This document shows positions 1 through 39,554 of a stretch of DNA of 39,554 bases, piece after piece. The stretch is from IMG/VR virus record IMGVR_UViG_3300044691_000296, positions 1-39,554 of that record. One strand, written 5' to 3'. Within the stretch, counting starts at the first letter, position 1, and every line of letters begins with the position of its first letter. This stretch comes from a virus. Made by a program: the position numbers and the translations under genes. The notes beneath the pieces are model-generated. The model was not told the DNA's origin. It did not search any database and saw only the letters and a list, made by a program, of their open reading frames with translations.

Positions 1-43
1 GGATATTGTCCCGATCACCACGAGTTCGGTGTGGGCGGCGGAG
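1..43 (+). repeat. Left copy of the terminal overlap
   Basis: Bases 1-43 match 39512-39554 except at base 20 (A here, G at 39531). Both copies lie in the same reading frame of the hub gene. This is most simply the overlap left when a circular or circularly permuted genome is assembled as a linear contig. The mismatch would then be a population variant or an error. Confidence 0.85.
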
Positions 44-1648
44 ACGAACAACCAAAACCTCGCCTTGCGGGACCTCCCCGTCCGTATCACCAAGATTGTG
101 GACAACCCGGACGGGACCCTAGACGTAACCGCAGAGGATTACCCCTTCGGCGTCCACCAACCCACCATATACAACAAGGATCTTGCGGCGGCGTTGGCAC
201 AGCCGAACAAGTACGCGGACCCCGGCAATTCAGAAGTGGTCATGTTTGAGGCAACAAGCCGCCTCACGGGTTTCCAGGGTAACCAAATCTGGATTGGCGC
301 GCTCGGTTCCAACTCTGATTGGGGGAGCTGCAATATCTACGCTTCGATGGACGGGGCCAAGTACCAGCAAGTTGGGACTATCACAAGCCCCGCCCGGTTG
401 GGCGTCTTGGGCGCGGACTTCGGGTCCGGGGTTGACCCGGACATAACTATCCCGCTTGTTATTGACCTCGTACAGAACAGCGGCGCACTTGAATCAGCGA
501 CGGCAGCGGACGCGGACGCGGACAATACGTTGTGCTACGTGGACGGTGAATTGGTGTCGTACTCGGCTTGCGCCGTTACGGGCGTTGACCAATGCACGGC
601 TACCGTGTACCTCCGGCGCGGGCGGATGGGGTCAACCATCGGGGCGCACATCGCGGGCAGTTTGTTTATGAGGCTAGACGATGCAGTCTTTAAGTTTACC
701 TACGATCCTAGTTGGGCCGGAAAGACCATTCATTTAAAGTTCCAATCGGTCAACGTCTATGGAAACTCCGCACAGGATCTAAGCACGTTGACGGCGACGA
801 GCTTTACCATCCCCGGATTGAACCCCGGCACCGTGGACGCGGCAAGCGGCTTGGTGACATCTACATATATGCCACCGAACGTCACCACAAACGTGGCCCT
901 CAACGCGGTAGTAGCATCCGCGTACGATGCAGGGACCACAACGTCTACCGTGTCAATCTACGGGCCGGGCGGCGTTGGGACGAGCTGGACATATACCGTT
1001 GGCAGCCATACCCGGACGTACGCGGCGGGGACCATAACCGGAGTGACTCCGGGCAGCTCGGTCTTTGTTGTTTTCAACACCCAAACAAACGCGTTTATTT
1101 TGATCCCGACAACCAACTATCAGGACCTCTTAAACGACTTTTACATCGTCCTTGGTGGCATCATCGTAGCCAATGCGACGGGCGGCGGCACGAGCGGCGG
1201 ATACACAGGCGGCGCGGGCGGCGGTGGATACGCTTGCACGGTCGAAGGAACCCCGCTCGACACGCCGGACGGCCCAATAGATAACCGGGTCCTCAAGGCG
1301 CGCTTGGACGCCGGGGAAACGGTGTATCTCTCGGGAAGGTTCGGCCCGGAGCGGCTTGTCGGTGCAACGTGGGAACGGGTCACCGATGTATACCGGGTCA
1401 ACGTGGGGAACCGCCCGGCGTTTGAGTGCTCGGGAAGCCACATGCTCCGCGTCCAAGGTCATTACAAATGGACCCGCGAAATAGCAACGAGGGCACGTCT
1501 TGAAACGCGGGACGGCTACGAGCACGCCCGCATCGTTCCGACCGGCGCGGTCTGCCGGGTCCTCCGAGTTCACCTTGAAGGGCCAAGCCACGAGTATTCA
1601 ACCCACGGCGTCATGACACACAACATGAAGGCTGACCCCGCACCATAG
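1..1648 (+). CDS. Tail hub/tip protein, C-terminal part, ending in a Hint domain
   Basis: This frame is open from base 2 and has no start of its own. It is the continuation of the frame that leaves the window at 39554, and the 43-base overlap keeps the reading frame. Joined, the protein is about 1139 residues. The position after NlpC/P60 and the overall style fit the GTA gp15/lambda J-like hub that forms the tail tip and contacts the host. This part holds the end of the hub fold, then beta-rich fibronectin-like stretches, a Gly-rich linker (about 1186-1231), and a C-terminal Hint domain beginning at Cys (codon 1235-1237). The apparent GTG start at 29 is an artefact of the window edge. The next gene follows after 9 bases with a good ribosome binding site. 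Function as hub is inferred from context; the Hint motifs are seen directly. Confidence 0.85.
   Translation, partial: DIVPITTSSVWAAETNNQNLALRDLPVRITKIVDNPDGTLDVTAEDYPFGVHQPTIYNKDLAAALAQPNKYADPGNSEVVMFEATSRLTGFQGNQIWIGALGSNSDWGSCNIYASMDGAKYQQVGTITSPARLGVLGADFGSGVDPDITIPLVIDLVQNSGALESATAADADADNTLCYVDGELVSYSACAVTGVDQCTATVYLRRGRMGSTIGAHIAGSLFMRLDDAVFKFTYDPSWAGKTIHLKFQSVNVYGNSAQDLSTLTATSFTIPGLNPGTVDAASGLVTSTYMPPNVTTNVALNAVVASAYDAGTTTSTVSIYGPGGVGTSWTYTVGSHTRTYAAGTITGVTPGSSVFVVFNTQTNAFILIPTTNYQDLLNDFYIVLGGIIVANATGGGTSGGYTGGAGGGGYACTVEGTPLDTPDGPIDNRVLKARLDAGETVYLSGRFGPERLVGATWERVTDVYRVNVGNRPAFECSGSHMLRVQGHYKWTREIATRARLETRDGYEHARIVPTGAVCRVLRVHLEGPSHEYSTHGVMTHNMKADPAP
1235..1624 (+). other. Hint (bacterial intein-like) domain at the C-terminus of the tail hub
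   Basis: About 130 residues. Block A is CTVEGTPLDTPDG, with Cys as residue 1. A block-B-like stretch is FECSGSHMLRV. Block F is VLRVHLEGPSHEYS, and block G is THGVMTHN, ending in the His-Asn pair needed for Asn cyclisation. No homing endonuclease insert fits in this length. The residue after HN is Met, not Cys, Ser or Thr, and only seven residues follow. Standard protein splicing is therefore unlikely; cleavage at the N- or C-terminal junction is the more likely activity, as known for bacterial intein-like domains. The Gly-rich linker just upstream would make an accessible N-junction. Confidence 0.82.
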
Positions 1649-1657
1649 GAGAAAATA

Positions 1658-1924
1658 ATGCCCGCTGAAGTTGTAGACAACCGCGTATTACCTGCCGAGG
1701 CCCAAGAGGTCCTCTTGATTATGGATGACTTCGGGACGGCGTTTTCCTTGCAGATCCCCGTGAGTGACTCCGCCAACCGGCAGACACGCATAGACGCCGC
1801 CGTTGCACAACAGTCCGCGAACCAAGCGGCGTTGGAAGCGTACGCCTCGGCCCACGGGATTGATTTATCCGCACAAAAGGCGGACGGCATCGCCAAAAAG
1901 AACGCCTTGAAAGGAACACAATGA
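1658..1924 (+). CDS. Small protein of unknown function between tail hub and fibre
   Basis: 88 residues. A clear AGGAGA ribosome binding site lies 5-6 bases before the ATG. The stop overlaps the next start (ATGA at 1921), so translation is probably coupled to the fibre gene. The N-terminal half looks beta-rich (VLLIMDDFGTAFSLQIPV). The C-terminal half is Ala/Gln-rich and probably helical, with many Ala at heptad-like spacing. No family is recognised. The position between hub and fibre suggests a fibre-attachment or chaperone role, which is inference only. Confidence 0.8.
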   Translation: MPAEVVDNRVLPAEAQEVLLIMDDFGTAFSLQIPVSDSANRQTRIDAAVAQQSANQAALEAYASAHGIDLSAQKADGIAKKNALKGTQ

Positions 1925-3045
1925 AGACCCTTCGATTCATTATTTTTTGCTTGGCCTTGTCAGAGTTCGCACCGGCTCAAGTCTCCATCTCCGCATCGCA
2001 GATCAAAGATTCTTTTGAGCGGCCCGTCCCAACGGCTCGGCTGTGCTTCGTCCCCGTGGACGCCACTAAGACGCCGGTAGGCTTCCGTGTTGGGGCGGCG
2101 CAAATCGTCCCTAACGAAGTCTGCGGAACCGTAACGGTTGGCGTCCTCCAGGGCGGCCTCAACGTTGCGCCAACGGCGGCGGGCGTTTACTACCACATCT
2201 ATCTAAAACAAATGTTCTCTAACAACATCCTCCGTGACTACGGTATGACGCCGATTACGGGCACGGGTTGGACGTTGGATACGTTTGACCCCAACGTGGT
2301 GGTCCTTCCCGTGACAGCGTTGAGCGTGGGGACGGTGACAACGCTCCCGTCCGGTTCGGGCGCAAGCTGCAACATCACGGGCGCGGGACCCTTTCTCTTG
2401 AATTGTGCAATACCTAAAGGGGACCAAGGGCCGATTGGCACGCCCACGAGCGGTGTCAACATCAGCACAACGGCCAATCAAGCTTTGGCCGGGCCAATCA
2501 CCACGGCGACATCCACCCATCTGGCGAATGGGATGGACCTCAACACCGTCTCAGCGTGCGGGTACTATGAAGTTTTCAGCCCGGTCAACGGCCCCGCTGT
2601 GTGGGCCTCAAACTTTATCAAGATGCAAGTCATTTGCACACAAGACCCCAACTTCATCACACAGATTGCTTTCGACAGAGGGAACGCGACAAACACGTCC
2701 TATGTCAGAAACAGGACCGGGGGGACGTGGCACCCGTGGCAATTACAGCCGGTGGCGGCGGGGGGATTCTCTAACGATCTATGGGGGACGACCGGCCCGT
2801 GTGCTGTTGGTAGCCCCGGTGGTAGCGCAACCGCTGGAGCGTTCATCAGCGGAACCACGGGGACTTGTAGACTGAACGTTATCATGGGTGACCTTCTGTC
2901 AAACGTTGGGGGGTGGGTCTGTTATGGAAGTGACATTGACCACCCGGCGAACATAGTCACTTTGGCGGGCGGTTCCACTTTCGCTGTCATGACCGTACCC
3001 ACAACAGCCGGGGACGAAATCATATTCCACTGTGACCCGCTCTAG
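1921..3045 (+). CDS. Tail fibre-like protein with Sec signal peptide and knob-like domain
   Basis: 374 residues. Residues 1-19 look like a Sec signal peptide: MKTLR, a hydrophobic core, then cleavage after APA. A beta-rich domain of about 110 residues follows, with a Cys pair. A short collagen-like stretch (KGDQGPIG) begins near residue 166. The C-terminal half contains GGTWHPWQ near residue 270, the kind of Trp motif seen in pyocin-knob-like fibre domains. The start overlaps the preceding stop (ATGA). The gene closes the rightward late operon, and its stop overlaps the stop of the convergent gene at 3042. A fibre or receptor-binding role is inferred from position and architecture. A signal peptide is odd for a virion protein assembled in the cytoplasm; a secreted product is the alternative. 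Confidence 0.75.
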   Translation: MKTLRFIIFCLALSEFAPAQVSISASQIKDSFERPVPTARLCFVPVDATKTPVGFRVGAAQIVPNEVCGTVTVGVLQGGLNVAPTAAGVYYHIYLKQMFSNNILRDYGMTPITGTGWTLDTFDPNVVVLPVTALSVGTVTTLPSGSGASCNITGAGPFLLNCAIPKGDQGPIGTPTSGVNISTTANQALAGPITTATSTHLANGMDLNTVSACGYYEVFSPVNGPAVWASNFIKMQVICTQDPNFITQIAFDRGNATNTSYVRNRTGGTWHPWQLQPVAAGGFSNDLWGTTGPCAVGSPGGSATAGAFISGTTGTCRLNVIMGDLLSNVGGWVCYGSDIDHPANIVTLAGGSTFAVMTVPTTAGDEIIFHCDPL

Positions 3046-3338
3046 TGCCCGTGCCGGACAACAATGAAGTCCATGTCCTCGCGGCGGAAGCTCTTGACGG
3101 TGTACTCGTGGCCTTGTTCGTCTAGGTACTTCTTGACGAACCGGGCCACGGTGCGGCGGTTAGTAATGCGGTACTTTTCTTTATCCGCATCTGTAAGGGC
3201 AACCTGGAGGGCTTCCTTAGACTTCAAGCCCCGGTCTATATCGGCTTTCATAGCGAGCCACTCAGGGGTCTTTTCAAAACGGCTTTCTGATTTGCGTTCC
3301 CGTTTTGGGATATCCGATTCCTTTATCTTTTTGTACAT
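3042..3338 (-). CDS. Basic 98-residue protein, possible lysogeny regulator
   Basis: 98 residues, very rich in Lys and Arg, starting at ATG 3338 after a GGGAGAAG ribosome binding site. The stretch ITNRRTVARFVKKYLDE (about residues 58-74) reads like an amphipathic helix that could contact DNA, but I do not recognise a named domain. It is the only leftward gene between the fibre and the integrase, and it has its own promoter (3399-3426). Its stop overlaps the fibre stop in a shared CTAG. An isolated, divergently transcribed, basic gene beside attP is where a repressor or lysogeny regulator would be expected. The function is inference; the gene itself is well supported. Confidence 0.7.
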   Translation of the reverse strand: MYKKIKESDIPKRERKSESRFEKTPEWLAMKADIDRGLKSKEALQVALTDADKEKYRITNRRTVARFVKKYLDEQGHEYTVKSFRREDMDFIVVRHGH

Positions 3339-3398
3339 AAGTCTTCTCCCTACAGCTAGTGTGTTTGCTCTTGGTACGAAGTAAGGGGCCTAGATAAA

Positions 3399-3426
3399 GT
3401 TGTATCGTTTTGGAATTTCCTGTCAA
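3399..3426 (-). promoter_or_regulatory. Sigma70-like promoter for the leftward basic gene
   Basis: Read leftward, TTGACA (3421-3426) is followed after 16 bases by TACAAC (3399-3404), about 60 bases before the start codon at 3338. The spacer contains the 9-base dyad GGAATTTCC (3412-3420), a candidate operator. The -35 box is perfect and the -10 box is fair. Confidence 0.6.
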
Positions 3427-3437
3427 GCATTTTTCTC

Positions 3438-3471
3438 TTGACAAATGGTGCAAACTAATGCGACGTTGCAA
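3438..3471 (+). promoter_or_regulatory. TTGACA box plus imperfect operator palindrome
   Basis: TTGACAAATGG (3438-3448) is identical to the start of the promoter at 23400. Bases 3458-3471 match the perfect palindrome TTGCAACGTTGCAA of 23378-23391 at 12 of 14 positions. No good -10 box follows the TTGACA at normal spacing, so this may be an operator region more than a working promoter. It lies between the divergent genes at 3338 and 3486. Confidence 0.45.
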
Positions 3472-3485
3472 AAGGGATTTACTAA

Positions 3486-3827
3486 ATGGATTTGTCTTTT
3501 AAAACCGAATCCGCGCCGATGAGAGCCGAGCCTAAGAGCTTTGCCGATTGGGACAAGACAGCTCCAGGCCAAAGCACAGCGGCGGCGTCCATGAGTCTCT
3601 TTAGATCACTCGGGGTTAGGCGGACAGAAATTAACTCAGTTCGTTTCTCATTCACCTATCCATCTTGCCGGTTGATTCTAAAGCGGACAAGAGAACTATT
3701 CGATGCGGTTGTCATCATCTGCCGCTATCGTGTCATTGTATTGACTGCAACCTTTGGACCATGCTTGTGTTGGTTCCGCAACAGAGAAAGGGCCGCTAGA
3801 CCATGCTGTATCTTCGATTCGCTTTGA
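3486..3827 (+). CDS. Doubtful 113-residue open frame right of the divergent promoter region
   Basis: The frame starts 9 bases after an AAGGGA ribosome binding site and ends in a TGATG overlap with the next small frame, which argues for translation. The first 55 residues look protein-like. The second half is unusually rich in Cys and Arg with no recognisable pattern, and its base composition is less biased than that of neighbouring genes. It could be a real unknown gene, a gene with a decayed or shifted 3' part, or chance. Nothing else fills this stretch. Confidence 0.3.
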   Translation: MDLSFKTESAPMRAEPKSFADWDKTAPGQSTAAASMSLFRSLGVRRTEINSVRFSFTYPSCRLILKRTRELFDAVVIICRYRVIVLTATFGPCLCWFRNRERAARPCCIFDSL

Positions 3828-3979
3828 TGAAACCTGCCTTGTACTCCGTCCACAACGCCTCCCCAACCGCTACCAAGATTGCAGAAGTCCAGATCCACCC
3901 GGATAGGGCGCACACGGTTACGCCGGTTCGCCCGTTGAGCCTCGCAGAGCGGCAGAGCATAGCCGCTTTCCAGCCGTAA
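3827..3979 (+). CDS. Possible 50-residue protein next to attP
   Basis: The ATG overlaps the stop of the preceding frame (TGATG), and the frame ends two bases before the first integrase arm repeat. The sequence is balanced, with charged and polar residues (AEVQIHPDRAHTVTPV) and a helical C-terminus (SLAERQSIAAF). No family is recognised. Support is the start/stop overlap and plausible composition only. Confidence 0.35.
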   Translation: MKPALYSVHNASPTATKIAEVQIHPDRAHTVTPVRPLSLAERQSIAAFQP

Positions 3980-3980
3980 A

Positions 3981-4000
3981 ATTGTGCTAAATTGTGCTAG
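3981..4000 (+). repeat. Integrase arm-type repeats, left arm of attP
   Basis: Two tandem copies of ATTGTGCTA(A/G) with a 10-base period. The same word occurs twice on the other side of the att core (4151-4170). Paired direct repeats flanking a core are typical of arm-binding sites of tyrosine integrases. The assignment is inference from pattern and position. Confidence 0.6.
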
Positions 4001-4002
4001 AG

Positions 4003-4033
4003 GCCCGGATATCTTGGATATCTCGGGCTTTTT
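4003..4033 (+). terminator. Intrinsic terminator upstream of the att core
   Basis: GCCCGGATATC (4003-4013) pairs with GATATCTCGGGC (4017-4028) with one bulged base and a TTG loop. Five T residues follow (4029-4033). It would stop rightward transcription before the attP core. Confidence 0.85.
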
Positions 4034-4069
4034 AGTCTTTGTATAATCTGTAAGTTACACATAATACGA

Positions 4070-4104
4070 GTGCCTCGGGGGTTCGAGTCCCTCACTGCCC
4101 ACCA
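4070..4104 (+). other. attP core: 3' end of a tRNA (or tmRNA) gene
   Basis: The segment contains a complete T-arm (GGGGG, TTCGAGT loop, CCCTC), then a 3' acceptor strand ACTGCCC, discriminator A and encoded CCA ending at 4104. No matching 5' half (which would begin GGGCAGT) lies upstream, so this is not a full tRNA gene. Phages that integrate into tRNA genes carry such a 3' end in attP so that the host gene is restored. The integrase gene at 4914 and the flanking arm repeats support this. The tRNA identity cannot be read from the fragment. Confidence 0.85.
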
Positions 4105-4122
4105 AACAAATACCTAATAAAG

Positions 4123-4153
4123 ACGCCACTCTAACCGGGTGGCGTTTCGTTTT
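4123..4153 (+). terminator. Intrinsic terminator downstream of the att core
   Basis: ACGCCAC (4123-4129) pairs with GTGGCGT (4139-4145) across a 9-base loop, followed by TTCGTTTT. After integration it could serve as the terminator of the restored host tRNA gene. It also shields the integrase block from upstream transcription. Confidence 0.8.
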
Positions 4154-4170
4154 GTGCTAATTTTGTGCTT
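4151..4170 (+). repeat. Integrase arm-type repeats, right arm of attP
   Basis: Two copies of TTGTGCT(A/T) with an 11-base period (4152-4159 and 4163-4170), matching the left-arm word at 3981-4000. The second copy runs directly into the TTGACA box of the next promoter, so integrase binding here could repress the operon that ends with int. Confidence 0.6.
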
Positions 4171-4196
4171 GACACCCTAGCCGGGTTTGATAATCT
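4169..4196 (+). promoter_or_regulatory. Promoter of the integrase operon
   Basis: TTGACA (4169-4174), a 16-base spacer, then TAATCT (4191-4196), about 37 bases before the start at 4233. The -35 box overlaps the last integrase arm repeat, which suggests autoregulation. Confidence 0.65.
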
Positions 4197-4232
4197 GTCT
4201 CCGTAAGTGAACGCGCTATGGAGGCGCACAAA

Positions 4233-4442
4233 ATGGCCACACTGGGAATCAAAGCCGCAACGGAAAAAATCATCTCTGACATTCTCTCGTATGAGTCCGA
4301 TACTTTCAGCGCGGACGGAGCCAAGGTTACCCGCACCGAAGCATCCGCGATGGCCGCTAAGCTAATAGCGGACAACATAGAGCTAGGTATGAACGTGGAC
4401 GGCTTGGAACTCACCGAAGTGTTAGAGGCGGTGCGCTCGTGA
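4233..4442 (+). CDS. Small helical protein of unknown function, first gene of the int operon
   Basis: 69 residues. The start at ATG 4233 is chosen over ATG 4218 because a GGAGG ribosome binding site lies inside the longer version, 8 bases before 4233. The sequence is predicted to be largely helical with acidic and Ala-rich stretches and no Cys. The stop overlaps the next start (GTGA at 4439). No family is recognised. Confidence 0.75.
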   Translation: MATLGIKAATEKIISDILSYESDTFSADGAKVTRTEASAMAAKLIADNIELGMNVDGLELTEVLEAVRS

Positions 4443-4786
4443 TTGGTACACTCTTGTCCATGAAAACTTTCGTCCTCGCCCTCGCACTCTTAGCGCCCGA
4501 TGTTCCGGCACAGACCGCGCCCTCCGTCCTTCACGTAACCGCCGTACGCGACTCCCTACCAACGGACGCACACTGTCCCGTGAAATGCTACGTCATCTCC
4601 GGGACCGTTGGGGACGTTCACTACACGGCGCGGCAGCTCTTCATGTGGGGAAGCCAACACTTTCAAGTTGGCGCGGACTACCCCGTCACCGTGAAGGGCG
4701 AAAGTTTGAACGTCAAGATGACGGATAAAAAAGGCCACGATGTCCCGGAGCGGCTCAACGTCGTAAGCGCGGAGGAAGCTAAGTGA
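4439..4786 (+). CDS. Small secreted protein with signal peptide, beside the integrase
   Basis: 115 residues from GTG 4439, which overlaps the previous stop; ATG 4460 would give 108 residues with a more typical signal peptide (MKTFVLALALLAPDVPA, cleavage before QTAPS). The mature part of about 90 residues is beta-rich and contains one close Cys pair (HCPVKCY) that could form a disulphide in the periplasm. No family is recognised. Its place in the integrase operon suggests expression from the prophage, so a lysogenic conversion factor is possible (inference). The stop overlaps the next start (GTGA). Confidence 0.75.
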   Translation: MIGTLLSMKTFVLALALLAPDVPAQTAPSVLHVTAVRDSLPTDAHCPVKCYVISGTVGDVHYTARQLFMWGSQHFQVGADYPVTVKGESLNVKMTDKKGHDVPERLNVVSAEEAK

Positions 4787-4917
4787 CCGTAGCCGAACTA
4801 ATCGCGAAGCTGCAAACGTTCCCTCAAGATGTTGAGGTCCTTGTGTGGGCGCGGAACGAGTCCGGGCCGCCTTTGCCCGAAGTCGAACCGGAGCGCGGCG
4901 GCAGGGTGTACCTATGA
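4783..4917 (+). CDS. 44-residue protein preceding the integrase
   Basis: GTG start overlapping the previous stop, with GGAGG 8 bases upstream. The stop overlaps the integrase ATG (ATGA at 4914). The sequence begins TVAELIAKLQTFPQDVEVLVW, a pattern I recall from small phage proteins of unknown function (helix, then an acidic beta strand). The two four-base overlaps make translation very likely. Confidence 0.75.
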   Translation: MTVAELIAKLQTFPQDVEVLVWARNESGPPLPEVEPERGGRVYL

Positions 4918-6086
4918 CAACGGCCCCGCTCATCACAATCTTTGTCCGCCACGATGAAGACTGCAAGTACAAGGGCGACGAAACGTCTAAGCGGTGCGCT
5001 TGCCGGAAGCATCTTCGCTGGACGCACAACGGCCAACAGCAACGCCGCAAAGCCGGGACCCGGAGTTGGGCCGAAGCGGAACTCGTCAAGCGGGATCTAG
5101 AGGACCAACTGTCCGGCAAAATCCAGGCACCCGAGACGGCAAAGACAATCCCGGAGGCCGTCGAAGTCTTTTTAGCCACTAAGCGCACCGAAGGCGCGGT
5201 CCCCGCGACAATCAAAAAGTACAACCGGGACACCGCCCGGTTGATAGCCTTTTGTGAGTCTCGCCGCGTCTACGCCCTTGCCGGGTTGACTGTTGAATTG
5301 CTCGCCACGTTTTGCGCCTCGTGGGAAGTGACCCTCCAAAGCAGTTTTACCCGAGCGAAGACTCGCGAACGGTTGAGTTCGTTTCTCCGGTTTTGCTACG
5401 ACGCCCAATGGATTCCGCGAGTCCCGCGTCTCCCCAAGATCACAATTGACGAGCCGCCCACGCTGCCCTTGACGGAGGACGAATACCAACGGCTGTTGGA
5501 TTGTTTGCACGTCACCAAGCCGTTAGGCAAAACAAACAAGCCGGTTGACGGTGGCATGACGCCCAAACAGTTGGTTCGCGTCCGGGCGCTAATTCAATTG
5601 ATGCGGTGGACGGGGTTATCAATCCGTGACGCGATCACGTTGCCCACCCCGTCCATAACTTCAGAGGGCGAGCGTTACCGGGTCACGACATCAAGGCAGA
5701 AAACAGGGACCCACGTTTCCGTTGTCATCCCTCCCGATGTTGCCCGCGAGGTCCTAGCGGCGGCGGGAGAAAAATACTTCATCTGGAGCGGCGAAGGCAA
5801 CGCCGCGCACATGGCCGGGAAGTATACGGAGCGATATATCCGCCCCGCATTCGTGGCGGCGGGCATCCCTCTAGAGGGCCACATGGTCAGCCATAGACTC
5901 CGGGACACGTTCGCGGTTCGCCTCTTGGAAAACGGCGTCCCAATGGAAGAGGTAAGCCGGGCGCTTGGTCACACATCCATCCGCACCACTGAGCGCCATT
6001 ATGCTAAGTGGGTCAAATCCAGACAAGACCGGCTCGACTCATTGATAACCGGGACGTGGGCAAAGAAAAAGGCTAGAGCCGCGTAG
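4914..6086 (+). CDS. int: Tyrosine site-specific integrase
   Basis: 390 residues. The N-terminal region carries a Cys/Arg-rich arm-binding-like segment (CKYKGD, then CACRKH). A SAM-like core-binding domain follows (about residues 65-165), then the catalytic domain. Catalytic residues are visible: Arg in RWTGLSIRDA, Lys in SRQKTGTH, HRLR in the H-x-x-R box, GH in ALGHTSIRTT, and the nucleophile Tyr363 in ERHYAKW. The start is ATG 4914, coupled to the upstream stop, not the longer GTG version at 4845. It acts on the attP core at 4070-4104. The stop lies within a bidirectional terminator. Confidence 0.97.
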   Translation: MTTAPLITIFVRHDEDCKYKGDETSKRCACRKHLRWTHNGQQQRRKAGTRSWAEAELVKRDLEDQLSGKIQAPETAKTIPEAVEVFLATKRTEGAVPATIKKYNRDTARLIAFCESRRVYALAGLTVELLATFCASWEVTLQSSFTRAKTRERLSSFLRFCYDAQWIPRVPRLPKITIDEPPTLPLTEDEYQRLLDCLHVTKPLGKTNKPVDGGMTPKQLVRVRALIQLMRWTGLSIRDAITLPTPSITSEGERYRVTTSRQKTGTHVSVVIPPDVAREVLAAAGEKYFIWSGEGNAAHMAGKYTERYIRPAFVAAGIPLEGHMVSHRLRDTFAVRLLENGVPMEEVSRALGHTSIRTTERHYAKWVKSRQDRLDSLITGTWAKKKARAA

Positions 6087-6096
6087 CCCTAGCCTT
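6069..6096. terminator. Bidirectional terminator between int and the leftward early operon
   Basis: AAGGCTAG (6069-6076) pairs perfectly with CTAGCCTT (6089-6096). Rightward, the hairpin is followed by AGTCTATTTT. Leftward it is followed by TTTTTCTTTG. It sits over the integrase stop and just beyond the end of the last leftward gene, so it can serve both convergent operons. Confidence 0.8.
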
Positions 6097-6099
6097 AGT

Positions 6100-6441
6100 C
6101 TATTTTCTGCGGACCTTGCGATTTGCTTTCGCTTGGTCCGTTGCTTTTTGTTCTTTGCGTTCTTTGACTTCCTCAACAAGCCGCGCGCCGTGGTAAACAG
6201 TGTCGCCCGGCTCGTTCACGACGCCTCCGTGAACCCAAGCGCGGGCGAACGGTTTGAGCGTCCACTTCTTTTTGGTGTCGTCCCAACTGTAAAGCCGCAC
6301 CGGGATTTCTACTTGGACCCAATGCTTGTGCTGTCCCTTGATTGGGATAGCCCGGACAATCCCGTACCGCCAACCAACGACCCACCGCCGTTCACCTCGC
6401 CCGCCCTCGTGGTAGAAAGAACAAGCTTGTCCAACTCTCAT
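6100..6441 (-). CDS. Basic protein of unknown function, last gene of the leftward operon
   Basis: 113 residues, start ATG 6441 overlapping the preceding stop (ATGA) with a GGAGAG ribosome binding site. The first 80 residues are beta-rich with many Trp and Tyr (GWRYGIVRAIP, HWVQVEIPVRLYSW), suggesting a small SH3- or OB-like barrel. The C-terminal 25 residues are a Lys/Arg/Gln-rich tail, possibly binding nucleic acid. No family is recognised. Confidence 0.75.
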   Translation of the reverse strand: MRVGQACSFYHEGGRGERRWVVGWRYGIVRAIPIKGQHKHWVQVEIPVRLYSWDDTKKKWTLKPFARAWVHGGVVNEPGDTVYHGARLVEEVKERKEQKATDQAKANRKVRRK

Positions 6442-6611
6442 GTACTCTCCAACTCTGCAACGGTTGTGTATCGGTCATCAAAGACTAGCGGCAAGCGAAG
6501 GCCAGGGATTGCCCGCTGTGCGGCTAGGGAGCATGTCGCAAGCCCCGTAGCCGCGTGGACAGCGACGTGGGCAACGCGGACACACCGTCCGCAATGGCGA
6601 CAGTTAGACAT
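6438..6611 (-). CDS. 57-residue Cys-rich small protein downstream of DNA ligase
   Basis: ATG at 6611 overlaps the end of the ligase gene, with GGAGG 10 bases upstream. The stop overlaps the next start (ATGA). The N-terminus CRHCGRC provides three closely spaced Cys that could bind metal with a partner. The rest is Ala/Leu-rich. It fills an otherwise empty gap in the operon, and both junctions are typical of this genome. Confidence 0.65.
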   Translation of the reverse strand: MSNCRHCGRCVRVAHVAVHAATGLATCSLAAQRAIPGLRLPLVFDDRYTTVAELEST

Positions 6612-7503
6612 CCCGTTTATCCCTCCACCCTAGAAAGACCGGGAAGCGTGGCTTGTCTTTGCTGCCACCCGCGAAGTATTTGTACTTAGCGAGCCGCCCA
6701 ATTAACGGATGCTGGATTAGCACGGCTTCACGTCCGTACAGCTCCCGGCGTTCGGCGGCGGTAAAGCCTGTTCCTATTTCAAACTCCACGCCCGTCTTTA
6801 CGTCCCGGACACACAACGCACCGAGTACGCCCATCCCCGTTTTGTTGGCCTTGTGGGTGCTCCGCTCCGTCCGGCCAAGGGCGTTTGTCTTCGCCTCGTT
6901 GCCGTTGTGCATCAATTCCGTTACACCGGTGACGACGGCTTCCGAGTCAACGAACCGTTTGAGCTTCAAGAGGTAGCCCTCTTTCTTCGTGGAGCGCCCG
7001 TGCTTGTACGGCCCATACAACGAACGCAAAATCGCACCCTCGTACCCTTGCTCCACCCACTTTTGCTCAAACGACGCAAGAAGCGCGGGTGTTGCGAGTA
7101 GCACTTGCGGTACGAGCGCGATGGCTTCGGCGTTGGCTAGGTGAAGCGCCATAGATTCGAGACTTTGATATCTTTCGAGGAAGGGCGCGTCCGTCTGGAT
7201 ATCAAAGATGTGGTACTTCAGCCCGTCTATCGGGGCGTCATCGGACATAACCATTGATACGGTCTTCCGGTACGCGTCCGGCGCGGTAGGGTCCCCGGCG
7301 ATAAGCTCGCCGTCAAGACCAACCGGCAAACCGTTAAGAAGGATTTGAACGCGGATATTCGGGATTGGTTTGAGCGTCCGGGATAGGACGCCCGCGTGTG
7401 TAATTATGGCGCGAACCCCGTCCAGCTTGGGCGACGCGATCACCGGGAAAACAACGTTTTCGACGCCGCCACAATCGACGGCGAGCATTGGTTTAAGGTT
7501 CAA
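6604..7503 (-). CDS. ATP-dependent DNA ligase
   Basis: 299 residues, compact and T7-like in size class. Nucleotidyltransferase motifs are visible: motif I SPKLDGVR with the adenylated Lys26, motif III VGLDGEL, motif IV EGAILR, and motif V LLKLKRF. A C-terminal OB-fold region follows. It seals nicks in replicating phage DNA using ATP. The start overlaps the end of the upstream HTH gene by four bases, consistent with a translationally coupled replication operon. Confidence 0.93.
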   Translation of the reverse strand: MNLKPMLAVDCGGVENVVFPVIASPKLDGVRAIITHAGVLSRTLKPIPNIRVQILLNGLPVGLDGELIAGDPTAPDAYRKTVSMVMSDDAPIDGLKYHIFDIQTDAPFLERYQSLESMALHLANAEAIALVPQVLLATPALLASFEQKWVEQGYEGAILRSLYGPYKHGRSTKKEGYLLKLKRFVDSEAVVTGVTELMHNGNEAKTNALGRTERSTHKANKTGMGVLGALCVRDVKTGVEFEIGTGFTAAERRELYGREAVLIQHPLIGRLAKYKYFAGGSKDKPRFPVFLGWRDKRDV

Positions 7504-7709
7504 TTCGTGACCTTCCTAACAACGCGCTCATAGATAGCGCGCGGTATGCGGATACTCCGATAGCTCCGCTTGTGCATCGTTTCGCCGCGTTTGAGGATGA
7601 GGACGCCGGTTTCGTTCTCGTACATCCTCGTGACGGTTTGGCGGGACCACCCGGTTAGCTCCGCAACCTCCGCAACGGTCAACGCCGCTTTATCGAGAGG
7701 CGAGAGCAT
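7500..7709 (-). CDS. Small helix-turn-helix protein, excisionase-like
   Basis: 69 residues from ATG 7709. The longer start at 7736 would overlap the upstream gene by 47 bases, while 7709 has a G-rich binding site and a 20-base overlap. The stretch LTVAEVAELTGWSRQTVTRMYE is a MerR/excisionase-type HTH (HTH_17 style), followed by a basic region. Such proteins act as recombination directionality factors or as transcription regulators. Being in the lytic early operon of an integrating phage makes Xis a reasonable guess (inference). Confidence 0.75.
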   Translation of the reverse strand: MLSPLDKAALTVAEVAELTGWSRQTVTRMYENETGVLILKRGETMHKRSYRSIRIPRAIYERVVRKVTN

Positions 7710-8256
7710 AGCCCACCGCCCCAATCCCAACGCCAATCCCTACAGTCTTCGCCGTCGTCCCGACACGCCGCCAAAAGCTCGGCTTCTTTTTCAAGGCGGC
7801 AATCTCGGTGTCTTTCTCCGCGTCTATCTGCAACTGCAAGTCCATCTTTTTTGTGGAGGCGTCCAGGTTGACCGTGCATTGTTTACACGAGTTCAATTCC
7901 TGATAGAGCGGCACAGCGTCCACGGCAACCTTTAGCGGCTCGTCCGGCAACGCCTCCGGCTCAAGCGGGACCGCCGAAACGGAGGGCAAACTCGCGATAG
8001 CTTCGGGCGCGGTTTTGACCGCCGCCGCTTCCTTTTGCAAGACGGTCACTTGGACTTGGGCCGCCTTGGTGACGTTGTTCTGTTGCTGTTTCAGCGTCTC
8101 AATTGTGGCTTGGGCCGTTTTGACTTGGCCGTCCGCAACGAGCCGGGCGTCGTGCTCCGCCATATACGAGCGGAACCCGATGACCACGGCAACCAACAAC
8201 AAAAACCCGATGACGTGGCCCGCGTTTGCTTTCAGAAATGCGCTAACCTTTGACAT
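7690..8256 (-). CDS. Membrane-anchored coiled-coil protein, spanin-like topology
   Basis: 188 residues from ATG 8256, 14 bases inside the polymerase gene, with a GAGGG binding site. The longer frame running to 8541 is antisense-like extension within the polymerase gene. One membrane segment (VIGFLLLVAVVIGF, about residues 13-26) is followed by a long helical, Gln/Lys/Ala-rich region, a Cys pair (CKQC), and a Gly-rich hydrophobic C-terminus (GIGVGIGAVGYA). The topology resembles an inner-membrane spanin (Rz-like), but the replication operon is an unusual place for one. Function is unproven. Confidence 0.7.
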   Translation of the reverse strand: MSKVSAFLKANAGHVIGFLLLVAVVIGFRSYMAEHDARLVADGQVKTAQATIETLKQQQNNVTKAAQVQVTVLQKEAAAVKTAPEAIASLPSVSAVPLEPEALPDEPLKVAVDAVPLYQELNSCKQCTVNLDASTKKMDLQLQIDAEKDTEIAALKKKPSFWRRVGTTAKTVGIGVGIGAVGYALASR

Positions 8257-9520
8257 ATCGTTTTCCCTCGTATCCATCCGCCGCCATTGGCAGCCCTTCG
8301 GCCCACGGCTCCACGACGGCCATGTAACCGATGAGCCGTTGCAACGCCGTCTTGTCCGATTCATCCGCGAGACAGATAAGCTCGTCGTGGGTGTGTCCCA
8401 CAATCTCCAAGCCTTTGTCCGCGTCCGCTCGTGCCATCGCGTCAACCAACAAGTCAACGGCAATGGCTTGCGTGATGTTTTCGCAGAGCCGCCCGCCGTA
8501 CGTGTTGTGAACGCCCCAACTACTCCCACGGCTCGCCTCAAAGCCGAGCGTCAACTTTTTGCCGCCGAATTGGTTGCGCTCCGTCCGCACGAAGGCGTTG
8601 GGATAAACCAACTCCCGCCCGGAAGGAAGGACAATACGCAAAGCAGGGTCACGCCACGCAAACGTAAGTTTGCTGCCAAGCGTGCTATTGATATATTGAT
8701 TCCGCCGTTTGTTGACGCACGCGGCAAAGGCTTCCTCCAGGTAGTACCAGAACGAAGCAACTTCCATGAACGTGTCCCGGAACGCCTCAACCTGCGAGAC
8801 GGCTTGTTCTTGCGAAAGATCAATGCCCATCATTTCCGCGTAGCGCCAAAGCCCGGTCTTGACGACGAGTCCCGCTTTTATGTTCGCGTAATTGCAGACG
8901 GGGCAAGTCCCAAACTCAAACTCCGGCTTTACGTTCCAAACGTGCTTCGGGTGACCGTTGGAGCAAAAGCATTTCCGTACGAGCTGTCCGCCGCCCAAAC
9001 CGAAGCCGCTACCGAGCACGGCGGGCTTCGCTTGCTGCCGCAGCTCTGCCGTCACTTCGGAGTAATCAATCCCGTCCATCCGGGCGGCGAAGTCAATGTA
9101 CGGGTCCTTCCCGGCTTTGTAGACGTTCATCATTGCTTCGCATCCCGATTCCCAAGCGAGGACGCGATTTTCAACGGATGAGAAGTCCGCTAAGACGATC
9201 TTCTTGCCCTTCGGCGCGGTCATCAGCGGACGAAGGGCGAGACTCAAAGCGTCCAGCGTGGGGACCTGGAGGGATTGCTCCAGCATTCGGACGACTTGGG
9301 CCACCATTGCCTTTTCTTCTTTGGTGCGGGCGGCTTTGACGTTCTGGAGTTGCGCACCTTTCCCGGCCCACCGTCCGGTGTGCGCTTTGTAGAAGCTGTA
9401 TTGATTGCGGAGCCGGTCGTCCGGGGAGAGTTGCTCCAGGATCTTGGGCAACTTCTTGATGGACGCCTTCGCACCGGCAAGCCGAAGCACTAAGGCTTGT
9501 CTTCCTTCAATCGTCAACAT
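8243..9520 (-). CDS. Family A DNA polymerase, polymerase domain (separate polypeptide)
   Basis: 425 residues. Template-binding motif GRWAGKGAQLQN is near the start. Motif A is VLADFSSVENRVLAW, motif B is RQQAKPAVLGSGFG, and motif C is GHTHDELI, so the catalytic Asp and HDE are present. An insert after motif B contains CFCSNGHP and CPVC, a likely zinc site. Exonuclease motifs are absent and are found in the upstream gene. The ATG at 9520 overlaps the upstream stop by 14 bases and has its own AGGAAGAGG binding site, so this looks like a true split gene with coupled translation. A frameshift error is the alternative. Confidence 0.92.
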   Translation of the reverse strand: MLTIEGRQALVLRLAGAKASIKKLPKILEQLSPDDRLRNQYSFYKAHTGRWAGKGAQLQNVKAARTKEEKAMVAQVVRMLEQSLQVPTLDALSLALRPLMTAPKGKKIVLADFSSVENRVLAWESGCEAMMNVYKAGKDPYIDFAARMDGIDYSEVTAELRQQAKPAVLGSGFGLGGGQLVRKCFCSNGHPKHVWNVKPEFEFGTCPVCNYANIKAGLVVKTGLWRYAEMMGIDLSQEQAVSQVEAFRDTFMEVASFWYYLEEAFAACVNKRRNQYINSTLGSKLTFAWRDPALRIVLPSGRELVYPNAFVRTERNQFGGKKLTLGFEASRGSSWGVHNTYGGRLCENITQAIAVDLLVDAMARADADKGLEIVGHTHDELICLADESDKTALQRLIGYMAVVEPWAEGLPMAADGYEGKRYVKG

Positions 9521-10304
9521 CGGTTCCCTCTTCCTTCAGAGCTTTGAGCACTAGTTCTTTGCCAAGGCCGTTGTACGGATATCCGCGCTCTGTGACCCAC
9601 TTCAAAAGCTGTGCGGGTGAGTTCGGATTCTCCAGGCCGGTCAAATTCTTTAGTTCTTCGGCGGACTCTGCCTGTAGGCGTTGCGCCTCTTCCCAAGCGC
9701 GGAACGTCAACAGCCGGTCAACCGGCATCCCGCGCTGGTTAATCTCTTGGTCAATCAACCACGAAAGATGGACCCGCTCGGGGATGTCGTAATGTTTTTG
9801 AATCCACTGGAAAATCAACCGCGTGTCCGAAACGTCGTCCTTGCAGTATTGGCAGAAGAGCGCCCAATCTTCGGGGTCCGTCTCGGGGCCACGGCGGGAG
9901 CCGTCCTTCTGCGGTTTGCAAAACTTGTTAATGAGAGAGCTTTCTTTGCTCGTCACAGCTTCTTGAGCGAAGAACGGCACCCGGTTGCAGTCTTTCAATC
10001 CAGCGGGGAGCCCCGCATATAAAGCACAGACCATCGCGTCAACCCACTTAAGCCCGTTTATCTTCCAAACGCGGCTAATCAAGGTCCGCTCAAACCCGCA
10101 ATTCCAAGGGACGTTGGTGTTGTTCCGCAGCTCCCTTTGCAGATCCCCCAAACCGGGGTCGCCTTGTTGCCAAAGCTGGACGGGGCCTTGGTCGAACGCA
10201 TACGCACACATCAAAATCTCTGTGCTCGGGTGCGAGGCGTACCTGTCCAAACTGACTTTCTTGATGTCCAGGTCACTGTAGGTTTCCAGATCGGGGAACA
10301 GCAT
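9507..10304 (-). CDS. Family A DNA polymerase, 3'-5' exonuclease part (separate polypeptide)
   Basis: 265 residues. Exo I is PDLETYSD with Asp5 and Glu7, an Exo II-like stretch is NCGFERTLI, and Exo III is YCKDDVSDT, giving a DEDDy-type proofreading exonuclease. The C-terminal part (LENPNSPAQLLKWV) is normally the start of the polymerase thumb in single-chain phage enzymes, so the split falls inside what is usually one chain. It should work with the polymerase polypeptide encoded just downstream. The start overlaps the upstream stop (TAATG). Confidence 0.92.
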   Translation of the reverse strand: MLFPDLETYSDLDIKKVSLDRYASHPSTEILMCAYAFDQGPVQLWQQGDPGLGDLQRELRNNTNVPWNCGFERTLISRVWKINGLKWVDAMVCALYAGLPAGLKDCNRVPFFAQEAVTSKESSLINKFCKPQKDGSRRGPETDPEDWALFCQYCKDDVSDTRLIFQWIQKHYDIPERVHLSWLIDQEINQRGMPVDRLLTFRAWEEAQRLQAESAEELKNLTGLENPNSPAQLLKWVTERGYPYNGLGKELVLKALKEEGTDVDD

Positions 10305-10534
10305 TAATACACCTCATGAATTGGGCAACGCGTACCCGAGCCAACTTCGTATGTGTCTTTGCACGTGCAACGCGGAGGCGTTTGGTCATCGCACAGCCCG
10401 GCAGCGACCGACAAGTCCAGGCACCGCGAAGGCGTCCCGTTAAATCGTTCCTTTGCCCAAACAACGGCGTCGTATTTTGTCGGGGCGTCTATGACGTACC
10501 GCTTTGAGGCCCTAACCTCTACTTCGTATCGCAT
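10304..10534 (-). CDS. Small Cys-rich protein in the replication operon
   Basis: 76 residues, start after a GAGGCGGG binding site, overlapping the dNMP kinase gene by 23 bases and the exonuclease start by one base (TAATG). An N-terminal alpha/beta part (MRYEVEVRASKRYVIDAPT) is followed by a C-terminal cluster CTCK...RCPIH that may bind zinc. No family is recognised. Confidence 0.75.
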   Translation of the reverse strand: MRYEVEVRASKRYVIDAPTKYDAVVWAKERFNGTPSRCLDLSVAAGLCDDQTPPRCTCKDTYEVGSGTRCPIHEVY

Positions 10535-11099
10535 CCCGCCTCACAATCTCTCGGTAAATAGCAACGGCCTTGCGGCGGCACTCTTCAGCGGTCGAAGCTT
10601 CTATGCGGAAGTCCCAACCCTTGTATCCGTCTAGTGCGTGCTCGCTCTCGTGGTCGTTAACCGACACGTCCGTATCGCCGGTGTTGACGACCTCCACCAA
10701 GTAGCCGCCGCGCCCGTGTATCTCGTCCCCTTCGTTCGGATAACGGATATCCGCGATGGGTGCCACGTCCGGTTGGTGCTCGTCCAACGTCTTCCAAAGG
10801 CGCTTGACCCAATAGCGCGGGTCTTGCGAACGCCTCCAGGTTCCCCACCATTGCAAAACGGGGCGGGGCTTCGGATACTCCGCCACGACGCCGGAGGGCA
10901 TAAGCCCGCTCGCCGTGAACGATTCGATAAGGTGTTCTTGGCCGCCCATCCGGGCGCACGCTGTACGGACCTCCGTTTTCAAGGCGTCCGCGAAGGCGTA
11001 CACCCGGACGTTAGAGTCCAAGGGGCACGCCTCCAAGACCGCGAGGGCGGCAGTATTCTTTCCCTGCCGCGCCTTGTAGCCAAACCCAATCAAAAGCAT
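10512..11099 (-). CDS. Deoxynucleoside monophosphate kinase
   Basis: 195 residues. The N-terminal P-loop GYKARQGKNTAA matches the pattern of phage dNMP kinases (GxKxxGK(D/N)T). Further conserved-looking stretches are YAFADALK, LQWWGTWRR and IADIRYPNE. The enzyme phosphorylates dNMPs to dNDPs with ATP, feeding dNTP synthesis for phage replication. The start follows the upstream stop directly (TAAATG), with GAGAGGAAA as binding site. Confidence 0.85.
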   Translation of the reverse strand: MLLIGFGYKARQGKNTAALAVLEACPLDSNVRVYAFADALKTEVRTACARMGGQEHLIESFTASGLMPSGVVAEYPKPRPVLQWWGTWRRSQDPRYWVKRLWKTLDEHQPDVAPIADIRYPNEGDEIHGRGGYLVEVVNTGDTDVSVNDHESEHALDGYKGWDFRIEASTAEECRRKAVAIYREIVRRDAIRSRG

Positions 11100-11543
11100 T
11101 TATTTCCTCTCAAAAAGAAGCACGGGATTAGCCGCGCCCCGGTAGACGTTAATAAGAGAAATGCCCTCGCGGAGTTGGTCCGAGCCGAAGACGGCTTGCC
11201 ATGCGATACGCTCAACAATCGGCATAGGCTCGGGCAGCGGGATGTGTACGTGGATGTTCCCGCTACGGGACTTCGTAGTCTCGTAAAGAGGCATGTCGCT
11301 CGCCCCGATGCGTTGCCGCAAAAGGTTAAGCGCGCATCGGAAGCCGTCCGGCAACGCGGGGAAGTCGTAGTCAATCTGCAAGCCGTTTTCCGGCGCGACT
11401 ACGACCGCAAACGCATCGGCCAATCCGACCTTAGCCAACTTCGCTCGTCCACGCTCCGCGTTGTCTTGGACACTTACGGAGTTGAGCGGTTCGGCGCTTC
11501 CCCATCCCGTCTTCTTTTTCTTCGCTACGAAATAGCTCTGCAT
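11100..11543 (-). CDS. Protein of unknown function, replication operon
   Basis: 147 residues, start ATG 11543 overlapping the upstream stop (TAATG) with a GGGAGG site. The C-terminal half contains TKSRSGNIHVHIPLPEPMP and IAWQAVFGSD, which resembles segments I recall from uncharacterised phage and acidobacterial proteins. The GNIHVHI motif vaguely recalls primase-like folds, but the match is too weak to name. Position between a phosphoesterase and a dNMP kinase suggests a nucleic acid role. Confidence 0.75.
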   Translation of the reverse strand: MQSYFVAKKKKTGWGSAEPLNSVSVQDNAERGRAKLAKVGLADAFAVVVAPENGLQIDYDFPALPDGFRCALNLLRQRIGASDMPLYETTKSRSGNIHVHIPLPEPMPIVERIAWQAVFGSDQLREGISLINVYRGAANPVLLFERK

Positions 11544-12304
11544 TACTGCCTCCCGTACGACTTGCCGCCGTATGCGAATTGGCCGTTAAAGACCGTGACC
11601 GGGAAGTGACTAAACCGCCCGCGCGTCCCGTAAAACTCCGTGATGTTGAATCCGTTAAGCCATCCGGTTGGGCGGTTCTTCAGATACGAGGCGTCCAGCT
11701 TGCCCACACACCCCGTTGCCCACGCTTGCCACTTGTACTTAGCCGAATGAGGGAGTACCTTGGTGGCACTACTGAAAGCGTGGAAGTGCCCAAAAACAAC
11801 CGATTCGACATACGTATCCAATGCCTTGCGCGGGGCATTCTGTCCGCCCGTCAAAACATCACCGTGGATGAACTTGAGGTGACCTTGCTTGAAATGGCCG
11901 CCTTGTGGCTTGACAACCCACCCGCGCTCCCGGAGGTTTAGGAACTTCGGGAAGTCCAACAGCCCGTCAAGTTCGGGTTGCTCTTCGATGAGCTGTTCGG
12001 CCCAATCCTCATGGTTGCCGGTCAACCACACCTTGACGCAATCCTTTGGGAGCGTCTTTTCCACGGCGTCAAGCTGTATCCGTTTGAACCCCTGGAGGTC
12101 CTTGAGCATCTGACCGCGCGGGCGGAAGATCGGTTTGTTCTTGTTGTGGTGGCTGATGCTCCCGCAATCCAGGTTGTCCCCGCCGAAGACGAACAAGTCC
12201 ACTTGGTTGCGCCGGTTGAAATCCAGAATCGCGTTCCACGTTCCCTTATCTAAATGCGGGTAGTGCGAGTCGAACGCGCTCACCGCCGTAAGTACAGAAC
12301 TCAT
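11543..12304 (-). CDS. Calcineurin-like metallophosphoesterase
   Basis: 253 residues from ATG 12304, which overlaps the upstream stop (ATGA) after a GGAGG site; the longer frame to 12448 is extension into the upstream gene. Metal-binding motifs appear in order: FDSHYPH, FVFGGDNLD, LTGNHEDW, KFIHGD and VFGHFHA. These fit the Mre11/SbcD/phage phosphoesterase superfamily. The substrate may be a nucleotide or DNA end. It is paired with a PD-(D/E)XK nuclease gene, so a joint DNA processing role is plausible (inference). Confidence 0.88.
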   Translation of the reverse strand: MSSVLTAVSAFDSHYPHLDKGTWNAILDFNRRNQVDLFVFGGDNLDCGSISHHNKNKPIFRPRGQMLKDLQGFKRIQLDAVEKTLPKDCVKVWLTGNHEDWAEQLIEEQPELDGLLDFPKFLNLRERGWVVKPQGGHFKQGHLKFIHGDVLTGGQNAPRKALDTYVESVVFGHFHAFSSATKVLPHSAKYKWQAWATGCVGKLDASYLKNRPTGWLNGFNITEFYGTRGRFSHFPVTVFNGQFAYGGKSYGRQ

Positions 12305-13122
12305 GCAACCTCCACTTGGATCAAATCTTTGTAACGCTGTGTAAAGCCCGGAGGCGTGCAACCCTTCGGAATCGTCCGCCCGCACAAGTTCTGATAACCG
12401 CAAAAGAACTTGTCCCCGGAGCATGGCCAATGGTTGCTGTGTGGCCACGGCTTTTCTGTGCCGTACTTCTCGGTGAGAAATTCAATTGCTTCGCACGCGG
12501 CGTAAACCTCTGCCATAGTGCGGGCGACTTCGGCGGGACCGACACGGAGGTCAACCGGGATGTATCGCGGCTTGCTCTGTTTGTCCTTTGCGTCCAAGAC
12601 AACGTGGTACGTGAACAAGTCCGTTGGGTGCCCCAACTCCGCCATTGCCTTTAGGTAAAAGTGACTCTGTGAACTCGTTTCCATCTGCCCGAGGTATTCA
12701 GAGAACTCTTTCTTGGTCCGGGTGCCCTTCGATGTCTTGAAGTCGCCGCCGCGTTCGTGACCGTCCACAGTGAAGCCGTGGTCAATCCTGCCCATGATGC
12801 TGTGCTTCCCGTCCAGAATCGGAATCTCGAAAGACTCCTCAACCAAGAAGAGCGGCCCAAGATCCGGGACAACTTCCATCATGGGGACGCACCGGGCTAC
12901 GATGTCCGCGCCGTACTTTTGTGTGATCCTGTCAGACTCCTCCGTGAGAGTCCCTTTACCCTTGGCCTCATACATCTCGTGAAAACAGCTTCCGCGACGG
13001 CGGCCCATGTTCATGCGAGTTGGCGAGTCGTCAGTTTCTGGCGTCAAACCAAGCCCGTAGTACAGCCGGAACTTTTCCGGGTTCTGCAAAAACGCGGTGT
13101 ACTTGCTATAGCTAATTCTCAA
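12301..13122 (-). CDS. PD-(D/E)XK nuclease, RecB/Cas4-like, probable Fe-S cluster
   Basis: About 273 residues from a TTG at 13122. No ATG is available, and the GGAGGG at about 13126-13131 is well placed for this TTG, so the longer TTG start at 13134 (which contains the site) is less likely. Core motifs: GRRRGSCFHEMYEA, then GRIDHGF and GGDFKTSKG (the D...D-x-K nuclease signature). The C-terminus has Cys in PCSGDKFFCGYQNLC, as in Cas4/AddB-type iron-sulphur nucleases. It probably resects DNA ends in recombination or repair. A hairpin with a T-run lies directly upstream. Confidence 0.85.
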   Translation of the reverse strand: MRISYSKYTAFLQNPEKFRLYYGLGLTPETDDSPTRMNMGRRRGSCFHEMYEAKGKGTLTEESDRITQKYGADIVARCVPMMEVVPDLGPLFLVEESFEIPILDGKHSIMGRIDHGFTVDGHERGGDFKTSKGTRTKKEFSEYLGQMETSSQSHFYLKAMAELGHPTDLFTYHVVLDAKDKQSKPRYIPVDLRVGPAEVARTMAEVYAACEAIEFLTEKYGTEKPWPHSNHWPCSGDKFFCGYQNLCGRTIPKGCTPPGFTQRYKDLIQVEVA

Positions 13123-13132
13123 AAAGCCCTCC

Positions 13133-13160
13133 AAAAGAAAAGCGGCCCCGGAGGACCGCT
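13133..13160 (-). terminator. Intergenic hairpin with T-run, terminator or attenuator
   Basis: Read leftward, bases 13160-13141 form an 8-bp stem (AGCGGTCC with GGGGCCGCT, one T-G pair) with a 4-base loop, followed by TTTTCTTTTGG. This is a good intrinsic terminator shape inside the operon, ending only a few bases before the ribosome binding site of the nuclease gene. It may reduce nuclease expression. Confidence 0.65.
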
Positions 13161-13179
13161 TGGAAATGCGACGAAAGAC

Positions 13180-13359
13180 TTAGAGGTACTTCTTGACGCG
13201 GGCGAGCGCCCGGACTTCGACGCCCTTAAGGTCTGCGAGGGCGTTGCTGTACAGCTTTAGAGCGGCGGCAACAGTTTTCGCCTCCAGCTCTTCGCCGTAC
13301 TTCCTGCCAACAAAGAAGGACACGGCGTTGGCGACGATGAACAACACGACAAAGAACAT
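13180..13359 (-). CDS. 59-residue single-pass membrane protein
   Basis: ATG 13359 overlaps the stop of the endonuclease VII gene (TAATG). The N-terminus MFFVVLFIVANAVSFFVG is a membrane segment, followed by a charged helical region (GRKYGEELEAKTV...RALARVKKYL). It would be a small inner-membrane protein with a cytoplasmic tail. No family is recognised. The start overlap and clean composition support it. Confidence 0.65.
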   Translation of the reverse strand: MFFVVLFIVANAVSFFVGRKYGEELEAKTVAAALKLYSNALADLKGVEVRALARVKKYL

Positions 13360-13748
13360 TATTTTTTTCTCCGTTTTGAAATGACTTCAGCGGGCGGCCC
13401 GTACACCTTGATTTTTTTGGAAGCCTTCGCGGACCCGATAAGCCCGTAAGTTTCCTTTCCGAGTGCTTGCGGCGCGGTGGGGTTAGCGAGGTACACGCCT
13501 AGATTCGCGGCGGTCGCTGGACGGTCCCGGATGATGCCGATTGCGCGATTACATAGCCAACAGAGAAGACCACGGATTCTTCCCGTTTTGTGGCAGTGGT
13601 CAACAGCTAAACGAATGCCGTACGGCGGACGACCACATCCCGCGCATACGCCTTTTTGAAATTGGAAGACCGTTTCGTATTCTTCCTCCGTGATGCGGTA
13701 ACAGATCCAAAGAAGCCTTGCTCGCGCGCTCGTATTACCTCCAAACAA
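13359..13748 (-). CDS. Recombination endonuclease VII-like protein
   Basis: About 129 residues. The zinc-binding and nuclease core is clear: CAGCGRP, VDHCHKTGRIRGLLC and WLCNRAIGIIRD, as in endonuclease VII (His-Me finger, four zinc Cys). The enzyme cleaves branched DNA such as Holliday junctions, which helps clear replication and recombination intermediates before packaging. The start is uncertain: the frame opens with TTG 13748, but GGAGGT lies inside it, and only weak start codons follow at the right distance. Confidence 0.88.
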   Translation of the reverse strand: MFGGNTSARARLLWICYRITEEEYETVFQFQKGVCAGCGRPPYGIRLAVDHCHKTGRIRGLLCWLCNRAIGIIRDRPATAANLGVYLANPTAPQALGKETYGLIGSAKASKKIKVYGPPAEVISKRRKK

Positions 13749-13750
13749 TT

Positions 13751-13810
13751 GGGGCGCTATAGAAGCCGCCCCGTCCTGCGAGTCCCAAGGCCGGAGTCCG
13801 GGTGGGACTC
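13751..13810 (-). other. Two tandem intergenic hairpins upstream of endonuclease VII
   Basis: GGGGCG (13751-13756) pairs with CGCCCC (13767-13772). GAGTCCCA (13780-13787) pairs with TGGGACTC (13803-13810), enclosing a second stem CCGG/CCGG (13791-13801). Neither has a T-run in the leftward direction. They lie between two coupled-operon genes, where they could control mRNA processing or translation. Confidence 0.45.
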
Positions 13811-13815
13811 GGAGA

Positions 13816-14277
13816 CTATTTGTCCGTTTGATCCTGCTTCCGTACGAAGTCCGAAGGGATATCGACGCCGGTCTGTCCCTTCTTCAAAGCCATCGTTGCG
13901 GTGACCTTGATGAACGTCTTTCCGTTGTCGCCGTCCTCTGCCGCAAGGACCAACATTCTCTTGGTCCCGATGAGCGAGTCCAGATCAAACGGCGTCCCAG
14001 GCTCGAAATCCTTGTAGCCGAGTTCCTTCAGGCGGGCGCGGAGGCGTGCCTTTTCGTGAAGAGAAACAGTGAAGCTCTCAAAGACACGCTTGTTGCGCCC
14101 GTCCTCGTCTTCCTCTTGCACGAGCCAAACAAAATACGCCTTGTGCTGTGTCGTCCCCGGCTTGAATTTGTTCGGGACTTGGCCCTTATCCACGATGTCC
14201 GCGAGGACGCCGGGCTGAATCATTTCTGTTACCGGCTCAAAGTCTTTGCCGCTCTCAATCGAAACGTTAAGTCCCAC
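13816..14277 (-). CDS. SSB-like/OB-fold replication protein, first gene of the leftward operon
   Basis: 153 residues from GTG 14277 with GGAGGAAA upstream. The pattern VLADIVDKG, HKAYFVWLVQEED, SFTVSLHEKARLRARLKEL and DLDSLIGTKRMLVL resembles phage proteins proposed to be single-stranded DNA-binding or recombination-associated OB-fold proteins. The C-terminus is acidic and polar, as in SSBs. It is the first gene after the 14298-14366 regulatory module, so it should be expressed early. Assignment rests on pattern memory and context. Confidence 0.6.
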   Translation of the reverse strand: MGLNVSIESGKDFEPVTEMIQPGVLADIVDKGQVPNKFKPGTTQHKAYFVWLVQEEDEDGRNKRVFESFTVSLHEKARLRARLKELGYKDFEPGTPFDLDSLIGTKRMLVLAAEDGDNGKTFIKVTATMALKKGQTGVDIPSDFVRKQDQTDK

Positions 14278-14297
14278 TTGTTTCCTCCGTTTGCTTT

Positions 14298-14366
14298 CCT
14301 ACACCTATGCACGATTCGCTAGAAGGTGTTGAAAATAAACGACGATTACGAGGAATCAACAACTTA
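14298..14366 (-). promoter_or_regulatory. Two-block early regulatory module, leftward copy
   Basis: Read leftward: block 1 (14366-14347) differs from its rightward counterpart at 20638-20657 at one base of 20. A 31-base spacer of exactly the same length follows. Block 2 (14315-14298, ATCGTGCATAGGTGTAGG) is identical over 18 bases to 20689-20706. Block 1 contains TTGATT, a possible -35 box. The module ends about 20 bases before the first start of the leftward replication operon. The spacer is only about half conserved. Confidence 0.7.
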
Positions 14367-14457
14367 CAAAATAAGTGGATTATTTATCTTGTACTTTTTA
14401 AGTGGACGCGCTATCGTGTCTTAGTACGAGGCCGATAAGCGCCTTGGAGGATTCAAT

Positions 14458-14562
14458 ATGCGTCTTTGGAAATGGTTTGTTTACGAGGCTTCGGAATTGG
14501 TGTTCGCTTCGGTGTGGACGGCTTTTCTCGTCTTCATCGGTTTGGCGGCGTCATGGTCCTAA
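14458..14562 (+). CDS. 34-residue membrane microprotein
   Basis: ATG 14458 follows TTGGAGG at 7-base spacing, one of the best ribosome binding sites in the window. The sequence is Trp-rich at the N-terminus (MRLWKWFVYEA), followed by a membrane segment (SVWTAFLVFIGLAASW). It is the first rightward gene after the divergent early region. No family is recognised. Confidence 0.65.
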   Translation: MRLWKWFVYEASELVFASVWTAFLVFIGLAASWS

Positions 14563-14756
14563 TTCAGCGCATGGAACGGAGAGCAACGCCGCGCCCGCAC
14601 AACGCGCCCGTGTGGACAGCGGAGCGCCGGGACCGCGCTGTTTGGCTTTTGTTTCTTGAGGCCCGCGCGTGCCAACAGACGGACCCCATTGAATCCGAGC
14701 GGCTCATGGATCTAGCCGCGAACTACCAACGCGAATTGGACGAGGTGTACGCATGA
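14553..14756 (+). CDS. Small soluble protein of unknown function
   Basis: 67 residues if started at ATG 14553 (overlapping the microprotein end by 10 bases) or 61 from ATG 14571. The sequence is helical and charged (ERRDRAVWLLFLEARA, then LMDLAANYQRELDEVY). The stop overlaps the next start (ATGA at 14753). No family is recognised. Confidence 0.65.
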   Translation: MVLIQRMERRATPRPHNAPVWTAERRDRAVWLLFLEARACQQTDPIESERLMDLAANYQRELDEVYA

Positions 14757-14938
14757 CGGCCCGAAGGTTCTTCCGCAATCTCTTTGTTATTTATTGCTGC
14801 CTCGACTCGCTTATGTTGGCGCTTACTGCGGACGCACACGATTGGCGCGCCGCCAACAACGCTATTTATGCGTTCACGGTTTGCGCTGTGATAAGCGGCG
14901 GCGTGTGGGTCTTCTTGGCACTCCGGGAGGACGCATGA
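14753..14938 (+). CDS. 61-residue membrane protein with two segments
   Basis: Start and stop both overlap neighbours by four bases (ATGA). Two hydrophobic segments, LFVIYCCLDSLMLALTA and AIYAFTVCAVISGGVWVFLAL, flank a short polar loop, giving a hairpin topology. That is compatible with a holin-like or superinfection exclusion protein, but nothing specific identifies it. Confidence 0.7.
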   Translation: MTARRFFRNLFVIYCCLDSLMLALTADAHDWRAANNAIYAFTVCAVISGGVWVFLALREDA

Positions 14939-15156
14939 AAGTCCCGGCAGACCTTATCGAAATTGTTCCGCGCGAAGTATTACGGCGGCTCAACGAGACA
15001 CAGCGCGCACTCTTGGAGGCCGCGTTAGAGCTGGCTTACCTCCAAGGCCGCTTGAGTCTTAGCGGGGACATCTTAGACGAAAATCCGTCCGTCCACATCC
15101 ACGATGACTTTGGCCCGGTGCGCTGTTTCGCGGCTCCGGCATATTCAGAAAAATAA
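14935..15156 (+). CDS. 73-residue acidic protein of unknown function
   Basis: The start at ATG 14935 is chosen from the ATGA overlap; the same frame is open back to 14794 but that part overlaps the membrane protein gene. The first two thirds are helical (EVLRRLNETQRALLEAALELA), followed by an acidic segment with HIHDDFGPVRC. No family is recognised. Confidence 0.65.
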   Translation: MKVPADLIEIVPREVLRRLNETQRALLEAALELAYLQGRLSLSGDILDENPSVHIHDDFGPVRCFAAPAYSEK

Positions 15157-15176
15157 GAAAACAGAAAGGACCACCA

Positions 15177-17729
15177 ATGCACCCCTTAGTTCGCAGTCTC
15201 GCCGCTTTGCTCTCCGCAAGGCTCACACAAGAGCAACCGCACCCCAACTACTTGCCAACCGTTAGCCTCAACTCATCTCCCAACGGCGGCAAACGCCGGA
15301 GGACCGAAGGACGCCGCACCGTTTCACAGCTTCACCGGAGCAACCGAAGAAAACTCGCCGCGCTCTTGGTGTTCGCGTTCGCGGGCTTTGCCTCCGCACA
15401 GACATTGACGACCGTTGCCGCGAGTCACATCAGCATTAGCGGAACGCCCATCGGTACCGGTAGCGTTATCTTGACGCCGGTTAACAATGTTGGGGACGCC
15501 GGAACGCCCATTCCGTTTGTCACGGGCGGCGGCGGAGGGCTTAACGCTCCGAAGGCGTTCTCATGTGCTCTTACTGCCGGTGCTCTCTCAGGCTGCCAAG
15601 TCCCGGACGCTTGCGCGACGACCCCGGCCAACATTCTTTATACGATTGACATAACCTCCGCTGGATTTAGCTTTAGACTTCCGAAGGTTGCCAACATTTG
15701 CGGAGCGACTTGGGCGCTTGACGCATACGCGCCGGGTGCTGTTACAACCAACTCGCAAGCCGTCCAGGTTACATACGGCGCGGCGGCGGCTCCAGATCCT
15801 TGCGCTACTCCGAGCTTTTACTATCAGAACGGCGTGGGCCTTACGGTTTGCGTTGGAGGCCATCCAATCCCCGTTGGTGCCGGGTCAATTAGCGCGTCCA
15901 CTATGGCCGCCGCCGTATCCGCACAGACAGGTTGCACCGTAGCGGGAAACGCTTGGAATCCGGCAACTAACACTTGCGCCCCTGCGAGCGGCACCACGTC
16001 TCTTTGCCCGCTTCACAACGCGACCAACATTTGTATTACAGACGCGCCGTACAACGCGGTAGGCAACGGGACGACAGACAACACCGCCGCCTTTGCCGCC
16101 GCCATCGCAGCAATCGCAGCTCTCCCCGGTAAAACGGGGACGATATGGGTTCCCGATACCTCTAGTTCTTATGTCTTGGGGACCACTCTGTTGGATACCG
16201 GGTGTGCAAACGCTGTCCTCCCAATGCCCAAGATTGCGAATTACGGGGCCAACACACTTGTTAACGTTTCCATCAAAGGGTTCTCCCTGCCTTCCTGGAA
16301 TACCTCACCATCGGGCGGAGTTTTAAAATCCGCGCTCACGACCAACGGCGGCAAGCTAATAGGCGGGTGCGACTCGGACGCGGGCGGCGGCTTCCCTAAT
16401 TTCACCAACGTAAAGCTAGAGATGGAAAACATCACTATTAGCCTCCCCGCCAATACCGGCGCGGTGGCGATTGACGCCTCCAACTTGCTCGCGTTCCAAG
16501 GGCGTCATCTTCTCGTCTTGGCTTCGGGTACTACGGCGGCACCGACAACAAGCGGCGGGATCTTCATGCCGCAAATTGGCAACGAGATACAAAACGAACT
16601 GTCTGATACAGACGTTGCGGGATTCTACACCGGGTACAAACTGACAGAGCACACCCACGCGGCCCGTATCTATGTAGCTTTCTCTAGCAACTGTCTCGTG
16701 TTTGATGCCGGAAGTACGACGCATTCCACGGGGTCTTATACGGGCAACGGTGTGCGTATTGATTACGTGCACGAGCAAGATTGCGTGAACGATATCGTTA
16801 GTGTCGCGGGCGCGTATAAAAACGTCGTCTCCATCGGGCTTGCTGACTTTGAGAACACAACGGGTAACGGCGTACTTGACCCGAGCAACAACCTTTACGG
16901 AATCCTAAATCTCAACATCACAAACGCCGCAACGTCCACAACAACGGCGTGCAACGCGAACATATCGGGCGGATCACATATCACGGTTCATTACCTGCTT
17001 TGCCAACCGGAGACAAGCGTTGTGGCGGGTCCGCCATCGGGCCTAATTGAAAACTGGACTTCGCAAGACGGCTCCGGTACGACCTTCGCCAACACCGGGA
17101 CGGACTCCACTAACAGCATGACCACGAATGCGGCGTGGGCCACGGCAACGGGCTTTACTGGAAACGTAGCGACGTACAACGGGACGAGTTCCTTTTCTGT
17201 AGCAGCAAGCGCCGCCAATACTAATTTTGATGGGTCTTCGCCGTTCTCGGTGTGCATTTGGTTTAACTCTAACGGCATCCAATCTTCGGCTGCGAGAGTT
17301 ATAACCACGGTGGATGGTACGTCTTCGGCGGTTACTGGATGGGACATATTTATAAACCCGTCTGGAGGGACTCAGTTTTTAAACGTCCTCTTGTTTAACA
17401 ACTTCACGGCCAACAACTACGTGGATTTTACCGGCTCCGCGAATGTCACGGCCAACGTAACCCACTTGGGTTGCTTTAAATACGACGGCACTAAGAGTGC
17501 CACTTCGGTTAAAGCATTCTTAGACGGTGCCCCAACCACGGGAACCGAGACAAGCACGCTAACGGGTTCAATTGCTAATGGAAATCCTGTGATGATTGGC
17601 GCGGCGCTCGCCGGTGCCGGTCATGGCAATTTTTTCCACGGTGCTATCGGACGGGCTAGGATATTCAACCGGCTGCTTAGTGACTTGGAGATATCAACCA
17701 TGTTCTCAGCGGGGCCAAACGCCTATTAG
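15177..17729 (+). CDS. Large spike-like protein: signal peptide, beta-helix, LamG domain
   Basis: 850 residues after an AAAGGA site. A basic N-terminal stretch of about 55 residues precedes a Sec-like signal (RRK at 57-59, hydrophobic core, cleavage near SA/Q75). A beta-rich domain follows that resembles the N-terminal domain of the fibre at 1921. From residue 292, NAVGNGTTDNTAAFAAAI is the typical start of a pectate-lyase-like beta-helix, as in phage tailspikes. Residues from about 625 to the end look like a LamG/concanavalin-A-like lectin domain. It may bind or degrade host surface polysaccharide. Odd: it has a secretion signal and lies in the early half, far from the tail genes. Confidence 0.75.
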   Translation: MHPLVRSLAALLSARLTQEQPHPNYLPTVSLNSSPNGGKRRRTEGRRTVSQLHRSNRRKLAALLVFAFAGFASAQTLTTVAASHISISGTPIGTGSVILTPVNNVGDAGTPIPFVTGGGGGLNAPKAFSCALTAGALSGCQVPDACATTPANILYTIDITSAGFSFRLPKVANICGATWALDAYAPGAVTTNSQAVQVTYGAAAAPDPCATPSFYYQNGVGLTVCVGGHPIPVGAGSISASTMAAAVSAQTGCTVAGNAWNPATNTCAPASGTTSLCPLHNATNICITDAPYNAVGNGTTDNTAAFAAAIAAIAALPGKTGTIWVPDTSSSYVLGTTLLDTGCANAVLPMPKIANYGANTLVNVSIKGFSLPSWNTSPSGGVLKSALTTNGGKLIGGCDSDAGGGFPNFTNVKLEMENITISLPANTGAVAIDASNLLAFQGRHLLVLASGTTAAPTTSGGIFMPQIGNEIQNELSDTDVAGFYTGYKLTEHTHAARIYVAFSSNCLVFDAGSTTHSTGSYTGNGVRIDYVHEQDCVNDIVSVAGAYKNVVSIGLADFENTTGNGVLDPSNNLYGILNLNITNAATSTTTACNANISGGSHITVHYLLCQPETSVVAGPPSGLIENWTSQDGSGTTFANTGTDSTNSMTTNAAWATATGFTGNVATYNGTSSFSVAASAANTNFDGSSPFSVCIWFNSNGIQSSAARVITTVDGTSSAVTGWDIFINPSGGTQFLNVLLFNNFTANNYVDFTGSANVTANVTHLGCFKYDGTKSATSVKAFLDGAPTTGTETSTLTGSIANGNPVMIGAALAGAGHGNFFHGAIGRARIFNRLLSDLEISTMFSAGPNAY

Positions 17730-17740
17730 ACGGTCAGCCT

Positions 17741-17759
17741 CCACCGTTCCGAACGGTGG
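17741..17759. terminator. Hairpin between convergent genes
   Basis: CCACCGTT (17741-17748) pairs perfectly with AACGGTGG (17752-17759) around a 3-base loop. It lies just after the spike stop and just beyond the stop of the small leftward gene. No T-run follows on either side, so efficiency as an intrinsic terminator is uncertain. Confidence 0.45.
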
Positions 17760-17763
17760 GGGC

Positions 17764-17910
17764 CTAGCGGCTTCTGAGACGAAGTTTCTCTAACTCAATA
17801 TCGTCGCAGAAGTAGCGGCCTTGGTGGTGAAGCATCAGGGTTTTGAGTCTGCGGATACCACAGGAATCACACACGGCCTTGCCAGTAAGCCACAGCAACA
17901 GTTTCTTCAC
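17764..17910 (-). CDS. 48-residue zinc-ribbon-like microprotein on the opposite strand
   Basis: GTG 17910 follows GGAGGA at 5-6 bases. The sequence has CDSCGIRRLKTLMLHHQGRY followed by FCDD, giving a CxxC pair, two His and a further Cys, a plausible zinc ribbon or knuckle. It is the only good coding frame in the gap between the spike and 17952, and its 3' end meets a hairpin. It would be the only leftward gene within the rightward block. Confidence 0.45.
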   Translation of the reverse strand: MKKLLLWLTGKAVCDSCGIRRLKTLMLHHQGRYFCDDIELEKLRLRSR

Positions 17911-17951
17911 AGGACTCCTCCACAAATTCAAGTGTCAAGGACAAACTTACC

Positions 17952-18086
17952 ATGCCGACAAACAGGGCCGCAATCTTTACCGCTATCGACAACCGGAGGC
18001 CGTTCTCGTTGGTCCTTTTCAATGACGACGGGACCGTCCGGGCCGTAATTCCATTCAACGCCGATGAACTCAAGAAGGCCGCATGA
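17952..18086 (+). CDS. 44-residue protein of unknown function
   Basis: The frame ends in an ATGA overlap with the next gene. The sequence reads as a small beta-rich protein (PFSLVLFNDDGTVRAVIPF) ending in a short helix (NADELKKAA). No strong ribosome binding site is seen. The overlap and composition are the support. Confidence 0.5.
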   Translation: MPTNRAAIFTAIDNRRPFSLVLFNDDGTVRAVIPFNADELKKAA

Positions 18087-18571
18087 CCCACCCGAACCGC
18101 GTACCGTTCTCGGGCGTCCTCGCCCTTGTGGATGTTGTCAGCGACTCAGCACCTTTCGTCGTCAAAGGCGGGCCGGGGAAGACTGATGCAAAGCCTGTAA
18201 TCCTCACCCGGAGGGCCGCAGAAGACGCGCTCCCGACACTAATAGGTATGGCGGTCAACTGTAACGCCCGATGGGACCACCACGACCACCAACGCAAAAT
18301 TGGAGTCATCACGGAGGCGGACCTTTTCGGCAATGAGTTGCGCGTCCGGGGGTACATCTACGGCTACCACTTCCCGGAGGTTGTGCGGGATATGCGATGC
18401 CACGACCTAGGCATGAGCTTTGAAGTTGCGGACGCGCACGTCCAGGATATGCGGGCCGATGTCTGGACGTTGGTTCGTGTTCTTTTTACCGGCGCGGCAA
18501 TTTTGCTCCGTAGAAAAGCCGCGTATCGCAATACGAGTTTTCGCTTGGAGATAGAATGTCCTACTTCCTAG
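18083..18571 (+). CDS. Protein with prohead-protease-like pattern, function uncertain
   Basis: 162 residues. The order of motifs (ILTRRAAEDALPTLIGMAV, WDHHDHQRKIGVITEA, LRVRGYIYG, LGMSFEVADA, LVRVLFTGAAIL) resembles the core of S78-type prohead proteases, in which a His follows an aliphatic strand and a Ser lies in a GxSIGF-like turn (here GMSFEV). A different capsid protease (S49 type, 27132) already sits beside the capsid gene, so this protein is either a divergent relative with another role or only superficially similar. It is coupled to both neighbours. Confidence 0.55.
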   Translation: MTHPNRVPFSGVLALVDVVSDSAPFVVKGGPGKTDAKPVILTRRAAEDALPTLIGMAVNCNARWDHHDHQRKIGVITEADLFGNELRVRGYIYGYHFPEVVRDMRCHDLGMSFEVADAHVQDMRADVWTLVRVLFTGAAILLRRKAAYRNTSFRLEIECPTS

Positions 18572-18741
18572 TTGCCTATTTCGTCTTTCGGTGCGAGCGT
18601 TGCAACCGCAAAGAGTCCACGGCTGTAAAAGACCCGTACAAGCCTCGCGCGAAGCGGCCCCAAGATTGGGACCGGATAGACGACAGACACCTTTGCCCCG
18701 GTTGCGCCGCGATAGTGAAAGAGGCTTTATGTCCTTCCTAG
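18556..18741 (+). CDS. 61-residue zinc-ribbon protein upstream of the primase-helicase
   Basis: ATG 18556 follows TTGGAGATAGA. FRCERCNRKE and LCPGCAAIV give two CxxC pairs about 35 residues apart, a typical zinc ribbon. It overlaps the upstream gene by 16 bases and the primase start by 13. A role with the primase is suggested by coupling, not shown. Confidence 0.75.
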   Translation: MSYFLVAYFVFRCERCNRKESTAVKDPYKPRAKRPQDWDRIDDRHLCPGCAAIVKEALCPS

Positions 18742-20525
18742 AAATAGCCCTTGATTGTCTTCGACGCGGTTGGTTCGTTTTTCCGTGCGCCCCGGAGAGT
18801 AAGCGGCCCTTGGTCCGAAGCGGATTTAAGGACGCGAGCAACTCGGAAGAGCAAGTCCGGCTTTGGTGGCAGCTTTGGCCACGGGCTAACGTGGCGATTG
18901 CGACCGGGGCTAGTGGGTTGACCGTTATTGACGTTGACAAGGGCATAAGTAGTCTGGACGACTTCGGACTTTTCTGCGAAGCGACGGATTTACCCATAAC
19001 CTACACGGTGCGAACCGGGCGGCGGGACAGCTTCGGCGTCCAGGCGTATTTCAACGGCCCAAGTATCAAGTCAATAGCTTGGGAAGACACTGACATGGAC
19101 ACTGTTTGCTCGGGCGATATCCGAAGCTCAACCGGGTATGTCATGGCGGCGGGCTGTATTCACCCGGACAGTAAAGAGCGATACGAGGTCATCTACAACG
19201 ACGATATAGCGCCGGTTCCCGCCTATGTCCGCAATCTTAAGCCGAAGCCAATCACCGGGACAGCCGGAGGGACTAACCCGGCTGTCCAGGACGATGGCGG
19301 GCCTATCTCCGATCACAGAAACAACAACATGATTTCTCTGTTGGGGAAGAAGCGGAGCCAAGGTGCCGATGATGACCAAATAGAAGCGTACGCCCACGAG
19401 GTCAACGAGACGCGGATGCAACCGCCTTTAGACGAAAGTGAGCTATCCCGGCTCATCACGAACGCTTGCAAATTGGCTTTGCCCGAAGAGCTGCCGGAGA
19501 TACTGATAGGCGGCAAAGTCTCGGGTGCGCCCGAACCTCCAGCGGAGCCAATCGTTTGGCAATCCCGGTACCACACGCAAGAAGAGATGCGGAGCGTGCC
19601 GCCGCCGTCGTTCTTGATTGAGGGGTTTCTCCAGGTTGACAGCATAACGGCGTTGGCCGCGCCCGTAGCCCAACGAAAAAGTCTCATCGCGTTGAATGTT
19701 GCACACGCGCTTTGCACCGGGGAAAGCCTGTTCGGACACTTCCCGGTCGTGCGGAAGCCTACCCGCGTTTTGTACCTTTGCCCGGAGATGGGGTTGGCTT
19801 CGTTTACGGGGCGGGTTAAAGACATCGGGCTGTTGGACTACGTGGGGACGACGCTGTTCTGTCAGACCATGAACTCCGCGAAGCTCTTAAAGCTGGACGA
19901 GCTGACGGACGAAGAGTTGGCGGGCGCGGTGGTCATCGTGGACACAGCCGTCCGGTACATCGAAGGCGACGAGAACAGCTCAGAGCACATGCGGGCGTTT
20001 GCGGCGGGGATATTCCGCATCAAGGCCGCGATGGGCGGGACCGGCGCGGTCGTCTTACTTCATCACAGCTCCAAGAGCACCAAGGAATCAAACGAGCTGA
20101 CCCTAGAAAACACGATGCGCGGATCGGGCGAACTCGGGGCGTTTATTACGTGCTGTTGGGCTACGCGGTTGCAAGATCCAAACGACCCGTACAAGAGCAA
20201 CTCGTATTTGAAGAACGTCAAGCAACGGGATTTTGAGAGCGAGCCGTTTGAGGTGACGGCGGAGAACAACTGCCGGTTTAAGTGGGTGGAGCAACCCAAC
20301 GGGGGGAAAGCCGTGCTAGTTGGGCGGGCTTTGGGTGCTCCGGCGAACAAGGACGGCATGGACGACGCGGCGTTAGCCCTCGTGGACGCACACCCCGAGC
20401 TGTCCGGGCCGAAGATGGCCGCGCTGTTAGCCCAACACGGAATCAAGCGGAGTAAGGATTGGGTCAACAAGCGGCGGTTTGATGCGCTCCAGGCCAACGG
20501 CGGCAACCCGGATTTTAAGTCGTAG
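18729..20525 (+). CDS. Primase-helicase: Prim-Pol domain plus RepA-like ATPase
   Basis: 598 residues from ATG 18729, which has an AGAGG site; the frame is open further upstream but that overlaps the zinc-ribbon gene. The N-terminal Prim-Pol (AEP) domain has GWFVFPCAPESKRP, the catalytic pair in LTVIDVDKG (Asp68, Asp70) and GYVMAAGCIHPDS. The middle is linker and a PriCT-like region. The C-terminal RecA-fold ATPase (RepA/AAA_25 style) has a Walker A-like APVAQRKS, in which the usual glycines are missing but Lys-Ser remain, and Walker B AVVIVDTA. It should prime and unwind DNA at the phage origin. The last 50 residues may be a winged helix. Confidence 0.9.
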   Translation: MSFLEIALDCLRRGWFVFPCAPESKRPLVRSGFKDASNSEEQVRLWWQLWPRANVAIATGASGLTVIDVDKGISSLDDFGLFCEATDLPITYTVRTGRRDSFGVQAYFNGPSIKSIAWEDTDMDTVCSGDIRSSTGYVMAAGCIHPDSKERYEVIYNDDIAPVPAYVRNLKPKPITGTAGGTNPAVQDDGGPISDHRNNNMISLLGKKRSQGADDDQIEAYAHEVNETRMQPPLDESELSRLITNACKLALPEELPEILIGGKVSGAPEPPAEPIVWQSRYHTQEEMRSVPPPSFLIEGFLQVDSITALAAPVAQRKSLIALNVAHALCTGESLFGHFPVVRKPTRVLYLCPEMGLASFTGRVKDIGLLDYVGTTLFCQTMNSAKLLKLDELTDEELAGAVVIVDTAVRYIEGDENSSEHMRAFAAGIFRIKAAMGGTGAVVLLHHSSKSTKESNELTLENTMRGSGELGAFITCCWATRLQDPNDPYKSNSYLKNVKQRDFESEPFEVTAENNCRFKWVEQPNGGKAVLVGRALGAPANKDGMDDAALALVDAHPELSGPKMAALLAQHGIKRSKDWVNKRRFDALQANGGNPDFKS

Positions 20526-20637
20526 CGGCGACGGATTAGAACTTCAAAACCATACACATCATTTTCTAAAAATGTGTGGATGATGTTGGGTGTAGTGGAT
20601 TCTAAGTGTATCTCTATAGCGCCGCCGCCGGTTTTGC
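20526..20637 (+). other. Intergenic stretch with an AT-rich hairpin
   Basis: No gene is seen. ACACAT (20554-20559) pairs with ATGTGT (20572-20577), with an inner TTTT/AAAA stem, giving a bulged hairpin after the primase-helicase gene. It lacks a T-run. The stretch leads into the regulatory module at 20638 and could hold an origin or operator; nothing here proves either. Confidence 0.35.
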
Positions 20638-20706
20638 TAAGTTGTTGATTCTTCGTACTTGCTGTTTGTATTCAGTAACTTACAACGTATCGTGCATAGG
20701 TGTAGG
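20638..20706 (+). promoter_or_regulatory. Two-block early regulatory module, rightward copy
   Basis: Block 1 (20638-20657) matches the leftward copy at 19 of 20 bases, the 31-base spacer has the same length, and block 2 (20689-20706) is identical over 18 bases. Block 1 contains TTGATT (20644-20649), and TATTCA lies 18 bases further on as a possible -10 box. Block 2 ends one base before the ATG at 20708, so here it covers the space where a ribosome binding site would lie. Confidence 0.7.
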
Positions 20707-20707
20707 G

Positions 20708-20905
20708 ATGAAAAAACCGTCCGCCGTACAAGTGGCGTATTGGGAGGCCAAATTAAAGCGTTACGGCTTGACAGAGGATGCGGGCCGCGTTAACTGGATT
20801 GATTACGGACACAAAGAAGCTGACCAAGGGTTTGAAGGTCAAACCGCTTATAAACCAGTAGCCGGGGAGAGTACGGAGCGAGAGTGGCCACAAAGTATGT
20901 GCTAG
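20708..20905 (+). CDS. 65-residue protein directly behind the regulatory module
   Basis: The start is ATG 20708, right after block 2 of the module; the open frame further upstream is noncoding-like. No classical ribosome binding site is present apart from AGGTGTAGGG. The sequence is basic then acidic (KKPSAVQVAYWEAKLKRYGL, WIDYGHKEADQGFEGQ). No family is recognised. It overlaps the next gene by 22 bases. Confidence 0.65.
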   Translation: MKKPSAVQVAYWEAKLKRYGLTEDAGRVNWIDYGHKEADQGFEGQTAYKPVAGESTEREWPQSMC

Positions 20906-21099
20906 GTCGTAAGGGTGTGGGGAAACAGATCGAAGTCGAGCACCCGCATTGCGTAGTTTGCGGAGCTTGTTTGCAGTTTGAGAATCAAAGACACGCATGT
21001 CCGGGGACGAAGGCAATTGACCCGGAAGTCTTGGAAGTGTTTGAGCAAGATTGCAGACCGCGCGAAGGGCGATGGACGCAAGCGAAGAGATTGGATTAA
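20884..21099 (+). CDS. 71-residue Cys-rich, probably zinc-binding protein
   Basis: GTG 20884 with a GGAG site upstream. The N-terminus is basic (ATKYVLGRKGVGK). CVVCGACLQFENQRHAC carries four Cys (CxxCxxC then C), fitting a small zinc knuckle or ribbon. The C-terminal part is charged. No family is recognised. It is followed by a terminator. Confidence 0.65.
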   Translation: MATKYVLGRKGVGKQIEVEHPHCVVCGACLQFENQRHACPGTKAIDPEVLEVFEQDCRPREGRWTQAKRLD

Positions 21100-21153
21100 G
21101 GACTAGAGACGGCGGGTAGGCGTTAGAGACAGAGCGCATATCGGGGACCCGCA

Positions 21154-21196
21154 AGCGGGACACATTGCTAACCGGCTGTGTCCCGCTCTTCATTTT
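21154..21196 (+). terminator. Intrinsic terminator with an 11-bp perfect stem
   Basis: AGCGGGACACA (21154-21164) pairs perfectly with TGTGTCCCGCT (21177-21187) around a 12-base loop, followed by CTTCATTTT. It separates the two small genes after the module from the membrane-protein cluster. Confidence 0.8.
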
Positions 21197-21209
21197 AGAA
21201 AGGCGGTTT

Positions 21210-21428
21210 ATGGCAGACGAAGTTTCAGTTGCAGGGAAAGTAGAGAAGTTTGTTGACAGCGTTGGACGGGTTGCGGATAACGTTTGGGCGTTCTTGCTGT
21301 TCGGGCTTGCAAGCTCTCTTGCTTCGCTCGCACACGTAACGCATGACAAGGACCTTTTACAGTTCGCGAGCACGGTTGCAATGACCGGCGCGGCGTTGTT
21401 CCACGGGAAAGACCACAAGGCGAGCTAA
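21210..21428 (+). CDS. 72-residue membrane protein, holin candidate
   Basis: ATG 21210 after an AAAGGCGG site; the longer frame from 21165 runs through the terminator and is rejected. A polar N-terminus (ADEVSVAGKVEKFVDSVGR) is followed by hydrophobic segments (VWAFLLFGLASSLASLA and LLQFASTVAMTGAALF) and a charged tail ending HGKDHKAS. Size, topology and basic tail fit phage holins, but no family match can be claimed. Confidence 0.7.
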   Translation: MADEVSVAGKVEKFVDSVGRVADNVWAFLLFGLASSLASLAHVTHDKDLLQFASTVAMTGAALFHGKDHKAS

Positions 21429-21658
21429 TGATCCAAGAACAACATCCCGCTCCGCTGTCGTGGTTCCAATCCGTAGCCGGTGCGCTCCAATGGCCGGTCA
21501 TCGTCATTGCAGCGTTTTGGATTGGACGCTATGTCCGTGAGCTGGAGTTGAGGGTCACCACGGCAGAAGAAAACATCTCGGCTTTGATTAGTCGCCATCT
21601 ACCAGCGGTCCATCGGGCGTTGGCTGAAATACGCGGTTTGCTGTTGACACGGAGGTAG
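21428..21658 (+). CDS. 76-residue single-pass protein with helical tail
   Basis: ATG overlaps the upstream stop (TAATG). One membrane segment (WPVIVIAAFWIGRYV, about residues 22-36) is followed by a charged amphipathic helix (ELELRVTTAEENISALI...) and a basic end (LLLTRR). This N-in or N-out single-pass plan with a long helix resembles small holin partners or spanin-type proteins. Function is unproven. Confidence 0.7.
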   Translation: MIQEQHPAPLSWFQSVAGALQWPVIVIAAFWIGRYVRELELRVTTAEENISALISRHLPAVHRALAEIRGLLLTRR

Positions 21659-21661
21659 CGC

Positions 21662-21766
21662 GTGGTCGGCTTGGTAGTCATTGGCGCTTTGACGGTCTTC
21701 TACGGTCTAGCGTGCCTGTTTGTCTGGTTACTCGTAATCATAAGCAAGTGGAAAGGGAAGCCGTGA
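21662..21766 (+). CDS. 34-residue membrane microprotein
   Basis: GTG 21662 has a perfect GGAGG at 6-base spacing. Nearly the whole protein is one membrane helix (LVVIGALTVFYGLACLFVWLL), ending in the basic tail SKWKGKP. The stop overlaps the next start (GTGA at 21763). Confidence 0.65.
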   Translation: MVGLVVIGALTVFYGLACLFVWLLVIISKWKGKP

Positions 21767-21879
21767 TCGTTGTCATTGTCTTGTTGTTCTTCATGTTCGC
21801 GCTGTTGCACGCTGGCTATACGCTGTTGTCGTTCTTGCTGGCTATGGCGCTCATCTGCCTCATCGCACGAGGGCGCTAG
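21763..21879 (+). CDS. 38-residue membrane microprotein
   Basis: GTG 21763 overlaps the upstream stop, with AAAGGGAAG as binding site. It is almost entirely hydrophobic (IVVIVLLFFMFALL, then a second segment YTLLSFLLAMALICLI) and ends ARGR. Together with the three preceding genes it makes four consecutive small membrane proteins before the packaging genes. Confidence 0.65.
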   Translation: MIVVIVLLFFMFALLHAGYTLLSFLLAMALICLIARGR

Positions 21880-21950
21880 TGGGGTACATGCGGACGTGCT
21901 ATATGGACGCCGTATAGTGCCACTGGAGCGTCAAGAATGGGGTAGTCCTA

Positions 21951-22409
21951 ATGCGCGTGTGTAGTGGTCCAGGTTGTCTACGTGCTGTGCTTGATGACGT
22001 TCGCTTCTGTGATGAGTGCAAGCCTTTGTACGCACCGAGCACAGACGACATACGAGAGCACACGTTGACAGACAGAGAACGTTATGCCTCGTTGTATAGC
22101 GGCAGTCGTTGGCAGCGCGTACGGATACAGGTCATCAAGGGTTGTCCCTTGTGTGCCCGGTGTGAGCTACGCATTAGCGAGATAGCAGACCACACCGTCC
22201 CCGCTGGAGTAGCCGTAGCACAGGCACGAGACAGCGGGTTGTATCAGCGTGACAAGTATGCGGGCTTCTACTTCCGCAGTAACTTGCAGGGGTTGTGCAG
22301 ACAGTGCCATTACCTCAAGACTATGGAGGACAAGACGCACACAGGCCCTTGGCCGGACATTATTTCGATAGAACAACTAAGTCAGAAGCGAGTATGGACG
22401 TTCGGCTAA
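21951..22409 (+). CDS. HNH endonuclease next to the terminase genes
   Basis: 152 residues. An N-terminal zinc knuckle (CSGPGC, then CDEC) precedes an HNH core: CPLCARC, ADHTVPAG, then SNLQGLCRQCHYLK. Many HK97-type phages encode an HNH protein beside the terminase that is needed for genome end formation in packaging; the location here fits that. Codon usage looks less GC-rich than that of the head genes, which could mean later acquisition. The ATG at 21951 follows GGGGTAG. Confidence 0.88.
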   Translation: MRVCSGPGCLRAVLDDVRFCDECKPLYAPSTDDIREHTLTDRERYASLYSGSRWQRVRIQVIKGCPLCARCELRISEIADHTVPAGVAVAQARDSGLYQRDKYAGFYFRSNLQGLCRQCHYLKTMEDKTHTGPWPDIISIEQLSQKRVWTFG

Positions 22410-22574
22410 TGTATGTAAGTCCTATGCAGTCAACTACATGGGGGCGGTCTAAATGTTGCCAGTGTATCGTCCATAGGGCTCCGCCAATGTTTTATTTACA
22501 CAGACGAAAATATATCCGAAATACAGTTTTCCATATCGTTTATATGCTAATCCATAGGTCTTAGGAGAGTTTCG
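22410..22574 (+). promoter_or_regulatory. AT-rich intergenic region upstream of the small terminase gene
   Basis: No convincing gene is seen. The stretch is clearly more AT-rich than its surroundings. TATCGTCCATAGG (22464-22476) differs by one base from part of block 2 of the early module, and a second CCATAGGT lies at 22552-22559. A promoter for the packaging genes is likely here, but no clean -35/-10 pair can be named. TTAGGAGAG before 22575 is a good ribosome binding site. Confidence 0.45.
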
Positions 22575-22961
22575 ATGCCTCGTACAGTGAAGAAAGATAA
22601 GAACTTAGCGGCGGGTCAACCGGCAAAGCCCAACAATTTGTCCGCGCGGGCCTCGCTCGAATGGGACCGGATTGTGGGCGAACTCGCGGCCTCGCAGATC
22701 CAGGTTACCCCGGCGCACCGGACCACGCTATCAATGGCGGCGACAATCTCCGCAGACATCGCGGACGCTTGGGAAGCCATTAAAGTGGACGGCGCGTACA
22801 TCGCGACGAAGGCCGGGCTTGCCGCGCACCCCGCCACCAAGCGGTTGGACGCGCTCCGCCGCGATTACATCAAGGTCCTTTCCATGCTCGGGCTACGGAC
22901 AGCCGTTGCCGCGCCGAACGAAACGCACGAGGCCACGTTAGACGAGATGTTGGAGGCGTGA
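22575..22961 (+). CDS. Terminase small subunit, P27-like
   Basis: 128 residues. The N-terminal linker is basic and Pro/Asn-rich (PAKPNNLSARASLEWDRIV), and the core is an all-helical fold ending near ALRRDYIKVLSMLGL, as in P27-family small terminases (Terminase_4). It recognises phage DNA and loads the large subunit at packaging initiation. The order HNH, small terminase, then large terminase and portal supports this. The stop overlaps the next start (TGATG). Confidence 0.88.
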   Translation: MPRTVKKDKNLAAGQPAKPNNLSARASLEWDRIVGELAASQIQVTPAHRTTLSMAATISADIADAWEAIKVDGAYIATKAGLAAHPATKRLDALRRDYIKVLSMLGLRTAVAAPNETHEATLDEMLEA

Positions 22962-23362
22962 TGCGCGTTCGATACGTGAAACAGATCGAAGGCTCGCCGG
23001 TCGTCCTCTTCGTTGCCCGCGCGTGGTGCGCCTTGATGAAAGAGGGTCAATGGGACAGCAACAGCGTCTTGGTTAGCCCGGAGCTGCAATGCGTCTTTGC
23101 GCTGGACGGGCGGCGCATCGTTGGGTGTTTGACGTTCCACGTTGACGAAGGGGACGCCACAATCAACATTGCGTACGTCGTCCCGTCATATCGCGGGCGC
23201 GGCGTCTATCGGCTGTTGCACGACGAGTTCATCGTCCAGGCGAAGGCGCAAGAGGCCAAGACGGTTCTTAACATCTGCTACCCGAGCAACGCGGGCATAC
23301 AAGAGACGTGCAAAAAGTTGGGGTACGTCCCGTACGTCGTCCATTGGAAGTTGAAAATCTAA
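22961..23362 (+). CDS. GNAT-family N-acetyltransferase inserted between the terminase subunits
   Basis: 133 residues from ATG 22961, coupled to the small terminase stop (TGATG). The core GNAT pattern is present: a strand with INIAYVVPSYRGRGVYRLL (the RGRGV acetyl-CoA pyrophosphate loop), then a helix, KTVLNICYPSNAGI, and a late strand KKLGYVPY. The substrate is unknown. It could modify a small molecule, a host protein or a virion protein. A gene of this type between terS and terL is unusual and may be a passenger or a packaging-linked modifier. Confidence 0.87.
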   Translation: MRVRYVKQIEGSPVVLFVARAWCALMKEGQWDSNSVLVSPELQCVFALDGRRIVGCLTFHVDEGDATINIAYVVPSYRGRGVYRLLHDEFIVQAKAQEAKTVLNICYPSNAGIQETCKKLGYVPYVVHWKLKI

Positions 23363-23377
23363 CGGCCCGGCAGAATT

Positions 23378-23428
23378 TTGCAACGTTGCAATTTAGTCGT
23401 TGACAAATGGATTTCTTAAATGTACTTT
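23378..23428 (+). promoter_or_regulatory. Strong promoter with a perfect upstream palindrome
   Basis: TTGACA (23400-23405), a 17-base spacer, then TACTTT (23423-23428). Eight bases upstream lies the perfect 14-base palindrome TTGCAACGTTGCAA (23378-23391), a likely operator or activator site. An imperfect copy with a TTGACAAATGG word is found at 3438-3471. It would drive the genes from 23483 on, including the large terminase and head genes. Confidence 0.75.
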
Positions 23429-23482
23429 CTATCCAGACGTGATTAGTGGACGTATCAAACGGACACTAAACCCCTGGAGAGT

Positions 23483-23746
23483 ATGTCCGAGTTCAATTAC
23501 AAGCAACGCCCTTGGTCCCGCGCCGTGTCACAGGCGGAATGGGACCGCATTTTTCCCGCCCCGCGAACTCAGCGGATTCCCACCACCCACAGCCCGGAAG
23601 CGGTCGTCTCTTCGCCTAGCGGCGACGGCTCCGGGCGGCCCGCCGATTTTGTAACCAAGGCCGGAACTAGAATCTTCATCCTCGCCGCCCCGTTTGTAAT
23701 TCCGTCCACCCGCTACGCCGTTGAGTTTGCGGAAGGGTGCGACTAA
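23483..23746 (+). CDS. 87-residue protein of unknown function before the large terminase
   Basis: ATG 23483 follows CTGGAGAG. The first part is polar and Pro/Ser-rich (probably disordered), and the last 30 residues form a hydrophobic stretch (RIFILAAPFVIPSTRYAVEFAE). The stop overlaps the next start (TAATG). No family is recognised. It is the first gene behind the strong promoter. Confidence 0.7.
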   Translation: MSEFNYKQRPWSRAVSQAEWDRIFPAPRTQRIPTTHSPEAVVSSPSGDGSGRPADFVTKAGTRIFILAAPFVIPSTRYAVEFAEGCD

Positions 23747-23874
23747 TGGCCCCGGCAAATCTCACGCTCACCTTTCGCATCTCTAAGCCGTGGATTCTAA
23801 CGGCCCGGTTCCTGTTCACAATCGGCAAATTCTGTGCACGGCGAGCCGTGCAGTCCGCGAAGGTGTGCAAGTGA
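23746..23874 (+). CDS. 42-residue basic protein bridging to the large terminase gene
   Basis: The start overlaps the upstream stop (TAATG), and the stop overlaps the terminase start (GTGA). The sequence is basic and partly hydrophobic (RISKPWILTARFLFTIGKFC, then ARRAVQSAKVCK), possibly membrane-associated. No family is recognised. It may mainly serve translational coupling. Confidence 0.6.
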   Translation: MAPANLTLTFRISKPWILTARFLFTIGKFCARRAVQSAKVCK

Positions 23875-25628
23875 AAGATTTTGCCGCCATCGCAGAGCAA
23901 TACATCTCCCGTGTCATGTCCGGCGAGGAGCTAGTCTGCCGGAAGGTCCGGTTGACGGTTGAGCGGCACGTCCGGGACCTCGCGTCCTCCGATGACCCCA
24001 AATACCCCTTCTATTACAAGCCCGAAATGGGCGCGCGTGTCTGCCGCCTCTTTGAGAAGGTCCGCCCGTCCAAGTGGCCCACCAACATGGTCATGTCTCC
24101 GTGGATGGTGACATGCACCCTCATATTGTTTGGGTGGTTGCAGCGTTCGGACAACATGCGCCGCTTCCGGCAAGCCTTTTTGATGTGGCCTCGGAAGATG
24201 GGCAAATCCGCGTATCTCTCCGTAGTCGGTCTTTACGGGTTGACATCGGACGGCGAGCGCGGCGCGGAGGTTTACAGCGCGGCCCTCGTGGAAGAGCAAG
24301 CCCGGCGCGTCTTCGATGAAGCCGTAGCCATGCGGGACGGAACGCCCGCCCTCCGCAAACTCATTACAAAGATGGGTGACAGCCCTTGCCGAAGGATGCG
24401 CGTTCCCGAGACTAACTCGGAGTTCCGCCCGCTCTCACGGGACAAAGAATCAATGGAGGGCCTCAACATCTCTATGGCCCTCGGTGACGAAATACACAAG
24501 TGGGTAGGCCGTGGAGCGTGGGACGTTCTCCGCTACGGTATGCGCTCCAGGCCGCAACCGCTCTTGGCGGGAATTACGACGGCCCCGGCAGCGGACGACA
24601 CCACGTCAATATGCAACACACTTTACGACTACTCGCTAAAAGTTCTTGAGGGCATCATCCCGGATGACCGTTTCTTCTCCTGGATTACGGAGCTGGACGG
24701 CGAACGGCTTAACGCTGCCGGAGAAATAATCCAAGAGGCAGACCGTTGGGACGATGAGTCAACGTGGGTCAAAGCGTGCCCTAACCTCGGGGTCACCGTC
24801 AAGATTGAGGACATGCGGCAAGAGGCTTTAGAAGCCAGCAACGACGCCGGAAGTCTAAACGCCTTCAAACGATATTCACTTAACATCCGCGTGGACGCCC
24901 AAGAGCAAGTCATAGGCACAGCGGATTGGGACAGATGCGCCCGGCCCGGAGATGCAATTGCATTGCGCGAAGAGACACTCTCCAAGATGGCCGGGCGCAT
25001 TTGCTTTACTGCCTTGGATCTTGCGTTGACCGATGATACAAGCGCCCTCGGATTGGTGTTTCCGCCGATGGAGCCGTCCGAAAAATGGCGCTTCCTCAAC
25101 TTCTATTGGATACCAGAAGACAACATCCACGCCCGCGTTGAGAAGCACCAAGTCCCATACGACGTTTGGCGGGACCAAGGCTTCCTCATCACGACGCCGG
25201 GCAGAGTGACGGACTACGACTTCATTAGCGGGCACATTATGAAGCTGTCCAAGATGTTCGACCTCCGCGAGCTGGCGTATGACCCGGCCTTGGCAAGTGG
25301 ATTAATAAAGATGGTGTTGCAAAGTGGATTCAAAAAGGATAGAGTGGTAAAGTTCGCGCAAACGGCCATGAACTACGCCGCGCCGTGTGGGGACTTCGTT
25401 AGGGCAATCGCCCGGCTTGAGGTCGAACACGACGCGGACCCGGTGACCCGGTGGCAGATTACGAATCTTCGATGGAAGAAAAACCACACCGGGCTAATCA
25501 TGCCGGACAAAGAAAAAAGCATAGAGAAAATTGACGGCGTGGTCACGGACATCATGGCCTATGGGCGAGCTACTCACCCGGATAACGCAAAACTTCTAAA
25601 AGCAAAGCCAAAGGTCACGGTGCTATGA
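23871..25628 (+). CDS. terL: Terminase large subunit, HK97-like
   Basis: 585 residues from GTG 23871, chosen because it overlaps the upstream stop and has an AAGG site; the frame is open further left. The ATPase domain has a Walker A-like MWPRKMGKSAYLS and Walker B ALGDEIHKW. The nuclease domain begins with TALDLALTDDTSAL and carries a later conserved region around AYDPALASGLIKM. The protein drives ATP-dependent DNA packaging into the prohead and cuts the concatemer. It is followed by the portal gene with an ATGA overlap. Confidence 0.95.
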   Translation: MKDFAAIAEQYISRVMSGEELVCRKVRLTVERHVRDLASSDDPKYPFYYKPEMGARVCRLFEKVRPSKWPTNMVMSPWMVTCTLILFGWLQRSDNMRRFRQAFLMWPRKMGKSAYLSVVGLYGLTSDGERGAEVYSAALVEEQARRVFDEAVAMRDGTPALRKLITKMGDSPCRRMRVPETNSEFRPLSRDKESMEGLNISMALGDEIHKWVGRGAWDVLRYGMRSRPQPLLAGITTAPAADDTTSICNTLYDYSLKVLEGIIPDDRFFSWITELDGERLNAAGEIIQEADRWDDESTWVKACPNLGVTVKIEDMRQEALEASNDAGSLNAFKRYSLNIRVDAQEQVIGTADWDRCARPGDAIALREETLSKMAGRICFTALDLALTDDTSALGLVFPPMEPSEKWRFLNFYWIPEDNIHARVEKHQVPYDVWRDQGFLITTPGRVTDYDFISGHIMKLSKMFDLRELAYDPALASGLIKMVLQSGFKKDRVVKFAQTAMNYAAPCGDFVRAIARLEVEHDADPVTRWQITNLRWKKNHTGLIMPDKEKSIEKIDGVVTDIMAYGRATHPDNAKLLKAKPKVTVL

Positions 25629-27130
25629 GCTTAACCCTATTGAATCTCGAACAACCCACGATGAGAGCGGACTTTGAGTCCAACGCCCCGACCGGAGCGT
25701 CCTTGAAGGATATCGCGTCAATGGAGCAATTTCTCATTGGCACGAGGACGCACTCCGGGCAGACGGTAACCCCGGCCAAGGCGAAGCGTTGCTCTGCGGT
25801 GCTCGCGTGTATGCGTGGCATTAGCGAGGATCTAGCCGGGTTGCCGCTCAAGCTCTACAAGCGCGGCAAGGACGGGGACGAGGAAGCCTTCGACCACAAC
25901 GTCTACGGCATATTGAACACCGCGCCCAACGACGTTATGACGCCGATGGAGCTTAGGGAACATATGCTCTTCGACATGATGTTGTGGGGGAATTTCTACA
26001 ACCTCATAAACGAGGATGAAACCGGCCCGGTGTCTATATGGCCACTCCAGGCCGGATACGTTACGCGGCGTTGGCGGGAGTTGGTGTGGACATACACGGA
26101 CCCATTGACCGGAGTGTCCGGGCAGTTTGACAACAGCACCGTTTGGCGCGGGAGCATTCTTTCAAGCAACGGCATAGACGGCGAGGCTATAACGTTGTTG
26201 GCTCGGGAGGCCGTGGGATTGCTTATTGCGGCGGAAGAGCAAGCCGCGCGGTTGTTTTCCCACGGCGTCCAATCTGACCTCACGTTGTCCAGCGACGAAT
26301 CAATGGACGACGCCCAAAAGAAGCAACTCCGCGAAGCGTTTATGATGCGGCACGCCGGGAGCAATAACGCTTGGATGCCTCTAATACTTGAGGGCGGATT
26401 GAAGGCGGCACGCATTGGCCTTACCGCGCAAGAATCGCAGTATATGGAGGCGCGCAACTATCAGGTTTCGGACGTGGCCCGCGTGTTCCGCTACCCGGAG
26501 GTTCTGTTGGGTGGCTCGGGCAAAGGCAGCAAGGCGAGCACATACGCGAGCGCGGAGCAGTTCTTTCAGAGCTACACGAAGCACACACTACTTCCATGGG
26601 CCACGCGAATTGAACAGACCGTACATAGGGACTTGCTCACGGCCAAAGAGAAAAACAAGTTTTATGTCTCCCACGACTTCGACCGGCTACTTAAGGCGGA
26701 CCAAGCGGCCCGGTTTGACAATTGGAACAAGGGCATTAGCGGCGGATGGATACAGCCCGCCGAAGCCCGGCGCAAAGAGGGCCTCCCGTACAAGCCGGGT
26801 TTGGAGTATTTCAACCGAGCCAAAAACATGGACTCGTTGGGCGGGAGTCCCGAACCGGCACCCACGGACGTATCCGGCGCGGACGAGTTGCCACGCCGCA
26901 TCGCGGGCCTCGTCCTCCGCAAAGAGCGAAAGGTCCTCACGGCGCAAAAGCAGGACGCCGATGTCTTCTACCCGAACTTTGGCGCATACGTATCCGAGCT
27001 AACCGGGGGCGGGCCGATTGCCGTAGCCGCATACCTGGAGATGCGCCGGACAACCTCCGAACGATTCACAACCGAAGCACAGGACGCGGCAATCGTGGCC
27101 CTCATATCCCTCTGCAAAAAGGACAACTAA
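25625..27130 (+). CDS. Portal protein, HK97 family
   Basis: 501 residues. Typical elements: TPAKAKRCSAVLACMRGISEDLAGLPLKLY near residues 50-80 (usual site of the conserved AVxAcvriia segment), MLWGNFYNLI, then the stem/crown region with DVARVFRYPEVLLGG and KHTLLPWATRIEQ. The C-terminal 90 residues (after the GGSPEPAP region) are helical and probably face the capsid interior. The dodecameric ring forms the DNA entry vertex. It is coupled to terL (ATGA) and followed two bases later by the protease. Confidence 0.94.
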   Translation: MSLTLLNLEQPTMRADFESNAPTGASLKDIASMEQFLIGTRTHSGQTVTPAKAKRCSAVLACMRGISEDLAGLPLKLYKRGKDGDEEAFDHNVYGILNTAPNDVMTPMELREHMLFDMMLWGNFYNLINEDETGPVSIWPLQAGYVTRRWRELVWTYTDPLTGVSGQFDNSTVWRGSILSSNGIDGEAITLLAREAVGLLIAAEEQAARLFSHGVQSDLTLSSDESMDDAQKKQLREAFMMRHAGSNNAWMPLILEGGLKAARIGLTAQESQYMEARNYQVSDVARVFRYPEVLLGGSGKGSKASTYASAEQFFQSYTKHTLLPWATRIEQTVHRDLLTAKEKNKFYVSHDFDRLLKADQAARFDNWNKGISGGWIQPAEARRKEGLPYKPGLEYFNRAKNMDSLGGSPEPAPTDVSGADELPRRIAGLVLRKERKVLTAQKQDADVFYPNFGAYVSELTGGGPIAVAAYLEMRRTTSERFTTEAQDAAIVALISLCKKDN

Positions 27131-27131
27131 C

Positions 27132-27998
27132 ATGGACACCCGCAATATATACCTCTTAACTCGCTCTCCGTTGTGGGCTATCAAGTCCGAAGCTGTCCTT
27201 GATGCAATCGCCCGCGCATCCGCTGCCCGCGCTGCCGGAGAGTGGGAAGCCGCCAAACCGTCCGTACAGGGCAAGGGCGCAAACAAAATGGCCATTATCC
27301 CGGTGGAGGGCGTTCTCACCAAGGACGGCCCCGCGTGGTACGGCAGCAACTACAACGGCATCACGAGCGCCTTGGAGAGCGCCGGAGCGGACCCGGATGT
27401 CAAGCGTATTGTCCTTTCCGTCGATTCACCGGGCGGCGAGGTCACCGGACTACCCGAGACGGCGGCGGTCCTTGCACAAGTCGCGAAGGCGAAGCCCGTC
27501 TCTGCAATCGTGACGGGGACTTCCGCTTCCGCCGCGTATTGGTTGACGAGTCAAGCGCGCGATGTCACGTTGACACCGAGCGGCGAAGTAGGCAGCGTGG
27601 GCGTCCGCATGATGCACATGGACGTGTCCAAGATGCTGGACGACATGGGCGTCAAGATCACGGAGTTGCACGCCGGGGACTTCAAGACGGAGTGGTCCCC
27701 GTATAAGTCTTTGTCAGATGATGCCAAGGCCAACATGCAAACGCGCCTCGATTCGATGCACCAAGACTTTATCAATGCCGTGGCAACCGGACGCGGGCCG
27801 CGTGCGAGCGCCGAAGTAGCCCAAAAGCGTTTTGGCGAGGGCCGCATGTTCGGAAGCAACGACGCCATGACTCACGGGCTTGTGGACAAGATCCAATCCG
27901 CTCGCGACTTCTACCGCGCCATCGCTCCGGCGCAAGAGGAAGGCCCGGCGTTTGGGTTGCCGCGCGCTCACCTGGAGATTGCGAGGCGACGAGTTTAG
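27132..27998 (+). CDS. S49-type capsid maturation protease
   Basis: 288 residues of the SppA/ClpP-fold family. IPVEGVL and LSVDSPGGEVTGL mark the first strands; the catalytic Ser lies in GTSASAAYWL; GEVGSVGVRM follows; and the probable catalytic Lys is in HAGDFKTEW. In HK97-like phages with this gene type the enzyme processes scaffold and capsid protein during prohead maturation. Its place between portal and capsid is standard. The C-terminal 30 residues are polar and may be removed or act as scaffold tail. Confidence 0.92.
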   Translation: MDTRNIYLLTRSPLWAIKSEAVLDAIARASAARAAGEWEAAKPSVQGKGANKMAIIPVEGVLTKDGPAWYGSNYNGITSALESAGADPDVKRIVLSVDSPGGEVTGLPETAAVLAQVAKAKPVSAIVTGTSASAAYWLTSQARDVTLTPSGEVGSVGVRMMHMDVSKMLDDMGVKITELHAGDFKTEWSPYKSLSDDAKANMQTRLDSMHQDFINAVATGRGPRASAEVAQKRFGEGRMFGSNDAMTHGLVDKIQSARDFYRAIAPAQEEGPAFGLPRAHLEIARRRV

Positions 27999-28106
27999 TA
28001 GCTGCCCGGCTAAAAAGGGCCGGTCCAATACGCCTAGCTTGCCCTATGACGGGACGGGGAGGGCGTTTGCATCAAGATTCAAAAATCCCATTTACGAGGT
28101 AACACC

Positions 28107-29375
28107 GTGAAACTGTTTGAGATGAAAAAACTGCACACCGAAGCCCTCGACAAAGCCGAAAGCTTTCTCGTTGCCGCCGAAACAGCCAAGCGCGTTATGA
28201 CTCCGGCTGAAACCGAAAACATGAATGCGGCGATGGCCGAAGCAACGGCGCTCGCGGCACAGATCACCGCCGCCGATGCAATCAACACCCTTCGCGCACA
28301 GGCTCCAGCCGGACGCATCATTCCGGGCACGGGTCATGCCGAGAACAATGCGGAGAACGAGGGCCGCGTACTCACGTCCGAGTATCGGCGCGAATTCGCA
28401 GCATGGGCCAAGTCTCGCGGTAAGAGCATCGGCGCGAGCATGTCCCTCGGCCTCGACAGCGAAGGCGGGTTTGTGTTCCCGGCGCGCGGTCGTGCTTCTG
28501 CGGCGTCGTACGAAGGCGGAGCCACAAGCGGCGCGGTTATCGTGCCGGTCCAGATCGAACAACAGATTGTGGAATTGGCCCCGCCCGAAATGGGCGTGGA
28601 GACAATCGCCACGGTCATTCCGACTTCGTTCGATATGAAGTTTCCCCGCAAGACCGCACACGGTACGGCGGCGGCAAAGGCGGAGTCTTTCAGCACTCCC
28701 TCAAGCTTCACCGGCACCGATGCAACGCTGGACCAGTTCACCTTGTCAGCGTACATGATTGGTCACCCGGAAGACGCATCGTGGGAACTTCTCCAGGATG
28801 TCAACGTTTTCCAATCGTTCATGACGCAGGACATTCTTTTGTCCCTCGCCATCCTGAAAGAGGCTTGGTTTGTCAACGGGTCCGGCAGCGGTCAGGCACA
28901 GGGCCTCATCGGCAACACCGGCGCGGGCGTTACGGGCGTGGCGGCGGTTTCCGGGTCCTACGGCAACCCACTCCTGGACGCAACTTTCGATGTCCAGGGC
29001 GACCTCAACGCGATTTACCACCCCAACGCCAAGTTTCTTATGGCGCGCTCCACTTCCATTGTGATGCGGAAGGCTCAGAAACAGGCCAACCTGTTCGAGC
29101 CGGTCTTCACCCGCATCAACGGCACCGACTATTTGCACGGCTATGAGGTGGTTTACTCCACATCAATGCCCGCAGTGGGCGCGGCCTCAACTCCCGTTCT
29201 GTTCGGAGACTTCAAGGCCGGATACCTCATCGGTCACCGTGGCGGCTCGGGAATTAACGTCAAGATCCTTGACCAACCCAAGGCAATTCAGGGTTTGTTG
29301 ACGGTTCTCGGCTATCAGCGTTTGGACGGTCGCGTCCGCCGCTCGGAAGCCATCCAAGCAATTTCCCTCACCTAA
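28107..29375 (+). CDS. Major capsid protein, HK97 fold
   Basis: 422 residues from GTG 28107 with a GAGG site 8 bases upstream. Residues 1 to about 110 are Ala/Glu-rich coiled coil, a delta-domain-like scaffold expected to be cleaved by the S49 protease. The rest is the HK97 fold: SASYEGGATSGAVIVP, then SFSTPSSFTGTDATLDQF, LILKEAW-like helix ILLSLAILKEAWFVNGSG, and the C-terminal LFGDFKAGYLIGHRGG typical of this family. It forms the icosahedral shell. A strong terminator follows the gene. Confidence 0.95.
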   Translation: MKLFEMKKLHTEALDKAESFLVAAETAKRVMTPAETENMNAAMAEATALAAQITAADAINTLRAQAPAGRIIPGTGHAENNAENEGRVLTSEYRREFAAWAKSRGKSIGASMSLGLDSEGGFVFPARGRASAASYEGGATSGAVIVPVQIEQQIVELAPPEMGVETIATVIPTSFDMKFPRKTAHGTAAAKAESFSTPSSFTGTDATLDQFTLSAYMIGHPEDASWELLQDVNVFQSFMTQDILLSLAILKEAWFVNGSGSGQAQGLIGNTGAGVTGVAAVSGSYGNPLLDATFDVQGDLNAIYHPNAKFLMARSTSIVMRKAQKQANLFEPVFTRINGTDYLHGYEVVYSTSMPAVGAASTPVLFGDFKAGYLIGHRGGSGINVKILDQPKAIQGLLTVLGYQRLDGRVRRSEAIQAISLT

Positions 29376-29406
29376 GTTGGCGAGGGTAACGACGTAACAG
29401 CAAAGA

Positions 29407-29449
29407 GCGGGTGGGGAGTAGCTCCCCGGCGAATCCCACCCGCGCTTTT
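29407..29449 (+). terminator. Terminator after the major capsid gene
   Basis: GCGGGTGGG (29407-29415) pairs perfectly with CCCACCCGC (29435-29443), and the loop contains a smaller stem. GCTTTTG follows. It should reduce transcription of downstream connector genes relative to capsid. Confidence 0.75.
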
Positions 29450-29483
29450 GTCAAAGAGATAGAGAAACGGACAAAGGACGCTT

Positions 29484-30056
29484 ATGTCTCTGCAAATAAA
29501 AACGCCGCCCACGGTTGAGCCGGTCACACTCGTTGAGGTCAAACAGCGGCTCCGCCTCACGACCACGGACGACGACGCGGCCATTACCGGACACATCGTA
29601 GCGGCCCGTGAGTTTGCGGAGAAAGTTTCGCGGCGGAGTTTGGCTGTCAAGTCTTACGCATACGGTATGGACCGCTTCCCCCACCCGTACGAACCAATTG
29701 TTCTTCCGGCCCCGCCGCTCGTCTCCGTTACCGCCGTCAAGTATCTGGACGAGGCACTCACTCAACAGACTTGGGACCCAACGGAGTATTACGTTGCGTC
29801 GAACAACGTCCCGGCGCTCATCGTTCCAAAGCCCGGACTCATCTATCCGTCAACCGGGCGGGTCCCCGGAGCGGTGGAGGTGGACTTCGACGGAGGCTTT
29901 ACGCCCGCACAGTGCCCGGAGCACCTCAAGGAAGGTATCCGGCAACTCGCCGTCCACATCTACGAGCACCCGGAGGCCGTGACCTCCGAAGGGCTGAAAG
30001 AGGCCCCGCTCGCCCTCATGTCGTTCTTCACAGCCAACAAAGTTTACGTGTTCTAA
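29484..30056 (+). CDS. Head-tail connector/adaptor, gp6-like
   Basis: 190 residues. The N-terminal VEPVTLVEVKQRLRLTTTDDD, followed by ITGHIVAAREFAEKVSRRSL, is the usual opening of phage head-tail connector proteins of the HK97 gp6/RcGTA gp6 type (helical ring that binds the portal). The middle is beta-rich (LPAPPLVSVTAVKYLDE). The C-terminal LKEGIRQLAVHIYEHPEA is also characteristic. It is the first gene after the capsid terminator. Confidence 0.85.
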   Translation: MSLQIKTPPTVEPVTLVEVKQRLRLTTTDDDAAITGHIVAAREFAEKVSRRSLAVKSYAYGMDRFPHPYEPIVLPAPPLVSVTAVKYLDEALTQQTWDPTEYYVASNNVPALIVPKPGLIYPSTGRVPGAVEVDFDGGFTPAQCPEHLKEGIRQLAVHIYEHPEAVTSEGLKEAPLALMSFFTANKVYVF

Positions 30057-30063
30057 GGACGCC

Positions 30064-30381
30064 ATGAGACGACACTCCGCCAACGAATTGATTTATACGG
30101 CCAACATCTTAGGGCCGGACGGAACGACCGCCGTAGCCAGTGGCGTCCCGTGCGGCGTTGAGGATCTAGCGGGCCGCCGTCTGGAGCAAGCCCAACTCAT
30201 AGCCTCCGAAACGTCCCACATGATCCTTATGCGGACCCCGGACACCGCCGCGTTGACGGACTCTTCTTATATCGCGTGCGACGGCAATGTTTACGTGGTG
30301 GACTACCGGCAAGACCCGCGCTCGCCGCGCCCAAAGATGTGGACAGAGGTGTACTGCCACCTTGAAAGGGCCGGACTATGA
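30064..30381 (+). CDS. Head completion/stopper protein
   Basis: 105 residues, beta-rich. The pattern (short N-terminal segment, SGVPCGVEDLAGRRLEQAQ, HMILMRTPDTAAL, CDGNVYVVDYRQDPR, WTEVYCHLERA) matches small head-tail stopper proteins of SPP1 gp16/RcGTA gp7 type. It seals the connector until the tail joins. Order between the adaptor and the tail terminator supports this. The stop overlaps the next start (ATGATG). Confidence 0.75.
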   Translation: MRRHSANELIYTANILGPDGTTAVASGVPCGVEDLAGRRLEQAQLIASETSHMILMRTPDTAALTDSSYIACDGNVYVVDYRQDPRSPRPKMWTEVYCHLERAGL

Positions 30382-30779
30382 TGCTTGACGGTTTTATCTC
30401 GCTACTGAAGGCAACTCCCGCCGTCTCTGTCATCGTTGCGGACAGGGTTTACAAAAAGGTTCTCCCGCGCGGGTATTCTTTCCCGGCCATCGTCGTTCAC
30501 CGATACGGCGGCACACAGGATTATGAGTTCGCCGGGCCGGTGGGCGTCCGCGAGGACCAAATCCAAATAGACACGTACGACTCGGGCGATGGTGAGGCGT
30601 TGGCAAGCGTCGTCCGCACGTTCCTATCGGCGTACACCGGGACGTTGCCGGACGGAACAATCGTCCAAGGGTGCTTCTTAGAACGGGACATGGATATGCC
30701 CTTCCTCCCGAACGCGGACACCAAAGGTATTGCGAACCGCTCAACCCTCGGGTTTCGAGTCGTTAGCGCACGAGTGTAA
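30378..30779 (+). CDS. Tail terminator/completion protein, DUF3168-like
   Basis: 133 residues. MMLDGFISLLKATPAVSVIV, then FPAIVVHRYGGTQDY, IQIDTYDSGDGEALASVV and FRVVSARV at the C-terminus follow the fold pattern of DUF3168 and lambda gpU-like tail terminators (RcGTA gp8). The protein caps the tail tube and binds the stopper. It directly precedes the tail tube gene, as expected. Confidence 0.8.
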   Translation: MMLDGFISLLKATPAVSVIVADRVYKKVLPRGYSFPAIVVHRYGGTQDYEFAGPVGVREDQIQIDTYDSGDGEALASVVRTFLSAYTGTLPDGTIVQGCFLERDMDMPFLPNADTKGIANRSTLGFRVVSARV

Positions 30780-30823
30780 CAACAGACGACGCGGCAGCCC
30801 CGCGAATGAATGGGAGAAAGAAC

Positions 30824-31249
30824 ATGGGACAGGTAATTGGACACGGCGCAAAACTGGAGTTGGATACGTCTAACCCCGCCAACGGGACGAGCGGAGACAC
30901 ATGGACTCAGATTTTGGGGACCACCTCTATTGACCTCGGCTCCAACAAGGTTGACACGCACGACAACACGGACTTGGGCACGCCGGGCACCAAGCGTACG
31001 TTTATCCCCGGCCTGGAAAACGAAGGGGACATTAGCGTCAAGATCAACGTCATCCCCGGTGACGCCACACAAACAACGTTGGTTGCCGCAAAGGGTGTCC
31101 TGTCTTACTTCAAGGTCATCTATCCCGGCGCGGTCAGAACTATCGTCTTTCAGGGGATTATCACGTCGATTGACGAGAGTATCCCGGACGACAAGCTCCC
31201 AACGTTGACAGCGAAAATCCAGGTCAGCGGCGGCAAGACTTACAGCTAA
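30824..31249 (+). CDS. Major tail tube protein
   Basis: 141 residues from ATG 30824 with a GGGAGAAAG site; the in-frame ATG at 30806 precedes that site and is rejected. The protein is beta-rich with GHGAKLELDTSN, SIDLGSNKVDTHDNTDLG, FIPGLENEGDISVKIN and VFQGIITSIDESIPDDKL, the pattern of GTA/siphophage tube proteins. Hexameric rings stack to form the tail tube. A short hairpin lies between it and the chaperone gene. Confidence 0.87.
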   Translation: MGQVIGHGAKLELDTSNPANGTSGDTWTQILGTTSIDLGSNKVDTHDNTDLGTPGTKRTFIPGLENEGDISVKINVIPGDATQTTLVAAKGVLSYFKVIYPGAVRTIVFQGIITSIDESIPDDKLPTLTAKIQVSGGKTYS

Positions 31250-31265
31250 ACCGTTCTCCCATTCG

Positions 31266-31287
31266 GGGCGGGCCGCGAGGCTCGCCC
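31266..31287 (+). other. Hairpin between tail tube and tail chaperone genes
   Basis: GGGCG-G-GCC (31266-31274) pairs with GGC-T-CGCCC (31279-31287) around a GCGA tetraloop with one internal mismatch. No T-run follows, so it may protect or terminate the abundant tube mRNA only partially. Confidence 0.5.
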
Positions 31288-31317
31288 TCCCTAACCCCAA
31301 AGAAAGGAAAGGACGCC

Positions 31318-31704
31318 ATGAGTAACGTAGTCGAACTAGCGGTGAAGCGTCCACTCATCCTCAAGACCAATGACCGGGAGTACACGATTGAGTACCCGCT
31401 GTCAGCGGTCATCAAGGCAGAGGAAAAGCTAGGCCGTTCGCTGAAGTCGCCCGCTGATTGGTTCGGCGCGCCCGCCAAAGACATTCCGGCATTGCTGGAG
31501 GCCGGTCTTAGCACCCACCACCCGGACGTAACCCCGGAAGAGATCCAAGCTATTTGCGACGGCATCAGCCCCGAAGCGTACACCGAATTTACGGAGGCCA
31601 TTGGAGCCGTGGCGTTTCCCCGGTGGCTCGCCCGGTTCAAAGAGAACTTGGAGAAGGTCAAAGCGGGTACAAGCCCAAAAGCTCCGAGCGTGGACGTTCC
31701 TTAG
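31318..31704 (+). CDS. Tail assembly chaperone, short (G-type) product
   Basis: 128 residues with an AAAGGAAAGGAC site. The body (REYTIEYPLSAVIKAEEKLG, PADWFGAPAKDIPALLEAGL, YTEFTEAIGAVAFPRW) is typical of the N-terminal G part of siphophage tail chaperones, between tail tube and tape measure. It coats the tape measure protein during tail assembly and is not in the finished virion. Near its 3' end is a CCCAAAA slippery site that yields the longer product. Confidence 0.85.
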   Translation: MSNVVELAVKRPLILKTNDREYTIEYPLSAVIKAEEKLGRSLKSPADWFGAPAKDIPALLEAGLSTHHPDVTPEEIQAICDGISPEAYTEFTEAIGAVAFPRWLARFKENLEKVKAGTSPKAPSVDVP

Positions 31705-32135
31705 AGGACGCACCGCGCACATGGACGGATATATGGGCGCTTTGCCGCCGTGACCACGGGCTTTCTTGGGCGGAGTTCTCAGGGTTGACGTTGGCACAGT
31801 TGGAGGCGTTGGAGGAACGCCGGACGATTGCAATTAGACACGACCGATTCAACGCCGCATTGATTACTTCGGCCTTGATAAACGCTAACCGCTCCGCAGA
31901 CTCCGCGTCCGTTTCGCCCTTCGACTTCCTACCTGGATTCGATAACGAAGAGGAAGACGAGAAACAAAAAACCCGGCGCTCTGTGAAGCACGCAATAGCC
32001 ATTGCCTTTACGCAAATGAAGGGCATGTCCCGCGAAGATGTCCTCACCGAAAAGGCGGCAATGGTCGAACGCATGAAGGCTAACGGAGTAGAGGACCCGG
32101 AGGGACTTATCCGGGAGGTGTTCCCGGAGTTGTAA
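31318..32135 (+). CDS. Tail assembly chaperone, frameshifted (GT-type) product
   Basis: About 272 residues. The G frame (to 31680) continues in the -1 frame to 32135. At the CCCAAAA site the zero frame reads C CCA AAA and the -1 frame CCC AAA A, so both tRNAs can re-pair. The T part has TWTDIWALCRRDHGLSWAEF, RRTIAIRHDRFNAAL and an acidic/basic C-terminus. No ribosome binding site or start codon is needed for the second frame. The arrangement matches the conserved G/GT frameshift of long-tailed phages. Frequency of the shift cannot be read from sequence. Confidence 0.82.
31674..31680 (+). promoter_or_regulatory. CCCAAAA -1 ribosomal frameshift site
   Basis: The heptamer has the X XXY YYZ form in the zero frame of the short chaperone (C CCA AAA). 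The zero frame stops at 31704, and the -1 frame is open to 32135. A GC-rich segment follows that could form stimulatory structure. Confidence 0.85.
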
Positions 32136-32302
32136 TGGATAGCCGTCGTGGAAGGAAAACCGGACAAGGCTTGATGGAGCCGCACGACCTAGCCAATCTG
32201 CTAGGCGAAGAGTTTGTCGCGGAGCTAGTGGCGGAGGCTTACGCGCAAAAGGACAACCCGCCACCGGACCGGCGCGGAAAGTGGGAAAGGAAACGGACGT
32301 AA
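32135..32302 (+). CDS. 55-residue charged protein after the tail chaperone
   Basis: Both ends show TAATG overlaps with neighbours. The sequence has a basic N-terminus (DSRRGRKTGQG), a helical middle (PHDLANLLGEEFVAELVAEAYA) and a charged end (PPPDRRGKWERKRT). In some phages a small gene here encodes a further chaperone segment; that is speculation. No family is recognised. Confidence 0.7.
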   Translation: MDSRRGRKTGQGLMEPHDLANLLGEEFVAELVAEAYAQKDNPPPDRRGKWERKRT

Positions 32303-32706
32303 TGGCAGACATTGACGTTCAAATCGTGACGAACATCGAAGGCTTGGACGAGCTAGAAGAGGCTTTCACGAGCGGCAGCCGCCGCGCCGTCAAGAAGTTT
32401 CTCCGCAAGGTCGAAATGAACGCCGCAAAGGTCTTGGTGGACAGCGCGGAGCAGTTCGCACCATACGACACCGGGCGGTTGGAGGGTGACATCCATCGCA
32501 TGTCTGTTATGGGTGACGGTACGTTGACCGTGCGGGTTGGACCCGGACAGGACGCATGGTACGGGATGATGCAAGAACTCGGAGCGCCGGAGGCAAACAT
32601 CCCGGCCCTTCATTGGTTGGAGAACTCCGCCCGTGAAGTCCAAAACGAAGTCTTGGAAGAGTATTACGAGGGACTCCGCGAGGGTCTTGAGGATATGAAG
32701 AAATGA
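32302..32706 (+). CDS. HK97 gp10-like head-tail/tail completion protein in an unusual position
   Basis: 134 residues. The pattern GLDELEEAFTSGSRRAVKKFLRKV, then VDSAEQFAPYDTGRLEGDI and YGMMQELGAPEANIPALHWL matches the HK97 gp10 family (a Tyr/Gly-rich YDTGRL motif, then a conserved E-x-G-x...PA-x-HWL segment). Usually it precedes the tail terminator; here it lies between the chaperone and the tape measure. The ATG overlaps the upstream stop, and the stop overlaps the next start (ATGA). Confidence 0.82.
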   Translation: MADIDVQIVTNIEGLDELEEAFTSGSRRAVKKFLRKVEMNAAKVLVDSAEQFAPYDTGRLEGDIHRMSVMGDGTLTVRVGPGQDAWYGMMQELGAPEANIPALHWLENSAREVQNEVLEEYYEGLREGLEDMKK

Positions 32707-32903
32707 AAACCATTGGGTTGGCCGTTTGCGTGTTTATGTCCTGTCTGTTGAGTTTCACGGGCGGCGCGTTCTTGGCGCAAAAAGGTTGGATTTACGTTGC
32801 GGCGGCGGGCGTTGCGTTCACTTTTACGGGGCAGTGGATTTATCTGACTTGGCAGATAGCCACAGGACGCCGGGTTTATCGCGGTACGAAAGGTAGGTCC
32901 TAA
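32703..32903 (+). CDS. 66-residue membrane protein before the tape measure gene
   Basis: ATGA overlap with the upstream gene. Two hydrophobic segments (IGLAVCVFMSCLLSFTGGAF and IYVAAAGVAFTFTGQWIYLT) and a basic C-terminus (TGRRVYRGTKGRS). The tape measure start follows directly after its stop. Function is unknown; a membrane protein within tail genes could be involved in DNA entry or in superinfection exclusion (inference). Confidence 0.75.
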   Translation: MKTIGLAVCVFMSCLLSFTGGAFLAQKGWIYVAAAGVAFTFTGQWIYLTWQIATGRRVYRGTKGRS

Positions 32904-35318
32904 GTGGCACAGCCGGTATGGGTTCTCTCGGTAGACTTGCAGACCAAAACCGCCACGTTCCAATCCGGAATGGCGGACGCGGCGAAGAGTGCGCGCGGTG
33001 CGTTTACGGACATCAAGAGCGGCTCGGAAAAGATGGGCGGCGAAGTCAACGTCAACATGATGGAGGCCCGTCATGGCGTCATGATGTTGGGCGAAGAGTT
33101 CGGTATCAAACTTCCCCGCGCCCTTACAAGCTTCATCGCAAGTATCGGACCCATCGGCGCGGCAATGGAGGCGGCCTTCCCGTTCTTGGCTATCGCGCTC
33201 GGAGCGACCCTCTTGATTGAGCACCTCGTCAAGATGCATGAAGAGGGCGAAAAGCTCACGGAGGATCAAGTCAAGTTTGGGACAGCGACACAAAACGCTT
33301 TCAACATGCTGGATAACAAGATCCTCCAGGCACAGATTCACGCGGACGAACTCCGCAACGACCATCTAGGCGCGTTGAGCAAACAGCTCGAAATGATTGA
33401 CAAGCAAAGCATGGCCGAATTGGTTCACGCCTTTGAGGAAGTTGCGAAGGCGGCGGATGTCGTCTTTGGGGACATCAAGAGCCATTGGTACACCTTCGGG
33501 ATTGGCTCGGAGGGCGCGAAGCACGCTCTAACAGGCTTCAAGAACGAATACGACAGTTTGCTCGCACAGGGTAAAAACTCAGAAGCGGCGGACCTATTGA
33601 AAGGGACTCGTGAGAGTGCCGAAAAGGTCCTCGCTCTGCAAAAGCAAGCCGGGAGTACTAAGACCCAAGGCGGTAAAGAAGGGGACCGTTCCGAGCTTCT
33701 CCAGCACGAGGCCGCGCTCCAGGAGTTGAGGAAGTCCGGCGTTGGGTTCACAGAGAAAGAAGTCCAGGCACAGCAAACCCTCGTGGACGCCCTCCGCGCA
33801 CAGCAAGGAATCGAAGAGAAAGTATCGACCCTCAAGAAGCTGGAAAGCGGCAACGCCACCAAGACGGTGGGCAAAGAGATTGGGAAGGAACAATCCGAAG
33901 CGGCCAAGGCAGCGGCGGAGCACACCTTGAAGATGGGCGAACTCAGCATCGCGGCGGAGCGGGAAGCCGCTAACGTCCGGCTAAGTTTGAGCCACGCGAC
34001 GACCCAAGAGAAGCTCGCGAGTGACGTACAGCTCGCCAACGAGGAATTCCAGATCCAACAGCAAGCCAGCCAACAGCGCATAGCCGCGTTGGACAAGGGC
34101 GGCAAGGACTACAACAACCAATTAAAAGACCTCCACAACAAGGCGGAGGAATTGACCGCCGAACACACAAACCGGCTTGCCGCCCTCCAAGGTAAAGCAG
34201 ACGAGGAAACAGCCCGCAAGAGCGTTACCGACTTGGAGCAATCCGAGCGGGAAAAGATCAATGCGACGATGCAAGGCTCCGCCGAACGGCTCGCGGCAAC
34301 GGACGCAGCACTCCGAGAGGAAGAATCCCGGAACCTCCAAGACAGTTCTTTCTATCGCGAGCTGTTGACACAGCGGGTTGAATTGGTCCGCAAGGCGGCA
34401 GAGGACGAGGCCAAAGAAAAGGCGGACGCCGGGAAGGAAGCGGCGGACCACGGGCTGAAAATGGGCGAATTAGCACTTGCCGCCGAACGCGAGCAACAAC
34501 AGCTACTAGACAGTAGCCACCGCATGACCGACCAACAGCGGTTGGCCGAAGCTATCAAGGTTGCCAACGAGGACTCCGCGATAAAGTTGACCGCGCTGTC
34601 CCAAGAGATAGCCGCGTTGGACAAGGGCGGCAAGGACTACGAGAACAAACTCCGGCAGCTCCAGGACAAGCAAAAGCAACTCATCCAAGCACACGAGAAC
34701 GAAATAACGTCCATCAAGGGCAAAGCCGAGATTGAGCGGAACCAACGGGTCCTATCTGCGGAGACGCGCTTTCAAGATTCGTTAGCCCAAGGGTTGACCC
34801 AATCCCTTATGAGGCATCAGTCTTTTGCCGCTGTGTTCACGGGCATTGGAAATCAAGTCGTCTCAGGCATGATGCAAAACGCCATCAAGAGCGTTATGGC
34901 GAACGACTTCACCAAGGAATCGGATGCCGCCGCCGCCGCCCGTAAAGCGTACCTCGCCGGAATGCATTTTCCTTTCCCCGCGAACATCGTTATGGGTCCC
35001 GCGCTCGGGGCGCTCGCGTTCGCGTCCGTCATGGCATTTCAAAGCGGAACGGACGGCGTACCGGGCACGGGCACAGGCGACAAGATCCCGGCAATGCTTG
35101 AACCCGGAGAGGGTGTAGTTCCGGGAGGCGTCATGGACGGATTGCGGAACATGGCCCGCTCGGGAAATATGGGCGGCGGCAGCCACTACCACGCGCACGT
35201 CAACCCCACGTACAACATGCAAGCTCTGGACTCAGCGGGGATGGACAAGGTATTGGACCGGCACCACGACACGCTACAAAAACACGTTGAGAAAACCTTC
35301 AGAAAGCTGAACGGATAA
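32904..35318 (+). CDS. Tape measure protein
   Basis: 804 residues from GTG 32904. An N-terminal helical domain precedes a hydrophobic region at about residues 70-105 (FIASIGPIGAAMEAAF, FLAIALGATLLIEHL). Residues 110-650 are long coiled coil rich in Gln, Glu, Lys and Ala. The C-terminal part holds a hydrophobic region and GTDGVPGTGTGDKIPAMLEP, a motif often seen near the end of tape measures. A 176-residue unit is duplicated inside the coiled coil. The protein sets tail length and takes part in DNA injection. Confidence 0.93.
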   Translation: MAQPVWVLSVDLQTKTATFQSGMADAAKSARGAFTDIKSGSEKMGGEVNVNMMEARHGVMMLGEEFGIKLPRALTSFIASIGPIGAAMEAAFPFLAIALGATLLIEHLVKMHEEGEKLTEDQVKFGTATQNAFNMLDNKILQAQIHADELRNDHLGALSKQLEMIDKQSMAELVHAFEEVAKAADVVFGDIKSHWYTFGIGSEGAKHALTGFKNEYDSLLAQGKNSEAADLLKGTRESAEKVLALQKQAGSTKTQGGKEGDRSELLQHEAALQELRKSGVGFTEKEVQAQQTLVDALRAQQGIEEKVSTLKKLESGNATKTVGKEIGKEQSEAAKAAAEHTLKMGELSIAAEREAANVRLSLSHATTQEKLASDVQLANEEFQIQQQASQQRIAALDKGGKDYNNQLKDLHNKAEELTAEHTNRLAALQGKADEETARKSVTDLEQSEREKINATMQGSAERLAATDAALREEESRNLQDSSFYRELLTQRVELVRKAAEDEAKEKADAGKEAADHGLKMGELALAAEREQQQLLDSSHRMTDQQRLAEAIKVANEDSAIKLTALSQEIAALDKGGKDYENKLRQLQDKQKQLIQAHENEITSIKGKAEIERNQRVLSAETRFQDSLAQGLTQSLMRHQSFAAVFTGIGNQVVSGMMQNAIKSVMANDFTKESDAAAAARKAYLAGMHFPFPANIVMGPALGALAFASVMAFQSGTDGVPGTGTGDKIPAMLEPGEGVVPGGVMDGLRNMARSGNMGGGSHYHAHVNPTYNMQALDSAGMDKVLDRHHDTLQKHVEKTFRKLNG
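33912..34670 (+). repeat. Internal duplication in the tape measure gene
   Basis: HTLKMGELSIAAERE recurs as HGLKMGELALAAERE, and IAALDKGGKDYNNQL recurs as IAALDKGGKDYENKL. At DNA level a 33-base identical segment lies at 34080-34112 and again at 34608-34640, an in-frame offset of 528 bases (176 codons). Sequence between the identical parts has diverged, so the duplication is not recent. Confidence 0.8.
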
Positions 35319-35321
35319 CCC

Positions 35322-35975
35322 ATGTATCCAACGATGAGTACGGAAGTCCCTTGGAGTCTCGTGAAGAGCGGTTTTAAGAAGTCGCCGCATTTCAACACAC
35401 AGACACAGAAGCCAGCGGCGGGCCGGGGCCGGACATCCATCAGCTTCATGCCGTACGCGACGTGGGACTTTGAGTTGGACATCAACTATGTCTTGGGCGG
35501 TGAAGCGGTGCAATGGTCCGTTCTCCAGCGGTTCCTTGGTTGTTACATGGCGTGTTGCGGCGCGGGTGGATTCTTTTGGTTTACGGACCCGAACGACAAC
35601 GCCATCGAAGACCAAAGCACCATGCTCAACGTCACTCCGGGCGCGAACGCACCTATGGGCCAAAAAGGGGACGGAGCTTCGACACAGTTTCAATTAGCCC
35701 GGCTGATAGACCAAGGCGTTGACGTTATTCAGAACGCGGTCAACCCGGTCTTGTTCGTGAACGGCTCGGCGGTAACGGGGACGGTGGGTCCTACCGGCGT
35801 TGTCGTCTTCGACAGTGCGCCGCCCGTAAACGCCGTGCTGACTTGGCAAGGGAGTTTCCTCTATCTGTGCCAATTCAACGAGGACACGCTCAAGGACCTT
35901 GCGCGGGTTTCTAAAAACAGCGGCGGGTTCCTTTGGAGTTGCTCAAGCATCGCCTTTGAGAGCGTGTTCGTATGA
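35322..35975 (+). CDS. Distal tail protein, DUF2460-like (GTA gp12 type)
   Basis: 217 residues, beta-rich. WSLVKSGFKKSPHFNTQTQK, then YATWDFELDINYVLGG and GGFFWFTDPNDNAIEDQ follow the DUF2460 pattern found directly after the tape measure in RcGTA-like tails. It would form the ring that joins tube and hub. The C-terminal half has TQFQLARLID and a repeat-like beta region. The stop overlaps the next start (ATGA). Confidence 0.8.
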   Translation: MYPTMSTEVPWSLVKSGFKKSPHFNTQTQKPAAGRGRTSISFMPYATWDFELDINYVLGGEAVQWSVLQRFLGCYMACCGAGGFFWFTDPNDNAIEDQSTMLNVTPGANAPMGQKGDGASTQFQLARLIDQGVDVIQNAVNPVLFVNGSAVTGTVGPTGVVVFDSAPPVNAVLTWQGSFLYLCQFNEDTLKDLARVSKNSGGFLWSCSSIAFESVFV

Positions 35976-36181
35976 GCCAAACACACTTCTTTTCATACGC
36001 CGATAGAGTTTTCCTTCGGGCCGTGGAGCTAGGCTGTCAGCCCATCCCCGGCAGCTCCACGCTGATACCGCTATGGCGTTGCACATGCCGCAATTGGCTA
36101 CACGCCGCCCACGAGACAACGATTATCACCAACGAGTCACTATCCCTTTTGCAAAACGGTATGCGGAACCGTGCCAAATGA
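35972..36181 (+). CDS. 69-residue protein of unknown function in the tail tip cluster
   Basis: ATGA overlaps at both ends. The sequence contains GCQPIPGSSTLIPLWRCTCR and NWLHAAHE, with three Cys and two His close together that might bind metal. No family is recognised. Coupling suggests it is made with the two tail tip proteins around it. Confidence 0.7.
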   Translation: MSQTHFFSYADRVFLRAVELGCQPIPGSSTLIPLWRCTCRNWLHAAHETTIITNESLSLLQNGMRNRAK

Positions 36182-37113
36182 AAAGACTAATGCCTTCGAC
36201 GCTCATCACGTTCCTCCAGAACAACCCCAATTGCCACAAGGCAGATTGCTTTGTTATCCAGTTGCCCACGGGCGTGGTCCTCTGTGCGACGGAGGGTCAA
36301 TGGGATATCACCTTCTTGGCAACGACGCCCGGATGGCCCGGCGCACAAACGACATTCAAGGCCGCCCAATATGGTGTTTGGAGCCGGGGAAAGATCACAT
36401 CCGAAGCCGGGACAAAATGCGGTGCCAACACGATGGACTTAACCTGTATCCCGAAGCCGGGGACCAACTATCCAGGGTTGGGAATCGGCATTCTTAACGC
36501 CGCGCTTAACCACCTCTTCGACGGCGCTACTGTGTGGGTCTATACGGCGTACATGGCCCTCGGGCACTACGGGGACGTATCGGTGGGCATTGAAACGAAG
36601 TGGCAAGGGACCGTTTCCAAAGCGCCCGTCTTGTCCCGCTCTAAGGTTCAATTCGAGTGCGCGGACCCGATGTACTTATTGAACATGAAGGTCCCGTCCC
36701 GGCTAATGCAAAGCAATTGCCCGTGGTCGTTCTGTGACAACAATTGCACGCTCTCTGTTTCGGACTATACGGTCAACTTCACGGCGCAATCCGGGAGCAC
36801 ACAAATCAATCTGATACCAACGGCGGCGTTTACACAGGCGGACGGATACTTCGCGCAAGGCGTTGTCAAATGCCTCACGGGAGCCAACGCCGGATTGAGC
36901 CAAACGGTAAAGACCCACGCGGGCGGCTCCGTAACGCTCATGGTGCCGTGGATTCTCCCGGTACACGCCGGAGACACCTTCTCTGTCATCAAGGGTTGTG
37001 ACAAGACGCTCACAACCTGCAAAACCACCAAGCAAGCTAACGGAACGGTTATAGACAACTCACAGAACAACGGCAGCACGCCGTTCGTTCCCGCGCCGTC
37101 TTCATCCGTATAG
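36178..37113 (+). CDS. Tail tip protein, DUF2163/BR0599-like (GTA gp13 type)
   Basis: 311 residues from ATG 36178, chosen by the ATGA overlap; the open frame continues upstream. MPSTLITFLQNNPNCHKADCF, then CATEGQWDITFLATTPGWPG, KITSEAGTKCGANTMDL, and CPWSFCDNNCTLS with a terminal GCDKTLTTCKTT are the recurring elements of this family, including the paired Cys that in RcGTA bind an iron-sulphur cluster. It forms the upper part of the tail tip. Gene order supports the assignment. Confidence 0.82.
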   Translation: MKRLMPSTLITFLQNNPNCHKADCFVIQLPTGVVLCATEGQWDITFLATTPGWPGAQTTFKAAQYGVWSRGKITSEAGTKCGANTMDLTCIPKPGTNYPGLGIGILNAALNHLFDGATVWVYTAYMALGHYGDVSVGIETKWQGTVSKAPVLSRSKVQFECADPMYLLNMKVPSRLMQSNCPWSFCDNNCTLSVSDYTVNFTAQSGSTQINLIPTAAFTQADGYFAQGVVKCLTGANAGLSQTVKTHAGGSVTLMVPWILPVHAGDTFSVIKGCDKTLTTCKTTKQANGTVIDNSQNNGSTPFVPAPSSSV

Positions 37114-37119
37114 GGACTT

Positions 37120-37290
37120 ATGAACAAAGAAAAACAATTCGAGACGTGCCACAAGCATGGCAAATTCCCGGTTGGAGGCAACGAGCACGAACACCCGCAC
37201 AACGGGGACACCATAGTCCTCTGTCCGGTGTGCCGTGAATGTGGCATAAACAGGCACTACGGTCTTTGTTCAATGGGCGGCGAGGGATAA
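37120..37290 (+). CDS. 56-residue zinc-binding-like protein
   Basis: ATG 37120 follows the previous stop by six bases, and its stop abuts the next start (TAAATG). CHKHG, a His-rich segment (GGNEHEHPHNG), then CPVCRECG and a final Cys give a plausible zinc ribbon. It fills the gap between two tail tip genes. No family is recognised. Confidence 0.68.
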   Translation: MNKEKQFETCHKHGKFPVGGNEHEHPHNGDTIVLCPVCRECGINRHYGLCSMGGEG

Positions 37291-37740
37291 ATGCTAACGA
37301 ACGAACAGCGCGCGAACATCGTCAGAGAGACTAAAAGTTGGATTGGCACGCCGTACCGTGGGTGGTCCTGTGTAAAGGGCGCGGGCGTCGATTGCGGACA
37401 GCTTATATACGGCGTGTTCCGCGCGTGCGGCCTCGTCCCCGTGCTGGAGCTGCCGAAAGACTACTCCCTCCAGTTGGCACAACACCGCGCATCCACGGAG
37501 TACATAGACACCGTGGCCAAATACTTCCGGGAGATACCGGAGGCCGAAGTCTTGCCGGGTGACGTTGTGGTTTACAAGTTGGGGTTGGCGTATGCACACG
37601 CCGCAATCGTCCTGGAGTGGCCTAACAACGTTGTCCAGGCCGAAGCCCGCCACGGCGTCTCTGGGGCGCACGGAACTAAGACGCCGTTGTTCCGCCGCGC
37701 GGAGCGCCGGTTGTTCACTTTGAAAGACGAGGCTAAATAA
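37291..37740 (+). CDS. NlpC/P60 peptidoglycan peptidase of the tail tip
   Basis: 149 residues. The catalytic Cys35 is in VDCGQLIYG and the catalytic His103 in YAHAAIVLEW, with LPGDVVVY between them, the standard NlpC/P60 arrangement. In GTA and lambda-like tails (RcGTA gp14, lambda K) this enzyme sits at the tail tip and opens peptidoglycan during infection. The C-terminal ARHGVSG is a frequent feature of the phage subgroup. The stop overlaps the hub start (TAATG). It is more likely a virion peptidase than the lysis endolysin. Confidence 0.92.
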   Translation: MLTNEQRANIVRETKSWIGTPYRGWSCVKGAGVDCGQLIYGVFRACGLVPVLELPKDYSLQLAQHRASTEYIDTVAKYFREIPEAEVLPGDVVVYKLGLAYAHAAIVLEWPNNVVQAEARHGVSGAHGTKTPLFRRAERRLFTLKDEAK

Positions 37741-39554
37741 TGTCTGCCATATTCGGACCACAGACGGCGGGACCCACGCGCATTAACCAAGTCCAGATCA
37801 ATCAAAGCGTGCTTGGCTATGCGTTGCCGGTCGTCATGGGCAAAGGCAAAGTCCAACAGTCTATTTTGTGGACGGACGGCTTTTCGTCTAAGCAAACAAC
37901 GGCGGGCGGCGGCGGTAAGGGCTTGGGCGGCGGCAAAGGCTCCCAATACGTTTACAGCGCGGACCTTATCGCGGGCATTTGCGCCGGGTCAATCGTGGGC
38001 GTTTGCGACGTGTGGTCCGGGCAAAGTTGGCTGAGTAATACAAACGCGGCGGAGACATACACGATTACGGGCGGAACCCCGATATATACGCCGCTCAACG
38101 CCGCCAACATCACGGCAAATCAAGGCGTTGGGTTGAGCATTATTTTCGGCGGAACGTTCCCGGACCTCGGGTCCTCGGGAACGACGTTGAGCGGATTTCA
38201 TACCGTACCGCTTGTCCAGGTTGCCTTCGGTGCGACGTTGAGCAGTGGGGAGTATTCGATTGACCCGAGCAACAACAATTACCATTTCTCCCCGGCAGAC
38301 GTGGGACAGACCGTCCAAATAAATTACAGCTTCGCCCTCGGCATTATCAAGCAACAACAAACGGACCTCATCCCGTCCGGCTTGACGATTAGCGTTGGAG
38401 GAACGACGCCGTTCTCCGTTGACGGCGGTGTCCAATACAAGACAGGGCCGAACGACGGCAAAGCCTTGATAAACGTTGGCGGGTCACCATCGGCAACCGG
38501 GACGTACTCGGTAAGCGGGAGCGCCCCGGCAACGTATCACTTTGCACCGGGAGATATCGGCGCGGAGGTCTTGATAACCTTCAAGCTAAACAACAGCACG
38601 GCACTCCCGAGCGGTACACAGACGAGTCTAGCCTTTACGCTCTTCGACGGCGCGCCCGGACAGGCCGCTTGGGCGTTGCTATCTAGCAACTTCCCCGGCG
38701 CGGCCCTCGGATATTCGGGCATCGCATACGCCGCCTATGGGCCTATGGACCTTGGATACGGCGCACAGATCCAACAAAACGTCTTTGAGGTTTTGACGGC
38801 GGACGGATGGGGCGGCGGGATAGTCGATTGCAACCCGGTCCAATGCATCCTCCGGGTTCTCACGGATAAAGTTTGGGGACTTGGGGCCGGGGCCGTCCCC
38901 TTCCCGGTTAGCGCAATCGACATGCCAACGTGGGGTTTCCCAACGGCGAGCGGCTCGGCCCGGCAAGATAGCACCGCCGCGAGTTGGTTTGCAGCGAACG
39001 GCTTCTTTATCTCTCCGGTAATCGACAAGCAAGACACCGCCGCCTCACTGATGAGCCGGTGGCTTGAGGCCGGGCAGTGTGCCGCCTTCATGTCCGAAGG
39101 GCTTCTCAAACTGGTCCCGTACGGAGACACTTCGACGGCGGGCAACGGCGCAATATGGGTTGCTCCGGCAGACTTCGCCGTGGCGTTGGATGACACTTGT
39201 TTCCTCCCGAAGAGCGAAGGCGAAGACCCGGTTAAAATATCTACACCCACGGATTACATGAGCGCATGGAACACGGCGCAAGTCAGTTGGAATAACCGGG
39301 CCAACCAATACGCGCCGGAGATTACGCCCGAGTCTGACCAAGGTGCCAAGAATCGGTATGGTGACCGCATAGAAGACCCACAGACTTGGGACTTTATCAC
39401 GACGCTGCCCGCCGCCGTGTTTGCAGCAAGTATGCGGGTTAAGCGGAGCGTCTACACCCGGAAGACTTACGAGTTCACGTTGCCATATCGGTACACGTAC
39501 CTTGAGCCGATGGATATTGTCCCGATCACCGCGAGTTCGGTGTGGGCGGCGGAG
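37740..39554 (+). CDS. Tail hub/tip protein, N-terminal part (continues at base 1)
   Basis: 605 residues to the window edge, continuing in frame at base 2 after the 43-base overlap; about 1139 residues in all. The N-terminus MSAIFGPQTAGPTRINQVQI is typical of large hub proteins, followed by a Gly-rich loop (TTAGGGGKGLGGGKG), a hydrophobic stretch, and repeated beta units such as YSVSGSAPATYHFAPGDIGA. The region from GYGAQIQQNVFEVLTADGWG to YTYLEPMDIVPIT resembles the phage_tail_3/GTA hub fold that binds the upstream tail tip. The protein ends in a Hint domain. It is encoded directly after NlpC/P60, as RcGTA gp15 is. Confidence 0.87.
   Translation, partial: MSAIFGPQTAGPTRINQVQINQSVLGYALPVVMGKGKVQQSILWTDGFSSKQTTAGGGGKGLGGGKGSQYVYSADLIAGICAGSIVGVCDVWSGQSWLSNTNAAETYTITGGTPIYTPLNAANITANQGVGLSIIFGGTFPDLGSSGTTLSGFHTVPLVQVAFGATLSSGEYSIDPSNNNYHFSPADVGQTVQINYSFALGIIKQQQTDLIPSGLTISVGGTTPFSVDGGVQYKTGPNDGKALINVGGSPSATGTYSVSGSAPATYHFAPGDIGAEVLITFKLNNSTALPSGTQTSLAFTLFDGAPGQAAWALLSSNFPGAALGYSGIAYAAYGPMDLGYGAQIQQNVFEVLTADGWGGGIVDCNPVQCILRVLTDKVWGLGAGAVPFPVSAIDMPTWGFPTASGSARQDSTAASWFAANGFFISPVIDKQDTAASLMSRWLEAGQCAAFMSEGLLKLVPYGDTSTAGNGAIWVAPADFAVALDDTCFLPKSEGEDPVKISTPTDYMSAWNTAQVSWNNRANQYAPEITPESDQGAKNRYGDRIEDPQTWDFITTLPAAVFAASMRVKRSVYTRKTYEFTLPYRYTYLEPMDIVPITASSVWAAE
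39512..39554 (+). repeat. Right copy of the terminal overlap
   Basis: Identical to bases 1-43 except G39531 against A20. It supports a circular or circularly permuted genome of about 39511 bases. A physical terminal repeat inside the hub gene is the less likely alternative. Confidence 0.85.

What the first reader, a model, noticed from the sequence alone, without database searches (positions are those of the whole stretch)
1235..1624. Intein-like Hint domain at the C-terminus of a phage tail hub
Blocks A, B-like, F and G of a Hint fold are visible, with catalytic Cys first and His-Asn last, joined to the hub by a Gly-rich linker. The residue after HN is Met and only seven residues follow, so splicing is unlikely and self-cleavage is plausible. 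Cleavage could mature the hub, attach it to another molecule through a thioester, or be triggered on adsorption. A hub that processes itself at the tail tip would be an unusual step in phage assembly or entry.
Basis: partly seen in the sequence, partly recalled or inferred. Interest (0 to 1): 0.82.

Follow-up and report, generated by a model that had tools for sequence, protein, structure and literature searches.

The report
Self-cleaving Hint domain on phage hub
The tail-tip hub of this uncultured phage, and of many relatives (one of them a prophage of a soil acidobacterium), ends in a small protein-cutting domain of the intein/Hedgehog family joined by a glycine-rich strap, and some sister hubs without that domain simply end at the strap, so the phage probably trims its own tail tip.

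Summary
The hub gene (lambda-J/GTA-megatron type, 1139 aa, split by the record's ends) closes with a Gly-rich linker, Cys1003, a ~130-residue domain, His-Asn and seven residues. Alone, this segment matches no Hint family. With relatives, AlphaFold2 gives a confident Hint fold (pLDDT 90; VIA Z 18.6 to an intein, 16.9 and 16.3 to BIL domains, 15.2 to Hedgehog). Seventeen other distinct hub C-termini from related viral contigs share the architecture at 14-20% identity to the window's (one sister at 74%), yet Cys1 and His-Asn are the only invariant residues. No +1 nucleophile is conserved, so splicing is not the shared function. dN/dS in the domain is 0.19 against the sister. Three Hint-less hubs run into a similar Gly-rich tail and stop, as excision would leave. 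A small unknown protein is encoded just downstream of all 16 testable Hint hubs and all 3 Gly-tail hubs, but only 4 of 21 others. The domain comes and goes at least six times on the hub tree. Best reading: an A-type BIL-like self-processing module that matures the hub. Cleavage itself is inferred. No report of Hint-processed tail hubs was found in the library searched.

The parts
37740..39554 (+). First 605 codons of the tail-hub gene (lambda-J / GTA-megatron type, Phage-tail_3); continues at window position 2 across the record ends
   Evidence: PF13550 E 2.5e-12, phrog_1101 1e-30, GTA_megatron 7e-14; 43-base overlap of the record ends; contiguous sister hub L058/L016
2..1648 (+). Rest of the hub gene with stop; Rcc01698_C at about 392-667
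   Evidence: PF23666 E 2.4e-7, phrog_1101 1.3e-28; open frame
854..1177 (+). Hub C-terminal region shared with the Hint-less relative L065, up to the Gly-rich strap
   Evidence: alignment of WIN and L065; boundaries approximate
1178..1234 (+). Gly-rich linker (TGGGTSGGYTGGAGGGGYA); predicted new C-terminus of the hub after N-side cleavage
   Evidence: sequence; a Gly-rich stretch precedes Cys1 in all 18 distinct hub Hints
1235..1624 (+). Hint domain, 130 aa, Cys1 to Asn130
   Evidence: AlphaFold2 pLDDT 90.4, pTM 0.81; Foldseek PDB top hits BIL2 and inteins; VIA Z 18.6/16.9/16.3/15.2; alignments A8, A9
1235..1273 (+). Block A, CTVEGTPLDTPDG, with Cys1 nucleophile
   Evidence: pattern hits
1427..1441 (+). 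Block B equivalent, CSGSH; His at 1439-1441 aligns with the TxxH His of inteins
   Evidence: A9: the His is invariant in 13 sequences
1556..1624 (+). Blocks F and G, ending in His-Asn (1619-1624)
   Evidence: A8: His and Asn invariant in 18 sequences
1625..1645 (+). Residues after HN (MKADPAP); no Cys/Ser/Thr at +1; would be released by Asn cyclisation
   Evidence: sequence; tails of 3-7 residues with no shared +1 residue in the relatives whose stop is seen
1658..1924 (+). Small gene (88 aa, function unknown) starting 9 bases after the hub stop, ribosome-binding-like AGGAG overlapping the stop; an 88-aa version follows the sister hub and a related 77-aa one follows the Hint-less Gly-tail hub L065
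   Evidence: no significant Pfam or PHROG match

Best explanation
The segment is a Hint (Hedgehog/intein) domain of the non-splicing, A-type-BIL-like sort, fused through a Gly-rich strap to the C-terminus of the tail-tip hub. Predicted action: after folding, Cys1 takes the upstream Ala1002-Cys1003 bond into a thioester (N-S acyl shift). Water or another nucleophile breaks it, leaving the hub with a free Gly-rich tail. Asn at the end of HN can cyclise and drop the last seven residues. The mature hub would then look like those of relatives that have no Hint. The likely purpose is hub maturation: the Hint accompanies folding, oligomerisation or assembly of the hub C-terminus and is then removed so that the flexible Gly tail is exposed at the tail tip. 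Shown: fold (computed), catalytic residues, conservation, purifying selection, recurrence, Hint-less counterparts. Inferred: that cleavage occurs, its order, and its purpose.
For: Hint fold at high confidence. Related hub Hints match Vint (PF14623, 6 of 11 members, best 3.8e-6), and their profiles hit solved Hint structures: 6tmm/6y75 (BIL2) and 8r2c, E 5.5e-4 to 0.003. In 18 distinct hub Hints, 14-20% identical to the window's except one sister at 74%, the only invariant columns are Cys1, His and Asn. The position after HN is M, I, Y, F, A, V, Q, N or T, so a splicing nucleophile is not conserved, as in BIL domains, which mainly cleave (PMC7664689; PMC7765530). dN/dS 0.04-0.21 over 8 pairs, 0.19 for window against sister. 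WIN/L065 and L098/L085 align up to the Gly strap, where the Hint-less partner ends within about 20 residues; L092 ends in the same way.
Against: No cleavage was observed; no virion proteomics is at hand for these uncultured phages. The window's Hint is not found by sequence profiles alone, nor by a profile of its hub-Hint relatives. The structure alignment included inteins fetched with the window's own block-A pattern, so fold and alignment are not fully independent. With two sequences only, the model failed (pLDDT 35). One subgroup (8 sequences, SPCE in block B) has lost the block-B His, so N-side chemistry may not be universal.
Confidence: 0.62

Rival explanations
1. Hedgehog-like conjugation: the thioester is used to attach the Gly-rich hub tail covalently to another molecule (a tail protein, the small downstream protein, or a host surface or lipid amine/hydroxyl), with loss of the Hint.
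For: Same catalytic apparatus (Cys1, Hint fold; Hedgehog VIA Z 15.2); flexible Gly strap at the reactive end; no splicing nucleophile; a small protein is always encoded next door.
Against: Hint-less hubs with a Gly tail keep the same sort of small gene (L065, L085, L092), so that gene does not depend on Hint ligation; no sterol- or substrate-recognition region follows the Hint; His-Asn is kept although Hedgehog uses only the N-S shift (PMC7664689).
Confidence: 0.14
2. Non-catalytic accessory: the Hint is a folded C-terminal knob (for example an adhesin or oligomer cap) that stays on the virion.
For: It sits at the end of the hub where J-type hubs vary, and is swapped between phages; one subgroup lost the block-B His.
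Against: Of all positions only the catalytic Cys1 and His-Asn are invariant across very divergent members; hubs without the domain are common.
Confidence: 0.14
3. Selfish mini-intein or split intein that splices or trans-splices, inserted in the hub gene.
For: Fold as close to mini-inteins as to BILs; phage inteins are common in TerL and other genes.
Against: No C-extein beyond 3-7 residues and no conserved +1 Cys/Ser/Thr in any relative; no endonuclease; the next gene does not look like a C-intein part.
Confidence: 0.05
4. Toxin-release arrangement as in polymorphic toxins, with the Hint freeing a C-terminal payload.
For: Hint peptidases do this in polymorphic toxins (PMC3482391).
Against: Nothing follows the Hint except 3-7 residues in any member whose stop is seen.
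Confidence: 0.02
5. Not a Hint: a chance resemblance of motif residues in a Gly-rich hub tail.
For: Single-sequence profile searches are negative.
Against: pLDDT 90 Hint model, Foldseek E 1.9e-7, recurrent architecture in 17 other distinct sequences, several matching Vint/Hint families on their own; anchored alignment to an unrelated acidobacterial Hint exceeds all 500 shuffles.
Confidence: 0.03

Closest known systems
A-type bacterial intein-like (BIL) domains
   Same: Cys1, block-B His, C-terminal His-Asn, no +1 nucleophile, no endonuclease, sits in a variable part of its host protein; fold matches C. thermocellum BIL (2lwy, Z 16.3) and Tetrahymena BIL2 (6y75, Z 16.9)
   Different: Host protein here is a conserved phage tail hub; the Hint is the very C-terminus (3-7 residues follow); one subgroup lacks the block-B His; cleavage untested
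Vint domains (VWA-Hint proteins of eukaryotes)
   Same: Best Pfam match of six related hub Hints (PF14623, best 3.8e-6); an A5 profile hits 8r2c, a VWA-protein chain, at 5.5e-4
   Different: Hub Hints keep His-Asn, whereas Vint domains are described as best conserved in motifs A and B only (PMC2362128); the window's own Hint does not match PF14623
Mini-inteins, including phage inteins in TerL and the Gordonia phage MuF-type intein (L124, L125)
   Same: Fold, block A, catalytic residues
   Different: Those have a long C-extein, and those read here in TerL-like and MuF-type proteins have a +1 Cys; the hub domain has neither
Hedgehog C-terminal autoprocessing (Hog) domain
   Same: Hint at the protein C-terminus acting on what precedes it; fold Z 15.2
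   Different: No sterol-recognition region; His-Asn retained; no adduct known
Self-cleaving chaperone domains of phage tail fibres (S74 autopeptidase)
   Same: A domain of a tail protein that removes itself and aids folding (the analogy for purpose)
   Different: Unrelated chemistry (Ser/Lys, PMC7824862)
phrog_38766 (virion structural protein)
   Same: Its C-terminal ~140 of 478 positions match a Hint segment from L012 (2e-6), so Hints on virion proteins are already in databases unremarked
   Different: No relation to the hub shown

Membership tests
Hint superfamily (fold) | Horseshoe all-beta Hint fold | tested here: met
   AlphaFold2 pLDDT 90.4; VIA Z 14.5-18.6 to 50 intein, BIL and Hedgehog entries; computed model only
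Hint superfamily (fold) | Sequence match to a curated Hint family | tested here: not met
   Window sequence alone: none. Related hub Hints: Vint 6 of 11, Hint_2 3 of 11, Intein_splicing 1 of 11 with a loose E limit. A match is usual for the superfamily but not defining; the fold is
A-type BIL domain | Cys1 and terminal His-Asn | tested here: met
   Invariant in 18 distinct hub Hints
A-type BIL domain | No nucleophile at +1 | tested here: met
   Met in the window; no shared nucleophile in relatives, Thr in two
A-type BIL domain | Autocatalytic N- and/or C-cleavage | not testable with these tools
   needs expression
A-type BIL domain | Groups with A-type BILs in sequence | tested here: inconclusive
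   Too divergent; structure matches BIL2, BIL4 and inteins with similar Z
Class 1 intein | +1 Cys/Ser/Thr and a C-extein to ligate | tested here: not met
   Met at +1, 7 residues to the stop
Hedgehog/Hog | Sterol-recognition region after the Hint | tested here: not met
   The protein ends 7 residues after HN
Lambda-J / GTA-megatron tail hub (host protein) | Phage-tail_3 and Rcc01698_C domains downstream of DUF2460, BR0599 and NlpC/P60 genes | tested here: met

The most novel reading that the evidence does not exclude
The hub Hint makes an activated thioester on the Gly-rich tail and couples the tail tip covalently to a partner (a virion protein or a molecule on the host surface), a Hedgehog-like conjugation used in phage assembly or attachment.
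Probability: 0.12. Interest if true: 0.93.

Novelty: new variant of a known kind. Interest (0 to 1): 0.68.

Why it matters
Tail hubs are the first phage part to engage the cell, and their maturation is poorly understood outside a few models. A self-excising Hint on the hub would be a new maturation step in siphophage tails and a natural use of Hint chemistry outside inteins, Hedgehog and toxins. Because the module is swapped between closely related phages, and Hint-less versions ending in a similar Gly tail exist, its role can be tested directly by comparison. It would also be a compact source of cleaving or ligating domains that act on a Gly-rich C-terminus.

Tried and rejected
Single-sequence searches of Pfam, PHROGs, NCBIfam and PDB sequences gave no Hint hit for the window. 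tblastn of six hub-Hint sequences against 50,697 phage records gave nothing comparable; the best lead, Gordonia phages at 0.006, is an intein inside a MuF-type minor capsid protein, with a +1 Cys. A first degenerate pattern scan was mis-spaced and wasted. AlphaFold2 with two sequences failed (pLDDT 35). hhalign of A1 with A5 found only block A at E 0.086. Profiles built from related hub Hints or from Hints not selected by the pattern do not recover the window by sequence; a profile of pattern-selected inteins does (E 0.0017 in 861 ORFs) but is biased for block A. Genome collection: one relative hub, in an Acidobacteriaceae MAG, without Hint; 5 of 396 sampled genomes of that phylum hold a hub match, only that MAG's full-length. 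Splicing, a toxin payload and a Hog-type adduct region were considered and rejected on the gene ends. Literature searches found phage inteins in TerL and other genes but no Hint on a tail hub; subscription papers are mostly not held.

Full report
WHAT IS THERE. The window is one phage record: terminase, portal, protease and major capsid genes match PHROGs, followed by a GTA-like tail-tip module of DUF2460, BR0599, NlpC/P60 and the hub. The hub gene is cut by the record ends: 37740..39554 continues at base 2, since the first and last 43 bases match at 98%. Joined, it has 1139 residues, with Cys at 1003 and Asn at 1132. The sister phage's hub is contiguous and of equal build (L058/L016, 1141 aa).

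IS IT A HINT. The segment alone matches no family in Pfam, NCBIfam or PHROGs, and no PDB sequence. Four lines settle it anyway. First, the block-A pattern C-x3-GTP-x2-TPDG occurs once in the window, in none of 100 shuffles, and its seven hits in the viral collection outside the sister phage all read as Hint/intein segments, two of them the same sequence. Second, hub relatives found through the hub core carry in the same place, after the same kind of Gly strap, domains some of which match Vint or Hint_2 on their own and whose profiles hit BIL, Vint-type and intein structures. Third, with 13 aligned sequences AlphaFold2 gives pLDDT 90.4 and pTM 0.81, and that model matches BIL2 at Foldseek E 1.9e-7 and inteins, BILs and Hedgehog at VIA Z 15-18.6. 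Fourth, aligned end to end with Cys1 and HN fixed, the window scores above all 500 shuffles against an unrelated acidobacterial Hint (z 3.5) and above all but 2 of 500 against the Gordonia intein. Caveat: three of the 13 sequences behind the model were inteins fetched by the window's own block-A pattern, so the model is not fully independent.

HOW WIDESPREAD. Among 47 hub rows with a complete C-terminus in the first tree, 19 carried a Hint. With near-copies removed, 42 complete hubs remain: 18 with Hint, 3 with only a Gly-rich tail, 21 with neither. The Hint label needs at least six changes on that tree, 6-7 in bootstraps. L106 and L107 are about 90% identical over their first thousand residues, then diverge; they carry different Hint subfamilies and different small downstream genes, while their close relative L109 has no extension. 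So the C-terminus is an exchangeable module. Nearly all are uncultured viral contigs; the only cellular relative found with a full-length hub is an Acidobacteriaceae MAG, so an acidobacterial host is likely but not shown for the window. Tested variants had no comparable counterpart in 50,697 phage records.

WHAT IS CONSERVED. In 18 distinct hub Hints (A8) the only invariant columns are Cys1 and the terminal His-Asn. The residue after HN varies (M, I, Y, F, A, V, Q, N, T) and 3-7 residues follow wherever the stop is seen. In one subgroup of 8 the block-B TxxH motif reads SPCE, so its His is lost. dN/dS in the Hint is 0.04-0.21 over eight pairs, 0.19 for the window against its sister: the domain is under purifying selection, so it is presumably translated and used.

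WHAT REMOVAL WOULD LEAVE. WIN and L065 align through the Gly strap; L065 then ends after 18 residues. L098 and L085 share the domain before the strap; L085 ends in GGGGQGGGGGQGGGGGYGHNQN where L098 has GGGGVGGGGS and then the Hint. L092 also ends just after a Gly strap. A small gene follows at once in 16 of 16 testable Hint hubs and 3 of 3 Gly-tail hubs but in 4 of 21 others (Fisher p 7e-8; sequences are related, so the p value is too good). Similar small proteins appear across the Hint divide, by eye (WIN and L065; L098 and L085; L023 and L092). So the small protein goes with the Gly-tailed hub end, not with Hint chemistry as such.

MECHANISM. By established Hint chemistry (PMC7664689, PMC7765530), Cys1 would convert the Ala-Cys bond to a thioester, and Asn would cyclise to free the tail. 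Without a +1 nucleophile the expected outcome is cleavage rather than splicing. I therefore read this as a self-removing module that matures the hub: the product resembles naturally Hint-less hubs. Cleavage, its timing and the purpose (chaperone-like removal, exposure of the Gly tail) are inferred. Conjugation of the thioester to a partner, and a non-catalytic knob, are the main rivals.

NOVELTY. Hint domains, BILs and phage inteins are known; PHROGs even holds a virion structural family whose C-terminal end matches a Hint. I found no report of Hint domains as recurrent C-terminal modules of tail hubs in the literature searched. I file it as a new variant of a known kind.

Noticed in passing
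window 1658-1924 and first downstream genes of L058, L063, L023, L028, L077, L089-L091, L094, L095, L098, L099, L106, L107: A small protein of unknown function (80-134 aa) is encoded within about 40 bases after every testable Hint hub and after Gly-tail hubs; at least five sequence sorts by eye, no significant Pfam or PHROG match for the five tried.
   Followed up: partly
L077, L081, L091, L093, L094, L095, L099, L107 (hub C-termini): A Hint subgroup in which block B reads SPCE, so the usual catalytic His is lost while Cys1 and His-Asn stay; its reaction may be C-side only.
   Followed up: partly
L012 5558-5977 (- strand): Another BIL-like Hint (HN followed by Lys) inside a 1131-aa Gly/Pro-rich protein of a 58-kb phage contig; matches the C-terminal part of phrog_38766, a virion structural protein.
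   Followed up: partly
L124 1628-4729 and L125 1631-4738 (Gordonia phages SchottB and Barsten): The annotated minor capsid / head morphogenesis protein carries an intein-like insert at INC...HNC with a +1 Cys (translated for SchottB); the feature tables do not mention it.
   Followed up: partly
window 1-43 and 39512-39554: The record ends share 43 bases with one mismatch, so the record is probably circularly permuted or terminally redundant and the hub gene is split by the ends.
   Followed up: yes
L102, L114: A GIY-YIG-like small gene (MIFYTYMWLREDGTPYYVGKGTG...) sits just after some Hint-less hubs, possibly a homing endonuclease.
   Followed up: no
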